Origin: Thermococcus sp. MAR1
GTDB lineage: Archaea; Methanobacteriota_B; Thermococci; Thermococcales; Thermococcaceae
Direction: 5' to 3'
NCBI RefSeq assembly: GCF_012027305.1
Contig: NZ_SNUF01000001.1
Span: 744,001 to 808,000, forward strand
Length of the DNA stretch: 64,000 bases
The first letter of the stretch is position 1. Every line of letters begins with the position of its first letter. A model generated the notes under the pieces. The model searched no databases, was not told the DNA's origin, and saw only the letters and a program-made list of their open reading frames with translations. Below are positions 1-64,000 of this stretch, in pieces. The position numbers and the translations under genes were made by a program.

Positions 1-561
1 GATAAGTGGAAGATGAAAGAGTGGTACATAGTTTACGCTCCGGACTTCTTCGGAAGCAAGGAGATCGGCCTCACCCCTGCCGACGAGCCAGAGAAGGTCA
101 TCGGTCGTGTTATAGAGACCACCCTCAAGGATCTCACCGGCGACTTCACCAAGGGCCAGGTCAAGCTCTACTTCCAGATCTACGACGTCAAGGGGCAGAA
201 CGCCTACACCAAGTTCAAGGGCCACACCCTCGCGAGGAGCTACATAAGGAGCCTCGTTAGGAGGAGGACCACCAGGGTTGACGGCATATTCAATATCACC
301 ACCAAGGACGGCTACAAGCTCCGCGTCATGGGCATGGTCATCGCCTACAGGCGCATCCAGACCAGCCAGGAGAGGGCCATAAGGGAGATCATCAAGGAGA
401 TTATCTACAAGAAGGCCGAGGAGCTCAACTACAAGGACTTCATCCTTGAGGCCGTCAGCGGCAAGATGGGCGCCGAGATCGCCAAGGAGGCGCGCAAGAT
501 ATACCCGATCAAGAGGGCCGAGATCAGGAAGATCAAGGTTCTCGCCGAGCCGGAGGCTTGA
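1..561 (+). CDS. rps3ae: 30S ribosomal protein S3Ae, 5' end outside window
   Basis: Small-subunit ribosomal protein of the archaeal/eukaryotic S3Ae (eS1) family, which binds near the mRNA exit side of the 30S platform. The reading frame is open from base 1 (DKWK precedes the first in-window Met at 13), and family members have a short basic N-terminal extension of about 15-20 residues, so the true start lies upstream of the window. The 182 visible residues include the basic stretch [12 protein letters not shown] and the [10 protein letters not shown] segment typical of the family. Codon use is that of a highly expressed gene. Family recognition is by recalled sequence similarity. Confidence 0.95.
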
Positions 562-645
562 TGCCTCCCAATTCTATTCTCCCACCGTTCGGCTACTCGG
601 CAGACTTTTAAGCACCCGATCGCTTCTTCTCCAGGAGGTGCGGTT

Positions 646-1701
646 ATGAAGTTCATAGTCAAGACCCAGCGGGGAATGGAGAGTGTCGCCGCCAACTACA
701 TCAAGGACTCCCTCCCGGATGCCAGTGTTTGGGCATCGCCGATGGGCTATTACGGTCTGGTCATCGTCGAGACAGACGAAGGAAATGCCGCTGAGAAGAT
801 ACTGGAGATACCGGAGGTCGAGAGGCTGATCCCGGTCATCGTTGAGGTTCCAGCCGAGCTTGAGAAGATAGTGGAGAGCGCCGAAAAACTCGCCCCTTTG
901 ATAAGTGAAAACGAGACCTTCGCCGTGAAGACGAAGAGGCGTGGAAAGCACGGGTTCACCAGCATGGACGTTAACCGAGAGCTGGGCGCTAAAATAAGGG
1001 AGCTCACGAATGCCGATGTAAACCTCAGCTGGCCGGACAGAGTTGTTCAGGTTGAAATAATCGGAGACAAAGCTTACATTTCCGTGGTTCCAGGGGAAGA
1101 GTTCAGGAAGTTCAAGCCCGAAAAATTAGACGCGAGAAAACTTTTCCGCAAGGTTACGCTCGTTCAGATGCCCTATTGGGGTGATTACAAGGCATGCCGC
1201 TCCTTCGGTGAGAAGATTGGAAGGGCCGCGCAGGCCTTCGAGGTGAAAGAATTGATCATAGCCCCCAAGGAGAAGATGGACGCCTTTGAGCTTGCGGAGT
1301 TTATAAAGGGGGTTAGAATCGGTCAGGAGAGCAGGTACCAGATACAGCGCGAGGCGTATCCCTGGAAGGTTGAAAAGATACCAGTGAGCATCTGGGATCT
1401 TTACCAGGTCGTCCGCGATAAGAGACGGGGCAAGAGGCTACTCATCATCACCGATCCCAAAGGGCCAACGCTCGCCGAGGTGAAGGGGGAGCTCGCCAAG
1501 GACATGTTCTACGCGAAGGAGGTTGTAATCTTCGTCGGCTCCCGTGAGGGCATACCGCGCGGCCTTTTCAGATTCGCCGATTACATCGTTGACCTTGCAC
1601 CGTACATGACGTTTGCCACGGAGCACGGCATTCCGGCGGCGCTTGTCTCGCTCTGGGAGGTTTACGAGGAGTACGCAAGAGAGCGGGAGGAAAAGGCCTA
1701 A
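646..1701 (+). CDS. THUMP/SPOUT-type RNA methylase family protein
   Basis: A 351-residue protein resembling the archaeal family annotated as SPOUT family RNA methylase. The N-terminal half looks like a THUMP-type RNA-binding module. The C-terminal part (about 180-345) has the alternating beta strands and the late Gly-rich EVVIFVGSREGIPRG loop expected of a SPOUT fold, in which the knot binds S-adenosylmethionine. The substrate, probably tRNA or rRNA, cannot be read from the sequence. The ATG follows a strong ribosome site (ggaggtg), and a TATA-like actttta lies near 604-612. It follows rps3ae by 84 nt on the same strand but appears to have its own promoter. Confidence 0.75.
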   Translation: MKFIVKTQRGMESVAANYIKDSLPDASVWASPMGYYGLVIVETDEGNAAEKILEIPEVERLIPVIVEVPAELEKIVESAEKLAPLISENETFAVKTKRRGKHGFTSMDVNRELGAKIRELTNADVNLSWPDRVVQVEIIGDKAYISVVPGEEFRKFKPEKLDARKLFRKVTLVQMPYWGDYKACRSFGEKIGRAAQAFEVKELIIAPKEKMDAFELAEFIKGVRIGQESRYQIQREAYPWKVEKIPVSIWDLYQVVRDKRRGKRLLIITDPKGPTLAEVKGELAKDMFYAKEVVIFVGSREGIPRGLFRFADYIVDLAPYMTFATEHGIPAALVSLWEVYEEYAREREEKA

Positions 1702-1737
1702 TTTTTCTTTAATTCTTCAATTCCGGAATTACGTTTG

Positions 1738-1803
1738 GCGAGGCGTCAGGCCCTAAGGTCCTCCTCACCCTTCGGGAATCCGCCGTAGTCATCATCCGCC
1801 GAG
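1738..1803 (-). ncRNA. C/D box guide sRNA (candidate A)
   Basis: On the minus strand a complete C/D architecture is present: box C ATGATGA (1795-1789), 13-nt spacer, D' CCGA (1775-1772), C' GTGAGGA (1768-1762), a 12-nt guide GGACCTTAGGGC (1761-1750), and box D CTGA (1749-1746). The flanks GGCGG and CGCC can pair to close the K-turn. A TATA-like element at 1819-1830 places transcription start close to box C. Archaeal C/D RNAs direct 2'-O-methylation at the base pairing with the fifth guide nucleotide upstream of D or D'. The target was not identified. D' and C' deviate from consensus, as is common for the internal boxes. Confidence 0.72.
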
Positions 1804-1818
1804 AAAAGTTCTCGCGGT

Positions 1819-1830
1819 GCTTTTAAAACT
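1819..1830 (-). promoter_or_regulatory. TATA-like promoter of C/D sRNA A
   Basis: Read on the minus strand the element is AGTTTTAAAAGC. It lies about 25-30 nt upstream of the start of the box C terminal stem, the usual archaeal distance from TATA to transcription start. It overlaps the 3' end of the neighbouring DUF92 gene on the same strand. Confidence 0.5.
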
Positions 1831-2544
1831 TCATGCGAGAAGGTAGAAGAGGCCAGCACCGACGAAACCGCCGAGGAGAGAAGCTAGAAAGTTCGTCGAG
1901 TTGTTGTTGGTTATCCCCTCGTTCTCAAGGGTCGCTCCGATGAGGCTGTCCAGGTTGACACCGACCAGTCCCCCCAGTGTGACCGCAAGGAGCATCGTAA
2001 CCTTTTCGGTGGTCAGCGGGAGTGCGAACATGGATATTACAAACGCCCCGAGCAGACCAAAGAGTTCACCCATCCACGAGACTGCTCCGTTGGTGCCGGG
2101 TTTAGCTGGCCTGAGCGTCGTGATTAGTTTGGGGTTCCTTCCAAAAACCTTGCCAAGTTCACTCGCCAGGGTATCCCCGTTGGCGGTAGCTATGGCCGCA
2201 AAGCTCGCCGCCCAGAAGACGTCCATCTGGGAGAAGTACTCAAAGGCAAGGAAGATGAGGGCTGCCAGTCCATTGCCCAGAACGTTTCCCCAGCTTCTTA
2301 TTCCACCTCTGCTCTGGGCGGCACCAAGCTTGGCCTTTTCCCTGAATTTGTACTTGGTGGACAGAACGCCGAGAACCACGAAGGTGAGAAGTGCGGCGAA
2401 TGGGTACACTCCCCCCAGCTCGATAACGGAGAGCCCAAGGAATGCCGCTGCAACGGCCCCTTTGGCGTCGAGTGCCTTGAACCTGTAGGAACCAAAGCCG
2501 AGCCCTGCAACCACTGCAATGTCCACTACCGCTCTCTCAAGCAT
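1831..2544 (-). CDS. DUF92 / TIGR00297 family membrane protein
   Basis: Integral membrane protein of about 237 residues with six or seven hydrophobic segments. Conserved family motifs visible are KYKFREKAK, QSRGGIRSWGNVLGNG, the ANGDTLASELGK segment, and TLRPAKPGTNGAVSWMGE. Plant and cyanobacterial relatives (VTE6) are phytyl-phosphate kinases, so a prenyl-phosphate kinase role in lipid or quinone salvage is possible, but this is inference from the family. The ATG at 2544 is preferred over an upstream GTG (2553) because GGTGG lies 5 nt before it. Confidence 0.8.
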   Translation of the reverse strand: MLERAVVDIAVVAGLGFGSYRFKALDAKGAVAAAFLGLSVIELGGVYPFAALLTFVVLGVLSTKYKFREKAKLGAAQSRGGIRSWGNVLGNGLAALIFLAFEYFSQMDVFWAASFAAIATANGDTLASELGKVFGRNPKLITTLRPAKPGTNGAVSWMGELFGLLGAFVISMFALPLTTEKVTMLLAVTLGGLVGVNLDSLIGATLENEGITNNNSTNFLASLLGGFVGAGLFYLLA

Positions 2545-2621
2545 CTCTGCCACCTGGGAGAAGTGCAGATGGGGGCTTTATTATTCTTTCCCTCGGCGGT
2601 TGACGAAGGAAATAAAGGGAA

Positions 2622-3071
2622 TTAAAGAACCTCGAACTTAACGGTCTCGGTCACGAAGGTTATGTCGAGTTTGTCAATACCCGGTATCTTCTTGGAGACC
2701 TCGTTTATTATCTTCTCGAGCTCCTTCATGTCCTTGGGGCCGATGATGTGTACCACCAGGTTGTGAGAACCAAGGGCGCGTTCAACGATCTTGACATTCT
2801 CGTCCTCGATAAGGGCGGGGATAACCTCATCGATATTGACCGAGGGCTTAACTGTTATCCCGAGGATCACATGAACGTAACCGAGGGCGTCGTAGTTGGG
2901 TATCACGGTGTACTTCTTTATGATGCCGTTTCTCTCCAGACGGTCCATCCTGCGGGATATCCTCTGCCTAGTGGTGCCCAGAATTTCGGCAAGCTCCTTA
3001 TAGGTAAGGCGGGCGTTCTTGGCGAGGAGCTTCAAAATCTTTATGTCTATTCCGTTTATTTTATCAGCCAT
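2622..3071 (-). CDS. Lrp/AsnC family transcription regulator
   Basis: A 149-residue feast/famine regulator. The N-terminal winged helix-turn-helix (about 5-60) contains LAEILGTTRQRISRRMDRLE, and the C-terminal RAM domain (about 70-149) has the beta-alpha-beta pattern that binds amino-acid effectors and drives dimer/octamer assembly. The start has a GGTGG site, and a TATA-like catttttataatcg lies upstream on the minus strand (about 3112-3125). It stands alone, so targets cannot be inferred from context. Confidence 0.92.
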   Translation of the reverse strand: MADKINGIDIKILKLLAKNARLTYKELAEILGTTRQRISRRMDRLERNGIIKKYTVIPNYDALGYVHVILGITVKPSVNIDEVIPALIEDENVKIVERALGSHNLVVHIIGPKDMKELEKIINEVSKKIPGIDKLDITFVTETVKFEVL

Positions 3072-3241
3072 GTCTCCACCTCCCCCGAATTATGATGGAA
3101 ATTGAGCGCCCGATTATAAAAATGTTTCGATAAGTTGGAAGATTTCTAACCACTTAGTAACTCGTGCTTTCGCGCCCTAGTATAACCCAGTTATATGGTA
3201 GTTCATTGTGTTACAAATTCATAGCACACTTGATGTAGATT

Positions 3242-3538
3242 TCATAGGTTGCTCCAGCGCCCGCTGTCCCGTTCCCTGTACTTCTCTATGGTCTCCCTGA
3301 GAGCGTCCATGAGGTCCACATCATAGTAGTTGGCGATGCAGGAGAGGGCAAAGGCAACGTCGCCGAGCTCTTCCTTCAAGCGCTTCTTGTTTCCTGAGCC
3401 TTTAACGCCTTCCATCTTTAGCAACTCGTCTGCAAGTTCTCCGATTTCCTCCATCAGGGCAGCGAGCATCTCAAACGGCTCCCAGTAGCCACCGAACTCC
3501 ATGACGATTCTGTCAACTTCCCGCTGGAGGTCGTTCAT
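3242..3538 (-). CDS. MazG-like nucleotide pyrophosphohydrolase
   Basis: A small (98 aa) all-alpha NTP-PPase of the MazG superfamily, expected to hydrolyse (d)NTPs to NMP and pyrophosphate as a house-cleaning enzyme. The metal-binding pattern is visible: EEIGELADELLK (ExxE) followed by KEELGDVAFAL (ExxD) about 30 residues later. The start is an ATG with ggaggg upstream. Whether it prefers a modified nucleotide is unknown. Confidence 0.85.
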   Translation of the reverse strand: MNDLQREVDRIVMEFGGYWEPFEMLAALMEEIGELADELLKMEGVKGSGNKKRLKEELGDVAFALSCIANYYDVDLMDALRETIEKYRERDSGRWSNL

Positions 3539-3613
3539 GGTCTTATCCCTCCGAAAGCCTCACCCTTTGGAGCGGGGGATGCAGTATTTTTGAGTCTGAC
3601 ATTCAAATCACCG

Positions 3614-3625
3614 AAAGTCTTTTAA
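3614..3625 (+). promoter_or_regulatory. TATA-like element before hairpin array
   Basis: The sequence cgaaagtcttttaagttg resembles a Thermococcales BRE/TATA box and would start a transcript near 3640-3648, just before the first hairpin of the structured region. No protein gene follows on this strand, so if the element is active its product is non-coding. Confidence 0.4.
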
Positions 3626-3639
3626 GTTGTGGAGTAGTA

Positions 3640-3947
3640 ATGGGCTCTGAAAGAGTCCTTTCAGGGATGGCTCCCTTAGAGGGCTTTCACTGTGTCCCCT
3701 GCTTTTGCAGGGGAAGACGCCGACAGGCGTCTTTCGAAAACTGCCCTTTTGGGCAGTTAGAGTCTGGGGTTAGAGTCTGGGAGGGGCTTTGAGACGATAA
3801 CCCCAATCGGGCTTTAGCCCGTAGGGGTAACGGGCCGAAGACCCGGCCTGTGAGCTGAGCTGAAAGGGGTGACCCGAGTAAGTGATGGGCCCGCAAACCG
3901 AACCGCCCCTTCACGGCGGGGAGGAGGTCAGACCAGCTCAATACTGA
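3640..3947 (+). ncRNA. Structured hairpin array, possible omega-RNA-like transcript
   Basis: A region of about 300 bases with no intact gene but dense perfect hairpins: CCCCTGC-TTTT-GCAGGGG (3696-3713), AAGACGCC-GACA-GGCGTCTT (3714-3733), AACTGCCC-TTTT-GGGCAGTT (3739-3758) and ACCCC/CGGGCT..AGCCCG/GGGGT (3800-3828). A direct repeat TTAGAGTCTGGG occurs twice (from 3757 and 3770). A TATA-like element precedes it. The 3' third also encodes a decayed TnpB-like tail, so this may be the right end plus guide-RNA region left by an IS200/IS605-type element. Transcription is inferred, not shown. Confidence 0.5.
3761..3947 (+). pseudogene. Decayed TnpB C-terminal tail (IS200/IS605-like remnant)
   Basis: One frame reads as a protein-like tail interrupted by TAG (3815) and TGA (3851): FETITPIGL*PVGVTGRRP, then AELKGVTRVSDGPANR. 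After a one-base shift near 3898 the frame continues as EPPLHGGEEVRPAQY and a TGA at 3945-3947. From memory, Thermococcales TnpB proteins end in very similar residues (SDGPAN, EPPLHGGEEVR), so this is read as a degraded transposon end with no transposase domain left. It overlaps the last codons of the ArsR gene on the other strand. The family assignment rests on recall and needs a search. Confidence 0.55.
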
Positions 3948-4305
3948 CCATGTCGAGGTACTTCTTAAGGGTCTCTGTGTTGGTTCTGTAGAAGTGCATC
4001 TTGCCCTCCTTCCTTTCTTCGATCAGTCCGAGACCCTTGAGCGTGCGCAGGTGGTGGCTTATTAGGGTCTGATCCTGGTCGAGTATCCTTGAGATTAGAC
4101 ACACGCACAGCCAGTTGTCCCTCAGGAGCTTGAGTATTCTGAGACGGAGTGGATTTGAAATGGCCTTTAGGAACTTTATCGCGTCGCTTTCCACCTGGAG
4201 ATCAACTTCCCTGTCCAGGTCCGGGATTCCACATGTTTCTGCACACTGTAGGACTGTTCTCTTCTGCTTCTCATTCAACCCGTCCAAAAGGTCCTTAATC
4301 TTCAT
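3928..4305 (-). CDS. ArsR-family winged-helix regulator with CxC motif
   Basis: A 125-residue dimeric winged helix-turn-helix repressor. The core reads SNPLRLRILKLLRDNWLCVC followed by LISHHLRTLKGLGLIEERKEGK, with the wing at HFYRTN. The Cys-Val-Cys pair (about residues 64-66) sits where arsenic/cadmium-sensing ArsR/SmtB proteins bind metal, and a further pair (CAETC) lies near residues 21-25, so thiol or metal sensing is plausible. The ATG at 4305 has AGGTG upstream. An upstream in-frame GTG (4356) falls inside the likely TATA box (ttcttaaaagg) and is rejected. The final codons run into the TnpB-like remnant on the opposite strand. Confidence 0.85.
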   Translation of the reverse strand: MKIKDLLDGLNEKQKRTVLQCAETCGIPDLDREVDLQVESDAIKFLKAISNPLRLRILKLLRDNWLCVCLISRILDQDQTLISHHLRTLKGLGLIEERKEGKMHFYRTNTETLKKYLDMVSIELV

Positions 4306-4362
4306 GGGCAACACCTGTAACTGGATTATGGTTGGTTTCCTTTTAAGAATTTTCACATGATG

Positions 4363-4734
4363 TTATTCTACAACCTTAATCCTCAGTCTGCTCCCGTCGC
4401 TGCGGTAAGCCCTCACGCTGTCCTCTAGGAACGGGTAGGCGATTATCAGGTGAACGCCCCCGAACTTCGAGAAGAAGTGGAGGTCTGCCTCGGAGGGCCT
4501 GGCGCTCGGCCCCGGATGTGAGTGAACGGTTCCCTTTATGCTCTCATCGTAGGGTAGCATCCATGTGTCAAAAAACGCGGAACTGCTTCCGAAGTGGGGA
4601 TTTGGGGCTATCAAAACTTCTTCAAATACCCCATTCTTCTCCCGCAGAAAGCCCGCGAATTCGTTGGGATAAAAGTCGCGTGCCAGCCCCAGAAGGTACT
4701 CCAGGAGTTCGCGTCTGATCCTTACCGCTTCCAT
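4363..4734 (-). CDS. JAMM/MPN+ metalloprotease
   Basis: A small JAB1/MPN/Mov34 zinc protease (about 123 aa). The JAMM signature is complete: Glu in PNEFAGFL, then HSHPGPSARPSEAD, giving the HxH...S..D zinc and catalytic set. Related single-domain archaeal enzymes (for example P. furiosus JAMM1) remove ubiquitin-like SAMP proteins, so a role in SAMP deconjugation or sulfur-carrier processing is likely by family. The ATG at 4734 is chosen because GGTGA lies 5 nt upstream, and the upstream GTG has no such site. It follows ridA by 26 nt and is probably co-transcribed. Confidence 0.85.
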   Translation of the reverse strand: MEAVRIRRELLEYLLGLARDFYPNEFAGFLREKNGVFEEVLIAPNPHFGSSSAFFDTWMLPYDESIKGTVHSHPGPSARPSEADLHFFSKFGGVHLIIAYPFLEDSVRAYRSDGSRLRIKVVE

Positions 4735-4760
4735 CTCGCTCACCGAAAAATGTTAAAAAT

Positions 4761-5144
4761 TCAAAGGACCGCTATGGCCTCTATCTCAATGTCCACACCT
4801 TTCGGAAGGTTTGAAACTTCAACAACCGCTCTGGCTGGCTTTGACTTGGAGAAGTAGCGGTTGTAAACCTCGTTAAACCTGGCGTAGTTGCCCATGTTCC
4901 TGATGTACACCGTCACCTTCACCACGTTCTCGGCGCTTCCGCCGGCAGCCTCGACGACCGCCAAGAGATTTTTGAGTGCCTGTTCCGCCTGTTCCTCAAT
5001 GTCACCGGTTACGAGCTTCCCGGTTTCGGGGTTTATCGGTATCTGCCCCGAGACGAAGAGAAACTTTCCCTCCGCGATTATTCCCTGGCTGTACGGCCCT
5101 ATCGGCTTCGGGGCTCTTTCGGTGAGAACCGTCCCCTTCCTCAT
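4761..5144 (-). CDS. ridA: RidA family enamine/imine deaminase
   Basis: A 127-residue YjgF/YER057c/UK114 family protein, which forms trimers and hydrolyses reactive enamine/imine intermediates released by PLP enzymes such as threonine dehydratase. Conserved features seen: [21 protein letters not shown], the Arg in [10 protein letters not shown] that contacts the substrate carboxylate, and the terminal [10 protein letters not shown] strand. Ribosome site GGGGGTGA precedes the ATG. A C/D sRNA lies directly upstream on the same strand, so the two may share a transcript. Confidence 0.93.
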
Positions 5145-5164
5145 GCTTTCACCCCCAAAGGAAA

Positions 5165-5232
5165 TATGAATCAGCGAAGCGAAGACTCCTCATCGGTTTC
5201 CCTCGGGTGTCCTCGGCCTCATCATGAGGATT
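5165..5232 (-). ncRNA. C/D box guide sRNA (candidate B)
   Basis: Minus-strand order: box C ATGATGA (5225-5219), 12-nt guide GGCCGAGGACAC (5218-5207), D' CCGA (5206-5203), 9-nt spacer, C' ATGAGGA (5193-5187), 12-nt guide GTCTTCGCTTCG (5186-5175), box D CTGA (5174-5171). Spacings match archaeal C/D RNAs and the layout closely parallels candidate A. It lies between the DUF2666 stop codon and the ridA start, with box C only 6 nt after the stop, so it is probably processed from a longer transcript. The terminal stem is weak (GAAT with TTC). Targets not identified. Confidence 0.7.
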
Positions 5233-6035
5233 CACTTCTTCTCCAGGTACTTCTCAAGGCTCTTAGCCGGGACGTCCAGGGAGAGGCCTATCTTTTCAAG
5301 GGCCTTTCTCAGAGCGTAGACTTTTGCATGCCCCTGGAACGGGCCGGGGGCGTAGTTCTCGGCCGGAAAGTGCCTATATTTCTCCACAACGGCCGGGATT
5401 TCGGCCTTCTTAACCTTCTTGAACTCACCGAACCAGGCCTCTATGCCTTTGAGGTCGATGCCCGCGTAGACCGGGAGCTTGAGCGTGATGCTCTCGTTTA
5501 TGCTCGCCAAAAGCCGCGCGACATCGGCCATCGGTGTTTTGTCATCGATTATGAGCCTTCTAACGGCCCTCCACTTGCCGTGCTCCGCGCTGAGATGAAA
5601 CGCCGTGAAGTTCACATGGTCCTCGTTGTACGGGAAGACTATCCTGACCTCATTTAGGGGCCCTTCAGGATACTCCACGGGGACTTTCTTCGAGAGCACT
5701 TCCCTCACGAGGATGGCCTTGGCCACGTCAACGAGGTGCTTTCTGAGCTTCTTGTCTTCTTCAAAGACGAGGGCACCGAGCTTCCTTGCCGTTCCAGGCG
5801 ACTTGAGGGCAATGATGGCATTGCTCAGATCCTTCTTTCCGATTTCCTCCGCGAGGCTGGCTATTCCAGCCACGTTCATGACCTCGGTCAGGTACTCGGG
5901 TATCTTGGCGTTGACCGTGTTGGAAATGCTGGCCAGAAAGTGGGCCACCTTCTCGTCCTCCATGTCGATCAGCCTGTCGGCCACCTTCCAGCTCCCGTGA
6001 TGCGCCGTGAACACAATCTGATCCTCAACCTTCAT
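5232..6035 (-). CDS. DUF2666-type protein with internal duplication
   Basis: About 267 residues. I recognise it, with moderate certainty, as the archaeal DUF2666 family of unknown function. Two halves are homologous: VEDQIVFTAHHGSWKVADRL...HFLASISNTVNAKIPEYL near the start, and NFTAFHLSAEHGKWRAVRRL...RLLASINESITLKLPVY from about residue 145, so the gene arose by duplication of a roughly 130-residue unit. There is no signal peptide or membrane segment. The ATG at 6035 has GGTGG upstream and is preferred to an upstream TTG. Confidence 0.7.
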   Translation of the reverse strand: MKVEDQIVFTAHHGSWKVADRLIDMEDEKVAHFLASISNTVNAKIPEYLTEVMNVAGIASLAEEIGKKDLSNAIIALKSPGTARKLGALVFEEDKKLRKHLVDVAKAILVREVLSKKVPVEYPEGPLNEVRIVFPYNEDHVNFTAFHLSAEHGKWRAVRRLIIDDKTPMADVARLLASINESITLKLPVYAGIDLKGIEAWFGEFKKVKKAEIPAVVEKYRHFPAENYAPGPFQGHAKVYALRKALEKIGLSLDVPAKSLEKYLEKK

Positions 6036-6097
6036 CGCTTCCACCAAGGTTTATGGATGACAAGGCCTATTTTAGCTTTTTCTTAACCTTCTCAAAA

Positions 6098-6108
6098 AAG
6101 TTATAAAT
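6098..6108 (+). promoter_or_regulatory. TATA box of lonB
   Basis: The element aagttataaat has a purine-rich BRE-like run just upstream (aaaaaag). Transcription would begin near 6130, about 20 nt before the preferred ATG. Confidence 0.55.
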
Positions 6109-6152
6109 CGCCCCGAGCATTCCAGTTTGAGAGAGTGGAAGAGGGAAGCAAA

Positions 6153-8060
6153 ATGGGGGAAGACGAGAAGGTCAATAGGGAATCCCTGGCCCCCAGGGAA
6201 TATGGAGAGAGCCTTGAGCTGGGCATGGAGTTTAACACTACCGAGGAGGTTAAAGTCCCGGAGAAGCTCATCGACCAAGTCATAGGGCAGGAGCACGCTG
6301 TCGAAGTGATCAGGACAGCGGCCACCCAGAAGAGGCACGTTCTTTTAATAGGTGAACCCGGAACCGGCAAGTCGATGCTCGGTCAGGCAATGGCGGAGCT
6401 GCTGCCCACGGAAAACCTAGAAGACATACTCGTCTTTCCAAACCCCGAAGACGAGAACATGCCCAAGATAAAGACAGTCCCCGCCTGTCAAGGACGGAGG
6501 ATAGTTGAGAAGTACCGCGAGAAGGCCAAGGGGCAGGAGAGTATAAAATCCTACATCCTTCTGTTTGTCATGTTCACCGTCATGCTTGCCCTGTTTATAG
6601 ATTTCAGTGCGACCACGCTCCTTATGGGTCTCTTCGTTGTAATACTCACCATAATGGCACTCTCGAACATGCGCCTCAAGGGCTCAGTCCTCGTTCCCAA
6701 GCTACTCGTTGACAACTGCGGAAGGAACAAGGCACCTTTCATAGACGCGACCGGCGCCCACGCCGGAGCACTCCTCGGTGACGTGCGCCACGACCCGTTC
6801 CAGAGCGGTGGCCTCGGAACGCCCGCCCACGAGCGCGTTGAGCCGGGAATGATACACCGCGCCCACAGGGGCGTCCTGTTCATAGACGAGGTAGCGACGC
6901 TGAGCCTCAAGATGCAGCAGAACCTCCTCACGGCGATGCAGGAGAAGAAGTTCCCGATAACTGGCCAGAGCGAGATGTCGAGCGGTGCCATGGTCAGGAC
7001 TGAGCCGGTCCCGTGCGACTTCGTCCTCGTCGCGGCGGGAAACCTTGACACGGTTGACAAGATGCACCCGGCCCTGCGCTCTCGTATCCGGGGCTACGGT
7101 TACGAGGTTTACATGCGCACCACGATGCCGGACACCATAGAGAACAGGCGCAAGCTCATCCAGTTCGTTGCCCAGGAGGTCATACGCGACGGCAAGATAC
7201 CTCACTTCACGCGCGACGCCGTTGAGGAAATAGTCAGGGAAGCGCAGAAGCGCGCCGGCAGAAAGGGACACCTTACCCTCCGGCTACGTGACCTTGGTGG
7301 TATCGTGAGGGCCGCTGGAGACATAGCGGTCAAGAAGGGCAAGAAGTACGTGGAGCGCGAGGACGTCCTTGAAGCGATAAGGATGGCTAAACCCCTTGAA
7401 AAGCAACTCGCCGACTGGTACATAGAGCGCAAGAAGGAGTACCAGGTCATCAAGACAGAGGGAAGTGAGATAGGCCGTGTCAACGGATTGGCGGTAATCG
7501 GTGAACAGAGCGGTATCGTCCTGCCCATAGAGGCCGTCGTCGCCCCCGCCGCCAGCAAGGAGGAGGGTAAGATTATAGTCACCGGAAAGCTCGGAGAGAT
7601 AGCCAAGGAAGCCGTCCAGAACGTCTCGGCAATAATCAAGCGCTATAAGGGTGAAGACATAAGCCGCTACGACATCCACGTCCAGTTCCTCCAAACCTAC
7701 GAGGGCGTTGAAGGTGATTCGGCCAGTATAAGCGTCGCGACGGCTGTCATCTCCGCCCTTGAGGAGATACCAATAAGGCAGGACGTTGCCATGACCGGCT
7801 CGCTCAGCGTTCGCGGCGAGGTGCTCCCGATAGGCGGGGCCACTCCGAAGATAGAAGCTGCCATAGAGGCGGGCATAAAGACGGTCATAATCCCCAAGAG
7901 CAACGAGAAGGACGTCTTCCTCAGCAAGGACAAGGCGGAAAAGGTGCAGATATTCCCAGTCGAGACCATTGATGAGGTGCTTGAGATAGCCCTCGAGGAG
8001 AGCGAGAAGAAGAGGGAGCTTCTCAGACGCATAAGGGAAGCCCTCCCGCTTTCCCTATGA
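6153..8060 (+). CDS. lonB: Membrane-anchored ATP-dependent protease LonB
   Basis: Archaeal LonB, the membrane Lon protease that degrades unfolded and regulatory proteins. Numbering from the ATG at 6153: Walker A GEPGTGKS at 67-74, two membrane segments (about 134-150 and 155-171) inserted in the AAA+ domain, Walker B LFIDEV, and a C-terminal protease domain with Ser in GDSASIS (about 523) and Lys in [10 protein letters not shown] (about 566), the Ser-Lys dyad spaced 43 residues apart as usual. No intein interrupts the P-loop, unlike several Pyrococcus/Thermococcus homologues. An in-frame GTG at 6135 is an alternative start, but the ATG has the better ribosome site. Confidence 0.95.
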
Positions 8061-8165
8061 GCTTTTCTTAACTTTCCCGGGGGACATCTGCTTCATAGTC
8101 TTCTACATCTTTGTCCAGCAATGCTTAAAAAACGTCCCATCTACGTTACCCACGGGGGTGAGGTA

Positions 8166-8906
8166 ATGCTCAAAGTTGAGAACCTTCACGTAGGTGTTGA
8201 GAATAAGGACATCCTGAGGGGTGTAAACCTGAGCATTAACGAGGGAGAGTTCCACGTCGTCATGGGACCCAACGGTTCAGGGAAGTCCACGCTTGCACTA
8301 ACGGTAGCAGGCCATCCCAGATACGAGATAAAGACGGGCAGAATAACCTTCGACGGGGAAGATATTACAGAGCTCGGTCCGGACGAGAGGGCTAAGAGGG
8401 GAATTCTTTTGGCCTTCCAAGTCCCGCCTGAAGTTGAAGGAGTAAAGATAATCGACTTCCTCCAGCAGGTTCTAGTCGAGCTCAAAGGAATTGACCCGGT
8501 TGAGGCCTACGATTTGGTTGTCGAGAAGGGCAAAGAGCTCTGGTTTAGTGAAAAAGACCTGCACCGCTATCTCAACGTTGGCTTTTCCGGTGGTGAGAGG
8601 AAGAGGCTTGAGCTACTCCAGGCGGTTCTAATAGGGCCGAAGCTCCTCATCCTGGACGAGCCGGACAGCGGTGTTGACGTTGATTCCCTGAGTGTTATCA
8701 GCAGGAAAATAGAAGAGCTACACAAAAACGGAACCGCGATACTCCTGATAACCCACTACGGGCGGATTCTTGAGCACATAGACAAGGAGAACATCAAGGT
8801 CCACGTCATGAAGGACGGGAGGATTGTAAAGACCGGAAGTGGTGAGCTGGTTGAAAGAATAGACCGGGAAGGTTTTGGCGGTATCTTTGAGGAGGTGGGA
8901 GAATGA
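8166..8906 (+). CDS. sufC: Fe-S cluster assembly ATPase SufC
   Basis: ABC-type ATPase of the SUF system, which drives the SufB scaffold during Fe-S cluster assembly in the cytoplasm. Numbering from 8166: Walker A GPNGSGKST (34-42), Q-loop LAFQVPPEV, signature FSGGE (140-144), Walker B LLILDEPDSGVD (from 160), switch His in LITHYGRIL. Length 246 fits the family. The start follows GGGGGTGAGG, while the upstream in-frame ATG at 8121 overlaps the TATA-like gcttaaaaaa (8123-8132) and is rejected. The stop overlaps sufB by 4 nt (ATGA). Confidence 0.96.
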   Translation: MLKVENLHVGVENKDILRGVNLSINEGEFHVVMGPNGSGKSTLALTVAGHPRYEIKTGRITFDGEDITELGPDERAKRGILLAFQVPPEVEGVKIIDFLQQVLVELKGIDPVEAYDLVVEKGKELWFSEKDLHRYLNVGFSGGERKRLELLQAVLIGPKLLILDEPDSGVDVDSLSVISRKIEELHKNGTAILLITHYGRILEHIDKENIKVHVMKDGRIVKTGSGELVERIDREGFGGIFEEVGE

Positions 8907-10243
8907 CCGAAACCATAACAATCAAAGATGCCAAGGCAATAATCGAGAGCCAGATTGAAGAGCTTTCAAAGAGGAACAAAGAGCCGGAGTGGATGACCCG
9001 GATAAGGTACAAGGCACTGGAGGCCTTTGAGAAAGCCCCTCACAGGGATCCAGTTATAAGCGAGGAGGAGCTCCTCCAGTTCATAGCCAAACCCGAGGTT
9101 GAAGGTGTTCCTGGGCACATAGAGAGCCTCGACGATCTTCCCCCGGAGATGAAGGCTTTACTCGACAGGTTGGGCATTTCCGAGGTCGAGCAGAAGTACA
9201 TAGCAGGATTAGCCGTTCAGACTGACACTGGAGTAATCTACAACGAGTTCCTCAAGGAGTGGGCCAAGAAGGGCCTAATCGTTCTCCCGACTGAAGAAGC
9301 TGTTAGAAAGTACCCCGACTTGGTTAAGTCTCACTTCCTCAGGCTGTTTAGGATGGATGAGAGCAAGCTGACGGCTTATCACACAGCAGTGTGGAACGGT
9401 GGAATCTTCCTCTACGTCAAGGAGGGTCTCAAGGTTCCCTTCCCGCTTCACCTGTTCTTCCTCATCCAAGAGAGCGCTTTAGCCCAGGCACCGCACATAA
9501 TTATCATCGCCGAGAAGAACACCGAGTTCCACCTCATAGAGGGCTGTACCGCGCCGATTCTGCTGAAGCACTCACTCCACCTCGACATGACCGAGGCGTA
9601 CTTCCACGAGAACGCAAAGGGCCAGCTCACCGTTTTGCAGAACTGGCCGGAGTACGTTCACACGAGGCCAATGACGAGGGCGAGAATCGGGAAAGGCGCG
9701 CGCTTCATCAACACCACCGTCACCCTTGGCTCCGGGAAGAGCAACATAGGGGACCCGAGGTACTGGGTTGATGAGAACGGCTACGTCGAGCTGAACGGCA
9801 TTCTACTCGGCCAGAAAGACTTCTACGTTGATCTGGGCGGCAGGATGTACCTCCAGGGCAAGGGTGCGGGGGGAATAAACGCGAGCAAAGCAGTTATAAT
9901 GGACGAGAGCACGGTGATAACGAGGGGAATAATCCAAGCTGAGGCTGAGAAAACCAAGGGTCATATAAGCTGCGACGCCCTTCTCTTAAGCGATAAAGCA
10001 ACAATGGAAACCTACCCTGGTCTCATCAGCAAGGTCGATGATGCACAGCTCAGCCACGAAGCAGCGATAGGCAAAATCCGCGAGGAGGAGCTGTTCTACC
10101 TTATGAGCAGGGGCCTTGACGAGGAAAAAGCTACCCAGCTCATCGTCAAGGGCTTCCTAGAGCCAATGCTCAAGGACATCCCAATGGAGTTCCTCGTGGA
10201 GATAAGGAAGATAATCGAGTTAGCGGTCAGCGGGGGCATGTGA
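8903..10243 (+). CDS. sufB: Fe-S cluster assembly protein SufB/SufD family
   Basis: A 446-residue beta-helix scaffold protein that pairs with SufC. The C-terminal core carries both the Cys in HISCDALLLSD, equivalent to the SufB cluster-building cysteine, and the His in LSHEAAIGK, equivalent to the SufD/SufB interface histidine, so it probably acts as SufB in a minimal archaeal SufBC complex (likely a homodimer with SufC). It overlaps sufC by 4 nt and is translationally coupled. No sufS, sufE or sufU gene lies nearby, so the sulfur donor is encoded elsewhere or is free sulfide (inference). Confidence 0.92.
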   Translation: MTETITIKDAKAIIESQIEELSKRNKEPEWMTRIRYKALEAFEKAPHRDPVISEEELLQFIAKPEVEGVPGHIESLDDLPPEMKALLDRLGISEVEQKYIAGLAVQTDTGVIYNEFLKEWAKKGLIVLPTEEAVRKYPDLVKSHFLRLFRMDESKLTAYHTAVWNGGIFLYVKEGLKVPFPLHLFFLIQESALAQAPHIIIIAEKNTEFHLIEGCTAPILLKHSLHLDMTEAYFHENAKGQLTVLQNWPEYVHTRPMTRARIGKGARFINTTVTLGSGKSNIGDPRYWVDENGYVELNGILLGQKDFYVDLGGRMYLQGKGAGGINASKAVIMDESTVITRGIIQAEAEKTKGHISCDALLLSDKATMETYPGLISKVDDAQLSHEAAIGKIREEELFYLMSRGLDEEKATQLIVKGFLEPMLKDIPMEFLVEIRKIIELAVSGGM

Positions 10244-10279
10244 GCCCCGGCCGATTCTTTGGTTATTCAATTATTTAAT

Positions 10280-10729
10280 TCATTCTTTGCAGAGTTCTTC
10301 AACCAGCTCGACGACCCTTGGCAGGGCCTTTTCAACTTCCTCGGTGAGCTCCATTCCGAGGTCTATCTCCCTGGCAACGACGCCGATGAAGTGTATATCC
10401 GCCTTGGCGAGGCGTTCATCCATGGCCATAAGGAGCTTAAGTCCGTCTATAGCCCCAATGAAGTGGGCACTCCTTATCTCTCCCTTCAGCTTCTCGAAGA
10501 CATCTTTACCTGCGAGGTGAATTATCTTTCCCGGCTGAAACTTTTCACTCAGAATCGCGTCGATGATTATCAGCCTTTCCTCCCCATTGTAATGGGCGGA
10601 GAGCATGAAGATGTCCGTGCCAACGTCGAGGACGTTGTACCCCTTCTCCGCAAGTATTCTGCCGGCCTTCAGTCCGACTCCATCGTCCTTCATCAGCTCG
10701 TTGCCGAGTGCTAGGATGAGCGTCCTCAC
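10280..10729 (-). CDS. [NiFe]-hydrogenase maturation endopeptidase
   Basis: A 149-residue HycI/HybD-type protease that removes the C-terminal peptide of a hydrogenase large subunit after nickel insertion. The N-terminal motif GNELMKDDGVG carries the nickel-sensing Glu/Asp, DAILSE lies near 57-62, and the third ligand is probably the His in RSAHFIGA (about residue 90). The likely substrate is HydA, encoded 0.7 kb upstream on the same strand, although a VapBC pair lies between them. The start is a GTG with GGGGTGA upstream, 4 nt after the vapC stop, so it is probably transcribed with vapBC. Confidence 0.9.
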   Translation of the reverse strand: MRTLILALGNELMKDDGVGLKAGRILAEKGYNVLDVGTDIFMLSAHYNGEERLIIIDAILSEKFQPGKIIHLAGKDVFEKLKGEIRSAHFIGAIDGLKLLMAMDERLAKADIHFIGVVAREIDLGMELTEEVEKALPRVVELVEELCKE

Positions 10730-10733
10730 CGAA

Positions 10734-11165
10734 TCACCCCGTTACGAGTTCAACCCCTTCTTTCTTTGCAGGCTCTATGAAATCCTCGTCAAGGGTTGCC
10801 AGGGCAAAGCCATGTTCTATGCAGGTGGCTAAAATTAGCGCGTCGTTGGGCAGCATGGCGTACTTCTCGATGAGTTCTATTGCCTCGGAGAGCGTCCTTT
10901 GCGATGATTCAATAAATCCAAAACTCCTTAGAGCTTTGAAAACAATCCGAATTTCAGGGGGTAACTTGTCCTTTCTACCTTTGAGGGTCCTGGGTGCAAG
11001 TTTTGAGAAGTAGCCGAGGAGCAGATACGTAACCTCACTAAACACAGTTTCGGTTATGTAAAGAGCAAGGTCTTCGTTCTCAAAGGACTCAAAGAGTTCA
11101 ACCGCCCGTTCGCTACCCTTGAAGTACTCCACAATGAGAGAGCTGTCAACCAGTAATTCCCTCAT
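10734..11165 (-). CDS. vapC: VapC-type PIN domain toxin
   Basis: A 143-residue PIN-domain ribonuclease. Acidic residues expected at the active site are visible: D in LLVDSSLIVEYF, E in TETVFSEVTYL, D in LPNDALILATC, and D in LATLDEDF. Its start lies inside the upstream vapB (20-nt overlap), typical of toxin-antitoxin pairs. The target RNA is unknown. The same 20-nt overlap and a related antitoxin tail occur in the pair at 62974-63610. Confidence 0.9.
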   Translation of the reverse strand: MRELLVDSSLIVEYFKGSERAVELFESFENEDLALYITETVFSEVTYLLLGYFSKLAPRTLKGRKDKLPPEIRIVFKALRSFGFIESSQRTLSEAIELIEKYAMLPNDALILATCIEHGFALATLDEDFIEPAKKEGVELVTG

Positions 11166-11355
11166 AGTACTCCTCCTTGAGCTCCTTCCAGGATTTATTG
11201 GTCTTCATGATGCCCTTAAGCTTCTTCATGTTTTCAAAGAGTTCGTCCTTGTGAGAGAGATACCACGCCATAGCCTCAACATCCTTCCTGAAGGTCTCGG
11301 CGTACTTCTTGGGTACCTTCACGTGTATAACAACATCAACGATTTCCTCAGCCAT
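11146..11355 (-). CDS. vapB: VapB-type antitoxin
   Basis: A 69-residue acidic/helical protein that starts MAEEIVDVVIHVKVPKKYAE and ends GIMKTNKSWKELKEEYYEGITG (shown in two parts: GIMKTNKSWKELKEE, YYEGITG). The C-terminal helix is the likely toxin-binding part. The ATG at 11355 has GGGGGGT upstream. Earlier in-frame codons fall in the promoter region and are rejected. A TATA-like element about 35 nt upstream suggests the pair has its own promoter, separate from the hydrogenase genes. Confidence 0.85.
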   Translation of the reverse strand: MAEEIVDVVIHVKVPKKYAETFRKDVEAMAWYLSHKDELFENMKKLKGIMKTNKSWKELKEEYYEGITG

Positions 11356-11384
11356 AATACCCCCCGGTATTTTTCTGTCACCAG

Positions 11385-11399
11385 CCCTTAAAAAAGTTG
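11385..11399 (-). promoter_or_regulatory. TATA-like promoter of vapBC/protease unit
   Basis: Minus-strand sequence CAACTTTTTTAAGGG lies between the hydA stop and vapB, with predicted transcription start near 11365, about 10 nt before the vapB ATG. Confidence 0.45.
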
Positions 11400-11404
11400 A
11401 GAAA

Positions 11405-12688
11405 TCAAAGCTTAGCAACGTGCACCGAACAGGAGATGCACGGGTCGTAGGCCCTTACCACCATCTCGGTGAGGTACTTGAGCCTCTCTGGCTCGTTGTA
11501 GTGCTTCTCCGCCATCATCCTGACGTGGACCTCCATCATGGCGAGGTTAAACGCTGTGGGAGTTATGATGTCAGCGTAAGCTACTCTTCCGTCCTTGACC
11601 TCGAGGGCATAGACGAGGATTCCGCGCGGCGCCTCGGTCGTGCTGACGCCGAAGCCGTCCCTTATCTCGACCTCGTCCCTCGGTCTTACCGGCCACTTCG
11701 CGAGGGCCTCGTCTATGAGGTCTACGCCACGCTCGATGAAGTAGACCAGCTCAAGGGCCTGAGCCAGGTTGTTGGCGAAGGGGTTGGTTGGCCTGAGCAG
11801 ATCCCTGTGGCTCTCGTAGAGCTCTTTCGCCCTTCCGTAGAGCTTATCCGCATGATTGACGACGCGCGATATGGCTCCCGTCATGAAAGGCTTCTCGCGA
11901 TAGAAAGAGTGTTTGGCGAAGCTGTGCTCCACAACGCGCTCAACCATGTACTTCTTGTAGTCCTCGCTCGGGAACTCGAAGCCGTCGCTGACGCTTATGG
12001 CGTCGCCGTATATGCCGTAGACGTCCCCCCTCGGCTTCACAGCCATGTGGATTATCGGCCCTTCAACCTCCTCGTACTGCTCAAGCTTTGCGAAGAGCTC
12101 GAAGGTGTACTCGGCCTTAGGGAGTGCCTCGCTGAGGCGCTTCTTCATGAGCTCAAGGGTGGCCTTGTCCGGAAGTTTTCCAAAGCCTCCGAGTACCGCG
12201 TTCTCTTGATGTATCGCCCTGCTTCCAAGCTCGTCCATCATCCAGCTTCCGAGGTTCTTAAGCTCCAGGGCTATGCCGATCTCCTTCTTGTACTCGTCCA
12301 CCATCTTGAGCGGGTTGGAGTAGCCGAGGTAGTCAGGCAAAACCAGGAGGTACAGATGGAGCGCGTGGCTCTCTATCATGTCTCCGATGTAGAGAACCTC
12401 CCTGAGGGCCTGGATTTCCTCGCGCGGGGTGAAGCCTATCGCCTTCTCAGCGGCTTCAACCGCGGTGAGTTTATGCGCGGCAGAACAGAATGAGCATATC
12501 CTTGGGTAAACCGCCAGAGCCTCGTCGAGCTTCTTGCCAACCGTTATGGCCTCAAAGAACCTCGGACCCTCTATGATGTTGAGCTTGACTTCCTTGACAC
12601 TATCGTCTCCAACGACTATCTCAACGCCGCCCTTGCCCTCAACACGCGCTATGTGATCAACGGTGATGGGAAGGTAGAGGTTCTTCAT
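11405..12688 (-). CDS. hydA: Cytosolic sulfhydrogenase alpha (NiFe large) subunit
   Basis: Catalytic [NiFe] subunit of the soluble NADP-linked sulfhydrogenase (group 3b). N-terminal [10 protein letters not shown] gives C65 and C68, and C-terminal DPCISCSVH gives C417 and C420, the four nickel-iron ligands. The last four residues (VAKL) follow the conserved His and should be cleaved during maturation. Length (427) and sequence match, by recall, P. furiosus hydrogenase I alpha closely. The start overlaps hydD by 4 nt (ATGA). Confidence 0.95.
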
Positions 12689-13476
12689 TCTTCCACCCCC
12701 TGGAATATCTTCTCAACCATTTCCTCGAGCTTCGGGTTGTGGGCGTTGAACATCTTCATGCGCTGGAGTATCTCCTCCTTGCTGATTCCCTTCTCCTTGA
12801 ACGTCCTGGCGAGTGAGTCGAACCAGGCAACGTCGTAGCCTATAGCTCCCCTGCAACCGATGCACGCCACTCCGAAGCCTGGGCACCTCGCATCGCAGCC
12901 GGCCCTTGTTATTGGCCCAAGGCACGGCTCGCCCTTCTCGATGAGTATGCACGGGTGTCCCTTCAGCCTGCACTCGACGCAGACAGGGTAGTCTATGTCC
13001 TCCGGCCACGAGCCGACAAGGAACGTGCCGAGCGCGTAGAGGAAGTCCCGCTTTTCAGGAGGGCAACCGTAGATGCGGTAGTCCACCTTGATGTAGTTCT
13101 CCACCGGCTCGGCCATCTTCGGCTCGAACTTGACCTTCCCATCGCCGTAGACGGTCTTCCAGAGCTCCTCGAGGCTCTTGTCTTTCTCCCAGCTCTGCAC
13201 ACCGCCGTGGACTGCACAGGAGCCAACGGCCACAACGATTTTCGCGTTCTCGCGTATTTTCCTGACGAGCTCGACCTCCTCCTCGGTGGAGACGCTCCCC
13301 TCGATGAAGGCAATATCTACAGGCTCGTCCTCGTAGCTGTCGCGCTCAAGCATGAACCAGCAGACGATTTCCGCGTGCGGAAGCAGCTGAAGGAGCTCGT
13401 CCATCATAGCTAACTGGAGCTGGCAGCCGTAGCATGAGGTGAGGGCGTAAAATCCAATCCTGACCTTTCCTTCCAT
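12685..13476 (-). CDS. hydD: Cytosolic sulfhydrogenase delta (small) subunit
   Basis: Electron-transfer small subunit of the [NiFe] hydrogenase, about 263 residues, carrying three [4Fe-4S] clusters. The proximal-cluster pair C15/C18 ([10 protein letters not shown]) is visible, and later cysteines occur in [27 protein letters not shown] and [16 protein letters not shown]. The ATG at 13476 is preferred over an upstream GTG because GAGGTGG precedes it. It sits between hydG and hydA in the standard order. Confidence 0.94.
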
Positions 13477-13486
13477 CTCCACCACC

Positions 13487-14371
13487 TCAGTCCAGTAAGC
13501 CCGGCGTTGATACTATGTCGAAGTACGTGAATACCGGGCCGTCCTTGCAGATGTACTTCCAGCTCGTGCTCGTTCCGACGTTGCAGTGGCCGCACTTTCC
13601 TATTCCGCACTTCATCTTCCTCTCCAGCGTGACGAATATGTTCTCAGGCCTGTAACCGTAGTTGATGAGGGACTCGAAGACGGCCTTGTACATCCTCGGC
13701 GGGCCGCATATGGCAACGGCTGTGTTCTTCGGGTTGGTGTTGGCCTCAACTATAAAGTTCTGCGGCCTTCCGTGAAGGCCGGGCCACTCGGGGTCGCGCG
13801 TAACGCTCTGGATTATCTTGACGTTTTCTGCCTCTGCCAAGTCCTTCATTGCCTCCAGCTCCTTGTAGAACAGGAGGTCCTTTCCATAGCGGGCGGTGTT
13901 GATGAAGGTTATGTTGCCGTACTTCCATCGGTTGTCCATGGCATAGAGGAAGACGCTCCTGAGCGGGGCGGTTCCAAGGCCAGCGGCGATTAGGAGCAGA
14001 TCCATGCCCTCCCAGTCGTCAACGGGGAAGCCGTTGCCGTAGGGACCGCGGACGAGGACTGTATCTCCGGGCTGGAGTCTGTGGATGACCGTGGTGACCC
14101 TTCCAGCCTTCCTGATGCAGAGCTCGAAGAAGCCCTTCCTCATCGCGGAGGAGCATATGCTTATCGGAACCTCACCGATGCCGGGGATGGTGAGCTGGAC
14201 GAACTGTCCCGGCTTGAAGGTCCACTTCTCGGCCAGCTCTGGGTCCTCAAACCTGAACAGGAACAGCTTCTCCTTCTCGGTGAGCGGATAAACTTTGAGA
14301 ACCTTGACCCTGTGGAGCGCGTAGGGGTTCTCCTCCGGCATCATAATCTCCCTGGGAACTACCTCGCTCAT
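13487..14371 (-). CDS. hydG: Cytosolic sulfhydrogenase gamma subunit (FAD/NAD-binding)
   Basis: A ferredoxin-NADP reductase-like subunit of 294 residues that passes electrons between NAD(P)H and the Fe-S clusters. It has an N-terminal FAD-binding barrel, a nucleotide-binding part with [13 protein letters not shown] and AICGPPRMY, and a C-terminal [2Fe-2S] motif [10 protein letters not shown] with a further Cys in YICKDGP. The start overlaps the hydB stop (ATGA). Confidence 0.94.
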
Positions 14372-15486
14372 ATGTCCTCACCCCTTATCTCCGAGGCGTA
14401 TGCGAATCCCCTCTTGGGAATCTCCTCACTTATCTCGGACGGACAGGTCTTCTCCTCAAGTCCCATGATCGTGCGCAGGTTCTTCACGAAGCTTATACCC
14501 GCCGGGCAGAAGTAGGTACACCTGCCGCAGCCGACGCAGTAGCTTATGCCGAGCTTTTCGTTGTAGGAGTTCTTGCAGAGGTAGCGGTTCATGAAGCGGC
14601 TCTTCTTGGTCGGCCTGAAGTTGTGGTTTCCTGCAACGAGGCCGTGGCTTCTGAGCTGGCAGGAGTCCCAGCGCCTCTCGCGGTAGCCGGTTTCACCGTC
14701 GAGGCTGACTATGTCCTGAACCTCGTAACAGCGGCAGGTCGGGCAGGTGGTGTTGCAGTTGCCGCAGGCGAGGCAGATTTCAGCCTGCTCGTCCCACATC
14801 GGGTGCTCCATTTCGAGCTCGAGCAGGTAACGCAGATTGCTCCAGTCTTCGTGGTACTTGAACGACCTGGAGCGTTTGTTCTCGAACTCGCGGAAGTTGC
14901 AGATGTCCTCGGTGGTGACCTCCTCGAAGAGCTTGATGTTCTTGTCCACTATCCTGTGGCCGGTTGGGGTTCCGACGCGGACGAGCCAGCCGTCCGGTAG
15001 CTCGTGGAGGAAGAGGTCAAAGCCGTCGTCGGCAAAATCCGTCTCACGGAGGTTGCAGAAACAGTACTCGTCGGGCATACAGCTGATGCCTATGATGATG
15101 CCCTTCTCCCTGCGAACCTTGTAGTACTTATCCGGTAGCTCGTCGAGGTAAACGGTGTCGAGCACCTTGAGGCCGAAGATGTCGCAGGCGTGAAGGCCGA
15201 AGAGCACAAAGGGCTCGACGTCCTCTATGACCTCCCTGTACTCGGCTTTGGTGAGGTTGAACTCGAAGAGCTTCTCCCTGGGAAGGAAGAAGAACTTCTT
15301 CGGCGGCATTATCGTTCTGTTGTAGCTGAACTCCACCTGTCTGACATCGTCTATTTCCCTGAAGTCGTAGAACTTCTCGGATATCTTAACCGGGGCGTAG
15401 AGTTTGCCCCACTCCTTGAGCCTTTCAAGGAACGCGTAGGTGTTCTCCTTCGGGAGCTTAACGTATCTCAACCCAACCACCTCCAA
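14368..15486 (-). CDS. hydB: Cytosolic sulfhydrogenase beta subunit
   Basis: A 372-residue Fe-S protein related to the anaerobic sulfite reductase A family and first gene of the hydBGDA operon. It contains two cysteine sets for [4Fe-4S] clusters in the C-terminal half: [16 protein letters not shown] and [15 protein letters not shown]. Together with hydG it links the hydrogenase module to NAD(P)H and sulfur/polysulfide reduction. A TATA box (15552-15565) lies about 70 nt upstream. Confidence 0.94.
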
Positions 15487-15521
15487 TGAACATGACTATG
15501 CATGTGCTCATCTTTGTCCCC

Positions 15522-15533
15522 TCAATTGAGGCT
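15522..15533. repeat. Perfect palindrome in hydB leader
   Basis: CCTCAATTGAGG is a perfect 12-bp palindrome between the hydB TATA box and its start codon. It is followed by a second inverted pair (gcttctccggagg). This could be a regulator site or leader hairpin. It is not the SurR consensus. Confidence 0.35.
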
Positions 15534-15551
15534 TCTCCGGAGGCTAAAAAA

Positions 15552-15565
15552 GCGTTTTTAAACCC
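15552..15565 (-). promoter_or_regulatory. TATA box of hydBGDA operon
   Basis: Minus strand GGGTTTAAAAACGC, a strong archaeal TATA with predicted start about 50 nt before the hydB ATG. Hydrogenase I operons of Pyrococcus are regulated by SurR, but I did not find a clean GTTnnnAAC site here. Confidence 0.6.
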
Positions 15566-15728
15566 GAAAATTCTAAACCAAAGGTTGAGAAGAGTTCGTT
15601 GAGCCTAACACGCCGTTTTCAGATACTACTCTTTTCACTCCAGGAAATATTTTTATTTGCCGTTGAACATTAGAGCGATGAACCACTAACCATTTAAAAC
15701 CCAGGAGTAACTTCTGAGGGGTGAAGCC

Positions 15729-16874
15729 ATGAGACGACTGCTCCCGCTCATCCTGTTTCTCCTCGCCGCAACCCCTGTAAGTGCCCAGCCTCACTGGGAC
15801 TGGACTTATCACGATGAATGCATAGTATTCTCCATGTCTTTCAACGATAGAGGGGACCTTGCCCTCGGCTTTGGTTACGACGCCATACTCCTGCAGCCCA
15901 ACGGAAGCAGGGCCTTCAAGGCCCCGGTGAGGGGCTTTGCCTATTCGGTCGCGGTTAGCGAGAACGGAACCGTCATCGTTGGAACCGACGGGAACTGGGT
16001 TCAGTTCTTTGATCCTCACGGGAAGCTTTTGGAGGAGTACAAGACTGAAAACGTCGTCTACAGCGTGGACATCTCCCGGGACGGGAGAACTGCAGTAGCC
16101 GGAAACGTTGATGGCTTTGTGTACTTCTTCAGAGACCTGAAGCCGGTGTGGAAGAGGAACATAGGCTCATACCTCTGGAGCGTCGACCTCGTAGGGGACA
16201 GAGTACTCGCCGGAGGCGACGGGGGGAGCTTCGTCGCCTTTAGGAATGACGGAACTCCTATTTTCAACCTCACCCTTCCGGGGGATGTGAAGAAAGTAGC
16301 TGGAGATGGGGAGATGGCCGTTGCCCTCGTAGTTTCTCCGGACGAAACATGGAGTTCCGTTTACGCCTTCAGCTGGAAGGGTGAAGAGCTCTGGGAGAGG
16401 AAGTTCGACGGCCTCATCAGGGATATGGAGTTCGATGAAGAGGGAATAGCCCTCGGAGGCGACCTCAACGAGGTCATTCTCCTCGACAGGAATGGAAACC
16501 GGGTCTATTCCATTCCTTTTTATCTCCTAGTCACCGATGTGGCGACCGCCGATGGGTACACCCTTGCAACAGGGGGAGATGAGACCATCTTTGTGGCCCC
16601 GAATGGGACTATCCTCTGGGACTACTCACCCAACGAAACCGTTGAAAAGGTCGCGATATCTCCGGGGGCAAGGTATTTAGCTCTCTCTCGCAGGTTTCAT
16701 GGTAAAGACATCTGCGAGGCAAACGTTGACTTCATGAGCCTCAAGGGGTCTCTCTCCACCTCTGCCCCCGAAACGCCGCTCAAGAGGGAACTTGGAAGTC
16801 CCCTCGTGGCGGTTGGACTGGGAGTGCTCATCCTTCTGGTAATCGCACTCCTGTGGAGGGAGATGAGAGAGTGA
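15729..16874 (+). CDS. Secreted, C-terminally anchored beta-propeller protein
   Basis: 381 residues: signal peptide (about 1-19, MRRLLPLILFLLAATPVSA), repeated blades of roughly 40 residues with a V/A-xx-G-x-D/G-xx-V/LxxF pattern (YSVAVSENGTVIVGTDGN, YSVDISRDGRTAVAGN, WSVDLVGDRVLAGGDG), and a C-terminal membrane segment (about 356-374) followed by a short basic end. This resembles PQQ/WD-like propellers that sit on the outer face of the membrane. It is the first gene of an operon with an ABC ATPase (4-nt GTGA overlap) and permease, so it may be an accessory or sensing subunit. Ribosome site ggggtga. Confidence 0.75.
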   Translation: MRRLLPLILFLLAATPVSAQPHWDWTYHDECIVFSMSFNDRGDLALGFGYDAILLQPNGSRAFKAPVRGFAYSVAVSENGTVIVGTDGNWVQFFDPHGKLLEEYKTENVVYSVDISRDGRTAVAGNVDGFVYFFRDLKPVWKRNIGSYLWSVDLVGDRVLAGGDGGSFVAFRNDGTPIFNLTLPGDVKKVAGDGEMAVALVVSPDETWSSVYAFSWKGEELWERKFDGLIRDMEFDEEGIALGGDLNEVILLDRNGNRVYSIPFYLLVTDVATADGYTLATGGDETIFVAPNGTILWDYSPNETVEKVAISPGARYLALSRRFHGKDICEANVDFMSLKGSLSTSAPETPLKRELGSPLVAVGLGVLILLVIALLWREMRE

Positions 16875-17812
16875 CGCCGGTTATAGAGGCAAGGAAACTC
16901 ACGAAGAGGTACGGCGATTTCACCGCTGTGGACGGGATAAGCTTCGATGTTAAGAAGGGGGAGATATTTGGCTTCCTCGGACCAAACGGAGCGGGAAAAA
17001 CGACCACCGTGAGGATGCTCTCAACGCTGACATCCATAACGGCGGGCGAGGCCTATGTGAACGGCTATGATGTCAGGACCCAGCGGCTGGACGTTAAGCG
17101 CAGCATCGGCGTGGTTCCCGACGTTTCCAACCTGTACGATGAGCTGACGGTTGAGGAGAACCTCCGATTTCTTGCAAGGCTCTACGAGGCTCCGCTGGAG
17201 AACGTTTCCAGGCTGATAAAGGACTTCAACCTCCCGGCAAGGAGAAAGTTCGGAAAGCTCAGCTCTGGCTATAGGAGGAGGGCGACCATCGCGGCGGCGC
17301 TCATCCACGAACCACCAGTGCTCTTTATGGACGAGCCCACCATCGCCCTGGATGTCCAGTCCGCCAAGCTCGTCAGGGAGATGATACTGGCGCTCAACAA
17401 GATGGGGAAAACCATATTCCTGACGACCCACAACATGGCGGAAGCAGAGGTTCTTCCTCACAGGATAGCGATAATCAACCGGGGAAAAATAGTCGCTCTG
17501 GGAAAAAGGAACGAGTTGAGGAAGCTCGTGGGAACTGGAGTGAGGGTCAGGCTCAAGGTGGAACCCATCAGCAACAGGCTTTTGAGGTTCCTGGGCCCTT
17601 ACAACCCCACGTTTGACGAGGATTCAATCATGGTAACCGTCGACGACCCGGATAAATTCCTTGGCGAGTTCTGGGATATCAAGGACGATCTTGGGGTCGT
17701 TGTAAGGCACGTCTCCACGGAGCTTCCGAGCATAGAGGAGGTCTTTTTAGAGCTCACGGATGAGAACGAGGAGCGTATCTGTCCGGCTACCTGCGGAGGG
17801 TGCCCCATATGA
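16871..17812 (+). CDS. ABC transporter ATP-binding protein with Cys-rich tail
   Basis: ABC-2 type exporter ATPase of about 313 residues: Walker A GPNGAGKTTT, signature LSSGY in place of LSGGQ, Walker B VLFMDEPTIALD, and H-loop LTTHNMAEAE. It ends in CPATCGGCPI, an unusual cluster of three cysteines that could bind metal or a cofactor. The start is taken as GTG 16871, which overlaps the previous stop (GTGA) and has GGAGGGA upstream. GTG 16853 is an alternative. The partner permease follows with an ATGA overlap. Confidence 0.88.
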   Translation: MTPVIEARKLTKRYGDFTAVDGISFDVKKGEIFGFLGPNGAGKTTTVRMLSTLTSITAGEAYVNGYDVRTQRLDVKRSIGVVPDVSNLYDELTVEENLRFLARLYEAPLENVSRLIKDFNLPARRKFGKLSSGYRRRATIAAALIHEPPVLFMDEPTIALDVQSAKLVREMILALNKMGKTIFLTTHNMAEAEVLPHRIAIINRGKIVALGKRNELRKLVGTGVRVRLKVEPISNRLLRFLGPYNPTFDEDSIMVTVDDPDKFLGEFWDIKDDLGVVVRHVSTELPSIEEVFLELTDENEERICPATCGGCPI

Positions 17813-18522
17813 GGAGGGTTCTCGTCATAGTGAACAAGGAGCTCAAGGAGTACATGCTCAAGCCGGGTTCAATCAGCTGGGGATTGATCTTTCCCCTGGT
17901 GTTCACCCTTGCATTCATTGTCCGATTCGGCGACGTTGACCACCTCGCTCCGGGTTTAATCAGCATCTCATCCCTCTTCGCGACCACGTCCTTTGTTTCA
18001 TCGTCGCTGATCTTCGAAAGACGACTAAAGACGTTCGAGCGCCTTCTCCTGGCCCCAATCAGATACGGGGAGATAGTCATCGCCAAGGTTCTCGTCGCCT
18101 CGCTCTTCGGTCTAATGGTGAGCCTCGTGACACTCCTCCTTGTGAGGTACTTTATGGTGTATCCGGTCTGGAACTGGCCGCTGACGGCCCTCTTCCTCGT
18201 CCTGGCCAACGTGGCCTTCTCCTCCTTCGGCCTTTACGTGTCTCTTGCCGTTGAGAACCCGATAAACGTCATGACGTGGCTCAACCTGCTCAGGCTTCCA
18301 ATGATATTCACCAGCGGGGCACTGGCTTCGCTGACCCTCTTTCCGAAGTGGTTCCGTGCTGTGGGTCTCTTAACGCCCATGACGTACTCTGTTGAAGGTC
18401 TCAGATACTCGATGCTCTACTACTACGACATTGTGGCACCGCTCTACTCCCTTCTGGCCCTCCTCCTTATTGGTCTGGTCTTTATCACACTCTCCGTGAG
18501 GAGGATAAAGGCCCTCTACTGA
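17809..18522 (+). CDS. ABC-2 type permease
   Basis: 237-residue membrane protein with about six hydrophobic segments and the ABC-2 family layout (first segment after a short N-terminus, then a large central block). It should form the channel for the ATPase encoded just upstream. Start ATG 17809 overlaps the ATPase stop and follows GGAGGGTG. The substrate is unknown. Confidence 0.88.
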   Translation: MRRVLVIVNKELKEYMLKPGSISWGLIFPLVFTLAFIVRFGDVDHLAPGLISISSLFATTSFVSSSLIFERRLKTFERLLLAPIRYGEIVIAKVLVASLFGLMVSLVTLLLVRYFMVYPVWNWPLTALFLVLANVAFSSFGLYVSLAVENPINVMTWLNLLRLPMIFTSGALASLTLFPKWFRAVGLLTPMTYSVEGLRYSMLYYYDIVAPLYSLLALLLIGLVFITLSVRRIKALY

Positions 18523-18683
18523 CGTTTTTTCTCTATCCTGAGGACCAAGAAGAGGATTATCATGAATACCGTGATGTAGTAGCTCCACTGGAATGGCACG
18601 AGACCTATTATTCCGAGGGTGTAGATGACCGTGAGGATTATGACAATGACGAGCAGGATTCTGTAGAACGTCTTCCGTTCCAT
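18516..18683 (-). CDS. Small two-helix membrane protein
   Basis: A 55-residue protein starting MERKTFYRILLVIVIILTV with two hydrophobic helices (about 8-28 and 33-50) and a basic end RIEKKRQ. The ATG at 18683 has GGTGGG upstream and a TATA-like gttaaaaagcc 30 nt before that. It overlaps the permease stop by 7 nt on the opposite strand. No family recognised. Confidence 0.6.
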   Translation of the reverse strand: MERKTFYRILLVIVIILTVIYTLGIIGLVPFQWSYYITVFMIILFLVLRIEKKRQ

Positions 18684-18747
18684 CTTCCCACCAGGGAAAT
18701 TTAGAAACTGGCTTTTTAACGGTTGCCCGAAAAGTGAAAATAAAGGT

Positions 18748-20607
18748 TCAGCCTCCAGCCGAGGCAGTGGCGTTGCACGCGAGCGGCTGGGGCTGGTAGC
18801 TGAAGACGTCGGGGTGCAGGTACTCGGCGATCTCCTCAAGGCCGTGAACTATCCTCGGACCGGGTCTCACGACCAGGTTCTCATCGCTGAGGACGTAAAC
18901 GCGTCCGTTCTTGACCGCATCGACCTCGGAGAGTGGACCCGAACAGAGATCCTCGGGTTTTATCCCAGCGTTCGGTGAGATTATGATGACCTCAGGGTTT
19001 CTTGTGATTATCTGCTCCTCACTGGCAACTCCCCATCCACTTACATCATTGAATACGTTCTCGCCGCCGGCTAGGGTTATGAGGTCGTTGACGAAGGTTC
19101 CAGCCCCGGCCGTCCAGTAGCCGTTGTAGTAGCTGAGAATGAAGAACACCCTTGGCTTTGGTTTTCCGGCGACCATTGAGGAAACGTAGCTCACCTTTGC
19201 TTTCATTTCGGCTACCACTGAGTTTGCGCCCTCCTCCCGGTTGGTGACTCTGCCGAGTAGCTTAATTGCATCGTAGATCTCCGTGATGTTCTTGGGGTCA
19301 ACGATTATAACCGGTGCTATCTTTTCAAGACTGCTGAGGATATCTTTTGAAAAACCGTCTGCAACTATTAGGTCAGGCTGAAGCGATGCTATCTTTTCCA
19401 GATTGGCGTACTTGCCGTAGCCGCCTATCCTGGTGATGTTCTTAACCGCCGGCGGGAAGTCGTCGTAGTCGGTAACCCCGACAACCTTGCTTCCAGCGCC
19501 TATATAGAATAGGCTCTCCGTTATGCTCGGTGCGAGCGAGACTATCCTCTCCGGTTCCCTCTCAATGGTGACCTTCCTCCCGGCGAAGTCGGTGATTGCT
19601 AGCGGGTAGCTCACCCTAAAGGCCTCGGGATGGAGGAGCTTCGCGACGCTCTCAAGGCCGAGCACAACGCGGGGGCTGGGGTGTATTAGGTCGTTTTCGT
19701 TCTCGATCATGTAAACCCTGCCCTCTTTGGCGGCTTTTGTGTTCGCCAGCGGCCCGTTGTAAACGTCCTGAACGGTCATGCCGCAGTGCGGAGTAAGTAT
19801 TATGACCTCGGGATCCCTCTCAAGAACCTGCTCGATGCTGACGGCCGGCCAGCCGCTCGTGTCGTTAAAAATGTTCTCCCCGCCGGCCAGCTCAATGACG
19901 TCGCTGATGAAGGTTCCACCGCCGGCCGTCATGAGCGGATCGTTCCAGACGACATAGAAGACCCTGACCTTGGACTCTCCCGACACCATTGAGGCGATAC
20001 CTCTTATCCTCTCCTGGAACTCTGCGGTTACCCTCTTCGCATCCCCTTCAACGTTGAACACCCTGCCCAGAAGGTCAAGCGCCAACGGGATATCATTCAT
20101 ACTGTGGGGGTCAACGACTACGACCGGGGCTATCTTTTCAAGGTCGCCAAGTATCGCAGTCGAGTAGCTATCAACGAGTATAAGATCCGGGTTGAGAGAA
20201 GCAATTACCTCAAGGTTCGCGTACTTGCCGTAGCCGCCTATCCTTGTGACGTTGGCGACCTCCGATGGAAAGTCATCGTAATCCGTAACTCCCACAACCC
20301 TGTCAAAGAGACCAAGGTAATAGAGGTCTTCGGTTATACTCGGCGCGAGGGTCACAACGCGTTTGGGCTCAGATTCTATCGTGACTGTTCTGTTTGCAAA
20401 ATCTGTGACGGTGATGGGGTAGTGGCTCTCCATAGAGGATGTAGTTGTTTTGGATTCAGAGGCACTGGACGTCGTCGTGGTCTGCGGGGAGGAGCTCTCG
20501 CCAGGGCTTCCACTGCCCGTGGTTGTGGTGGCATTTCCGCCGATACAGCCAGCGGCCATGACCGCGCCCAGCAGGAGGAGCATGAGTAAAACGGCGGTCT
20601 TCTTCAT
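18748..20607 (-). CDS. Lipoprotein with two tandem BtuF/FepB-type binding domains
   Basis: About 619 residues. The N-terminus is a lipoprotein signal ending in AAGC, followed by a Thr/Ser-rich linker to about residue 62. Two homologous class III periplasmic-binding domains follow (about 64-330 and 335-605), each with YPITVTDFANRTVTIE / YPLAITDFAGRKVTIE, then LAPSITE, VVGVTDYDDFP and ITRIGGYGKYANLE. Such domains bind cobalamin, heme or Fe-siderophores for ABC importers. Having two in one chain is unusual. No importer permease or ATPase is adjacent. The ATG at 20607 is preferred (AGGTG upstream) and a TATA (tttatata) lies near 20655. Confidence 0.85.
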   Translation of the reverse strand: MKKTAVLLMLLLLGAVMAAGCIGGNATTTTGSGSPGESSSPQTTTTSSASESKTTTSSMESHYPITVTDFANRTVTIESEPKRVVTLAPSITEDLYYLGLFDRVVGVTDYDDFPSEVANVTRIGGYGKYANLEVIASLNPDLILVDSYSTAILGDLEKIAPVVVVDPHSMNDIPLALDLLGRVFNVEGDAKRVTAEFQERIRGIASMVSGESKVRVFYVVWNDPLMTAGGGTFISDVIELAGGENIFNDTSGWPAVSIEQVLERDPEVIILTPHCGMTVQDVYNGPLANTKAAKEGRVYMIENENDLIHPSPRVVLGLESVAKLLHPEAFRVSYPLAITDFAGRKVTIEREPERIVSLAPSITESLFYIGAGSKVVGVTDYDDFPPAVKNITRIGGYGKYANLEKIASLQPDLIVADGFSKDILSSLEKIAPVIIVDPKNITEIYDAIKLLGRVTNREEGANSVVAEMKAKVSYVSSMVAGKPKPRVFFILSYYNGYWTAGAGTFVNDLITLAGGENVFNDVSGWGVASEEQIITRNPEVIIISPNAGIKPEDLCSGPLSEVDAVKNGRVYVLSDENLVVRPGPRIVHGLEEIAEYLHPDVFSYQPQPLACNATASAGG

Positions 20608-20702
20608 CTGCATCACCTGGATTATTTGTCCATCACTGATTTGGCCGAGGGTATATAAAGTTGTTGGATATTTTTACCATCAGGGAAAAAGAAGGGAGGA
20701 CA

Positions 20703-21914
20703 TCACGGCCTCTTGATGATCAGGAACATCAGGACCGCAGCCCCTATGAGCAGAACAACGATGACCCCTACGATCCAGGGAGGTATTCCCCCAGAGGTCG
20801 ACGTTGTTGTGGTGGTGACGTTTGGGGTCGTCCTCTCCTCTGTGGTGGTTGTTGTGGTAGTTGGGACGGGGGACGTGCTGTGGGTCATAGTGGTTGTCGT
20901 TGTCGTTTTTGGAGCAGTGGTTGTCGTCGTTGTCTCCACCGCGGGCTTCATCTTAGAGGCCTCAAGGGTAGCCCACTGGAGAAGGTTTGTAACGAACTGC
21001 TGGCCGTCGAAGAGGTAGTTGCCGTATCTGTTAACCCATATCGGCACCGGGCTGCCGTAGGGGCTTTCGGCGCTGACTATGAGAATGCTCTCCGCCCCGT
21101 TGGGAAGCTCTACAAACTCCGCCGCTAGGAGGGTGAACAGTCCCTGCTCCCATGCCTTGTACACCCTAGCCTCCGGGGGATAGTCGTCCTCTATCACTCC
21201 GTTGCCGCTGGTTGTGACTATTCTATAGACGCCATCCGGAACCTCGCCCGCCACTAGGGGGTGCCATCTTCCATCTCCGTCCACCCACGCCAGGACGCCT
21301 GGTTCATGGAAGAGGACCTTGCCAATTTCCCCCTGGTACCCCCTGTTGAGAACGTTCGCGTCGGGAGTTTCAAGGTCAACCCTCACGAAGCCAGAAACGT
21401 AGGCACTTTTTCCAGCGTTGCTGAACGTATCCTTTGCCGTGGCGTAGTCTATTCTGAGCTTTGCCCCAGGTATAGCGGAGAGGAGTTCGTTGGCGTTGCG
21501 CTGTACGTAGGCGCTCTCCTTCCTGTCGCAGTCTCCGGAGACCCACAGGACCTTCCCTCCCTCCGAGAACCACCTCACGATGGCGGCTATTTCATCCTGT
21601 GAGAGACCCTCCCACAGCTGTCCGATTATCAGAACGTCCACGTTTTTCAGAGTGTCGTATGTTATGGTGCTTCCCAAATGGATGACCTTTGCCTTTCTTA
21701 GCTCCGGGCTGTACCCTATGTAGCCCCAATCGTACCATGATAGGGTTGGTATGATACCTTCTGCAACAATTCGCCCGGTTGTTGGGTCGACTATCGGTGA
21801 GACGAGTGCCACCGTTCCCTCATCATGTGAAACATCAACCGCTATGCTTGTGGCACTAACATACTGGGACAGGAGAACGACGAAAAGAATCAACGTGATT
21901 GACAGCTTTCCCAT
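20703..21914 (-). CDS. Secreted surface protein, GATase1-like domain, Thr-rich stalk
   Basis: 403 residues: signal peptide (1-21), an ectodomain with a Rossmann-like pattern (TLKNVDVLIIGQLWEGLS, AAIVRWFSEGGKVLWVSGD) resembling DUF4350/GldG-type glutamine-amidotransferase-like domains, a Thr-rich stalk (about 325-375), and one C-terminal membrane helix ending in KRP. The layout is that of a protein held in the membrane with its domain outside the S-layer. It precedes the tandem binding lipoprotein on the same strand, but that gene has its own TATA. Function unknown. Confidence 0.7.
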   Translation of the reverse strand: MGKLSITLILFVVLLSQYVSATSIAVDVSHDEGTVALVSPIVDPTTGRIVAEGIIPTLSWYDWGYIGYSPELRKAKVIHLGSTITYDTLKNVDVLIIGQLWEGLSQDEIAAIVRWFSEGGKVLWVSGDCDRKESAYVQRNANELLSAIPGAKLRIDYATAKDTFSNAGKSAYVSGFVRVDLETPDANVLNRGYQGEIGKVLFHEPGVLAWVDGDGRWHPLVAGEVPDGVYRIVTTSGNGVIEDDYPPEARVYKAWEQGLFTLLAAEFVELPNGAESILIVSAESPYGSPVPIWVNRYGNYLFDGQQFVTNLLQWATLEASKMKPAVETTTTTTAPKTTTTTTMTHSTSPVPTTTTTTTEERTTPNVTTTTTSTSGGIPPWIVGVIVVLLIGAAVLMFLIIKRP

Positions 21915-22009
21915 TGGCCACCCCCCGCCTCTTATTCGGCCTTTAAAAATACTGGGGTGGTAAACGATAAAAACGTTTCCAAAATTGGATAAAGGCCGTG
22001 GGAAGAATA

Positions 22010-22582
22010 TTACTCTTTCCCCTTTCCGATTCTAAATATGTCTACTCTGGTGATGATGCCTTCAACTTTCCCCTCCCTGTTCTGAACCAGAACCGCGGGG
22101 TGCTCTTCAAGGAGGTACTTAACGACCTCAAGATCCTCGTCCTCGTTTACTATTGGGAAAGGTTCCTCCATTACCTCCATAACCTTTCGGTCATAGATGT
22201 CCTCATACTCAAGGCTCTGTCTTACCAGTGTCCTCTCGGTCACCGAACCGACGACTTTGTTTCCGGCTATGACCGGAATCTGGGAGATGTTGTGCTCGTT
22301 CATTATCCTGATGACGTTTTCAACAAGCTCGTAGGGCTTGACCGAGATAACCGGAGAAGACATGACGTCCTTTGCCTTAAGCTGGGCCTTCTTGCATTCC
22401 AACAGAGCCTGAAGAATCCGATTGAATGTTGAGAGCCTGGGGTCAACCTTCCCCGCCTCAAGTTTGGCGATGTAAGCCTGGGTTACGCCCGCCTTTTCAG
22501 CGAGCTCCTCCTGGGTTATGTCGAGTTCCTTCCTGATTCGCCTTATCTCCCTTGGGTCTATCGGGCGGGGGATTATCACCAT
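22010..22582 (-). CDS. HTH-XRE and CBS-pair regulator
   Basis: 190 residues: a Cro/C1-type helix-turn-helix (about 12-62, ITQEELAEKAGVTQAYIAKLE) followed by two CBS motifs (about 68-185) of the type that bind adenine nucleotides or SAM. This is a known archaeal regulator architecture, proposed to couple energy status to transcription. Target genes unknown. A TATA-like acttataac lies about 35 nt upstream of the ATG. Confidence 0.88.
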   Translation of the reverse strand: MVIIPRPIDPREIRRIRKELDITQEELAEKAGVTQAYIAKLEAGKVDPRLSTFNRILQALLECKKAQLKAKDVMSSPVISVKPYELVENVIRIMNEHNISQIPVIAGNKVVGSVTERTLVRQSLEYEDIYDRKVMEVMEEPFPIVNEDEDLEVVKYLLEEHPAVLVQNREGKVEGIITRVDIFRIGKGKE

Positions 22583-22647
22583 ACATAACCACCAGTTATT
22601 TATTTCAGTCTCGGAAGTTATAAGTCTTCCTCAGAAGGGCGTCGAAG

Positions 22648-22813
22648 TGTGGGCCGGGTACAGAGGCCCGCGTTCATTCGCTCGCGCGGGTGGATGCTCC
22701 CGGCCCTGTGGGCTCGGCGTGAGCACGCTCCGCTCACGGAACCCGATGCCTCGCGGAGGCGGGTTGACCGAGCCCATGAGGAGACGCATTGTCCCCTCAC
22801 TGTCGGCAGTCAC
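22648..22813 (-). ncRNA. H/ACA-like guide RNA with two ACA-flanked hairpins
   Basis: On the minus strand two long hairpins are each followed directly by ACA. The first is closed by GGGCTCGG (22775-22768) and CCGAGCCC (22717-22710), with ACA at 22709-22707. The second is closed by GGGCCGGG (22706-22699) and CCCGGCCC (22658-22651), with ACA at 22650-22648. In the second, an inner stem CCCGCG/CGCGGG leaves a symmetric 8+8 nt pocket (AGCATCCA and CCTCTGTA), as in a pseudouridylation pocket, and the loop CGAGCGAATGAA can form a K-loop. The 5' part has another small hairpin. A minus-strand TATA (22830-22843) fits. The first hairpin's interior is branched, which is less typical. Confidence 0.72.
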
Positions 22814-22829
22814 CTCTAGAACTGAAGGC

Positions 22830-22843
22830 CTTAAAAAGTTAAG
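22830..22843 (-). promoter_or_regulatory. TATA-like promoter of H/ACA-like RNA
   Basis: Minus strand AACTTTTTAAGGCC overlaps the end of the EamA gene and would start transcription near 22812, at the 5' end of the structured region. Confidence 0.5.
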
Positions 22844-23708
22844 CCGTCGAGATGAGTATCACTCCGAGAACCGCGAGGATAAGACCCTCGAGTATCTTCT
22901 TGTTCGGCGGCTCCTTTAGGAGGGCTATCGCGAGGGCGGAGGCTATTATCGGATTCACCGCCGATACCGGGGCAGCTATCTGGGAGCCCACTTTGTTTAT
23001 CGAGTAGACGAAGAGGTACTGGCCGAGCATTAGACCCGTAACTGCCGCGCCGATGAGGAGCAGGGCCTCCCTCAGGGTTATCCCCCTCACCTCCGCCCCG
23101 TATTTGGGGAGGAAGAAGGAGACCCCGACCGCCGCAAACATCATCCTTATCCCAGCCAGCGGGAGGACGTCTATGCTGGTAGTCAGCCAGTCCATCGTCA
23201 GGATTGCAAAGCTCCATGAGAGCGGGGCAAGGAGCGCGAATACGAAGCCCCTGGGGTCAATTCTCTCTTCCTCTTCCGCCCGCCGGACAACAACTATGGC
23301 CGTGACGACGAGAACGGCCCCGATTATCACCTGTGGGCTTATCTTCCTGCCTAGAAAAAGGAACGCCCACAGTATTGCCCAGAGAGGGTACGTGGAGGTT
23401 ATTGGAACCGTCCTCGAAACGCCCATCATCTTCAGGGCGTTCAGGTAGAAGTAATCGCCGATAACGAAGCCGAAGAGACCCGAAACAAAGGCTACCGCCA
23501 GGAGGGTCGGGGATAACTGGGCTATCTGGGAGAAGGTGCCGTTTATCCAGAATACGGCGGCGAACATCACTGCAACTGCGTAAAGTCGGAATATATTGGC
23601 TGCAACCGGGCTTTTGTCCCTCATGCCAACTTTTACCAGTATCGTGGAGGCCGCCCATGAAACCGCGGAGCCCAGTGCGGCTAGAACACCGAGGATTACG
23701 CCGTCCAT
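22839..23708 (-). CDS. EamA/DMT family transporter
   Basis: 289-residue drug/metabolite transporter with ten hydrophobic segments in two EamA repeats; the first starts LGVLAALGSAVSWAASTILV and the second near residue 155 (FVFALLAPLSWSFAILTMDWL). Substrate cannot be predicted. It has its own start (ATG) with ccggttctcacc upstream on the coding strand and a TATA near 23735. Confidence 0.9.
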   Translation of the reverse strand: MDGVILGVLAALGSAVSWAASTILVKVGMRDKSPVAANIFRLYAVAVMFAAVFWINGTFSQIAQLSPTLLAVAFVSGLFGFVIGDYFYLNALKMMGVSRTVPITSTYPLWAILWAFLFLGRKISPQVIIGAVLVVTAIVVVRRAEEEERIDPRGFVFALLAPLSWSFAILTMDWLTTSIDVLPLAGIRMMFAAVGVSFFLPKYGAEVRGITLREALLLIGAAVTGLMLGQYLFVYSINKVGSQIAAPVSAVNPIIASALAIALLKEPPNKKILEGLILAVLGVILISTA

Positions 23709-23766
23709 GGTGAGAACCGGTGACGTTTAGCTTAAAAACTTAGCGTTTCGATGAAGAACGAATAAT

Positions 23767-24690
23767 TCACATGACCATTGCCAGGGGTAGGGTGTAAAAC
23801 CACTCCCCGTCAACCCAGATGTCGAGAACTTTGCCGGGCCTGTAGTTCTTCCGGGCGAAGTACAGGATGTAGGCGTAGCCGTTTAGAATCGCAAAGACCA
23901 GCGCAGGCAGGTACTTCCCAAAGTATCCAAGGCTGTGGGCCACTACAATCCAGGGTATGAATGTTGAGTTCAGTAGTAGCAGCAGTGCCCTGCTATTTTC
24001 CAGCCCCAGCTTCACGGGGATCGTCTGTATGCCGTTTATCCTGTCCCCCTCGATGTCCCTGACGTCGAAGAGTATCGTGTTTATCAGACTCTTCATGAAG
24101 AAGAAGTAGTAGATGAGGGCGACTTTTTGGAGTGCAACCCCGCTGGCGACCAGATACGGGAGGAACGCCGTTCCGTTCGCCCAGGTGACGGCTATTATCA
24201 GGTTCTTGACCCCCGTGATGTCCTTGAGCCTCGGATAACCTGGGAACAGCCTGATGCTGTAGAGGGCGCCTGCAACTATTGGGAACAGGACGACCAGGAC
24301 AGCCAACGGGCTCGTGAGGGCGCTCAATAAAACGGCCAGAACGAGGGACAACACCACCGCATACTTGAGGGCTTTGGCGACTCTCTTCACGTAGCCGACC
24401 CTCTCCGGGTTATTGACTTCGTCCTCCTTGATGTCGGTTAGTTTGTTGATGCCGTAGACGCTGAAGACGAGGAGGAAAGTGGCCGCTAGAAGGTTCCATC
24501 GGGGAGCCACACCATAGAGCAGAAAGGAAAGGCACAGTTTAAACACGCCACTTACAGCCAGAAACACCGATGTGGAGATGAGAAAATTGAACAAACTCAA
24601 AACTAACCCAAAGCCTGAGCTGACGGCGTTTCCAACGCCGCCTCCCTGCGAGTACCTGGTGTAATCAAATGATAGTCTCATACCCTTCAT
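23767..24690 (-). CDS. UbiA family prenyltransferase
   Basis: 307-residue polytopic membrane enzyme. Two Asp-rich motifs that bind prenyl diphosphate via Mg2+ are visible: NKLTDIKEDEVNNP (about 82-95) and DVRDIEGDR (about 208-216). In archaea, family members make ether lipids (DGGGP synthase), heme or quinone derivatives. The first motif lacks the exact NxxxDxxxD of characterised DGGGP synthases, so the acceptor is open. The preceding gene is a regulator 19 nt away in the transcribed direction, suggesting a shared transcript. Confidence 0.85.
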   Translation of the reverse strand: MKGMRLSFDYTRYSQGGGVGNAVSSGFGLVLSLFNFLISTSVFLAVSGVFKLCLSFLLYGVAPRWNLLAATFLLVFSVYGINKLTDIKEDEVNNPERVGYVKRVAKALKYAVVLSLVLAVLLSALTSPLAVLVVLFPIVAGALYSIRLFPGYPRLKDITGVKNLIIAVTWANGTAFLPYLVASGVALQKVALIYYFFFMKSLINTILFDVRDIEGDRINGIQTIPVKLGLENSRALLLLLNSTFIPWIVVAHSLGYFGKYLPALVFAILNGYAYILYFARKNYRPGKVLDIWVDGEWFYTLPLAMVM

Positions 24691-24709
24691 TAATCCGTGA
24701 TTAAACCAG

Positions 24710-25504
24710 TTAGATAACCCTCTCGGCCCTCCTCTTGTAGTGCTCGAAGAGTTCTAGCCCCCACCTCTTAGCCTGCTCGCTGGTGCTGATCAGGTCGTTC
24801 ATCATGTCATAGGTCCCATTGGGAAGGAACAGGCCCAGGGACAGGAAATTATTGGTCACCGTGAAAGCGACCTTCGGATTCTCGTCTATAACGTATAGCC
24901 TGACGTTCGGGAGGTTTCGGACCTTCTCAACGGCCTCTGGGGCAGATAGCTCAACCAGTTTCTCGTACACGGTTCTGGTCGTTATTATCTCGATGTCCAC
25001 GTCCTCCCCAAACGCCAGTTCCAGAAACTCCTCGGGGTAATCGGCAAACAGTATCGGGGAGACCCCCTTAATCCATTTGGACGTCCTTATGAGCTCCATG
25101 TAGATTTCGTGGGGCAGCTTCAGGTACTCCGGCGTCGTGGTATGAAGCTCTGAATCCTTCAGCTCACCTATCCTCAGCAGAAGCTCTTTGGGGATGCCGC
25201 TCAAATCGTGGGAGAGCCAGAACTCCTCAAACTTCCGGATGCTCTCCAGCGCCTCCATTATGTTTTTCACCTGAAGGGACACGAGGTAGCCCAGGTTGGT
25301 GAGCTGGTACTGCTTGGTCTCGGGGTCTTGGATTATGAGCATCTCATCCATAAGGTCGCTGAGTGCGTGTGAGATTGTGGATTTGGTCGAGCCCACTTGA
25401 CCGTGAATCTCGCCCAGGGTTTTTGGCCCCTCCGAGAGAGCAAGCAACACTTTATGGCGCACGCTGGATGTTATAACCATTTTGAGCACGTTTTCAGGAT
25501 TCAT
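24710..25504 (-). CDS. FilR1-like winged-helix transcription regulator
   Basis: 264 residues: N-terminal winged helix (about 12-75, LGEIHGQVGSTKSTISHALS) and a C-terminal DUF1724/FilR1 middle-type domain (about 125-255). Related methanogen proteins control filament formation and methanogenesis genes, possibly through an acyl-homoserine-lactone-like signal. Upstream of the UbiA gene on the same strand and divergent from the KaiC-like gene, so either may be a target. Confidence 0.8.
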   Translation of the reverse strand: MNPENVLKMVITSSVRHKVLLALSEGPKTLGEIHGQVGSTKSTISHALSDLMDEMLIIQDPETKQYQLTNLGYLVSLQVKNIMEALESIRKFEEFWLSHDLSGIPKELLLRIGELKDSELHTTTPEYLKLPHEIYMELIRTSKWIKGVSPILFADYPEEFLELAFGEDVDIEIITTRTVYEKLVELSAPEAVEKVRNLPNVRLYVIDENPKVAFTVTNNFLSLGLFLPNGTYDMMNDLISTSEQAKRWGLELFEHYKRRAERVI

Positions 25505-25604
25505 GGCTTCTCCTCCCGTTCTTTTTTGGTTATCCTCCTAATAAACTTTTCTCGAACCGGGAATTCTTGTTTAATCAGAACAATTTTGTTGCCAGAGAGC
25601 AAAA

Positions 25605-25616
25605 ATGTTATATACC
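25605..25616 (+). promoter_or_regulatory. TATA box of KaiC-like gene
   Basis: The sequence atgttatatacc is a strong TATA. Transcription start predicted near 25637 leaves almost no leader, so translation from 25638 or 25647 would be near-leaderless. Confidence 0.55.
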
Positions 25617-25646
25617 CAAACGTACAAATGGTGTAGCGTGAAACAC

Positions 25647-26387
25647 ATGAAGGTGGTAACGTCTGGAATAGACTACATAGATACCGCTGTTGGCGGTGGA
25701 ATCGTGAAGAATTCCAGCTTGCTGGTCATTTACGACTCTTTCTCTCTAGGCTGGGCGTTGCCCTTTGAAATACTGAAGCGCCAGATATCCAACGGAGTCC
25801 TGGGAATCATCATAAACTACAACCTTCCCCTTCCAAGGCTGATCCTGCGCGCCAACTCCGCGGGTCTTGATATAGAAGAGGAAGGGGAGAAAGGAAACCT
25901 CGTCATAATTGACGTTTTCGGCTCGAGATATGGATTCAATCACTTAGAGGATTACGTTTACAGGATAGAGGGTTTCAACCCCGAGACCTACATTCCGAAG
26001 CTTGAGCAGATATACAGGGAGATATTCAGAAAAACCGACAAGACGGAGGTCGTTGATTTTGTGTTCTCGCTCGATGGGATGGCCTTCGAAATCGGCGAGG
26101 AAAGAAGCATAAAGCTCATCAAGCGTCTTCTCTCCAACCGCATCATAAACGGTAGGCACCTCTTTTCGCTGTACCTCCTCGGAGCCGATAGGGTTTCCAA
26201 GGGATTCCTCTCCTGGAACATCGAGTTCAACGATTACGTGCTTGAATTCTCAAGCAAGAAGGGTGACTATGGAATCTCCGAGCAGATGTACGTCCTCAAG
26301 TCCCCCCTGGCCAAGTTCGAGCCCAAGGCTTACAGGTACGATATCAAACACCAGGACATTATGCCGCTCGCTGCTCCACGGGGCTGA
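25647..26387 (+). CDS. KaiC/RecA-like protein without P-loop
   Basis: About 246 residues. The opening VTSGIDYIDTAVGGGIVKNS follows the pattern of archaeal KaiC/RadB-like ATPases, but the Walker A position reads YDSFSLGWA instead of GxxGxGK[ST]. The Walker B-like strand survives (NLVIIDVFGS). It therefore probably binds no ATP by the usual loop and may be structural or regulatory. ATG 25647 is used; GTG 25638 (nearer to a GGTG site) is an alternative. Ends near a C/D RNA. Confidence 0.65.
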   Translation: MKVVTSGIDYIDTAVGGGIVKNSSLLVIYDSFSLGWALPFEILKRQISNGVLGIIINYNLPLPRLILRANSAGLDIEEEGEKGNLVIIDVFGSRYGFNHLEDYVYRIEGFNPETYIPKLEQIYREIFRKTDKTEVVDFVFSLDGMAFEIGEERSIKLIKRLLSNRIINGRHLFSLYLLGADRVSKGFLSWNIEFNDYVLEFSSKKGDYGISEQMYVLKSPLAKFEPKAYRYDIKHQDIMPLAAPRG

Positions 26388-26423
26388 GGGGGCAGGATTA
26401 TAAACCCTCGGACACGAAGCAAA

Positions 26424-26484
26424 ATACGTGATGAGCTCGGCAGAACTGACGTCAGGATGATGACGATCTTGAGTGCTGATGATA
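26424..26484 (+). ncRNA. C/D box guide sRNA (candidate C)
   Basis: All four boxes match consensus: C GTGATGA (26428-26434), 11-nt guide GCTCGGCAGAA, D' CTGA (26446-26449), 7-nt spacer, C' ATGATGA (26457-26463), 12-nt guide CGATCTTGAGTG (26464-26475), D CTGA (26476-26479). It occupies the gap between two convergent genes. By the N+5 rule the D guide predicts methylation of the fifth base in a target CACTCAAGATCG, and the D' guide in TTCTGCCGAGC. The targets were not located. The terminal stem is short. Confidence 0.85.
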
Positions 26485-26493
26485 AAAAAGAAA

Positions 26494-28242
26494 TCAGCGG
26501 AGAATAATATTGAGCCTCCTCAGCTCTATCCTTATGCTGTATTCCTTTGAAACTTCCCTCAGGATGCGCCTTATGGAATCCTCAATGTCCTTCTTGATTT
26601 TGCTGTCAGAGACTCCAGAGAACGAGCCGAAGAGTCCCCCTGTTTCCTCCCTCAGAAAACTGGCCTCTATATCGAGCTGAATTGTCGAATCCTTGATCTC
26701 GTGGTTCAGCTTGAGCCACTTGAACGTGACCCTGGGAATCATCTTCATCTCGGCGTGGATCCTGGTCTTCAGCGTCTCGATGGCTGGCTCGATGCGGCCC
26801 TTCAGTATGGCTTCCTCTGCTTCTTTCTTCTTTTCCTCGGTGAACGGAGCGAGTTCATCTATCCCCGCCTGCTTCAGGAGCTGTTCGACCTCCTTCTCAA
26901 GGAGTTCCTTCTTTGCCAGAACCTCGGCAGCCTTGCTCGACGTTACCGCAGTCTCTTTAGTGGTCTTGGAAGTGACTGCAGGCGCGAGGATCTCAACGTC
27001 GATGTTGTGCACGGTTATGTAGCGCTTGAGGGACCTTCCAAGCTCCCTGGCATGCCTGGTAAGGACGTCCCGGGCTATTCTCTCGACGGCTTCCTTGGTC
27101 ATCCCAGCCTCCGCGACCATCGAGAGGTTTATCTCGAACTCCCTCCTTCCCTTCACGTCGAAGTAGGCCTTCTTGACCCGAATTCCCGCGCTCTCCATCT
27201 CCGTGACAACTGTCCTGGCGTATGCGCTGAAGTAGGGCCATACATCTTCCAGAACCGCGAGGCTTATCCTGCCGTCCTTCGTCACGTTGCCCGTCTTCTT
27301 TTTGTCCCTGTCCACTATCTCCTGGGGCTTCACTTCTTGGCCGTCTATGACGATGCTGACGTCCTTGATTATCGGTTTAACCTCCGCCTCCCTCAGGAGA
27401 ACCGGTGCGTATTTGCTGACCGCATGGAGCATCCTCTTCTCCGCTATTTCTATGTCCCTGGCGCTGCCATCGGAATTTCCGTGGATGTGAACGTTGAGGT
27501 AGACCACTCCCTCGCCGACGTTTGCATCAAACTCAATCCTGCTGATCCTCAGCCCCTTAATCCTCTTGGCCTCCTTGAGCAGGTCTTCTGCGTAGACCCG
27601 GAAGGCCTTCTCGGGAACACTTCCTCCACTCAAGTTGACAACAACCTCAGGCTTTTCGGCGGGGGCTGGCTTTTCTTCCACGGGCGCCGGAGTGGGTTTT
27701 GGTTTAGGCACTGCCTTGGGTTTTTCCTCGGCGGTCCCTTTGACCGTCTCTTCCGCTCTTACCTTCTCGACCACCGGGAGCGTCGTTGGAACCTCACTTT
27801 TGGCAACCTCAGCGGTTGCCGTTGCCTTCATTTCCTCCTTGGCCGGCGGCCCTTCCTCTGCCTTTCCCAGGAGCTCCTCTAGTGGTATCTTTGGGGTCTG
27901 GACGTAAACATCAACGTTATCCGCTATTGAAAGCTTGATCTCCAGCTCGTCGAGGTCGTAAACGTCAACAACCATGGGTTTACCAATGAGTGACTTCAAC
28001 ACGCTGATTGCCTCTTCCCCGCTGAGGTCTTGTTTCCTGTCCACGAGGAGGCACTCCGCGGCTAGGATCTTCGACCTGTCGAGGAGTATGGTCAGGTAGT
28101 ATTTACCGCTTGAGTCCTTGGCGAATATCTTTAGAAACGCTCCGTTGCCCTTCGCGAGGCCATTTTCAACGAGGCCCTTCAGCTCCCCCGCCGACGTCAC
28201 TACCATGTTCTCAATGAGCGGTTGCTTGTCCGGCAGCTGCAT
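26494..28242 (-). CDS. DUF2226-type protein
   Basis: About 582 residues, tentatively DUF2226 (archaeal, unknown function). An N-terminal domain (about 1-125), a low-complexity Pro/Glu/Lys/Ala linker (about 128-205), and a C-terminal half with repeated alpha/beta units and the charged coil KKELLEKEVEQLLKQAG. No signal peptide or membrane helix. The ATG at 28242 has GGTGATG upstream. The first ATG (28254) sits directly against the TATA box (28259-28267), so the later start is preferred. Confidence 0.65.
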   Translation of the reverse strand: MQLPDKQPLIENMVVTSAGELKGLVENGLAKGNGAFLKIFAKDSSGKYYLTILLDRSKILAAECLLVDRKQDLSGEEAISVLKSLIGKPMVVDVYDLDELEIKLSIADNVDVYVQTPKIPLEELLGKAEEGPPAKEEMKATATAEVAKSEVPTTLPVVEKVRAEETVKGTAEEKPKAVPKPKPTPAPVEEKPAPAEKPEVVVNLSGGSVPEKAFRVYAEDLLKEAKRIKGLRISRIEFDANVGEGVVYLNVHIHGNSDGSARDIEIAEKRMLHAVSKYAPVLLREAEVKPIIKDVSIVIDGQEVKPQEIVDRDKKKTGNVTKDGRISLAVLEDVWPYFSAYARTVVTEMESAGIRVKKAYFDVKGRREFEINLSMVAEAGMTKEAVERIARDVLTRHARELGRSLKRYITVHNIDVEILAPAVTSKTTKETAVTSSKAAEVLAKKELLEKEVEQLLKQAGIDELAPFTEEKKKEAEEAILKGRIEPAIETLKTRIHAEMKMIPRVTFKWLKLNHEIKDSTIQLDIEASFLREETGGLFGSFSGVSDSKIKKDIEDSIRRILREVSKEYSIRIELRRLNIILR

Positions 28243-28258
28243 GCTCATCACCATTAGC

Positions 28259-28267
28259 TATATATAT
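28259..28267 (-). promoter_or_regulatory. TATA box of DUF2226 gene
   Basis: An alternating TATATATAT run. It is only a few bases upstream of the first ATG, which supports a later translation start. The divergent DHH gene uses tatttaaac at about 28323-28331. Confidence 0.5.
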
Positions 28268-28356
28268 CCCTCTATCAAAGAAATCCCGAAAGGAGTTCAC
28301 CGTCTTAGTATATCGGCGCTTGTATTTAAACATTATTGTGCAAAAAGGTGAGAGGC

Positions 28357-29817
28357 ATGCGGGTGCTGATACTCGGAGGTGGCGCAATCGGCCGCTCAAT
28401 AGCAGACTCCCTCAAAGGGGAGTTTGAGGTTATAATCATAGAGAAGGATCAACTCCGCGCAAAGGCCCTTGAGGATAGCGGTTTTCAGGTCGTTCAGGGT
28501 GATTTCTCATACACCGCGACCCTACTGAAGGCCGGTATAGACAAGGCAGAACTCGTTATAATCGCCACGATGAACGTTGACACAATAAAGAAGACGGTTT
28601 ATGTCATAAGAACCAACAAGGAGGTTCCCATTCTAACGGTTCTTCCCGACGAGGTAAGCCTCGATGAGCTCGTCTCTCAGATAAACGAGGAGTTTGAGGC
28701 AGATGTTAGGGTTGATTACGCGATTTCCCCAAGAAGCGCCCTCAAGGACGCCATGGTAAAGACAGTGATGATGCTGGGCGAGAGGAAGAACGCAAACCTT
28801 CTTGTGAGGAAGCTCAAGGAGCTCAAGTCCAAGAACGACTCCCTTCTTATAGTCACGCATGATAATCCGGACCCGGATGCCATAGCCAGCGCGACCGCGC
28901 TTAGCGTCATAGCCCAGACGCTCGGCTTCAAGACCCAGATAGTTTACGGCGGTGAGATAACACACCACGAGAACAGGGCCTTCGTAAACCTTCTCGGCGT
29001 TGACATAAGGAAGATTTCCCGCGGCTCCTACGAGCTAAAGCGCTACCCCGTGATAGCCCTCGTTGACTGCCAGCCCAACGGGAACCTGACGATACTCGAG
29101 CAGGGAGACTACGAAAAGATAAAGATACTCATAGACCACCACCAGATACTCCAGCACCTTCAGGAGCTCCTCCCCGACGATGCTTTCCTTGACATAAGGC
29201 CCGAAGTGAACTCATCCTCCGCCATACTGGCCGAGTACCTCCGTACCCTCAACATATCGGTCACACCGACTCTGGGGACGGCCCTCTTCTACGGCATCTA
29301 CATAGACACCAAGAAGTTCTCCAAGCTGAGCCACGTTGACCTCAAGGCCATCGAGTTCCTGGCAGGTAAGGTTGATTACGAGCTCCTCGATAAGATAGAG
29401 CACCCCGACATAAGCACTGAGACGGCCGAGATATTGGCCAAGGCCATAATGAATCGTCGCATATACAAGAACGTCGTCGTCAGCAACGTTGGCTTCATAA
29501 CCAATCGTGATGCTATAGCCGAGTCAGCCGACTTCCTTCTCCGTCTGGAGGGCATAACGACTGTTCTGGTGTTTGGAATTGTTGACGACAGGATAGAGAT
29601 ATCCGCGAGAACCCGCGATGTCAGGGTCAACATAGGCACCGTTCTCAGGGAGGCTTTCGGAGACATAGGTAGCGGCGGGGGACACGCGCAGTCCGGCGGT
29701 GCCAGAATTCCGCTTGGAATATTCAAGCTAGCGAAGGACAAGAGCTCGTTGCTGAGACTGGCAGAAGAGGCCATAACCGAAAAGTTCCTGGACGCACTAA
29801 AAGTTAAAGAGGGTTAA
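28357..29817 (+). CDS. TrkA-N/DHH/DHHA1 phosphodiesterase
   Basis: About 486 residues in three parts: an N-terminal RCK/TrkA-N Rossmann domain (GGGAIGRS, about 7-14) that could bind a nucleotide, a DHH phosphoesterase domain (about 150-330; NPDPDAIAS, DCQPNG, DHHQ), and a DHHA1 domain with GSGGGHAQSGGA. DHH-DHHA1 enzymes hydrolyse nanoRNA, pAp or cyclic di-AMP, and this three-part form is common in archaea. ATG 28357 has GGTGAG upstream. The in-frame start 21 nt earlier is rejected. Confidence 0.85.
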   Translation: MRVLILGGGAIGRSIADSLKGEFEVIIIEKDQLRAKALEDSGFQVVQGDFSYTATLLKAGIDKAELVIIATMNVDTIKKTVYVIRTNKEVPILTVLPDEVSLDELVSQINEEFEADVRVDYAISPRSALKDAMVKTVMMLGERKNANLLVRKLKELKSKNDSLLIVTHDNPDPDAIASATALSVIAQTLGFKTQIVYGGEITHHENRAFVNLLGVDIRKISRGSYELKRYPVIALVDCQPNGNLTILEQGDYEKIKILIDHHQILQHLQELLPDDAFLDIRPEVNSSSAILAEYLRTLNISVTPTLGTALFYGIYIDTKKFSKLSHVDLKAIEFLAGKVDYELLDKIEHPDISTETAEILAKAIMNRRIYKNVVVSNVGFITNRDAIAESADFLLRLEGITTVLVFGIVDDRIEISARTRDVRVNIGTVLREAFGDIGSGGGHAQSGGARIPLGIFKLAKDKSSLLRLAEEAITEKFLDALKVKEG

Positions 29818-30027
29818 TTACCCTTCCCTTGCCTTTACCAGTATTATATCCCCAATCGCAGTGACCCGGTCGTAGGGCACGCCCACCTTCTCCCCAGGAA
29901 GGCCTAGGGCGAGTATCTTGGCCTGCCCCCTGTCGATCTCGATCAGTATCTCATCAACGTAGCCAATGTAGTAGCCCTTGGTGTTGTATATCTGCTTCCC
30001 GTAGAGCCTTGAGAGGCGCATCACCAT
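29818..30027 (-). CDS. PRC-barrel domain protein
   Basis: About 69 residues forming a single PRC-barrel (RLSRLYGKQIYNTKGYYIGY...), a small beta-barrel found in RNA-processing and photosynthetic proteins. Archaeal stand-alone forms include CdpB-type proteins linked to cell division, but I cannot say whether this is one. ATG 30027 has GGTGA upstream. Its stop abuts the convergent DHH gene. Confidence 0.82.
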   Translation of the reverse strand: MVMRLSRLYGKQIYNTKGYYIGYVDEILIEIDRGQAKILALGLPGEKVGVPYDRVTAIGDIILVKAREG

Positions 30028-30068
30028 TTTAATCACCGAATTAGGTTATCGGTGAACGTATTTAAACG

Positions 30069-30587
30069 TTACCTCCCCGGGATGTTTTTGGCCACGGTGA
30101 AGGCCCACCTCCCGAAGACCGCAAAGAACGCAAGTATTGCCCCCATGACTCCAACAGTGAACAGGCCGACGACAGCCCCCTCCATCCCCTGAAGAGGTTG
30201 ATAGCCCTTGAAGGTCAGCATGGCGACGGCAAAGCCGCCGAAGTACGTCAGAGGTACGAGGAACATGTCAAAGAACCCACTGCCCCCCACGAGTATCATG
30301 ATCACCATCACGATGGCGAGGAACGCGTAGATGTCGTTGTACGCCACCGGTTTTACCATCCACAGGCCAGCTAGGAGCGATGTGGCGGCGAAGCCCAGAG
30401 GGAAAGCGCAGGCCGATGCCCTGCTCTCAATGGGATACCTCACTCCAAGAAGGGCACCGATGAACATGCCGGCGTATATCAGGTACACAAAGTTTTCATT
30501 TCCCTGGGGGGAGTAGGTGGCAACCGCTATTGCGAATCCGGCGAAGGAGCCAACCCCCGCCCAGGTAAGAACCGACTTCCAGTTCAT
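30069..30587 (-). CDS. Multi-pass membrane protein, unknown
   Basis: 172 residues with about five hydrophobic segments. No family recognised. Its ATG overlaps the ribK stop by 4 nt, so it belongs to an nfi-ribK-membrane operon. A flavin or substrate transport role is conceivable from position only. Confidence 0.6.
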
Positions 30588-31222
30588 CCTTTCACGACCC
30601 TCACGGTTATTCTGTCTCCGTCCTTCAGCCCGAGGGTTTCCCTCAGGCAGACGGGGGCAACTATCTCGGCTATTTTAGGGGGGTGAACTGTCCTCGATGG
30701 GATTACTATCGCCCCTTCCACTTCTCCTATCTGAACGCGGTAGGCCTTGACGTCACCGAAGGTTCTTCCCTCCTTCACGAAACCCGGAAGGATTACGGGT
30801 CTAACGCCACAGAAAGCATCGAACACCGTCTTTGGAAACAGTATCCTGATGTTAAGTGTCCCGGGATAAGGCTCGAATCCGAGGTATTCCCTTATCAGGT
30901 GGGCGTATAACCTGACATAATAGGCGCCCTCACCTATCCCCGAGATTACCTCCCCGATTATTATGCCGTTGTATAATGCCTCGGAAATGGCGTCGCAAAG
31001 GTTCTCAAGGAAGGTCAGGCCCTCATGACTGATCTCTACATACGTTTTTCTTCCCACTACCTCCTTGTCCACGAGCCCCTCTTCCTCCATCTCCTCGAGG
31101 AGCCTGAGCACCGACTGGGGGGAAATACCCAACTCACTGGCGAGTTCCCTGAGAGTGATCTTTATCTTCTTTCCAAGCGCCCCTCTTTTGGCGAGCAGTA
31201 TGAGCATCTCTATCCTCTTCAT
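30584..31222 (-). CDS. ribK: CTP-dependent riboflavin kinase with N-terminal HTH
   Basis: 212 residues: winged HTH (about 1-75, [21 protein letters not shown]) fused to a DUF120 kinase domain (about 85-212) with [18 protein letters not shown] and the GVRPVILPG segment. The kinase makes FMN using CTP. The HTH may let it sense flavin and control genes (RbkR-type regulator, known from the family). Overlaps both neighbours by 4 nt. Confidence 0.92.
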
Positions 31223-31794
31223 AGACCTCCCCTCTTCGATAGTCTGTCGGCGAGTCTTAGTGGCTTGGGATAGCCTTCCTCAAGCAGGGACTTGATGAGT
31301 CTCACCGCAGATTCTAAGTCGACTAAATGGCCGACGCTTACATAAGCTTTTCCCACCTTCCTGAAGTCTTTCTCCGCGACTCCCTTCAAGGGCCTCTTGG
31401 CGACCCCTATCACGGGCCTCCTGATGAGCAGGCCGATGTGGCAGGCCAGTCCGTATCCCCTGGGGTGTGCCTTCCCGTGCCCTTCCACCAGAAGGAGGTC
31501 GAATTTCTCCCCTCTGAGGGCCAGCAGGACAGGCCTGGTCTCGCGCAGGAAAAAGAATGTGGGTATGTAAGGGAACGGAACCTCGGTCTCAACGATCTTC
31601 GTCCTTAAGACTTCGCAGTCGGGATAAGAACAGAGAACGAAGGCAGCTCTGGCGGTGTTGCCCCTGTAAGAGACATCGATCGCCGCGACAGTTTTTACCT
31701 CCTCCGGTCTGAGCGGTCTCTCCTTTACCCTCGACGCCAGCTTTTCCTGGATCCTCTCGATTTCCCGAAGTTTTTCATTGAATTCATTAATCAC
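31219..31794 (-). CDS. nfi: Endonuclease V
   Basis: 191-residue deoxyinosine-specific endonuclease for repair of deaminated adenine. Visible motifs: AAIDVSY (catalytic Asp), [12 protein letters not shown] (Glu plus the PYIP wedge), [21 protein letters not shown], and GVAKRPL (Lys). The third acidic residue, Asp in most homologues (DGxG), is Glu here (EGHG). GTG start with GGTGA upstream. First gene of a three-gene operon. Confidence 0.92.
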
Positions 31795-31803
31795 ATAATC
31801 ACC

Positions 31804-31828
31804 GAATTATGTAATTATGTCATAATTC
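31804..31828. repeat. Inverted repeat between translin and nfi
   Basis: GAATTATG (31804-31811) and CATAATTC (31821-31828) are perfect 8-bp arms around an AT-rich 9-nt centre. It overlaps the translin stop and lies just before the nfi start on the same strand, so it could be an operator or a hairpin separating the genes. Confidence 0.4.
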
Positions 31829-32444
31829 TTTTCCCAACCGCTTCCCTGAGCTTCTCCTCCAGCTTCCTGCTCAGCTTTGCCCTCGTCAGGTCCTCGAGGG
31901 TTCTCTCAAGGATGTGCCTGGCCTGATCCTGCTTGCCCCTGATGTTCACGAGCCCCTTTGGATACTCTAGAGTCATGAGCTCCTCGTAGATGGCCTCCAT
32001 GAACCGGTAGACCTCTTCGGCACCCTCGATGTTCCCCTCCAGGAGCAGTATCAGGAAGCGCCTCCTCAGCTCCCCTATAAAGTCTCCAATCCCCAGTGCA
32101 TAGTCCGCGTGCGGAACCCCCAGTTCGGATGGTGACGGGAACCTCCCGCCAGTGATGTACGCGAAGAAGAGACTCGCCTCCACAAACTCCTGGTGGGCGC
32201 TCTGAACGTAGCCCGTGAAGTATATGTCCTTATGGCTGGAGAGCTTTTCCCTCAGGCTCTTTACCCTCTCGCCGGCGAGTCTGAGACGGTCGGAGGCTTT
32301 TTCAACCTCGCCGCGATGGAGGGCCTTTATGGCATCCCCGCTCAGGCGAACTATCTCCCTCGTGAGTCTCAGAGCCTCCTCCCGCAGGGCGTCTTTCTCA
32401 TCCAGCACGGTTCGTATCTCATCTATAATTGTCTTCAGCTCCAT
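31815..32444 (-). CDS. Translin family protein
   Basis: 209-residue all-alpha protein of the translin/TRAX family, which assembles into hollow octamers that bind RNA and single-stranded DNA. Conserved pieces: SAHQEFVEASLFFAYI, GIGDFIGELRRRFL. Eukaryotic relatives process small RNA and tRNA fragments. The archaeal role is unknown. ATG 32444 has GGTGAG upstream, and the longer open frame upstream crosses the GC-rich structured element and is rejected. Confidence 0.88.
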   Translation of the reverse strand: MELKTIIDEIRTVLDEKDALREEALRLTREIVRLSGDAIKALHRGEVEKASDRLRLAGERVKSLREKLSSHKDIYFTGYVQSAHQEFVEASLFFAYITGGRFPSPSELGVPHADYALGIGDFIGELRRRFLILLLEGNIEGAEEVYRFMEAIYEELMTLEYPKGLVNIRGKQDQARHILERTLEDLTRAKLSRKLEEKLREAVGKRIMT

Positions 32445-32489
32445 ACTCTCACCAGGAGGTGTTAGGAAGAACCGGTTAAAAATGTGGGC

Positions 32490-32633
32490 TTGGCCATCCC
32501 CCACCATCATCGAAGGCAGAGCCACCCTCAGGCGGTCCGGAGACCAAGCCCTGTCCGCCCGGCATCGTCGCACCCCTTCATCGCCGCCCGAATGCTCCGG
32601 GGACCGGGCCACCGGGCGTCGTCGGATGCCGTA
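32490..32633 (-). ncRNA. GC-rich structured element, candidate ncRNA
   Basis: About 140 bases much richer in G+C than the neighbouring gaps, with nested pairing: GGCATC/GATGCC outer stem (about 32626-32631 with 32562-32567), CGCCCG/CGGGCG inside it, and GGTC/GACC in a second hairpin (32520-32560). A minus-strand TATA (ccttaaaattc, 32652-32662) predicts a start near 32633, exactly at the outer stem. No guide boxes or clean ACA were found, and the plus strand can also fold. The strand and transcript are inferred. Confidence 0.4.
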
Positions 32634-32714
32634 TGGAGAATTTTCGGGAAGAATTTTAAGGATTTTGGTGTTGATAACCCTCAGGAATATTAGGCTCTCG
32701 AATTCATGCCGAAA

Positions 32715-32724
32715 AATATATAAA
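32715..32724 (+). promoter_or_regulatory. TATA box of SAM synthetase gene
   Basis: aatatataaa, with an A-rich upstream element. Predicted transcription start near 32748 gives a leader of about 20 nt containing GAGGTGA. Confidence 0.65.
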
Positions 32725-32768
32725 GTGATGAACAGAGCCGTTCATACAGACATTAAGAGGTGACGATC

Positions 32769-33986
32769 ATGGCTGGGAAGGTTAGGAACATAGTAGTTGA
32801 GGAGCTAATGAGGACCCCAGTTGAGATGCAGAGGGTAGAGCTCGTCGAGAGGAAGGGAATAGGCCACCCAGACAGCATAGCCGACGGCATAGCCGAGGCC
32901 GTCAGCAGGGCACTCAGCAGGGAGTACATCAAGAGATACGGCATAATACTCCACCACAACACCGACCAGGTTGAGGTCGTCGGCGGAAGGGCCTACCCGA
33001 AGTTCGGGGGCGGTGAGGTCATCAAGCCGATATACATCCTCCTCTCAGGAAGGGCCGTCGAGATGGTCGACCGCGAGTTCTTCCCCGTTCACGAGATAGC
33101 TATCAGGGCCGCCAAGGACTACCTCAGGAAGGCCGTTCGCCACCTCGACCTCGAGAACCACGTCGTCATAGACTCCCGTATAGGCCAGGGAAGTGTCGAC
33201 CTCGTCGGTGTCTTCAACAAGGCCAAGGAGAACCCGATTCCGCTCGCCAACGACACCAGCTTTGGAGTTGGCTATGCTCCCCTCAGCGAGACCGAGAGGA
33301 TAGTCCTCGAGACCGAGAGGCTCCTCAACAGCGACGAGTTCAAGAAGAAGTACCCCGCCGTTGGTGAGGACATCAAGGTCATGGGCCTCAGGAAGGGCGA
33401 CGAGATAGACATAACCATCGCCGCCGCCATAGTTGACAGCGAGGTTCAGACCCCCGAGGATTACCTGGCTGTTAAGGATGCCATCTACGAGGCCGCCCGC
33501 TCGGTTGCAGAGGAGCACACCGAGAGGAAGGTCAACATCTACGTGAACACCGCCGACGACCCGGAGAGGGGCATCTACTACATCACCGTCACCGGAACCA
33601 GTGCGGAAGCTGGAGACGACGGTAGCGTTGGTAGGGGCAACCGTGTTAACGGCCTCATCACCCCGAACAGGCACATGAGCATGGAGGCTGCTGCCGGAAA
33701 GAACCCGGTCAGTCACGTCGGAAAGATATACAACCTTCTCTCGATGCTCATCGCCAACGACATCGCAGAGCAGGTTGAGGGAGTGGAAGAGGTCTACGTC
33801 AGGATACTCAGTCAGATAGGCAAGCCCATTGACGAGCCGCTCGTCGCGAGCGTTCAGGTTATCCCGAAGAAAGGCTACAGCCTTGAGACCATTCAGAAGC
33901 CGGCCTACGATATAGCGGATGCCTGGCTCGCGGACATAACGAAGATACAGAAGATGATACTGGAGGACAAGCTCAACGTCTTCTGA
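32769..33986 (+). CDS. mat: Archaeal S-adenosylmethionine synthetase
   Basis: 405-residue archaeal-type methionine adenosyltransferase (ATP plus methionine to SAM). Conserved segments: [47 protein letters not shown] and the glycine-rich [12 protein letters not shown]. Unrelated in most of its length to bacterial MetK but sharing these motifs. Codon use is typical of a highly expressed gene. ATG 32769 is preferred over an ATG-like start 9 nt upstream because GAGGTGA is correctly spaced. Confidence 0.96.
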
Positions 33987-34017
33987 GCTTTCTCCTTTTC
34001 TAAAAGTTTTGAAAAAC

Positions 34018-34239
34018 TCAGACGGCGGGATAGCCGTTCTGCTTGAGAACCCTTATCAGTTTTGCCTCCTCTAGAGCTACGGCAACTTTTTCTCTTTTGA
34101 TCTTTGCAAGCTTGGAAGCGGCAGCCTTTTTCTGACGGGCCATTCTCACAAGCCTGGCCTCTTCAAGGGCAAGGAATTCCTTCCTCTTCTTAACAACCTC
34201 AAGCCTCTTCCTAAGTAGGCTGGATTTCAACCTTTCCAC
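34018..34239 (-). CDS. Small basic coiled-coil protein, unknown
   Basis: About 73 residues, very Lys/Arg/Ala-rich and helical (LRKRLEVVKKRKEFLALEEA, KKAAASKLAKIKREK), with heptad-like spacing. A nucleic-acid-associated role is possible from charge only. GTG 34239 follows AGGTGA. It has a TATA (ccttataaagg) about 35 nt upstream. No family recognised. Confidence 0.6.
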   Translation of the reverse strand: MERLKSSLLRKRLEVVKKRKEFLALEEARLVRMARQKKAAASKLAKIKREKVAVALEEAKLIRVLKQNGYPAV

Positions 34240-34376
34240 TTGTATCACCTAAACTCCTACCAACCTAGTCCTTTATAAGGTTTTCGCTAAATGCTACATG
34301 TACATTCGACAATTAACGAGGAACAAGCATATAAACTTCCGGTAACAAAATAGAGTGAGTTCTCGGGGGTAAATCG

Positions 34377-34919
34377 ATGATAATTGCCGTGAGTGGTACT
34401 CCCGGAGTCGGTAAAACCACCGTTTCAAAGCTCCTGAGTGAGAGGCTCGGTTACGAATACGTGAGTGTGAAGGATTTTGCCCTCATGAAGGACATAGGCG
34501 AGCCTGTTGGGGAGGAGATTGAGATAGACGTAGATGCACTGGCCCGTGAAGTCAGGGCCGAGTTCTCCGGTAAGAACGTTGTCATTGATGGTCACCTCAG
34601 TCATCTTGTCCCGGCCGATGTTGTTGTGGTTCTCCGCCTACATCCTCAGATAGTGGCAGAGAGACTCAAATCCAGGGGCTACCCCTTCAAAAAGCTTGCC
34701 GAGAACGTCGAGGCAGAGCTCGTGGACGTTATTCTCGTCGAAGCCATTGAGGAGAATGAAAACGTCATAGAGGTGGATACCACAGGCAAAACTCCCGATG
34801 AGGTGGTTGATGAGATTCTGTCCCTCCTGAACGAGGGGGTGAAGAGGAGGGTTGGAATAGTCGACTGGAGCTGGGCCTACGATGACGTCGTCCAGTATCT
34901 AATGCTCGGAGGGGATTAA
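34377..34919 (+). CDS. Adenylate kinase AK6/Fap7 family
   Basis: 180-residue small NTPase. P-loop GTPGVGKTT at 7-15, NMP-binding VIDGHLSH and LID-like [16 protein letters not shown] with the AK6 pattern. Eukaryotic Fap7/hCINAP releases Rps14 late in 40S maturation, and archaeal homologues do likewise, so a role in small-subunit assembly as well as AMP kinase activity is likely. TATA catataaac at 34328-34335. The next gene begins 3 nt after the stop. Confidence 0.9.
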
Positions 34920-34921
34920 AT

Positions 34922-35782
34922 ATGGTGGCCCTCAAATGGCTCAGGTTTCTGCTCACGATACCCTTCGTTGCGATTATCCCGGTCATCGTTGGGTATCTCC
35001 TGTGGGGGAGAAGGGGCATCACTGCGGCCATCGTTGTGGTTATCATTGCGTACTTCCTGGTTTACTGGTACGGCGACCGGATTCTAATGAGATGGTACCG
35101 GGCGAGGCTCGTTGGGGAGGGTGACTACCCCTACCTGTACGCCGTGCTGAGAAAGCTCGCCTCCAGCGCAGGGATTCCTGTTCCCAGGCTGGCCCTGGCC
35201 CCAGTTGGAACCCCCAACATATTCTCTGCCGGCAAGGGGCCCGGCAGTAGCACGATAGTCCTGACTTATGGCCTCCTCAGGGTCCTGGACTCCGAGGAGA
35301 TAGAGGGGGCCATTGCCCACGAGATTGCACACATAATCAACAATGATACGCCCCTTCAGACTCTCGTCTCCGTGATCTGTGGCTCTCTCCTTGGCGTGGC
35401 CTATTCCATCGACCGCTTGATAAACCTGCCCTCCAGCACCAGGAAGAGGAGAAACCCCAACGATGGTCTCCTCCTGAGGATTCTCACGCCGATAGTGGGG
35501 ATTTTCCTTCATGTCGGACTCAGTCCCTCACGCGAGTACTTCGCGGATGAACACGGCGCGAGGATAAGTGGGAAACCGCTCGCCCTGGCCAGCGCCCTTC
35601 TCAAGCTCGAAAAGGCAATCTCCTTCCGCCCGATGAGGGGAGGGAACCTCGCAACATCACCCCTCTTTATAGTTAACCCGTTCCGGGGCGACCTTGCGGA
35701 CATGGTCTCCACGCACCCTCCAACGAAGGATAGGGCTGAGAGACTCCTGAAGCTCGCCGAAGAGATGGGCATCTACACGTAG
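34922..35782 (+). CDS. htpX: M48 family (HtpX-like) membrane zinc protease
   Basis: 286 residues: two N-terminal membrane segments (about 8-28 and 33-52), zinc motif HEIAHIINND, one more hydrophobic region around the middle, and the third ligand Glu in REYFADEHGA. Family members cleave damaged membrane proteins. It follows the AK6 kinase closely, suggesting an operon with the phosphoesterase downstream. Confidence 0.92.
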   Translation: MVALKWLRFLLTIPFVAIIPVIVGYLLWGRRGITAAIVVVIIAYFLVYWYGDRILMRWYRARLVGEGDYPYLYAVLRKLASSAGIPVPRLALAPVGTPNIFSAGKGPGSSTIVLTYGLLRVLDSEEIEGAIAHEIAHIINNDTPLQTLVSVICGSLLGVAYSIDRLINLPSSTRKRRNPNDGLLLRILTPIVGIFLHVGLSPSREYFADEHGARISGKPLALASALLKLEKAISFRPMRGGNLATSPLFIVNPFRGDLADMVSTHPPTKDRAERLLKLAEEMGIYT

Positions 35783-35794
35783 GGGGGTGGTTCC

Positions 35795-36439
35795 GTGAGG
35801 TTCATAGCGGTTACCGACATCCATGGAAACGTCAAAAGAGTCCGCCAGCTTGCCGAGGTGATTAGGGGCGAGGAATTTGACGCCCTTCTGGTGGCCGGGG
35901 ACCTCACGCACTTCAGCGGTTCCGATAAGGCGTGGGAAGTCTTGGCGCCAATTCTTGAGCTTGTGATTCCGCTGGTGGTGGTACACGGCAACTGCGACGG
36001 CAGGGACGTCCCGGAACTTTTGAGCGAACTTGGGATAAATGCCCACAACAGGCGGGTTGAGGTCGGTGGAGTCGGCATAGTTGGAATTGGGGGCTCCAAC
36101 ATCACACCATTCCACACCATATGGGAGCTGACGGAGGAGGAGATCAGAGGGATCCTCGAGCGAAATTACCGCGAGGGGGACATAATCCTCTCCCACGTTC
36201 CACCCCATGGAACGGTCGCTGACAGGGTCCACTTTGGCCACCACGTCGGCAGCAGAGCACTCAGGGAGTTCATAGAGGAGAGGCAACCCCCTCTGGTTGT
36301 CTGTGGCCACATACACGAGGGGAGAGGGATCGACCGGATTGGAGAAACCATAGTGGTGAACCCCGGTCCGCTCTTCAGGAAGTATTACGCCGTGATAGAA
36401 CTGGAAGAAGAGATAAAGGTGAAGCTGAAGAAGCTTTAA
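35795..36439 (+). CDS. Metallophosphoesterase (YfcE/calcineurin-like)
   Basis: 214 residues with the full calcineurin-like metal set: TDIHGN, GDLTH, HGNCD, SHVPPHG and GHIHEGRG. Probable di-metal phosphodiesterase; substrate unknown. GTG start with GGGGGGTGG upstream, 12 nt after htpX. Converges with the aminotransferase gene, overlapping it by 4 nt at the stop codons. Confidence 0.9.
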   Translation: MRFIAVTDIHGNVKRVRQLAEVIRGEEFDALLVAGDLTHFSGSDKAWEVLAPILELVIPLVVVHGNCDGRDVPELLSELGINAHNRRVEVGGVGIVGIGGSNITPFHTIWELTEEEIRGILERNYREGDIILSHVPPHGTVADRVHFGHHVGSRALREFIEERQPPLVVCGHIHEGRGIDRIGETIVVNPGPLFRKYYAVIELEEEIKVKLKKL

Positions 36440-37605
36440 ACGAGCTTCTTCTCCCTCAATACTCTCTCCATCCTGTTTATGGCCTCTTCGAGCTGCTCGT
36501 AGGCCGTCGCGTAGCTTATCCTGATATAGCCCTCGCCGGCGCTTCCGAATGCGCTTCCCGGGACGACGGCGACCTTGGCCTCCAAGAGCATCAGCTCGCT
36601 GAATTCCTTGCTGGTCAGGCCGGTGTCCCTCACGCGCGGGAAGATGTAGAACGCTCCCTTGGGCTTAACCGTAGGAAGTCCCATCTCGTTCAATCTCTTC
36701 CACACGAGGTTTCTTCTGCGGTCATACTCCTGCCTCATCTCTTCGACGGCCTTCCAACTGCGCTCGTCTTTCAGGGCCTTCGCCGCTGCGTACTGGGCGA
36801 ACGTAACTGGGCAGGTCGAGTTGTACATCTGGAAGCGGGTCATCTTCTCGATTATCCACTCAGGGGCGGCCACGAATCCAAGGCGCCAGCCGGTCATGGC
36901 AAAGGTCTTGGAGAAACCGTTTATGGTTATCGTGCGCTCGAACATGCCGTCGAGCGCTCCAATGCTGTAGTTCTTAACGCCGTCGTAGACGAAGTGTTCG
37001 TAGACCTCATCGCTGAAGACTATGAGGTCGTGCTCAACAGCGAAGTCCGCTATCTCCTCGAGGTCCTTCCTGGTGAGAACCGCTCCAGTCGGGTTGTTGG
37101 GGCTGTTTATTATGATTGCTCTGGTTTTGTTCGTAACGTGCTTCTCGAGGTCATCAACGCTAAGCCTGAATTCGTTCTCCTCGTAGGTCGGCACCTCAAC
37201 GGGCTTCCCTCCCGCCAGGATGACGGCCGGGGCGTAGCTGACGAACATCGGGCTCGGAATGAGAACCTCTTCCCCGTCCTTCAGAAAGGCCGCGAATCCC
37301 ATCAGAAAAGCCTGGTTCGCTCCAACGGTCACCATGACCTGGGTCTTTGGGTCAACCTCGATGCCGTTCTGCTCCTTCAACTTCCACGCGAGGGCCTCCC
37401 GGAGCATCATGATTCCTGCGTTCGGGCCATAGTGGGTCATTCCCCTGTCAAGGGCCTCCTTGGCATACTCCTTGATATGTTCGGGGGTATCGAAGTCCGG
37501 TTCGCCGATTCCGAGTGAGATGAGACCCTCAACGCCCTGGGCAAGGTCGAAGAGCTTTCGGATCTCAGAAGGGTTAACGAGTTCCAGCCTGTCGCTCAGC
37601 GCCAT
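36436..37605 (-). CDS. PLP-dependent aromatic/aspartate-type aminotransferase
   Basis: About 389 residues of fold-type I class I/II aminotransferase. Landmarks: SLGIGEPDFDTP, GANQAFLMG, NSPNNPTGAV, SDEVYEHF and GFSKTFAMTGWRLG with the PLP lysine. By recall it is closest to the P. horikoshii aromatic aminotransferase (PH1371), which transaminates Phe, Tyr and Trp with 2-oxoglutarate and feeds aryl-2-oxoacids to ferredoxin oxidoreductases. ATG 37605 has GGTGA upstream. Confidence 0.92.
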   Translation of the reverse strand: MALSDRLELVNPSEIRKLFDLAQGVEGLISLGIGEPDFDTPEHIKEYAKEALDRGMTHYGPNAGIMMLREALAWKLKEQNGIEVDPKTQVMVTVGANQAFLMGFAAFLKDGEEVLIPSPMFVSYAPAVILAGGKPVEVPTYEENEFRLSVDDLEKHVTNKTRAIIINSPNNPTGAVLTRKDLEEIADFAVEHDLIVFSDEVYEHFVYDGVKNYSIGALDGMFERTITINGFSKTFAMTGWRLGFVAAPEWIIEKMTRFQMYNSTCPVTFAQYAAAKALKDERSWKAVEEMRQEYDRRRNLVWKRLNEMGLPTVKPKGAFYIFPRVRDTGLTSKEFSELMLLEAKVAVVPGSAFGSAGEGYIRISYATAYEQLEEAINRMERVLREKKLV

Positions 37606-37752
37606 AAGCATCACCGCTCTTCATTGGGTGCAATGTTTATAACTTTACCTCAACGAAAAGATGTTCATCGAAGTGCTGAAAATAGCATGAAAGAACCTAA
37701 AGGGTCATTGAGAGAGCAACTCTAACACAGACCCCATAAAGCTCGTGACGCC

Positions 37753-38396
<644 letters not shown>

Positions 38397-38409
38397 TCAG
38401 CGTACTATA

Positions 38410-40023
38410 TTAACCTTTCCACACCGCGAACCCTTCAACCACCAGGACATCCAGTCCGGCCGTTTGGAACGTTCTCAGCGCATCCTCAGGTGAGCAGACT
38501 ATCGGCTCGCCGTGCATGTTGAAGCTGGTATTTAGAATCGCGCCCAGGCCTGTCTCCCGCTCGAAGGCTTTGATTACCTTGTAGTAAACGGGGTTGATTT
38601 CCCTCCTCACAGCCTGCGGCCTCGTTGTACCGTCCACATGGACAACGGCGGGGGCAACTTCCCTAAAGCTTTCGCTTGCCGTGTAGCTCATGGTCATGAA
38701 CTCGTTGGGCCTTCCGTTGAGGTCTTCAAGGTATTCCCCGGCTTTCTTCCATAGCAGGGAAGGTGCGAACGGCTGGAAGACGTCGCGCTTTAAAGCAACG
38801 TTGAGCCTCTCCTTAACGGTCTCCTCCCTCGGATCGGCTAAAATCGAGCGGTTGCCCAACGCGCGAGGCCCGAACTCCATCGCCCCTTGGAAGAAGCCAA
38901 CGAGCTTCCCATCAACGAGAGCATCTGCAACGAGGCCCGGGACATTATCTATCTCCTCAAACTTAACGCCCTCCCTCGCCAGGAACTCTTCAACCTCGTC
39001 TCTCCTGTAGGATGGGCCGAGGTAAACGTGCTCCAGTCTGGAGGGCCTCCACTTCCCGTCGAGCCTCTCGAACTGGGCTTTCACAAAAACCGCGGCGCCG
39101 AAGGCCAGACCGCCGTCGTCCATCGCCGGAAAGACCCACAGGTTATCGTCCCCGAAGATGTGCCTCAGCACGGCGTTGGCCTTGACGTTCTGGGCAACCC
39201 CACCCGCGTAGGCAAGGGGGAGGCCCTTCGACCTCAGCCTCAACCCCAGCTCCTCCATCAGCTTCTCCAAGTGTGCCTGAGCGCTTGCCGCTATCTCTAT
39301 GGCCTTTTTCTGGAGCTTGCCCTCAAGCCTTCCCCCCTTCATCTGAAGGGCTATCTCCCTGGCGTGGCGGAGGGGGTAATCAAAGAGCTCTGCGAGTTTC
39401 CTCGTCGCCTCGATTCCGATTACTCCGAGATGGTTGTTGAAACTCAGTCCGCTGAGTTCTATTATTGAGCTAAGGTCGTAAGAGGGTTTCCCGTATGCGG
39501 CCAGGCTCATAACCTTGCCCTCGTGCCTCATCGGCTTGAATCCCAAAAGCTCGGTAACGGAGGCGTAGAAGTCGCCCAGGGAGTCGAGATAAGTACTCTG
39601 GGCTATCCTGATCATTTCGCCATCTCTCGCAATGTAAATCGAGGAGCTCAGCCCGTCTCCCGCGGCATCAATGCTTACTGCGAGGGCATCCCGCCACCCG
39701 GAGGTGTAGTAGGCACTCGCGGAGTGGGCTAGATGGTGCTCAACGAAAAGGACCTTCCTTTTAAACTCGGACCCGAAGAGTGCGCGGAGATTCTCCTCGA
39801 GCTCAAGAAGTCGTTTCTGCTTTCGGAATATGCCCGCAACGGCTATGATTTCAACGTCCTCTGGACCAGCCCCCGCCATTTCCAGGACTTTTCTCACGCT
39901 CAGGGCCGGAAAGCCCCTATACTTCTTGACCCTGTTGAGCCTCTCCTCGTTGACGGCGAATATCCTATCCCCATCAATGAGCGCTGCACCCGCGTCGTGA
40001 CCGTCGTGGATTCCCAGAATCAT
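38410..40023 (-). CDS. NodU/HypF-like carbamoyltransferase
   Basis: About 537 residues. N-terminal ASKHA-like fold (LGIHDGHDAGAALI, SIDAAGDG) with the VEHHLAHSASAYY metal motif, and C-terminal YrdC-like/carbamoyltransferase part (QGAMEFGPRALGNRSILADP, ILNTSFNMHGEPIV). Family members transfer carbamoyl groups to sugars, antibiotics or, in HypF, to the hydrogenase pathway. It is not HypF itself, lacking the acylphosphatase and zinc-finger parts. ATG 40023 matches a leaderless start from the TATA near 40049. Confidence 0.88.
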   Translation of the reverse strand: MILGIHDGHDAGAALIDGDRIFAVNEERLNRVKKYRGFPALSVRKVLEMAGAGPEDVEIIAVAGIFRKQKRLLELEENLRALFGSEFKRKVLFVEHHLAHSASAYYTSGWRDALAVSIDAAGDGLSSSIYIARDGEMIRIAQSTYLDSLGDFYASVTELLGFKPMRHEGKVMSLAAYGKPSYDLSSIIELSGLSFNNHLGVIGIEATRKLAELFDYPLRHAREIALQMKGGRLEGKLQKKAIEIAASAQAHLEKLMEELGLRLRSKGLPLAYAGGVAQNVKANAVLRHIFGDDNLWVFPAMDDGGLAFGAAVFVKAQFERLDGKWRPSRLEHVYLGPSYRRDEVEEFLAREGVKFEEIDNVPGLVADALVDGKLVGFFQGAMEFGPRALGNRSILADPREETVKERLNVALKRDVFQPFAPSLLWKKAGEYLEDLNGRPNEFMTMSYTASESFREVAPAVVHVDGTTRPQAVRREINPVYYKVIKAFERETGLGAILNTSFNMHGEPIVCSPEDALRTFQTAGLDVLVVEGFAVWKG

Positions 40024-40070
40024 GGTGGTGCATTCCACCTTCTTTTTTTAAACGTTAGGGAAGGGAAGAA

Positions 40071-40080
40071 TTTAAAAATC
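40071..40080 (+). promoter_or_regulatory. TATA box of secreted 131-aa protein
   Basis: tttaaaaatc, about 40 nt upstream of the ATG, with predicted start near 40100. Confidence 0.5.
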
Positions 40081-40113
40081 CGGGCGGGATGAATAGGTAT
40101 CGGAGGTGGAACC

Positions 40114-40509
40114 ATGAAGAAGGTTGCTGCAATCATGGCCCTTTTCCTCCTGGTGCTCGTCCCCTTCGCTGGGGCGGTGAGCGCTGCGACGTGGAGCTAT
40201 GAGAACTTCATCAAACAGTCAATGGCCTGGTACTACTTGTACCAGAACAACGAGTACAGGTTCAACGAGCTCTACAACCTCAGCGTTCAGATGAACGTCA
40301 GCAACGAGACCCTTTCCCTTGCCATGGAGCTTTATAACAACGCGAGCGCTGAGTACAGCCAGGCCCTCACCTACGGCATCCCCCAGGAAAGCCGCACTCT
40401 CAGCTGGGTTGTCTTCAGCGTCCACATAAGGAAGGCCTACCTCTACATGAGCCAAGCCGTTGAGGTTCTCGAAGAAGCGCTCGCTCCCCTTGAGAATGAG
40501 GCAGCCTGA
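40114..40509 (+). CDS. Secreted small helical protein
   Basis: 131 residues with a signal peptide (about 1-25, cleavage after VSA). The mature part is helical, Tyr/Asn/Glu-rich (YYLYQNNEYRFNELYNLSVQ) with several N-x-S/T glycosylation sites. Its YEL/AExY spacing resembles the larger secreted coiled-coil protein at 46750. Function unknown. ggaggtgg before the ATG. Confidence 0.7.
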   Translation: MKKVAAIMALFLLVLVPFAGAVSAATWSYENFIKQSMAWYYLYQNNEYRFNELYNLSVQMNVSNETLSLAMELYNNASAEYSQALTYGIPQESRTLSWVVFSVHIRKAYLYMSQAVEVLEEALAPLENEAA

Positions 40510-40560
40510 TTCCTCTTCTTTATTCCTTTGAACGTCAAAAGTAAAAGCTGAAAAAAGGGA

Positions 40561-42009
40561 TCAGTAGGTTCTCGCGAACCTTGCTATGAACTTGGCCTCC
40601 CGGCCACAGACCGGGCACTTCTTGCCCTCGGGGGCTTTGGCCTTCTTCTCTGGGTAGGGCGTTCCGAGCATCTTGGCGTCGAGTATCTCCTCCATTTCAA
40701 GTCCGCAGCTCTCCTCACCGCACCATGCTATCTCCACTATTCCGCGCCTGTCCTCGAAAACGGCCTTGGCTTCCTCTATGCTATCGACGCGCTTGATGTG
40801 GCTCTCAAGGAACTCCCTCGCGCGGTTGTACAGGTTCTCATGAATCGCATCGAGGGTTTTCCTGACCTCATCAACGATGGCATCGCGCTCAACCGTGACC
40901 TTCTCAAGGGTGTCGCGTCTGGCTATAACGGCTTTTCTACCCGCAACATCCCTCGGGCCGACCTCTACCCTTAGTGGAACACCCTTCAGCTCCCAGTCGT
41001 AGAACTTCCTGCCAGGCCTTATGTCGCGCTCGTCAACGTGAACCCTTATTCCCGCTGCCCTCAGCTCCTCCGCTATCTCCCTTGCGTAGGCGAAGACGTC
41101 AGCCTCGGCGTCCTTCTTGGGAATCGGGACTATAACCACCTGTATCGGGGCTATTGTGGGAGGCAGAACCATTCCCCTGTCGTCGCCGTGTATGGCTATG
41201 ACCGCCGCCAAAAGGCGCTCGCTCATTCCGAAGGTGGTCTGGTGGACGTACTCGTGGTCGCCGCTCTCGGTCTCGTACTGGATGTTGTAGGCCTTTGCGA
41301 AGTTTTGCCTATAGTTGTGCATGGTGCCTATCTGGAGCGTCCTGCCGTCGGGCATCATGACCTCGGCGCCAAGGGAGTAGTATGCACCGGGGAACTTGTC
41401 CCAGTCGGGCCTCTTGGAGACGATGTAGGGAATCGCGAGGAACCTCGCGAGGTTGTCAAATATCTCAAGGTCCTCCTTTATCTGTCTCTCTGCGTCCTCA
41501 AAGCTGTCGTGGGCGGTATGCGACTCGAAAAAGCGGCTTATCTCCCTGACCCTGATCAGGGGCCTCGTATGCTTGGTCTCGTAGCGATAAACGTTAACTA
41601 TCTGATAGATTTTGAAGGGCAAATCTGCGTGAGAGCGAATCCATAGGGAAAACATCGAGTACATAGCGGTTTCGCTCGTCGGGCGAAGGATGAGCCTAAC
41701 ATCGAGGGGGTCGTGGCCCGCGTGGGTAACCCAGAAGACCTCCCCCTCAAAGCCGGCTATGTGCTCGGCTTCCTTCTGGAACTCGGTTTCGGGGATGAGC
41801 GCCGGGAACAGAACTTCATCGTGGCCCGTTCTCTCCATCTCGGAGTGTATGAATCTCTCAATGCTCCTCATGATTTTCAACCCGTACGGGAGCCAGATGT
41901 TCATTCCCTTGACCGGATAGCGCTTGTCCTGGATTCCAGCGGTCTCAATAAGCTCGTTGTACCACTCACTGAACTCCTCGCTCCACTTCTTCCTCTCCAC
42001 CTTACCCAT
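40561..42009 (-). CDS. proS: Prolyl-tRNA synthetase (archaeal type)
   Basis: 482-residue class II synthetase of the archaeal/eukaryotic type, charging tRNA-Pro. Motif 2/3 regions: [20 protein letters not shown] (RPTSET), [25 protein letters not shown]. The C-terminal zinc-binding domain has cysteines in AWCGEESCG and [16 protein letters not shown] near 42040 (gtttttaag). Confidence 0.95.
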
Positions 42010-42133
42010 CTACACCACCTAAAGGGAGAAACCGGAAAAGTTTTTAAGTTTTCCCGGTGGCGGCTCGGATTTTTGACGAACCCATGCAAAAACCTTATTA
42101 GGGCCGTTTCGATAAGCATCTTAAGGTGATACC

Positions 42134-43135
42134 ATGAGGCCGAAGGTGGCCGTTCTCTTTAAGATGAAGAGCAAGCTCGTTGAGGAACTCAAGAAGTACG
42201 CAGACGTCGAGTTCATACTGTATCCAAGCGTCGATGAGCTCAAAGAAAGAATAGGGGAGTTTGACGGGGTCATAATCTCTCCGCTGAACATGTTTCCGCG
42301 TGAAGTTATCGAGAGGGCCGAAAGGCTAAAGGTTATCAGCTGTCATTCCGCCGGCTACGACCACGTTGACGTTAAGGCCGCAACGGAGAGGGGAATATAC
42401 GTCACCAAGGTTGCTGGTGTCCTGAGCGAGGCCGTTGCGGAATTTGCCGTCGGACTGACCATAGCGCTCCTCAGGAAGATAACCTACTCCGACAGGTTCA
42501 TCCGTGCCGGGAAGTGGGACTCCCACAGAACCGTCTGGAGCGGATTCAGGGACATAGAAACGGTCTATGGAAAAAAGGTAGGAATTCTCGGAATGGGTGC
42601 CATAGGAAAGGCCATAGCGAGGAGAATGAAGGCCATGGGAACGGAGATACTCTACTGGTCCCGGTCAAGGAAGCCCGATATTGAAAAGGAAGTCGGAGCT
42701 ATCTACAAGCCCCTTGAAGATGTCCTGAGGGAGAGCGATATCGTGATTCTGGCCCTGCCGTCCACACCGGAGACGTATCACATCATAAACGCGGAGAGGC
42801 TGGAACTCCTCGAAGGCAAATACCTCGTCAACATCGGGCGCGGGACGCTGGTAGACGAGAAGGCCCTCGTAAAGGCCATTGAAGAAGGAAAGCTGAAGGG
42901 CTACGCAACGGACGTCTTTGAAAACGAGCCCGTTCAGGAGCACGAGCTGTTTAAGCACGAGTGGGAGACCGTTCTAACGCCTCACTACGCGGGTCTCTCA
43001 AAGGAGGCCATGGAGGATATGGGCTTCCAGGCGGTTAGAAATCTCCTGACGGTTCTCCGCGGTGAAGTTCCAGACACTCTGGTAAACCGTGAAGTGATCG
43101 AAATTCGCCCGCCGGAGAAAGTTAAGATGCTCTGA
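42134..43135 (+). CDS. D-2-hydroxyacid dehydrogenase
   Basis: 333 residues of the D-isomer-specific family. NAD-binding GILGMGAIGKAIARR, catalytic Arg in NIGRGTLVD, Glu in FENEPVQE, His in LTPHYAGLS. Could reduce glyoxylate/hydroxypyruvate or oxidise phosphoglycerate. The substrate is uncertain, because the N-terminal half differs from the characterised Thermococcus glyoxylate reductase. Ribosome site AAGGTGA; the next gene starts 10 nt downstream. Confidence 0.88.
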   Translation: MRPKVAVLFKMKSKLVEELKKYADVEFILYPSVDELKERIGEFDGVIISPLNMFPREVIERAERLKVISCHSAGYDHVDVKAATERGIYVTKVAGVLSEAVAEFAVGLTIALLRKITYSDRFIRAGKWDSHRTVWSGFRDIETVYGKKVGILGMGAIGKAIARRMKAMGTEILYWSRSRKPDIEKEVGAIYKPLEDVLRESDIVILALPSTPETYHIINAERLELLEGKYLVNIGRGTLVDEKALVKAIEEGKLKGYATDVFENEPVQEHELFKHEWETVLTPHYAGLSKEAMEDMGFQAVRNLLTVLRGEVPDTLVNREVIEIRPPEKVKML

Positions 43136-43144
43136 GGTGGTTGT

Positions 43145-44140
43145 ATGTTGATTGATGAGCTGAGGGAAATCACGCGGATTCCAGGGATTTCTGGCTACGA
43201 GGAGAAGGTGAGGGAGAAGATAGCGGAGTGGATAAAGCCATACGCCGACTATACGGTTGACACCATTGGAAACCTCGTCGTTGAGCTCGGGGAGGGTGAG
43301 CTCAAGGGCATCTTCATGGCCCACATGGACGAGATTGGGCTTCTCATAACAGGCGTAAGGCCCGACGGAAAGCTTACCTTCAGGAAAATCGGTGGAATAG
43401 ACGATAGGCTCCTCTACGGAAGACACCTTGACGTCATCACCGAGAACGGGAAGCTCGACGGCGTTATCGGGGCACTTCCGGTGCACTTAAACCTTGAAAG
43501 AAAGTTTGACACGGTCCCCTGGAGCAGGCTGGTCATAGACATCGGCGCCGAGAGTAGGGAGGAGGCGGAAGCCCTCGGCGTTAAGGTGTTGGATTACGCG
43601 GTCTTCAAGAAGCACTTCGCGGTTCTCAACAACCGCTATATTTCTACGCGCTCTCTGGACGACCGTTTTGGCGTCGTTGCCCTCGTTGAAGCCATAAAGG
43701 ACCTAGTTGACCACGACCTCGATGGAAGGTGGATCTTCGCCTTCACGGTTCAGGAGGAGATAGGCCTCAAAGGAGCGAAGTTCCTGGCCGAGCATTACAC
43801 TCCAAAGTACGCCTTTGCTATAGACTCCTTCGCCTGCTGCGGCGATATAACCGGAGACGTAAGGCTCGGCGGGGGAGCTGTGATAAGGGCCGTAGATAAC
43901 TCCGCGATCTACACAAGGAAGCTCGCCAGAAAGGTTGCCGAGATAGCGTCGAGGAACGACATCCCGCTCCAGATAGGCGTCACCGGGGGTGGAACGGACG
44001 CGTCGGTCTTCCAAGACAGGAGCGAGGTTCTGGCTTTGAGCGTTCCGATAAGGTACCTCCACAGCGAGGTCGAGATGCTCCATCTGGCCGACCTTGAGGC
44101 GCTGATAAAGCTTATAGAGGCGATAGCGTTTGAGCTCTAG
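43145..44140 (+). CDS. M42 family metallo-aminopeptidase
   Basis: 331 residues of the TET/M42 peptidase family. Co-catalytic metal residues visible in FMAHMDEIG (His, Asp), SLDDRFG (Asp), VQEEIGLKGA (catalytic Glu pair), and AIDSFACCG (Asp); the final His should lie in PIRYLHSEVE. These dodecamers finish peptide degradation after the proteasome. GGTGG before the ATG, close behind the dehydrogenase. Confidence 0.92.
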   Translation: MLIDELREITRIPGISGYEEKVREKIAEWIKPYADYTVDTIGNLVVELGEGELKGIFMAHMDEIGLLITGVRPDGKLTFRKIGGIDDRLLYGRHLDVITENGKLDGVIGALPVHLNLERKFDTVPWSRLVIDIGAESREEAEALGVKVLDYAVFKKHFAVLNNRYISTRSLDDRFGVVALVEAIKDLVDHDLDGRWIFAFTVQEEIGLKGAKFLAEHYTPKYAFAIDSFACCGDITGDVRLGGGAVIRAVDNSAIYTRKLARKVAEIASRNDIPLQIGVTGGGTDASVFQDRSEVLALSVPIRYLHSEVEMLHLADLEALIKLIEAIAFEL

Positions 44141-44174
44141 TACTCAGAAAAACGTGAAGAATCCCAGAGAACTA

Positions 44175-44291
44175 ATGGTACTGCTGGTCAAGAGAGGCCA
44201 GCAACTTACAGAGGCTGACTTTGAAAGGTTGGAGCGCGAGATTGAAAAGGAAGGAAACGAACTTGCTAAGAGGATGATATCTCGGGGGTGA
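44175..44291 (+). CDS. Small ORF, possible helical peptide
   Basis: 38 codons encoding MVLLVKRGQQLTEADFERL followed by a charged helix ending MISRG, in the gap between the M42 peptidase and the TauE gene, same strand. The charged heptad pattern looks protein-like, but the ribosome site is weak. It may be the remains of a longer gene. Confidence 0.3.
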   Translation: MVLLVKRGQQLTEADFERLEREIEKEGNELAKRMISRG

Positions 44292-44295
44292 TCCC

Positions 44296-45060
44296 TTGCT
44301 CAAATACATCTCCTACTTTGCCGTCGGGGTATTCATCGGCATTTTGGCAGCGTTATTCGGCCTCGGAGGGGGATTCCTGATAGTCCCCACGCTCAACTTC
44401 CTCGGCGTCGAGATACACCATGCCGTCGGAACTTCCAGCGCGGCCGTCGTCTTTACCTCCCTCAGCTCTGCCCTGGCTTACCATAGGCAGAGACGAATAC
44501 ATTACAAGGCCGGTCTTCTCTTGGCTTCAACGGCCGTGATAGGGGCGTACATAGGTGCATGGATGACTTCCTTTATAAGCGCCGGCCAGCTCAAGGTCAT
44601 CTTCGGTGCGGCCCTCGTTATAGTCGCCGTCAGGATATACCGGAAGAAGACGGCCGAGCCGAGCGAGGTTAAGCTTGAGGAAGTTGAGGTCAACTACAAG
44701 CTCGTTCCGGTTGGAGGATTCTTCGCGGGAATAGCCAGCGGTCTCCTCGGCGTTGGAGGGGGCATAATCAACGTGCCGTTTTTGACGTACCTCGGCCTGC
44801 CGATACACTACGCGGTCGCTACCTCAAGCTTTGCAATAGTCTTCACAGCAACCGCCGGAGCGCTCAAGCACTACGCCATGGGCAACGTTGAAACTCAGTG
44901 GCTGGTCCTCCTCGTCCCGGGCCTCATCATAGGTGCCCAGCTCGGTGCGAGGATAGCGAAGAGGACGAGGGCGTCTTCCCTGAAAAAGGCTTTCGCGGTC
45001 GTTATGGCATTGCTGGCCCTTAGAATGATTCTCAAGGGGCTCGGCCTTCCGGTTCCCTGA
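44296..45060 (+). CDS. TauE/SafE (TSUP) family transporter
   Basis: 254-residue membrane protein with two repeats, each with the family motif: FGLGGGFLIVPTLNFLGV (about 16-33) and LGVGGGIINVPFLTYLGL (about 154-171). Family members move sulfite, sulfonates or other small anions. The start is a TTG with GGGGTGA upstream. Its 3' end overlaps the convergent membrane gene by 29 nt. A paralogue lies 0.5 kb downstream. Confidence 0.9.
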   Translation: MLKYISYFAVGVFIGILAALFGLGGGFLIVPTLNFLGVEIHHAVGTSSAAVVFTSLSSALAYHRQRRIHYKAGLLLASTAVIGAYIGAWMTSFISAGQLKVIFGAALVIVAVRIYRKKTAEPSEVKLEEVEVNYKLVPVGGFFAGIASGLLGVGGGIINVPFLTYLGLPIHYAVATSSFAIVFTATAGALKHYAMGNVETQWLVLLVPGLIIGAQLGARIAKRTRASSLKKAFAVVMALLALRMILKGLGLPVP

Positions 45061-45562
45061 GCTTCTCTTCTTTTCTTGCTTTTATGTATGCAGCCAGCAG
45101 AACTACGGCAATTATTATCATCACCACCCATGCAACGGCCAAGGGGTGGTCGTAGGGGTAGTATAGGTCGCCGGTGAGCGCGTAGGGCAGAGAAAAGGGA
45201 AGGAGCATTATCGACAGGGCAAGGCCAATGAACCCTCCGATCACAAAAAGCACTATGTTCCCGCTTCCGTAGCCCATTTCGCCCCCGAGCGCAAGCTCAG
45301 CGCGATAACCGATTATAGTTGCTAAAACCATGATAACGGCGGCTAAGACAATGTTTGCATAACCCAGTTTTTCGCGTTTCCACTCGTACAGGCCGTATGC
45401 AATCACCAGAAGCAATCCTCCAGCAGAAGAGCTGAGCCAGACCGAGAGGTCCTTGTAGAAACCATAAGGAGCGTCCCAGTTGGCGAGGGCTATCGAGCCC
45501 GGCTGGGTGAGAACGAAGGCAAGTGTCACCATGAGCCAGAACCTGAGCTCTGTGGCCCTCAC
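45032..45562 (-). CDS. Multi-pass membrane protein, unknown
   Basis: 176 residues with about five hydrophobic segments and a basic C-terminus (KARKEEKLREPEG). Located between two TauE/SafE genes but on the other strand, overlapping the first by 29 nt. No family recognised. Confidence 0.6.
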   Translation of the reverse strand: MRATELRFWLMVTLAFVLTQPGSIALANWDAPYGFYKDLSVWLSSSAGGLLLVIAYGLYEWKREKLGYANIVLAAVIMVLATIIGYRAELALGGEMGYGSGNIVLFVIGGFIGLALSIMLLPFSLPYALTGDLYYPYDHPLAVAWVVMIIIAVVLLAAYIKARKEEKLREPEGRAP

Positions 45563-45607
45563 ACAACCACCGGAGAATTTTTAATGCCATTCCTAAAAAG
45601 AGTTCCC

Positions 45608-46339
45608 ATGCTGGGTTACTTCCTCGATTTCCTCCTCGGCATTGGCATCGGTCTAATAGCCGGTCTCTTTGGGGTTGGCGGGGGATTCCTCATAGTCCCT
45701 GCCCTCGTCTTCCTCGGCCTTCCCGTACACGTTGCAATAGGGACGAGTCTAGCCTGTATAGTCCTCAGCTCCCTCTCGGCAGCGGTAACTCACATCAGAA
45801 GGGGGGCGGTTCTCTATCGCGTTGTCCTTTTGAAGGAGGCATTCTCTGTCCCGGCGGCACTTCTGGGTGCTTACCTCTCCTCCCTACTACCGGAGAACTA
45901 TCTTAAGGTTCTCTTCTCGGGGATTCTCCTTTACCTCGCTTTTCAGATGTGGCGGGGGAATGCGTCATCACATTCGAAACCGGGGGAACTCAAAACATCC
46001 CGCGTGTCCCTGGTTGGCGTCCTCTCTGGCCTTACGTCGGGCCTCTTGGGAATCAGCGGTGGGATTCTCAACGTGCCCCTCTTTCACTCCTACGTTGGGA
46101 TACCAATGCGCTACGCGGTTGGGACATCGAGCTTTGCCCTTTTCTTCACAGCACTGGCAGGTTCAATCGGACACTACCGCCTCGGACAGGTTGACCTTCA
46201 CACCGCACTGCTCTTGGCTCCTGGCCTCATAATCGGGGCCAGAATCGGTGCCCTTCTCGTCCACCGTCTCCATCCCGGGCACTTGAGGAGGGCTTTCTCC
46301 GCCATCCTCGTGATCGTTGCAATCAGAATGCTCCTGTGA
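45608..46339 (+). CDS. TauE/SafE (TSUP) family transporter, second copy
   Basis: 243 residues, same two-repeat design (FGVGGGFLIVPALVFLGL; LGISGGILNVPLFHSYVG). Clearly paralogous to 44296-45060. ATG 45608 fits the transcription start predicted from gaatttttaatg; the ATG at 45584 lies inside that TATA and is rejected. Confidence 0.88.
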   Translation: MLGYFLDFLLGIGIGLIAGLFGVGGGFLIVPALVFLGLPVHVAIGTSLACIVLSSLSAAVTHIRRGAVLYRVVLLKEAFSVPAALLGAYLSSLLPENYLKVLFSGILLYLAFQMWRGNASSHSKPGELKTSRVSLVGVLSGLTSGLLGISGGILNVPLFHSYVGIPMRYAVGTSSFALFFTALAGSIGHYRLGQVDLHTALLLAPGLIIGARIGALLVHRLHPGHLRRAFSAILVIVAIRMLL

Positions 46340-46406
46340 TGGTTCCACAGGAGGTTCCTCTACGAAGATTTATTAGGCCCTCCCCCAAAATCTCCTGGGT
46401 GAGGAA

Positions 46407-46688
46407 ATGAAGGAGCTTTTCAAGAGGGTGAAGGAGGAGTTTGGAGTCGAGATAAGGAATGAAAACGACATGACGAACGCATGGAAGCTCGTTGAGATGC
46501 TCAAGGAAAAGGGCTGGGTGGTGTACATCATCACCGCAAGGGGACGCGAGCAGGTCGATGCGTGGCACCCGAACTACGGGAGCTTGTACGCCCAGTTTGG
46601 CGAGATTCCGTATTTTACGAGCGTAGTTGAGGGTATATGCGTCACAGCCCTTCGTGTGGGGGAGCTTGAAGCCAATGGAACGCTCTGA
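46407..46688 (+). CDS. Hypothetical protein, 93 aa
   Basis: Soluble protein with alternating helices and strands (LVEMLKEKGWVVYIITARG, AQFGEIPYFTSVVEG). GGTGAGG precedes the ATG. I do not recognise the family; charge and hydrophobic pattern are those of a real gene. Confidence 0.6.
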   Translation: MKELFKRVKEEFGVEIRNENDMTNAWKLVEMLKEKGWVVYIITARGREQVDAWHPNYGSLYAQFGEIPYFTSVVEGICVTALRVGELEANGTL

Positions 46689-46749
46689 AACGTTCGTTTC
46701 GTCGGAGTCCTCAAATAGGTTTGGGGCGTAGCGTTCATTGGTGATGCCC

Positions 46750-47955
46750 ATGAAGGGGACGAAGGGCTTTGCACTGGCCCTGGCAATATTGCTGGTTGGA
46801 AGCGTGATACCCCTGGGACTGGCAGAGAGCAACAACACCACGGAGTCGTACACAGGAGTCCTCGACAACAGCACCAGGGAGATGGTGATAGCGGGTCAGC
46901 TGATTGATCAGCTTCAGAGGCTGAGCAGGTTCGCCGAAGATAAGATAGAACCAATAAAGGACAGGCTACCCGAGAACTCGACTGTACTAACCCACTACGA
47001 GCTCGCTGAGGACTACAGGGAAAAGGCGGTGAGTGAATACGAGGCCGGCGACTACTACAGCTCGATACTCGACAGCCTCACAGCAATGCACCACTACAAG
47101 GTTGCCCTCTCGGCACTTAAGGAAGGCAGAGAAAAGGCTCAGGATGTAAGGGAACGCATCAAACTGGAAATCGAGCGCCTCAGTGAGTACTTCAGGTTCG
47201 TTGAGAAGACCATAAGGCTGGCGGAGAACCAGGGGATAGACGTGAGCAACCTCACCGCACTTTACAACGAGACCAAGGATGCCTATAAAGTTGTACTGGA
47301 TGACCTTAAGGCCGGAGACTATGAAAAGGCGAGGGCAGACTATGAAGTCGCCAAGGAGAAGAAGGCCCTTCTCGACAGGGGGCTGAGAAAGGTCCGCGAG
47401 GAGCTCGCCTATGCCAACGCCGATAAAATCGTCAAGGACTTTCTGATCAAGGGTGAGAAGGGAATGGAGATAGCTCAGAAGGCAATCGAAGTTGGGGAGG
47501 AGAACGGCTACAACGTGACGGAGCTCCGGGAGAGGTTCGATGCCTTTTCGGAGGTTTACAGTCAGGTCAAGGCCCTCGCCGACGAGGGCAGGTGGGAGGA
47601 CGCCCTCACAGTCATGAAAGACAACAGGGAAACAATAATCGAGTTCCACAGGGCTGTTGAGTTCGTACTCAGGAAGGTTCGCGAGAGGGAGCTCGATGAA
47701 AAGCTGAAAGATATGCACGCTTTCCTCAGGGAGATGAACGATAGGATTCAAAAGGACGAGAAAGCGCTCCGCGACCTCAAGAGCAGGGGGGTCGACACCA
47801 CCCGGGCAGAGATCCAGCTGAAAGTAGCTATCCAGGAGCTCAGGATAGGCGTCGAGCTTCTAAAAGCGAAGAAACCCCTCCAGGCCAAGGCACACTTTGC
47901 AATAGCGCTGGAGGTGCTCCACAGGGTGGATGAGTTCATACTCGCCCACTCATGA
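46750..47955 (+). CDS. Secreted coiled-coil protein
   Basis: About 401 residues: signal peptide (cleavage near GLAES), then almost entirely helical, Glu/Lys-rich sequence with repeated units of about 75-90 residues such as ALYNETKDAYKVVLDDLKAG and ELRERFDAFSEVYSQVKALA, typical of TPR-like or long coiled-coil proteins. It is followed 33 nt later by the membrane-anchored winged-helix gene. ATG 46750 has GGTGAT upstream. Function unknown. Confidence 0.75.
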   Translation: MKGTKGFALALAILLVGSVIPLGLAESNNTTESYTGVLDNSTREMVIAGQLIDQLQRLSRFAEDKIEPIKDRLPENSTVLTHYELAEDYREKAVSEYEAGDYYSSILDSLTAMHHYKVALSALKEGREKAQDVRERIKLEIERLSEYFRFVEKTIRLAENQGIDVSNLTALYNETKDAYKVVLDDLKAGDYEKARADYEVAKEKKALLDRGLRKVREELAYANADKIVKDFLIKGEKGMEIAQKAIEVGEENGYNVTELRERFDAFSEVYSQVKALADEGRWEDALTVMKDNRETIIEFHRAVEFVLRKVRERELDEKLKDMHAFLREMNDRIQKDEKALRDLKSRGVDTTRAEIQLKVAIQELRIGVELLKAKKPLQAKAHFAIALEVLHRVDEFILAHS

Positions 47956-47988
47956 CCTTTCCTTTTTAGCTTAGGGAGGGATGCTTAA

Positions 47989-48828
47989 ATGAGACTCAAA
48001 TGGGTTCCAATCCTCATGCTGATAACGCTCATCCTCCTGCCCGGAGTTAGTCCCTATACCGTTTCATCCCTGGTTTTGACGGTTTACAATGACGGCTACA
48101 CCAAGGTTGAATATGAAATCCTACCCTCGGAGTATTCATCCCAGGTTGAACTCCCCCTCCTCGGAGACCATTACGAGAACGTTATCGTCGGGGACGGGAA
48201 CGGAAATCCCCTCAACTTCAGGCTTGAGAACGGAAGCCTTCTCATCTATTCCGGGAACGCTGAAGTAGTCAAGGTCTCCTACTACACTCCAGACCTGACC
48301 GTGAAGCAGGGCGTGGTGTGGACGCTTAACATTGCGACCAACGATTCCTTCACAGTTGTGCTGCCCGCAAACGCCATAGTGGTTGACCTGAGCGACATAC
48401 CCCTTGAGATAGCGGGGAACTCGATAACCATGCCCCCCGGAAACCAGAGCGTTTCCTACACGCTCAGCGGAAGAGGGGTCGGAGGAGAGAAAGGAGCGGA
48501 CAGTTTAGTGTATCTCGCCCTCCTGGGAGGCCTCGCGGTAGTCGGGGGCTCCGCCTACGCCCTATGGAGAAAGAAAAAGAGTCAGAGCTCAATGCCAAGC
48601 CGTGAGGAGTTCCAGGCCAGGCTTGAGAACCTCGACCTCAACGAGGAGGAGAGGCGTGCGCTGCTCTACATCTTTGATAAAGGTGGAAAGGCCAGTCAGG
48701 CCGAGGTCAGGGAAGCGATAGGCCTGCCCAAAACCACCGCATGGAGGATGTTCAAGCGCCTTGAGAGGAAGGGTCTGGTGAAGGTTCTTAAGGGCAGGAA
48801 GGAAAACTGGGTGGAGCTGAGGCTTTAG
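47989..48828 (+). CDS. Membrane-anchored winged-helix regulator
   Basis: 279 residues in three parts: signal/first membrane segment (about 5-23), a beta-rich ectodomain (about 25-165), a transmembrane helix (about 172-193, VYLALLGGLAVVGGSAYAL), then a basic stop-transfer and a cytoplasmic winged helix (about 205-279, EERRALLYIFDKGGKASQAE, IGLPKTTAWRMFKRLE). This would pass an outside signal directly to DNA. Ribosome site AGGGAGGG. Likely co-transcribed with the secreted coiled-coil protein. Confidence 0.78.
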   Translation: MRLKWVPILMLITLILLPGVSPYTVSSLVLTVYNDGYTKVEYEILPSEYSSQVELPLLGDHYENVIVGDGNGNPLNFRLENGSLLIYSGNAEVVKVSYYTPDLTVKQGVVWTLNIATNDSFTVVLPANAIVVDLSDIPLEIAGNSITMPPGNQSVSYTLSGRGVGGEKGADSLVYLALLGGLAVVGGSAYALWRKKKSQSSMPSREEFQARLENLDLNEEERRALLYIFDKGGKASQAEVREAIGLPKTTAWRMFKRLERKGLVKVLKGRKENWVELRL

Positions 48829-48859
48829 ACGGGTCTTTGTTTGGGACTTCCTTTTAATT

Positions 48860-50233
48860 TCAATCTTCGTTCATGATGGGAGTGAAATGCTCTAAGTCCC
48901 AAGCGAAGTAACCCCTATCCCTAAGACTGCCTTTTCTCTCGATCCTCCTTGCCACTATCCCATAGTTTTCCTCCCATCCATTCAGACCGACAAGTCCGGC
49001 CTTTCTTTCCAAGTCCTTCAGAATTCCCTGGGCTTCCCTTTCTCTGAGGTCTTTCCACTTGACCTCAACGAACAGTGCTTTCTTGTTCCGTTCGTCGAGT
49101 GCAAGAAGGTCAATCTCCTCGCCCTTCTGCCACCACCTGCCAATCTTGGCGAAGCGGAATGGAAGCTTTCCGGCTTTGTTCAGCCCGATAAGGAATTCCC
49201 TAGCCACGTCCTCAAAAACGTCTCCCAGATAATGGTTGTACTCCTCAAGGAACTCACTCCAGAATTCGAGGCTCTCAAGCTCTATCTCGTTCCTGTAACG
49301 CTCGACAAAGCGGAAGTAGAAAGCCAAGTAGTTGTCCTTAATCTTGTACAGGGTGTTTTTCGTCTTCGGCTTCGCCGTTACGGGGATTTCCCGTCTAAGG
49401 AAGCCGAGCCTCTCAAGAACTTCGACGTATTTGAAGAGGTTCGAGCGTGGTATCCCGGTGTGGGTGCTTATCTCGTTGAATCTCCGTTTTCCTTCGGCGA
49501 CCGCCTTGAGGATGAGCTTGTAAACTCTCGGCTCCCTCAGCTCGCTGGATAGGATGAAGTCCCCCTCAGCGTAGAGAAAGCCCCTCTTGTCGAAGGCAAG
49601 ATTTTTGACATCCTCAAACCTTTCAAAGAGCTCCAGATAAGCCGGGATTCCACCGGTTATTCCGTATATCTTGACCGCCTCTTCAACATCCACTCCCAGG
49701 AATTTCCATGAGTCAAAGAATCCCAGCGGAGAGAGTTTTATCTGGCCGTCTCTCCTGCCGTAGAGGGGACTCTTCTGGCTCAGGACGTGCTCCTCCATCA
49801 TGCCAACGGAGGAACCGACGAGGACTAGGTGGAGGCTGGATTCCCTCACTATCTCGTCCACTATGTACTGGAACTCGCTGAGAACCCTTTTGTCAGACTG
49901 AATGAGATATGGGAACTCGTCTATAACGACTACTATCTTCCCCTTCTCGGATAGATACCTGAAAACGTCGGAAAAGCTCGAAAACGATGTCTCGCTTAGG
50001 AAAGTGGATGGAAACCTCTCAAGCACCGTCCTTGAAAACTCCCTCAGATTGTCGGAGTAGGTGCTGTTCCGGGCGAGGTAGTAAACGGAGGGCTTATCGG
50101 CTATAAATTCCTTGAGCAGTCTTGTTTTGCCGACCCTCCTCCTCCCGTAAACGGGGAGGAACGAATTTTCCTTCCCCCAGAGCCTTCCAAGTAACTCAAG
50201 TTCCCGCTCCCTGTCAATAAAAGTTATTGTCAT
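48860..50233 (-). CDS. Archaeal ATPase with DUF234 domain
   Basis: 457 residues: STAND-like archaeal ATPase (Walker A YGRRRVGKTRLL near 30-41; Walker B VVVIDEFPYL near 99-108), winged helix (GIPRSNLFKYVEVLERLGFL, about 265-285), and C-terminal DUF234 with a nuclease-like ExK pattern (EEIDLLALDERNKKALFVEVKW). This family is frequent in Thermococcales and may be a mobile or defence-linked ATPase. It sits on a gene remnant, whose reading frame runs into its start with an ATGA overlap. Confidence 0.85.
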   Translation of the reverse strand: MTITFIDRERELELLGRLWGKENSFLPVYGRRRVGKTRLLKEFIADKPSVYYLARNSTYSDNLREFSRTVLERFPSTFLSETSFSSFSDVFRYLSEKGKIVVVIDEFPYLIQSDKRVLSEFQYIVDEIVRESSLHLVLVGSSVGMMEEHVLSQKSPLYGRRDGQIKLSPLGFFDSWKFLGVDVEEAVKIYGITGGIPAYLELFERFEDVKNLAFDKRGFLYAEGDFILSSELREPRVYKLILKAVAEGKRRFNEISTHTGIPRSNLFKYVEVLERLGFLRREIPVTAKPKTKNTLYKIKDNYLAFYFRFVERYRNEIELESLEFWSEFLEEYNHYLGDVFEDVAREFLIGLNKAGKLPFRFAKIGRWWQKGEEIDLLALDERNKKALFVEVKWKDLREREAQGILKDLERKAGLVGLNGWEENYGIVARRIERKGSLRDRGYFAWDLEHFTPIMNED

Positions 50234-50596
50234 GGTATAATACTTGATCTATAACTTTTTAAGAATTTCGGGACCCGTGTCTTAGGCCCCGCGGAGTCTT
50301 CGAGGAACCCCTCGGCCCTCTCGAACTCACCCCTTTTGAGAAGCCTCTGGAAGCCGAGGTACGGGCCGAGGAGCTCAAGGTTTCCCTCATCAATCAGCTC
50401 ATCTATTCTGGCGTCAAGCTCTTCAACTGCCCTTTCGACTGCTTCTTGAGAGTAGCCCGCGAACTTCAGCCCGCTGAGAATCCCGAGGAGCTTCTGAGCT
50501 TCGAGCCTTAGGTCTGATACCCATTCAACTACAGCACGGGAAAAGAAAAGGTTTTCGAACCCGGCACCATCAGCACGAAAAGGGAAGAAGAAAGAA
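50230..50596 (-). pseudogene. Gene remnant without start codon
   Basis: Between metG and the ATPase the minus strand holds an open frame of about 120 codons with clear coding character: EWVSDLRLEAQKLLGILSG, then AVEELDARIDELIDEGNLEL and RLLKRGEFERAEGFLEDS. There is no ATG, GTG or TTG in that frame, and the 3' end runs through the ATPase promoter (ttcttaaaaagttata) to a TGA overlapping the ATPase ATG. Both ends of the original gene are therefore lost. It looks like the C-terminal part of a small helical protein displaced when the ATPase gene arrived. Confidence 0.6.
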
Positions 50597-52825
50597 TCAC
50601 CTTATTCTTGCACCCAGCTTTATTTCTTTGTCCGGCATGAGCAGAGCCACGTTCTCGCCGTCGTCGGCCGCTAGGAGCATTCCCTGGCTTTCCACACCGC
50701 GAAGCTTCTTGGGTTCGAGGTTTGCTATGATGACGACGTAGTGGTTGAGCAGCTCTTCCGGCTTGTAGTACTTCTTCAGTCCGGCGACCAGCTGTCTGAC
50801 TTCATTGCCGAGGTCGACCTTCACCACGTAGAGCCTGTCGGCGTTGGGGTGGTCTTTGACCTCGATTATCTTTCCGACCCTCAGGTCGAGCTTCATGAAG
50901 TCGTCAAAGCTGATATACTCCACGCTTTCACCACCTTTTCCCTTTTTCTTCATCTTCTCCTTCTTCGAGGCCTTTCCGGCCTTTTCGGCTTTGGCCTCCA
51001 GCTCATCCCCGTAGATGCTCTTAAGGATTGCCATAGCCTCTTCCCTGTTCTTGAACCGCTCCAGAGCTACTTTCACAACATCGTCCCGCCTGTAGTACTT
51101 GTCGAGGAGCAGTCTGGCACTCTCAGGGTTGCCCCTGGCTATGTAGTTCACGATGAAGTAAATTATGTCCTCGTCGCTCACCTTCTTGAACATTGGAGTG
51201 GCCTTTCTAACCTTATGACCTGCAGGAATCTCGGTGAACTCCCAGCGCTTGAGCTCCTCAAGGTTGAGGAGGTGCCATATCTTCTCGCTCGCATCTGGAA
51301 GGAACGGCTCAAGCAGGATTCCAAGGGCCTTGACTATCTGGAGGGAGATGTTCACAGTCGTTGCCGTCCTCACGCGGTCTTCTTTGGCCGTCTTCCACGG
51401 CTTCTGGTAGTCGAAGTAGCGGTTACCGAAGATTGCCAGCTCCATGACCCTTCTCAGGGCGTCCTTGAAGCGGTACTGGCTTATCAATTCTCCGACTTCC
51501 TTAAAGGCCCTTTCAATTTCCTCGAAGGCTTCCTTATCAAGCTCGTCCAGCTCGCCTCTCTCCGGCACGGTTCCGTCGAAGTAGCGGTTGGCGAAGGTGA
51601 GTGCACGATGCACGAAGTTCCCGAGGTTGTTGACCAGCTCCTCGTTTATCTTGCTCTTGAAGTCGGCGAAGCTGAAGTCGCTGTCGCGAGTTTCGGGCAT
51701 TATCGCGGTGAGGTAGTAGCGGAGGTAATCCGCTGGAAACGCATCGAGGAACTCGTGGACCCATATAGCCCAGTTCCGGCTCGTTGAGAACTTCTTGCCC
51801 TCAAGGTTGAGGTATTCATTTGCAGGGATGTCGTACGGCAGAAGCCACTCGGCCTCGACTTCCCCGTCCCTGTATTTGCCATACGCGAGGAGGAAGGCGG
51901 GCCAGAATATCGCGTGGAAGGGCACGTTGTCCTTGCCGATGAAGTGGATTACCTTAGTTTGACCGTCGAGGTTGAGCCAGAACTTCTTCCACTCGTTTTC
52001 TTTGTTGAGCTTCTTCAGGTGCTCGATGGTGATCGAGATGTAGCCTATAGGCGCCTCAAACCAGACGTAGAGCACCTTTCCCTTAACGTCCTCATCGTCG
52101 AGCGGAACCGGAATACCCCAGTCGAGGTCGCGCGTTATGGCCCTCTCCTCAAGGCCCTCCTTTATCCAGCCGAGGACGGTGTTCCTGACGTTTGGCTTCC
52201 AGTGTTCCTGGCTTTCGACCCAGGTCTTAAGCTTCTCTTCGAAGTCCTTCATCCTGATGTAGTAATGGGCTGAGTCCTTGAAGGTTATCGGATTACCGCA
52301 GATGTTGCACCGCGGGTTAATGAGTATCTCAGGGGTGAGTGGATGCCCGCAGACCTCACACTGGTCTCCTCTCTGGTTCTCGGCACCGCAGTAGGGGCAG
52401 GTGCCTATGACGTACCTGTCGGGCAGGAACATCTTGTCGTGCTCGCAGTAGGCCTGTTTCGTGACTTTCTTGACCAGGTGACCGTTTTCGAGTGCTTTTA
52501 AAAAGAACTCCTGGCTGATTCTATAGTGAACCGGAAGCTCGGTTCTGCCAAAGTAGTCGAAGCTTATCTTTGCCCTCTCGAAGGTCGTCTTTATGTGTTC
52601 GTGGAACTCATCGACGATCTCCCTGGCACTTCTTCCCTCTTTGAGAGCACGGAATGTTATCGGAGTCCCATGTTCATCCGTCCCACATATGAAAAGGACT
52701 TCCTCGCCCTTCAGGCGGAGATAGCGAACGAAAATGTCCGCTGGTAAATACGCTCCTGCCAGGTGTCCCGCGTGAATCGGCCCGTTAGCGTAAGGGAGGG
52801 CAGATGTTACCATGTACCTGACCAT
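50597..52825 (-). CDS. metG: Methionyl-tRNA synthetase with fused tRNA-binding domain
   Basis: 742-residue class I synthetase. HIGH-type motif HAGH (18-21), zinc domain with CPYCGAENQRGDQCEVC and CNICG knuckles, KMSKS variant KFSTSR near 335, anticodon-binding helices, then a Lys/Gly linker and a C-terminal EMAP/Trbp111-like OB fold (about 632-742, LDLRVGKIIEVKDHPNADRL). Some archaea encode the last domain separately; here it is fused. ATG 52825 has GGTGG upstream; TATA near 52855 (ccttataagg). Confidence 0.95.
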   Translation of the reverse strand: MVRYMVTSALPYANGPIHAGHLAGAYLPADIFVRYLRLKGEEVLFICGTDEHGTPITFRALKEGRSAREIVDEFHEHIKTTFERAKISFDYFGRTELPVHYRISQEFFLKALENGHLVKKVTKQAYCEHDKMFLPDRYVIGTCPYCGAENQRGDQCEVCGHPLTPEILINPRCNICGNPITFKDSAHYYIRMKDFEEKLKTWVESQEHWKPNVRNTVLGWIKEGLEERAITRDLDWGIPVPLDDEDVKGKVLYVWFEAPIGYISITIEHLKKLNKENEWKKFWLNLDGQTKVIHFIGKDNVPFHAIFWPAFLLAYGKYRDGEVEAEWLLPYDIPANEYLNLEGKKFSTSRNWAIWVHEFLDAFPADYLRYYLTAIMPETRDSDFSFADFKSKINEELVNNLGNFVHRALTFANRYFDGTVPERGELDELDKEAFEEIERAFKEVGELISQYRFKDALRRVMELAIFGNRYFDYQKPWKTAKEDRVRTATTVNISLQIVKALGILLEPFLPDASEKIWHLLNLEELKRWEFTEIPAGHKVRKATPMFKKVSDEDIIYFIVNYIARGNPESARLLLDKYYRRDDVVKVALERFKNREEAMAILKSIYGDELEAKAEKAGKASKKEKMKKKGKGGESVEYISFDDFMKLDLRVGKIIEVKDHPNADRLYVVKVDLGNEVRQLVAGLKKYYKPEELLNHYVVIIANLEPKKLRGVESQGMLLAADDGENVALLMPDKEIKLGARIR

Positions 52826-52930
52826 TTTAACCACCGTCCCCTGATGACTTTAGCCCCTTATAAGGACTTCGCGTTAAAAACATTACGGTGGGTTATTATG
52901 TCTGGGGAAAAATATGTAGGGTTTGATATA

Positions 52931-53188
52931 TCACTTTCCGAGGGAGAGGTTTTCGGTCCTTACAAGGATGGCATTTTCTGGAACCTCGACCTCTCCCCGG
53001 GTGATTATCAAAGCTCCGTCGTAGGTTGTCATTGTCAGCTTGGTTTTCCTGAAGCCCCCAGTTTCACCCACTATAAGAAGGGGCCTTTTCTTGAGTTCAA
53101 GGAATTTCTTGAACTCTTCCGGCTCTACAAAGATTAAAACACCACCGGCTATAACCCTGTTGGCATCGACGGCCATACCGCACCCCAT
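52931..53188 (-). CDS. Hypothetical protein, 85 aa
   Basis: Starts MGCGMAVDANRVIAGGVLIF, then VEPEEFKKFLELKKRPLLIV and GALIITRGEVEVPENAILV. The hydrophobic strand pattern is far more protein-like than the antisense frame. ATG 53188 follows GGTGAT. The longer open frame upstream is poor in quality and is rejected. Resembles small conserved Thermococcales proteins of unknown role. Confidence 0.65.
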   Translation of the reverse strand: MGCGMAVDANRVIAGGVLIFVEPEEFKKFLELKKRPLLIVGETGGFRKTKLTMTTYDGALIITRGEVEVPENAILVRTENLSLGK

Positions 53189-53288
53189 AACATCACCGGA
53201 AAAGTTTAAGGCATCCCCTTGATGTGGTTTTCGGTGTGATGGCGGAAGGTTTATTTTTGGATAGAGATAAACCAGTAACGGTGGGAGT

Positions 53289-53456
53289 ATGGAATTAGTC
53301 AAGCGGCTCCAACAGTTGGAACATCGCATTGAGAGGCTGGAGAGATTGATGGAATTTGAGGAGCTTACTGAGGAAGAGATACGGGAACTTGAATATCGGA
53401 GGAAAAAGCGGGACTTCATGGGGGAGGATGAGTTCTGGAGGGAGCTGGGTGTATAA
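53289..53456 (+). CDS. relB: RelB-like antitoxin
   Basis: 55 residues: MELVKRLQQLEHRIERLERL followed by an acidic helix and ELEYRRKKRDFMGEDEFWRE, ending GV. This is the short coiled antitoxin expected just before relE, with GGTGGG before the ATG and a TATA (ggtttattttt) near 53248. Its last codons overlap relE by 8 nt. It is short and easily missed. Confidence 0.75.
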   Translation: MELVKRLQQLEHRIERLERLMEFEELTEEEIRELEYRRKKRDFMGEDEFWRELGV

Positions 53457-53727
53457 ACTTCTTTTTCACAGGGAAGTCCTTAAAGATATGAAAAAGATCC
53501 CTCCAGAAACGCAACTCAGAATAAAGCAGGTTCTCCAAACTCTCAAAATTGCCCCCGAGTCCATACATAAAAAACCGTTGAAAGGATATGATGATCTTTT
53601 CTCGGTGAGGGTTGGGGATTACAGGATTATCATTGAACCTAACCATGAGGAGAACATTATTTTTGTGTGGATGATTTCTCACAGGGGTAAAGTCTATGAG
53701 AAGTTAAAGAGACGAAAGGGTGAGTAA
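53449..53727 (+). CDS. relE: RelE/ParE-type toxin
   Basis: 92 residues starting at GTG 53449: VYKLLFHREVLKDMKKIP, then KPLKGYDDLFSVRVGDYRII and a C-terminal WMISHRGKVYEKLKRR. The fold, size, and Arg in VRVGDYR match RelE mRNA interferases that cut mRNA on the ribosome. GGAGGGAG precedes the start. The longer in-frame ORF from 53356 covers relB in another frame and is not the true start. Confidence 0.85.
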   Translation: MYKLLFHREVLKDMKKIPPETQLRIKQVLQTLKIAPESIHKKPLKGYDDLFSVRVGDYRIIIEPNHEENIIFVWMISHRGKVYEKLKRRKGE

Positions 53728-53729
53728 TT

Positions 53730-54077
53730 GTGAAGGCCAGAATCGTCGAGCGTTTCAAGTTTGAAGCGGCCCATGCCGTTGTAATCAACGGAAAGCCCGA
53801 AGAGATACACGGGCACACATTCAGACTTGAGATAGCTGTTGAAGGAGAGCTTAAGAGGGGCTACGTGATGGACTTTCTCGAGCTGAGGAGAATCGTGAAC
53901 GAAATCATTGAGATGCTCGACCACAGAAACTTAAATGCTCTCTTCGAGAACCCAACGACCGAGAACGTCGCCCTGTGGATAGCGGAGGAGATTGAAAAGA
54001 GGCTTCCCAGTGGCATAAGGCTCCAGAGGATAGTCCTCTGGGAGGGCGAGGAGAACGGGGTGGAGTTTGAGTTCTGA
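53730..54077 (+). CDS. 6-pyruvoyl tetrahydropterin synthase family, no Cys
   Basis: 115-residue PTPS/QueD fold. Zinc histidines are visible in FEAAHAV and IHGHTF, with a later catalytic LDHRNLN. The usual catalytic Cys (CxxxHGH) is absent; the protein has no cysteine at all, and Glu residues precede HGH (PEEIHGH, an ExxHGH pattern). That pattern is reported for PTPS types that replace dihydroneopterin aldolase in pterin synthesis, rather than QueD. GTG start, 2 nt after relE. Confidence 0.85.
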   Translation: MKARIVERFKFEAAHAVVINGKPEEIHGHTFRLEIAVEGELKRGYVMDFLELRRIVNEIIEMLDHRNLNALFENPTTENVALWIAEEIEKRLPSGIRLQRIVLWEGEENGVEFEF

Positions 54078-54111
54078 GAAACATTTTTATCCCCCAGTGT
54101 GGAAGTTAGCA

Positions 54112-54297
54112 ATGGTGAATGGAATGTCCGAGGTTACTTCAGAACGGATGTTAAAGCTGTATTCTCATCTTTTCAAGGAGGCTCTTGAACTTAAGAAGCT
54201 TATCGAGGTGAAAAAAAAGGAAGTCAGACCCGGAATGTTTGGGAAGGGGAGCGCTGAGGAGTTCAAAAGGTATAGGCTTGAGGTGTACGAGCGGTGA
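54112..54297 (+). CDS. vapB: VapB-type antitoxin
   Basis: 61 residues, helical: MVNGMSEVTSERMLKLYSHL, then ELKKLIEVKKKEVRPGMFGK and EEFKRYRLEVYER. TATA aacatttttatcc near 54078-54090 predicts a near-leaderless start at 54112. It overlaps the PIN toxin by 4 nt (GTGA). Confidence 0.72.
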   Translation: MVNGMSEVTSERMLKLYSHLFKEALELKKLIEVKKKEVRPGMFGKGSAEEFKRYRLEVYER

Positions 54298-54767
54298 TTT
54301 TTATAGACTCAAGCGTTCTCTACAACTACCTTATCGAAACCAGCCTTACCGAATACGCCGTTGATGTTCTTGAGTCTCGAGAGGGGAAACTAGCTTCAGA
54401 CACCGTCGTTGATGAGTTATTTTATGCACTCATCAGGAAGCTTGGTGAGAAGGAGTACAACGCAAGGTCAATCTGGAAAGTTAAGGAGCTTCTCAGGAAC
54501 GACGCAGAGTTCAGGAGACGCGCTTCTGATGTCATATCGGACATCTTAGCACTTATTGACGCAAAAGATGTTTTACTGGTTTCTGACTCTCGGGACTGGC
54601 TGACCGTTGCCACGTTCGTTCATGATTACTCCCTCCTTCCCCACGACGCCAGAATTCTCGCCACGGCCTTGGAATACAACTGTGACAAGCTCGCCGCCCT
54701 CGACGAGGACTTTGAAACGGTGAGGGACGTCATCAAGCTCGTTCCGGAGGGATTCTGGGAAGAATAG
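54294..54767 (+). CDS. vapC: VapC-type PIN domain toxin
   Basis: 157-residue PIN protein: D in IFIDSSVLYNY, E in VVDELFYAL, D in LPHDARILATA and D in LAALDEDFE. GTG start inside the antitoxin stop. Longer than the other PIN proteins here because of a helical insert in the middle (KEYNARSIWKVKELLRNDAE). Confidence 0.88.
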   Translation: MIFIDSSVLYNYLIETSLTEYAVDVLESREGKLASDTVVDELFYALIRKLGEKEYNARSIWKVKELLRNDAEFRRRASDVISDILALIDAKDVLLVSDSRDWLTVATFVHDYSLLPHDARILATALEYNCDKLAALDEDFETVRDVIKLVPEGFWEE

Positions 54768-54773
54768 GAGGCA

Positions 54774-54887
54774 ATGTCTCTAATAGAAGAGTTTACTGAG
54801 AATGTGGAATTCGAAGAGTTCAAATGGGATGAGAAGACACATTTTGCAGTCATCCGTACCTTTCATACATGCATATTTCGGAGTTGA
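54774..54887 (+). CDS. Small ORF after vapC, possible remnant
   Basis: 37 codons: MSLIEEFTENVEFEEFKWDE, then KTHFAVIRTFHTC. A perfect ribosome site (aggaggc) lies just before the ATG and the frame starts 6 nt after vapC, so it may be expressed, but it stops abruptly and may be the start of a truncated gene. The stop is followed by a palindrome, accaccgggtggt (54887-54899). Confidence 0.35.
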   Translation: MSLIEEFTENVEFEEFKWDEKTHFAVIRTFHTCIFRS

Positions 54888-54954
54888 CCACCGGGTGGTA
54901 TGGCGAACCCTCAATGAAGACATGCCCAACTGAAAAAGAATCTGAGTCCCTCGT

Positions 54955-55425
54955 TTAGTTCCCCTCGGCCTTGACTTCCTTAACGCTCTCGGCCATCGCT
55001 ATGCCGTTCGAACCTTCAAAGGAGATCTTCTCCGGCAGCGACACCTTCACCGGCACGGCTTTCTCTTTATCTTCGCTTGGAGACCAGCTTATCAAATCGC
55101 CCTTCTCAACGTCGAGCGTTTTTATCAGTCCAAGGGGCCCCTCTATTATGTACTTGGCCGGCTCTTTTGGAGCGTAAAGCCGCCATTTCCGGGCGGTTTT
55201 GAAATCAACCACCCGTCTCGCTGAATCGAGCCAGATGACGTCTATATCGCTCAGCATGAAGAACATGTGAATAGAAGCGTTAGCCTTCGTCTCGGCGGGA
55301 AGAACGAAGACCAGAGCGTAGTTGATGTTTCTAACCAGCATTAGTCCCCGGAAGCGCTTAAAGAAGCTGTCCGCCAGCTTCACAGGCCCGTGCCACGTTT
55401 TTGCTTTTGTCTCGTTGACGAGCAT
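54955..55425 (-). CDS. DUF192 family protein
   Basis: 156 residues. DUF192 core: [48 protein letters not shown] and [13 protein letters not shown]. Small beta-barrel family, often secreted in bacteria; here no signal peptide. Function unknown. ATG 55425 is preferred; the upstream frame lacks conserved sequence and overlaps the promoter. Confidence 0.85.
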
Positions 55426-55474
55426 GGTAAGAAATGGGGGCGCGGGTTGATAAGTTTTTGGGAAAGGAAAAATA

Positions 55475-56035
55475 TTAAAGTTCCCCTGACTTGGCCTTCT
55501 CTCCAAGTTCAAAGCCCTTGTGGAGGGCCTTCAGGTTTATCTCCTCCGTTCCCTTCGGCACAGCGTCCAAAACGGCCTTCTCTATGGCCTTCCTGCTCAC
55601 GACGCCGGTCCATGCCGTCAGGATTCCGAGGGTGAGGATGTTCATCGTGAGGCTTAAACCCGTGGTTTCCTCGGCTATTTCCGTGAGCGGTAGCGAGACC
55701 ACCTCAAGCCCCTTCTCAAACTCGATGTCCCTGTGTGGAACGAGCTCCTCCTCGACTATTATCCTAGCACCCTCTCTGACGGTGTGGAGGTACTTGTTGT
55801 ATGCCTCCTGGGAGAAAAAGACGGCGCAGTCAGGATTGAGGGTCTTGGGGTAGTCTATGGGCTCGTCGCTGATGACTACCTCCGCCTTGCTCGCCCCGCC
55901 CCTCGATTCTGGCCCGTAGGCCTGCGTCTGCACCGCGTAGAGGTTCTCGTAAACGGCAGCAGCTCTGCCAAGGATGACACTGGCGAGGATAACTCCCTGA
56001 CCGCCGAAGCCGCTGAAGAGTATCTCCTTCCTCAT
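55475..56035 (-). CDS. 2-oxoacid:ferredoxin oxidoreductase gamma subunit (operon 2)
   Basis: 186-residue gamma-type subunit ([37 protein letters not shown]), the domain that binds CoA in these enzymes. Start ATG overlaps the beta stop (ATGA) with GGTGG upstream. Third gene of the alpha-beta-gamma set at 55475-58026. Confidence 0.92.
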
Positions 56036-56877
56036 TCCTCCCACCCCATCATCTTCTTGGCACGCTTCTTGTAGGCTTCGTACTCCCTCACGAGACCGGG
56101 CCTGTCCCTGTCGGCGAATTCACCTATGACGATCTTGCCCTCGAGCTCCTCTGGAGACATCTTCTTGGCCTTCGCGAGCGGGACGGTTATCTTCTGGTAC
56201 CAGCGGAGAAGTTCCGGAGCGGTCTTCATCCTGTTCCTCCTTCCGAAGCTTATCGGGCACGGCGAGAGGAACTCGACTAAAGTGAAGCCCTCCTTCTGGA
56301 GAGCCTTCTTTATACTGTTGATTCCCTGGATGTAGTTGAAGACACTCCATCTCGCCACGTAGTTGGCCCCGGCCGAGACCGCCAAATCAGCTATGTCGAA
56401 GGGGTTCTCGAACTGGCCGTACGGCGCTGTGGTTCCGCGCAGGCCCTTTAGAGCTGTTGGCGCGACCTGTCCGCCGGTCATTCCGTAGGTGAAGTTGTTG
56501 ATGAGTATCACTGTAACGTCGAGGTTTCTCCTGATGGCGTGAATGAAGTGGTTCCCACCGATGGCTGCGGCATCTCCGTCGCCCATGAAGGCTATTATCT
56601 TGAGGTTTGGGTTTGCGAGCTTTATGCCGGTGGCAAACGCTAAAGCCCTCCCGTGGGTCGTGTGCAGGCCGTCGAAGTTTACAAAACCCGGAACGCGTGA
56701 GGAACAGCCGATTCCGCTGACCCAGACTATCTCGTCCGGGTTCAGCTTTAAGTCATCTATCGCTCGGAGCGTGTACTGTAAAGCTGAGCCTATTCCACAG
56801 CCCGGACAGAATATTGTAGGAAGCATGTCCTTTCTCAGGTACTTGTCGCGAATCTCATAGGCGGATTTCAGGTACAT
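56032..56877 (-). CDS. 2-oxoacid:ferredoxin oxidoreductase beta subunit (operon 2)
   Basis: 281-residue beta subunit, which binds thiamine diphosphate and one [4Fe-4S] cluster. PTIFCPGCGIGS gives two cluster cysteines, with others in GIGCSSRVPG and LSPCPISFG. MGDGDAAAIGGNHF is the ThDP/Mg motif (GDGx~NN). Paired with alpha at 56878. Confidence 0.93.
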   Translation of the reverse strand: MYLKSAYEIRDKYLRKDMLPTIFCPGCGIGSALQYTLRAIDDLKLNPDEIVWVSGIGCSSRVPGFVNFDGLHTTHGRALAFATGIKLANPNLKIIAFMGDGDAAAIGGNHFIHAIRRNLDVTVILINNFTYGMTGGQVAPTALKGLRGTTAPYGQFENPFDIADLAVSAGANYVARWSVFNYIQGINSIKKALQKEGFTLVEFLSPCPISFGRRNRMKTAPELLRWYQKITVPLAKAKKMSPEELEGKIVIGEFADRDRPGLVREYEAYKKRAKKMMGWEE

Positions 56878-58026
56878 TCAGCCCACCACCCTCTCGACTA
56901 TCTCCATCGGAGTGTGAACCTCGCCGCCGATCTTCGCTATCAGCTCGACCTCAGCTTTCCCGTTCGCCCCTTCCTTGACGAGGTGGTAGAGCTGTCCGAG
57001 GTTCATCTCCGGGACGTATATCCTCTTCACCTGCTCGGCAAGCTCCTCAATCATCTCGAAGTCAAAGGGCCATATCGTGTTGAGCTTCAGCAGACCGGCT
57101 TTAACGCCCCTCTCGCGGAGAATCTTAACGGCCCTTACTGCCGAGCGGGAAACGATGCCGGTGCTTATTATCGCTACCTCGGCATCATCGAGCTCAAAGG
57201 CGTCGTAGGTTATGATGTCCATCTTGTTGCGCTCCAGCTTTTCGATTATTCTTCGTATGAGCTTCTCGTGAACCTCCGCATCTACCGTCTTGGGCCTTCC
57301 GCGCTCGTCGTGCGTCAAACCTGTAACGTAGGTTCTGTACCCCCTGCCGAATATCGGCATCGGCGGAACACCGTCGCCGTGTATGTCGCCGAACGGGAAC
57401 TTCGCCTCCTCCTCGTTGGCGGGGAGCTTACGGTCTATAATCTCTATCTCCCCGGGATTTGGAATGTAAACCCTCTCGCGCATGTGGGCTATCTCGGCGT
57501 CGGTGAGCAGAACTACCGGAGTCCTGTACTTCTCGGCCAGATTGAAGGCCCTTATCGTCAGGTCAAAGGCCTCCTGGACGGTTGAGGGACTGAGGACTAT
57601 GAGCGAATGGTCGCCGTGAGTTCCCCAAATGGCCTGCATTATGTCGCCCTGCGCCGCCAAAGTTGGCTGGCCCGTCGACGGACCGCCGCGCTGGACGTCC
57701 ACGACAACGACCGGGGTTTCAGTCATTATCGCGTAGCCGAGGTTCTCCTGCATGAGGCTGAACCCTGGCCCGCTAGTTGCAGTCATGGCCTTCGCCCCGG
57801 CCCAGGAGGCGCCTATTATCGCCGCCATGCTGGCCAGCTCGTCTTCCATCTGTATGCTTACTCCATCAACGAGGGGCATGTAGAGCGCCATCGCCTCGAA
57901 TATCTCGCTTGCGGGCGTTATCGGATAGCCAGCGTAGAAGCGGCAGCCGGCCAAGATAGCCGCCCTCGCTATCGCCTCATCGCCCTGAATGAAATCACTC
58001 CTACCGACAGGGAAAGGGTACTTCAT
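56878..58026 (-). CDS. 2-oxoacid:ferredoxin oxidoreductase alpha subunit (operon 2)
   Basis: 382-residue alpha subunit with the pyrimidine-binding domain (GCRFYAGYPITPASEIFE, QMEDELASMAAIIGAS, TATSGPGFSLMQENLGYA) and a C-terminal transketolase-like domain. Its substrate class is unsettled; the equivalent P. furiosus set beside KGOR is described as an orphan oxidoreductase. ATGA overlap with DUF2283. Confidence 0.93.
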   Translation of the reverse strand: MKYPFPVGRSDFIQGDEAIARAAILAGCRFYAGYPITPASEIFEAMALYMPLVDGVSIQMEDELASMAAIIGASWAGAKAMTATSGPGFSLMQENLGYAIMTETPVVVVDVQRGGPSTGQPTLAAQGDIMQAIWGTHGDHSLIVLSPSTVQEAFDLTIRAFNLAEKYRTPVVLLTDAEIAHMRERVYIPNPGEIEIIDRKLPANEEEAKFPFGDIHGDGVPPMPIFGRGYRTYVTGLTHDERGRPKTVDAEVHEKLIRRIIEKLERNKMDIITYDAFELDDAEVAIISTGIVSRSAVRAVKILRERGVKAGLLKLNTIWPFDFEMIEELAEQVKRIYVPEMNLGQLYHLVKEGANGKAEVELIAKIGGEVHTPMEIVERVVG

Positions 58027-58229
58027 GCCATCACCCCGCGGGGAATGCGAACTATCAGCTCGTTGAAATCAACGGCCTTGGAAGCGTCGAGGATTTCTAT
58101 TTCCACCACTTCACCTTTCTCGTTGAGGTGGGCTATTATCCCCTCTTCCAAGTCAATCGAATCAACAATCCTGTCCTCCTTCAGGCGAATAATCAAAACG
58201 TCAGCATCCTCCGAGAGCTTAATCATCAT
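58023..58229 (-). CDS. DUF2283 protein between the two oxidoreductase sets
   Basis: 68 residues of DUF2283 type: DADVLIIRLKEDRIVDSIDL, GIIAHLNEKGEVVEIEILDA. It overlaps the upstream gamma stop and the downstream alpha start by 4 nt each, so the whole block is translationally coupled. Function unknown; some members occur as antitoxin-like genes. Confidence 0.85.
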   Translation of the reverse strand: MMIKLSEDADVLIIRLKEDRIVDSIDLEEGIIAHLNEKGEVVEIEILDASKAVDFNELIVRIPRGVMA

Positions 58230-58738
58230 CTTTTACCCTCCTCGTAACCAACCCTGAAGGCTTTGATGTTTATCTCCTCCGTTCCCTTGGGAACCCTCCT
58301 CCTTATGGCCTCCTCGACGCTTTCCTTCTTCACAACGCCGGTTTTCGCCACGAGGTAGCCTAAAGCCACCATGTTGACGGTGAGTGCTAGACCTGTGTTC
58401 TCCTCAGCCAGGCGCGTGAATGGGGCACCGATGTAGTCCCTATCTGGCTTAACCAGGTCGGTGTCTATAATCAGCAGTCCATCCTTTCTCAGCTCGTCCT
58501 TCACCGTGTCGTAGCCGAGCTGGGCGAGGGCAACCAGGACGTCCGCCTCGGTGACTATGACGTCGTAAATCGGCTCCCTGGATATTATTACGTCCGCTAT
58601 GGAGTGGCCGCCCCTGCTTGCGGAGCTGTAGTCCTGGGTCTGGACGACGTTCAGCCCCTCTATGGCGGCGGCCTCGCCGAGTATGACACCGGCCAGGACA
58701 ACGCCCTGGCCTCCTATACCTGCAAACCTAACCTGCAT
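58226..58738 (-). CDS. korG: 2-oxoglutarate-type ferredoxin oxidoreductase gamma subunit
   Basis: 170-residue gamma subunit (GIGGQGVVLAGVILGEAA; QTQDYSSASRGGHSIADVI). It completes the delta-alpha-beta-gamma set whose other genes lie at 59387-61716, but is separated from beta by a HEPN/MNT pair. The start lies 3 nt after the HEPN stop. Confidence 0.93.
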   Translation of the reverse strand: MQVRFAGIGGQGVVLAGVILGEAAAIEGLNVVQTQDYSSASRGGHSIADVIISREPIYDVIVTEADVLVALAQLGYDTVKDELRKDGLLIIDTDLVKPDRDYIGAPFTRLAEENTGLALTVNMVALGYLVAKTGVVKKESVEEAIRRRVPKGTEEINIKAFRVGYEEGKR

Positions 58739-58741
58739 ACG

Positions 58742-59122
58742 TCACACCCCCAAGTCGAGGTATTTCTTCGTGAACTCCAAAAACTCACGTGCTGACTTTA
58801 AGACGTCACTGGCCTCTTTTTCGGTGTATTCAACGAACACATCGTAATCCGCTGTGTGCCTCATGTTCAGGGCCTTTGAGTAGGCAGTAAAAAGTCTCGC
58901 CGGCATCTCTCCGCTTTTAACGAACTCCTTCCCAAGCTGGGCGTGGACACCGGCGTGGCTTTTTGGAGCAATCCCCTTTGAGAGAAGCAGTGCCCTGGCA
59001 CAGTAGAACATCGAGTAATAGGCACTCGATATGGCAAACCCGTAGTGATCGTTTGAAAGCAGCTCTTCTGAAGCTTTAAGCCGCTCCTCGGCTTTTCTGA
59101 TCAGGGCTTCTATCTCTTTCAT
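58742..59122 (-). CDS. HEPN domain toxin
   Basis: 126 residues, four-helix HEPN protein: RKAEERLKASEELLSNDHYG, SAYYSMFYCARALLLSKGI, HTADYDVFVEYTEKEASD. HEPN proteins are RNases and pair with MNT nucleotidyltransferases that inactivate them. It lies inside the korDAB-korG operon, coupled by 4 nt to the MNT gene and 3 nt before korG. Confidence 0.88.
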   Translation of the reverse strand: MKEIEALIRKAEERLKASEELLSNDHYGFAISSAYYSMFYCARALLLSKGIAPKSHAGVHAQLGKEFVKSGEMPARLFTAYSKALNMRHTADYDVFVEYTEKEASDVLKSAREFLEFTKKYLDLGV

Positions 59123-59394
59123 ACTGCAATGCCCTCCTTCAGTGCGCTCATGTAGATGCTGTCCCTTCTTGAGTGGGGCACTATCATAACCGAAATTCCA
59201 AGTTCAATGGTCAGCTCTGCACTTAGCTTTCCAACGACGTCCCAGTCCTCTGGATTGACCCTATCAAGAACTACCATAACGTCGAGGTCGCTCTCCTCAT
59301 TCCAGTCTCCCCTCGCCCTTGAGCCGAAGATTATCACTTCCTTTACCCTCTCATCGAAGGCTTCCCTGATCTTTCTGCCGATTACCTCAAACAT
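59119..59394 (-). CDS. MNT nucleotidyltransferase antitoxin
   Basis: About 91 residues with the minimal nucleotidyltransferase motif GSRARGDWNEESDLDVMVV and a third acidic residue further on (LTIELGISVMIV region). In known pairs MNT adds AMP to the HEPN toxin to silence it. ATG 59394 has GGTGAGG upstream and overlaps the end of korB by 8 nt. Confidence 0.88.
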   Translation of the reverse strand: MFEVIGRKIREAFDERVKEVIIFGSRARGDWNEESDLDVMVVLDRVNPEDWDVVGKLSAELTIELGISVMIVPHSRRDSIYMSALKEGIAV

Positions 59395-60250
59395 CCCCCT
59401 CACCTTTAAGCCCGAAATGCTCCTGAACCTCGTCTATGAGCTTGTTAAGCTCCGTGGTGAACTCCGGCCTCTCCCTGTTGACTATCTCCCCTATGACGAA
59501 CTTGCCCTCAAGCTCCTCCGGGCTCATGTTTCTCGCCCTGCTGACCGGGACCGAGTTCTTGAGGAACCACCTGAGCATCTCTGCCGGCTCCTTCATCCTG
59601 TTCCTCCTTCCGTACTGGACTGGACACTGGGAGATGACCTCAACGAGCGAGAAGCCCTTAACAGTTAGGGCCTTCTTTATGCTCTCGATGAGCTGGTAAA
59701 CGTGGGCAGTTGTCCACCTTGCCACGTAGCTAGCTCCGGCGGCAGCTACAGTCTCGGAAATCTGGAGCGGGTGCTCGATGTTCCTGTACGGGCTGGTTGT
59801 GGTCTTTGCGCCGAAAGGTGTCGTTGGGGCCACCTGTCCGCCCGTCATTCCGTAGATGAAGTTGTTCACGAGGATGACCGTTATGTCGATGTTTCTCCTT
59901 GCCGCATGGAGGAGGTGGTTGCCGCCTATGCTCGCCAGGTCGCCGTCGCCGCTTATGACGACGACCTTCTTGTCCGGCAAACCAACCTTGACGCCGGTGG
60001 CAAAGGCTATTGCCCTTCCATGGGTGGTGTGGAGGGTATCGGCAAGGAAGTACGGCGAGGCTATCCAGGCGGAGCAGCCTATCCCGCTGACGACCACCAA
60101 ATCCTTCGGGTCGAGCTTGAGCTGGTCTATCGCATTTGCAAAGGCGTTGAGGACCGTCCCACCGCCGCAGCCGGGACAGAGGGCCGTTGGTAAGGCCTCC
60201 TTGCGGAGATACTTGACCATCGGATAGGTGGAGTATATCTTCTTCGCCAT
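59387..60250 (-). CDS. korB: 2-oxoglutarate-type ferredoxin oxidoreductase beta subunit
   Basis: 287-residue beta subunit: LPTALCPGCGGGTVLN (cluster cysteines), GIGCSAWIAS, SGDGDLASIGGNHLLH (ThDP/Mg motif), QCPVQYGRRN. Same family as 56032-56877. Overlaps the korA stop by 1 nt. Confidence 0.93.
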   Translation of the reverse strand: MAKKIYSTYPMVKYLRKEALPTALCPGCGGGTVLNAFANAIDQLKLDPKDLVVVSGIGCSAWIASPYFLADTLHTTHGRAIAFATGVKVGLPDKKVVVISGDGDLASIGGNHLLHAARRNIDITVILVNNFIYGMTGGQVAPTTPFGAKTTTSPYRNIEHPLQISETVAAAGASYVARWTTAHVYQLIESIKKALTVKGFSLVEVISQCPVQYGRRNRMKEPAEMLRWFLKNSVPVSRARNMSPEELEGKFVIGEIVNRERPEFTTELNKLIDEVQEHFGLKGEGDV

Positions 60251-61440
60251 CAGGCAACACCCCTTATCTCGCGGAGGATTTCCTCAACAGTCAATGGAAC
60301 ACCGCCGATTTTGTTCACGCCCTTGAGGAGAACGTCGTCATTGACGTAGCGCTCGACCTCTATTATCATCTGGCCGAGGTTCATCTCGGCGACGAGTATT
60401 GCACCAACACGCTTTCCAAGCTCCCTCATTCTCTCGGCCGGGAACGGGTGGACTGTCTTCGGCACGAAGAGGCCGACCTTTATTCCCTCTTCCCTTGCCT
60501 TAAGAACCGCTCCGAGGGCTGGTCTCGCGGTAACGCCCCAGCTGACGACGAGTATCTCCGCATCGTCGGTGAAGTGCTCATCATAGCTTTCGTAAACCTC
60601 GCGGTTCTTCTCGATCTTGCGGTGGATTCTCCTCACGAGTTTATCGTGAACCTCTGGCGTGTAAACGTCCCTCAGGCCGGTTTCCTTGTGGGTCGAACCG
60701 GTGACGTGGGTGAAGTAGCCGTGGCCGAAGAGCGGCATCGGCGGCACGCCGTCACCGTGGGGGTCGCCGAAGGGGAGCTTAGCCTCTTCCTCGTCCTCCG
60801 GAAGCTTACGATAGGTTATTTCAACCTCAGAAACGTCCGGAATCTTTATCTGCTCCCTTGTGTGAGCTAAAACACCATCGAAGAGCACCACCACAGGCGT
60901 CCTCAGCTTCTCGGCAATGTTAAATGCCCTTATCGTCTCCCAGAAGGCGTCCTGTCCGCTCGTCGGAGAAACGGCAACGATTGGGTGGTCCCCGTGCGTC
61001 CCCCACCTTGCCTGGAAGAAGTCGCCCTGCGCTCCCTTGGTCGCCTGTCCGGTTGATGGGCCGCTCCTCTGAACGTCAACCAGAACGAGGGGCGTTTCCG
61101 TCATCACGGCGTAGCCTAGGTTTTCCTGCATAAGGCTGAACCCGGGGCCAGCTGTTGCCGTCATGACCTTGAAGCCCGTCCAGGAGGCGCCTATCATAGC
61201 CGCTATGCTTCCAATCTCGTCCTCCATCTGGAGGTAGTAGCCGCCGAGCTTTGGCAGTTCGCGAGCCATCGTCTCCGCTATCTCGCTGGAGGGGGTTATC
61301 GGATAACCCGCGTAGAAGCGGCAGCCTGCGAAGAGAGCGCCGTAAGCGACAGCCTCGTTGCCCTGCATGAAGTAGTTGCCCGGTTTGTAGAGCTTTCTAA
61401 GGAGCCTGACTTGCTCAGGCTCGTCACCACGGATGATCAT
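60250..61440 (-). CDS. korA: 2-oxoglutarate-type ferredoxin oxidoreductase alpha subunit
   Basis: 396-residue alpha subunit (YFMQGNEAVAYGALFAGCRF, YPITPSSEIAETMAREL, QMEDEIGSIAAMIGAS, TATAGPGFSLMQENLGYA). By recall it is the counterpart of P. furiosus KorA, 2-oxoglutarate:ferredoxin oxidoreductase. Follows the delta gene by 3 nt. Confidence 0.93.
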   Translation of the reverse strand: MIIRGDEPEQVRLLRKLYKPGNYFMQGNEAVAYGALFAGCRFYAGYPITPSSEIAETMARELPKLGGYYLQMEDEIGSIAAMIGASWTGFKVMTATAGPGFSLMQENLGYAVMTETPLVLVDVQRSGPSTGQATKGAQGDFFQARWGTHGDHPIVAVSPTSGQDAFWETIRAFNIAEKLRTPVVVLFDGVLAHTREQIKIPDVSEVEITYRKLPEDEEEAKLPFGDPHGDGVPPMPLFGHGYFTHVTGSTHKETGLRDVYTPEVHDKLVRRIHRKIEKNREVYESYDEHFTDDAEILVVSWGVTARPALGAVLKAREEGIKVGLFVPKTVHPFPAERMRELGKRVGAILVAEMNLGQMIIEVERYVNDDVLLKGVNKIGGVPLTVEEILREIRGVA

Positions 61441-61443
61441 GAG

Positions 61444-61716
61444 TCACCACCTTACCGCTATCGCGAAGTCCGGGCAGAGGAGCTCGCAGAGCTTGCACTT
61501 GACGCACTTTTCCGCATTGACGGGGACCGGGTAGTGGACACCCTTCTCGCTCAGCTCCTTGCTCCACTCAAAGACCTTTCTCGGGCACATCTCAACGCAA
61601 ATACCACAGCCCTTGCATAGAAAAGTGTCCACATCGATTTCAACGATTCCTTCCGCCTTGCCGGTAACGAGGTAGTCGGACCTTTCGACCACAGTTTTCC
61701 CTTCGACATCTGCCAT
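61444..61716 (-). CDS. korD: Ferredoxin-like delta subunit of oxidoreductase
   Basis: About 90 residues with two [4Fe-4S] motifs: CKGCGICVEMCP and CVKCKLCELLCP. It transfers electrons from the ThDP site to ferredoxin. First gene of the operon; ATG 61716 has GGTGA upstream, and the earlier in-frame starts lie in the promoter. Only one delta gene serves both alpha-beta-gamma sets here. Confidence 0.93.
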   Translation of the reverse strand: MADVEGKTVVERSDYLVTGKAEGIVEIDVDTFLCKGCGICVEMCPRKVFEWSKELSEKGVHYPVPVNAEKCVKCKLCELLCPDFAIAVRW

Positions 61717-61756
61717 AAGCATCACCCATGAATTGCTCAGCGGTTTTACGTTTGTC

Positions 61757-61768
61757 AACATTTAAAGG
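61757..61768 (-). promoter_or_regulatory. TATA box of ferredoxin oxidoreductase operon
   Basis: Minus strand ccTTTAAATGTTG, about 45 nt before korD, with predicted start about 20 nt before the ATG. The rest of the 61717-61908 gap is AT-rich and holds the 3' region of the RaSEA gene; I see no gene in it. Confidence 0.55.
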
Positions 61769-61908
61769 TTTCGTGCATGATCCAAAATGTCCATCGGAGA
61801 ACGTGGGAGTTCCAGCCCGGAAATTAAAAAACGCCCAGTATGGAGAAAGAACAATACAAACAAATTTCATATTTCGGGGTTTTTTCTCGTACCTCTGACG
61901 TATGCCTA

Positions 61909-62883
61909 TTACCACGTCAGCAGCTGCCAGTCGAGGAGGCCGTTCTCAACTATATACCCCCACCTCTCGCGGCACTCCTGCTTGAGGTTCTCGATGTGGG
62001 TTAAATCCTGCGTTGCCGAGAACTTCTTTATTGCCCTTCCTATGGTCCGGTCGTAGTCCGTGAGGCAGTTATGTGGCCCGCGCTTCGAGCCAGCCCCCAC
62101 CGGGTCGCTCAGGATCCTCTTGTTGGGGAAGCGCTTCTTCGCCCATATTAGGACTTCAACCGCGCTCCAGAGCCAGGGCGGGCGATACTCATTCTTCTCC
62201 CAGAGTCTCTCGTAGAGCGTCCCCTTCTGGATATCGGTGATGTTTATCGAGAAGGTGTCAGTGTAGGGCTCGGCTTTGATTATGCTCTCCTTGACGTCCT
62301 CTATGCCGTCGCGTTCGCTCAGGAAAATCGGCTTCAGCAGGAGGTATGTTTTGACCCTTGCCCCGGCTTCGTGTGTAATCTCGGCCGCTTTAACGAAGTC
62401 CTCGAAGGTGTTCCCCTTGTTGATTGAGACATCGGCTATATCGTCGTTGGCCGTTTCAAGACCTATGGCAACTTCGAAGTGCTTATCCGGGACTATCTCT
62501 GCCAGCTCCTTAACGGCCTCGTATCTCACGAGTTCGCTCCTGCTCTCTACCACGATTTCCTCGACGTTTTCCATCCCAGCTAAAAGCTCGAAGATTCTCC
62601 TCCGGGTTTCGGGCTTCAGCTCACCGTTGTCTAGGAAAGAGCCGGAGGTGAACATCCTCACCGCGAAGGGCCCCTTCTTGCCTTCGATTTTTTTGAGGGC
62701 CTCCTTAACGTAGTCCACTATGGCATCTTGGCTCCACTTAACCTTTGGCGCGGCAGTTGGGTAGGCGCACATGTAACAGGCCTGGTTGATCCTGAAGCGG
62801 TAGCAGCCTATCGTGGGCAGGATTATGAAAAGTGCCGTTCCGGGCTTCCCGGCGACGTTGTCCTCGCTTGTCCAGTATGTCAT
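61909..62883 (-). CDS. raSEA: Archaeosine synthase radical SAM subunit RaSEA
   Basis: 324-residue radical SAM enzyme of the TIGR01210 type. The cluster cysteines appear as GCYRFRINQACYMCAYP, an atypical CX8CX2C spacing similar to Elp3. Family knowledge: with ArcS it turns preQ0-derived lysine adduct into archaeosine at tRNA position 15. ATG 62883 follows AGGTGAG; the very long upstream frame has no conserved sequence and covers the promoter (cctttaaaaa). Confidence 0.88.
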   Translation of the reverse strand: MTYWTSEDNVAGKPGTALFIILPTIGCYRFRINQACYMCAYPTAAPKVKWSQDAIVDYVKEALKKIEGKKGPFAVRMFTSGSFLDNGELKPETRRRIFELLAGMENVEEIVVESRSELVRYEAVKELAEIVPDKHFEVAIGLETANDDIADVSINKGNTFEDFVKAAEITHEAGARVKTYLLLKPIFLSERDGIEDVKESIIKAEPYTDTFSINITDIQKGTLYERLWEKNEYRPPWLWSAVEVLIWAKKRFPNKRILSDPVGAGSKRGPHNCLTDYDRTIGRAIKKFSATQDLTHIENLKQECRERWGYIVENGLLDWQLLTW

Positions 62884-62973
62884 TCTCTCACCTAAGCCTC
62901 GCTGGGAGTTAGGGTTTTTAAAGGTGAGGGAAGGTTTAAATTGATCGGCACCGAGGGTTTTAATGGTGAGAAA

Positions 62974-63162
62974 ATGGAGGACGTTGAGAAAATCATAGCC
63001 CGTCACAAGACTGACGATCCCCTTTGGCTTGAGATTCAACTCGCCCTTCTCTTGGGCAAGATTGACAAGGAAGAAGCACTGAGGAGGTCTAAGGGAATAA
63101 TGAAAACCTCCAAATCCTGGCAGGAGCTGGAGGCAGAGATGTATGATGAGCTTGTTCCTTGA
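62974..63162 (+). CDS. vapB: VapB-type antitoxin
   Basis: 62 residues: MEDVEKIIARHKTDDPLWLE and a C-terminal GIMKTSKSWQELEAEMYDEL almost identical in pattern to the antitoxin at 11146-11355. GGTGAG before the ATG; TATA gtttaaatt near 62934. Overlaps the toxin by 20 nt. Confidence 0.83.
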   Translation: MEDVEKIIARHKTDDPLWLEIQLALLLGKIDKEEALRRSKGIMKTSKSWQELEAEMYDELVP

Positions 63163-63610
63163 CAGTAACCTCTTCATTGAACACCTTAAGGGCAACTCAG
63201 ATGCCTCTGCGCTCCTCTCAGAGTTAATGAGGAGAAATTTCCGATTGTTTACCAACGAAACCGTATACAACGAAGTTCTCTTTGTTTACCTTCGCACCAA
63301 TGTTGGCGGATACTGGAAGCTGAAAAAGAACATAGAAGAGGTTAAAGAAGCTGCCAAAACTTTCATTCTTCAGGTCTTGCCCCTGCTGAGTTCTACTAAT
63401 TTCCTAGACACCACTCATGAGGTTAGCCTTCTCTCGCTTAAATTCACTGCAAAATACGGTCTCCTCCCAAGCGATGCCCTAATACTAGCAACCGCGAAAT
63501 ACTACGGTCTCGACGGCATTGTTAGTCTCGATACTGATCTCCTCCAGATTGCACCCAAGGAGGGATTGCTTGCTATTTCAAAGGTTGGGGATTTGGAGGG
63601 AGAACGGTGA
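63143..63610 (+). CDS. vapC: VapC-type PIN domain toxin
   Basis: 155-residue PIN protein: D in LFLDSNLFIEHLK, E in TNETVYNEVLFVY, D in LPSDALILATA, D in SLDTDLLQIA. Paralogous to 10734-11165 in sequence and in its 20-nt overlap with vapB. GTGA overlap with surE downstream. Confidence 0.9.
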   Translation: MMSLFLDSNLFIEHLKGNSDASALLSELMRRNFRLFTNETVYNEVLFVYLRTNVGGYWKLKKNIEEVKEAAKTFILQVLPLLSSTNFLDTTHEVSLLSLKFTAKYGLLPSDALILATAKYYGLDGIVSLDTDLLQIAPKEGLLAISKVGDLEGER

Positions 63611-64000
63611 GAATCCTCCTCACCAACGATGACGGGATTTATTCCAAAGGGCTTCAAGCCGCTGTCGAGGCCGTCAAGGACCTCGGCGAGGTCTACGTGG
63701 TTGCACCGCTCTTTCAGAGGAGCGCAAGTGGCAGAGCCATGACCCTCCACAGGCCGATAAGGGCCAAGCGCGTGAACGTTCCCGGAGCGAAGGTTGCTTA
63801 CGGCCTTGATGGAATGCCCGTAGACTGTGTAATCTTCGCCCTCGCGCGCTTCACCGACTTCAACCTCGCCATAAGCGGGATAAACCTCGGCGAGAACCTC
63901 AGCACCGAGATAACCGTTTCGGGAACCGCTTCAGCTGCTATAGAGGCCGCCACCAACGGGATTCCGAGCATAGCGATAAGCCTTGAGGTGAGCCGGGAGA
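63607..64000 (+). CDS. surE: 5'/3'-nucleotidase SurE, 3' end outside window
   Basis: First 131 codons visible. RILLTNDDGIYSKGLQA gives the metal-binding Asp pair, followed by VAPLFQRSASGRAMTLHRPI, GMPVDCVIFAL, SGINLGENLST (Asn ligand) and SGTASAAIEA. SurE removes phosphate from nucleoside monophosphates and short polyphosphate. The GTG start overlaps the vapC stop (GTGA). About half of the gene lies beyond the window. Confidence 0.94.
   Translation, partial: MRILLTNDDGIYSKGLQAAVEAVKDLGEVYVVAPLFQRSASGRAMTLHRPIRAKRVNVPGAKVAYGLDGMPVDCVIFALARFTDFNLAISGINLGENLSTEITVSGTASAAIEAATNGIPSIAISLEVSRE

Follow-up and report, generated by a model that had tools for sequence, protein, structure and literature searches.

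A mobile TnpB-less IS200/IS605 element of Thermococcaceae with its own promoter and a predicted omega-type RNA

Introduction

Between a mazG-like and an arsR-like gene of Thermococcus sp. MAR1 lies an array of hairpins followed by a frame that reads like the end of a TnpB protein. What is such an array: the remains of a tnpB gene, or an RNA gene in its own right? The preliminary description of the window (by which we mean the whole stretch of 64,000 nucleotides analysed) placed it at 3640-3947 and took it for the lone decayed tail of a tnpB gene, in which a structured RNA may have been kept. In ISDra2, according to PMC8612924, the omega RNA (reRNA) is made from the 3′ end of tnpB and the right end of the element, and about 16 nt of the flank serve as the guide.

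Results

A transposable element with exact ends

Positions 3547-3931 of the plus strand are occupied by one member of a multi-copy family of non-autonomous IS200/IS605 elements (PATE/MITE) in Thermococcaceae. The hairpins described earlier do lie inside this element, but the true feature is larger than the extent then proposed. Its ends and surroundings are as follows.

3543-3546, plus strand: target and putative TAM, TTAT; TTAC at the empty site of the relative G012 and beside many copies
3547-3931, plus strand: whole element, 385 bp; ends set by the unique flanks of about 48 copies and by empty sites in relatives
3547-3586, plus strand: left end with the subterminal hairpin GCCTCACCCTTTGGAGCGGGGGATGC; resembles the left end of the TnpB element L010
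3907-3931, plus strand: right end, terminating in ...GAGGTCAG; common to TnpB-bearing elements of the same genome
3932-3951, plus strand: host flank ACCAGCTCAATACTGACCAT, the position of a would-be TnpB guide, a role suggested by the ISDra2 reRNA; adjoins the target motif in the empty site

Searching relatives at the DNA level returned, besides short matches, full-length copies of about 340-400 bp that are dispersed over unrelated loci. The final bases ...GGAGGAGGTCAG are common to about 48 copies, with the right end falling exactly at ...GAGGTCAG and wholly divergent, unique flanks beyond it. At the other side, a TTAC-like motif precedes the copies, which open with the subterminal hairpin ...TTTTCTTTTGAAAGCCTCGCCC...GGGCGGGGATGC. 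The two genes that flank the window copy are directly adjacent in at least 28 relatives. The uninterrupted site reads GTTAC-ACCAGCTC in G012 and CCTAC-ACCAGCTC in G026, whereas the window reads CTTAT, then the element, then ACCAGCTC. Hence, the element comprises 3547-3931; it was inserted on the 3′ side of a short target motif, which was not duplicated.

Subterminal palindromes are found at both ends, as in the TnpB elements L009 and L010 of the same genome, and the last 25 bp are those of the right end of the TnpB-bearing elements of that genome save for one or two bases. Intact TnpB copies with the same 3′ end, which the preliminary description had proposed to look for, do exist in this genome. 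Neither tnpA nor tnpB nor any TnpB-like translation was found within 3547-3931. The element is mobile, and its anatomy is that of an IS200/IS605 element of the IS608 kind minus both genes, that is, of a PATE. The insertion interrupted the stop codon of the minus-strand arsR-like gene (3926-3934); the terminal TCAG of the element gives a new TGA, and the end of the protein (...IELV) is unaltered.

A promoter and a 5′ domain of hairpins

The part of the element upstream of the TnpB-like frame contains the following features.

3612-3625, plus strand: BRE/TATA promoter CGAAAGTCTTTTAA; predicted transcription start at about 3640-3643
3642-3658, plus strand: 5′ hairpin H0, GGGCTC/GAGTCC; GGCCTC/GAGGCC in most copies
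3695-3714, plus strand: hairpin H2; stems swapped in concert among copies, 22 distinct stems in 39 copies, no shuffle at the median score
3714-3733, plus strand: hairpin H3; 10 distinct stems, GACGCC/GGCGUC versus GACGCU/AGCGUC, a C-G/U-A switch at the closing pair in 14 copies
3739-3758, plus strand: hairpin H4; 27 distinct stems in 39 copies

The TATA-like element noticed earlier ahead of the hairpins is a TATA box with a BRE. Its motif, CGAAACCCTTTTAA with at most 3 mismatches, occurs 308-349 nt upstream of the right end in 38 of 44 copies, as against 1.8% of shuffles. This mismatch-tolerant pattern was used instead of a stricter first one, which had matched 15 of the 44. Transcription of an RNA from the element's own BRE/TATA promoter is strongly suggested. 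The predicted transcript, 3641-3931, folds far more stably than its dinucleotide shuffles (z = -6.3, 0/200).

H2, H3 and H4 are the three perfect tetraloop hairpins of the preliminary description, with 8-bp stems and four-base loops. As RNAalifold suffers from misaligned hairpins in the 5′ domain, we scored the hairpins there copy by copy. All three were present in each of the 39 copies tested, with scores almost never reached by shuffles, and hairpin H1 turned out to be weak. A long-range helix GGCCACYY/RRGUGGCC would close the domain; one of its positions switches from C-G to U-A in 14 copies. In copies L029 and L050, the places of H2 and H4 are taken by hairpins whose sequence is unrelated (GCCTATCC/GGATAGGC), which points to whole-stem replacement or recombination. 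The direct repeat reported earlier is a 13-nt tandem (3756-3768/3769-3781); it is private to the window copy and single in the closest relatives, L019 and L036. We did not find the five-hairpin module in TnpB loci, of which those of the same genome were read by eye and not every one has a complete element.

A 3′ domain related to omega RNA

Downstream of the hairpins, the element carries a domain of a different origin.

3777-3931, plus strand: omega-RNA-like domain, homologous to the 3′ coding end of clade-2 tnpB plus the right end
3808-3821, plus strand: nested hairpin CGGGC-TTTA-GCCCG within ACCCC/GGGGT (3800-3804/3824-3828)
3832-3849, plus strand: helix GGGCCG/CGGCCT; many compensatory changes among copies
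3866-3875, plus strand: GGG-GUGA-CCC, a stem with a GNRA-type loop cap; strongest covariation

Positions 3797-3900 align with the 3′ coding end of clade-2 tnpB, with indels and stops: the TnpB frame ITPSLEG...RGNWPKTRPEG...NETPQT corresponds to ITPIGL-stop...RGNGPKTRPV...SDGPAN in the window. Among the peptides previously read as a TnpB tail, SDGPAN indeed aligns with NETPQT of TnpB, but EPPLHGGEEV is the right end of the transposon and RPAQY* is host flank. The nested hairpin is the fourth one recognized earlier, and the TAG stop that had been seen amid its pairing is in the TnpB frame and sits in its loop. The impression that structure mattered more than coding was correct.

In an alignment of 41 TnpB-less copies, the consensus structure had 94.1% of cells paired (88.3% shuffled), a covariation score of 0.186 (0.088 shuffled, sd 0.005; at most 0.067 slid) and 68 cells altered on both sides (19 shuffled), where the shuffle tests are inflated by the kinship of the copies and the slid controls share the same kinship. 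Covariation is clearest in the stem of the GNRA loop (CCG/CGG, GGG/CCC, CUC/GAG, GUG/CAC) and in the GGGNNN/NNNCCY stem. G-U pairs are frequent, which fits an RNA better than folded single-stranded DNA. Part of the family retains the outermost guide-proximal helix of the TnpB type (ACCUCCCC.../...GGGGAGGAGGU), which is weakened to ACCGAACC... in the subfamily of the window; helix 5 of the window copy contains one A-C mismatch. When the window copy was compared segment by segment with its two closest relatives, the identities did not show stronger conservation of the omega part than of the rest, in part owing to an indel near the right end. Taken together, comparison of the copies shows a conserved structured RNA to be encoded in the element, its 3′ domain being, by homology, a divergent omega RNA.

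A covariance model built from solo copies only (R1) matched TnpB 3′ ends across all 187 positions, up to the right end, with 62-125 bits. In five genomes, cmsearch with R1 found 22 of 22 clade-2 TnpBs, each at its 3′ end, and 17 standalone loci. The similarity to TnpB 3′ ends and the omega-RNA idea of the preliminary description are both borne out, as the 3′ domain is homologous to the omega RNA of intact tnpB genes of the same genome. Omega-model matches, TnpB-linked and solo counted together, occur in 67 of 81 Thermococcaceae genomes and in all 6 genera. The genome of MAR1 has eight, four at clade-2 tnpB genes and four alone. Two of its solo loci, besides the window copy, are L003 and L016 (G000:C1 661154-661352 and 294244-294395); one is clearly degenerate (39.6 bits), and the other scores below the window copy (76.6 bits).

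Relation to HgcC and other archaeal RNAs

Rfam at the gathering score gave nothing in the region. Elsewhere in the window there are the known Thermococcales RNAs HgcF (22637-22807), HgcE (32464-32589) and the C/D RNA sR45 (5169-5229), all on the minus strand. In Rfam scans, TnpB 3′ ends match two families, sot0042, which comprises sense-overlapping transcripts, and HgcC (RF00062). The HgcC cut-off of 50 was not reached by the window (15.7 bits) or by the copies L048 (36) and L064 (30). One TnpB 3′ end, L010:1769-1921, passes it with 51 bits, and HgcC as a family appears to consist of TnpB omega RNAs.

In the relative G011, which we take to be T. kodakarensis KOD1, there are TnpB matches near 250, 425 and 743 kb and a solo match, L031, at 1,474 kb. 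At L031:1444-1730 (G011:C1, approximately 1,474,313-1,474,600), an omega RNA of the type described here follows TTAC inside a host reading frame, which resumes exactly past the right end (...MSGY / SYDNGYNDGK...). The start of L031 is an inner TTAC-hairpin that longer copies contain as well; shorter elements may therefore exist. PMC4247193 states that HgcC1-3 of T. kodakarensis start within transposase genes, that HgcC4 and HgcC5 lie away from transposase genes and are nonetheless transcribed, and that HgcC4 is encoded in the 5′ region of TK1679 with the same start site. Judged by position and anatomy and not by annotation, L031 is very probably HgcC4/TK1679, and thus a copy of the present family. 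For P. abyssi, PMC3124441 describes sRkB, sRkC, sRk48 and sRk52 as having BRE/TATA upstream and as similar to orphan OrfB/TnpB 3′ ends.

A separate lineage and its possible partners

A maximum-likelihood tree unites 41 of the 42 TnpB-less copies in a single clade (100/100; branch of 0.43), with every TnpB-linked RNA on the opposite side. This indicates an old self-propagating lineage apart from TnpB omega RNAs rather than a fresh relic, with a structure that outlived many jumps without TnpB. The only TnpB-less copy that groups with the TnpB-linked RNAs is L072. At L072:727-1133 it is a hybrid, in which the promoter and leader of the present family are joined to a TnpB-type omega end and about 42 TnpB residues are still encoded; modules have thus been exchanged.

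The genome of MAR1 encodes four clade-2 TnpBs of 436-445 aa and one intact Y1 transposase (Y1_Tnp), the latter in its one intact tnpA-tnpB element. The clade-1 TnpBs L006 and L007 were considered as partners and rejected: they are unmatched by the omega model, and L006 lies behind a serine-recombinase-like frame (IS607 type). Nearly all clade-2 TnpBs (L008, L009, L010, L011 and others) have Gly (VVGYPKGI) at the position of the second RuvC acid, so that cutting by them is not assured. The Glu of EAFTS is conserved in all 18 clade-2 TnpBs examined and may possibly stand in for the missing acid in a rearranged active site. Rearranged RuvC sites of such type can be active.

Discussion

We favor, with a probability of roughly 0.6, the interpretation that the element is a satellite that has kept a guide-RNA gene and lost the nuclease gene, and that it uses TnpA and a clade-2 TnpB in trans with its flank as the guide. 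The element most likely draws on TnpA in trans, and probably on TnpB as well. TnpA from the one intact tnpA-tnpB element would move the satellite, and a clade-2 TnpB would bind its RNA. With the flank of the right end (ACCAGCTCAATACTGACC...) as the guide, TnpB would cut or mark the empty TTAY-ACCAGCTC site after excision, and repair from a sister copy would then restore the element. If the rearranged RuvC site is inactive, TnpB would bind without cutting. More tentative, and a little short of an even chance, is the fuller proposition of a TnpB-less satellite lineage that makes a two-domain guide RNA (five-hairpin 5′ domain plus diverged omega RNA) from its own promoter and whose insertion sites are retained by TnpB encoded elsewhere in the genome.

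An alternative is a plain PATE that arose by deletion and is mobilized by TnpA in trans; its hairpins would serve TnpA as single-stranded DNA structures or be remnants, and its RNA would be without function. The two ends and the target motif agree with mobilization by TnpA, PATEs that retain the C-terminal coding part of tnpB plus the right end are known from Haloquadratum (HqIRS71) and Halanaerobium, and L072 looks like a deletion derivative that retained a TnpB-type 3′ end. However, the covariation is located in inner helices well away from the ends, G-U pairs are common and at one position outnumber every other pair, the promoter is retained in 38 of 44 copies and a single diverged omega type is common to 41 copies, so that we consider this explanation unlikely. 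It is distinctly less probable still that the solo RNA is a decoy, which occupies TnpB and thereby shields host or satellite from its cutting rather than guiding it. A scaffold that is retained but changed in its guide-adjacent part would suit a decoy, as would the number of standalone copies in five genomes, 17, which comes close to that of the TnpB genes, 22; the right end, exact to the start of the would-be guide, and the retained target motif speak against it, though TnpA needs both too.

We give very little credence to a host-domesticated regulatory RNA, acting for example as antisense to the arsR-mazG pair or via L7Ae-type kink-turns. The antisense position between two co-directional genes is suggestive, and the related sRkB, sRkC and sRk52 of P. 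abyssi bind L7Ae in vitro (PMC3124441), but copies are present at unrelated loci and the window insertion is absent from the relatives examined. Least credible of all is the decay in place of a single tnpB gene, as the preliminary description had it. The alignment of RGN-PKTRP and SDGPAN with TnpB is what such decay would leave. Against it stand the precise left and right ends, the empty sites, the single separate omega clade of TnpB-less copies, and a promoter and five-hairpin leader that are absent from the TnpB loci compared; membership in a mobile multi-copy family rules it out.

If the satellite RNA works in trans, an omega RNA without a nuclease gene suffices for a transposon to gain from TnpB-guided retention, and the cooperation of satellite and nuclease in RNA-guided systems becomes directly testable in the genetically tractable T. 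kodakarensis. Long-known non-coding RNAs of Thermococcales (HgcC, the sRk series) would be explained as omega RNAs, several of which derive from TnpB-less elements, and the 5′ domain would represent a new RNA structure joined to an omega RNA. A literature search on MITEs, omega RNA and Thermococcus found no direct report. In sum, the element combines a PATE with an omega-type RNA and has, in addition, its own promoter and a further RNA domain at the 5′ end.

The element resembles the PATEs of Haloquadratum (HqIRS71) and Halanaerobium in being transposase-free, in its subterminal palindromes, in the lack of target duplication and in comprising part of the C-terminal end of tnpB with the right end. 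By the available descriptions of those PATEs, it adds a dedicated promoter, the five-hairpin leader and a covarying omega-type RNA with a clade of its own. With the omega RNA or reRNA of TnpB (ISDra2, sot0042, HgcC RF00062) it shares the position at the right end, the core helices and the flank as would-be guide; it differs in having no tnpB in cis, an own promoter, a long 5′ domain and compensated stem changes. Trans-encoded standalone omega RNAs have reportedly been found for IscB, where, as in the satellite, the guide RNA gene lies apart from the nuclease gene, although the nuclease is of another family. HgcC4, HgcC5, sRkB, sRkC, sRk48 and sRk52 come, like the solo copies, from loci without an intact transposase gene; the papers on them predate omega RNAs, and their accessible text describes these RNAs without transposon ends, target site or guide.
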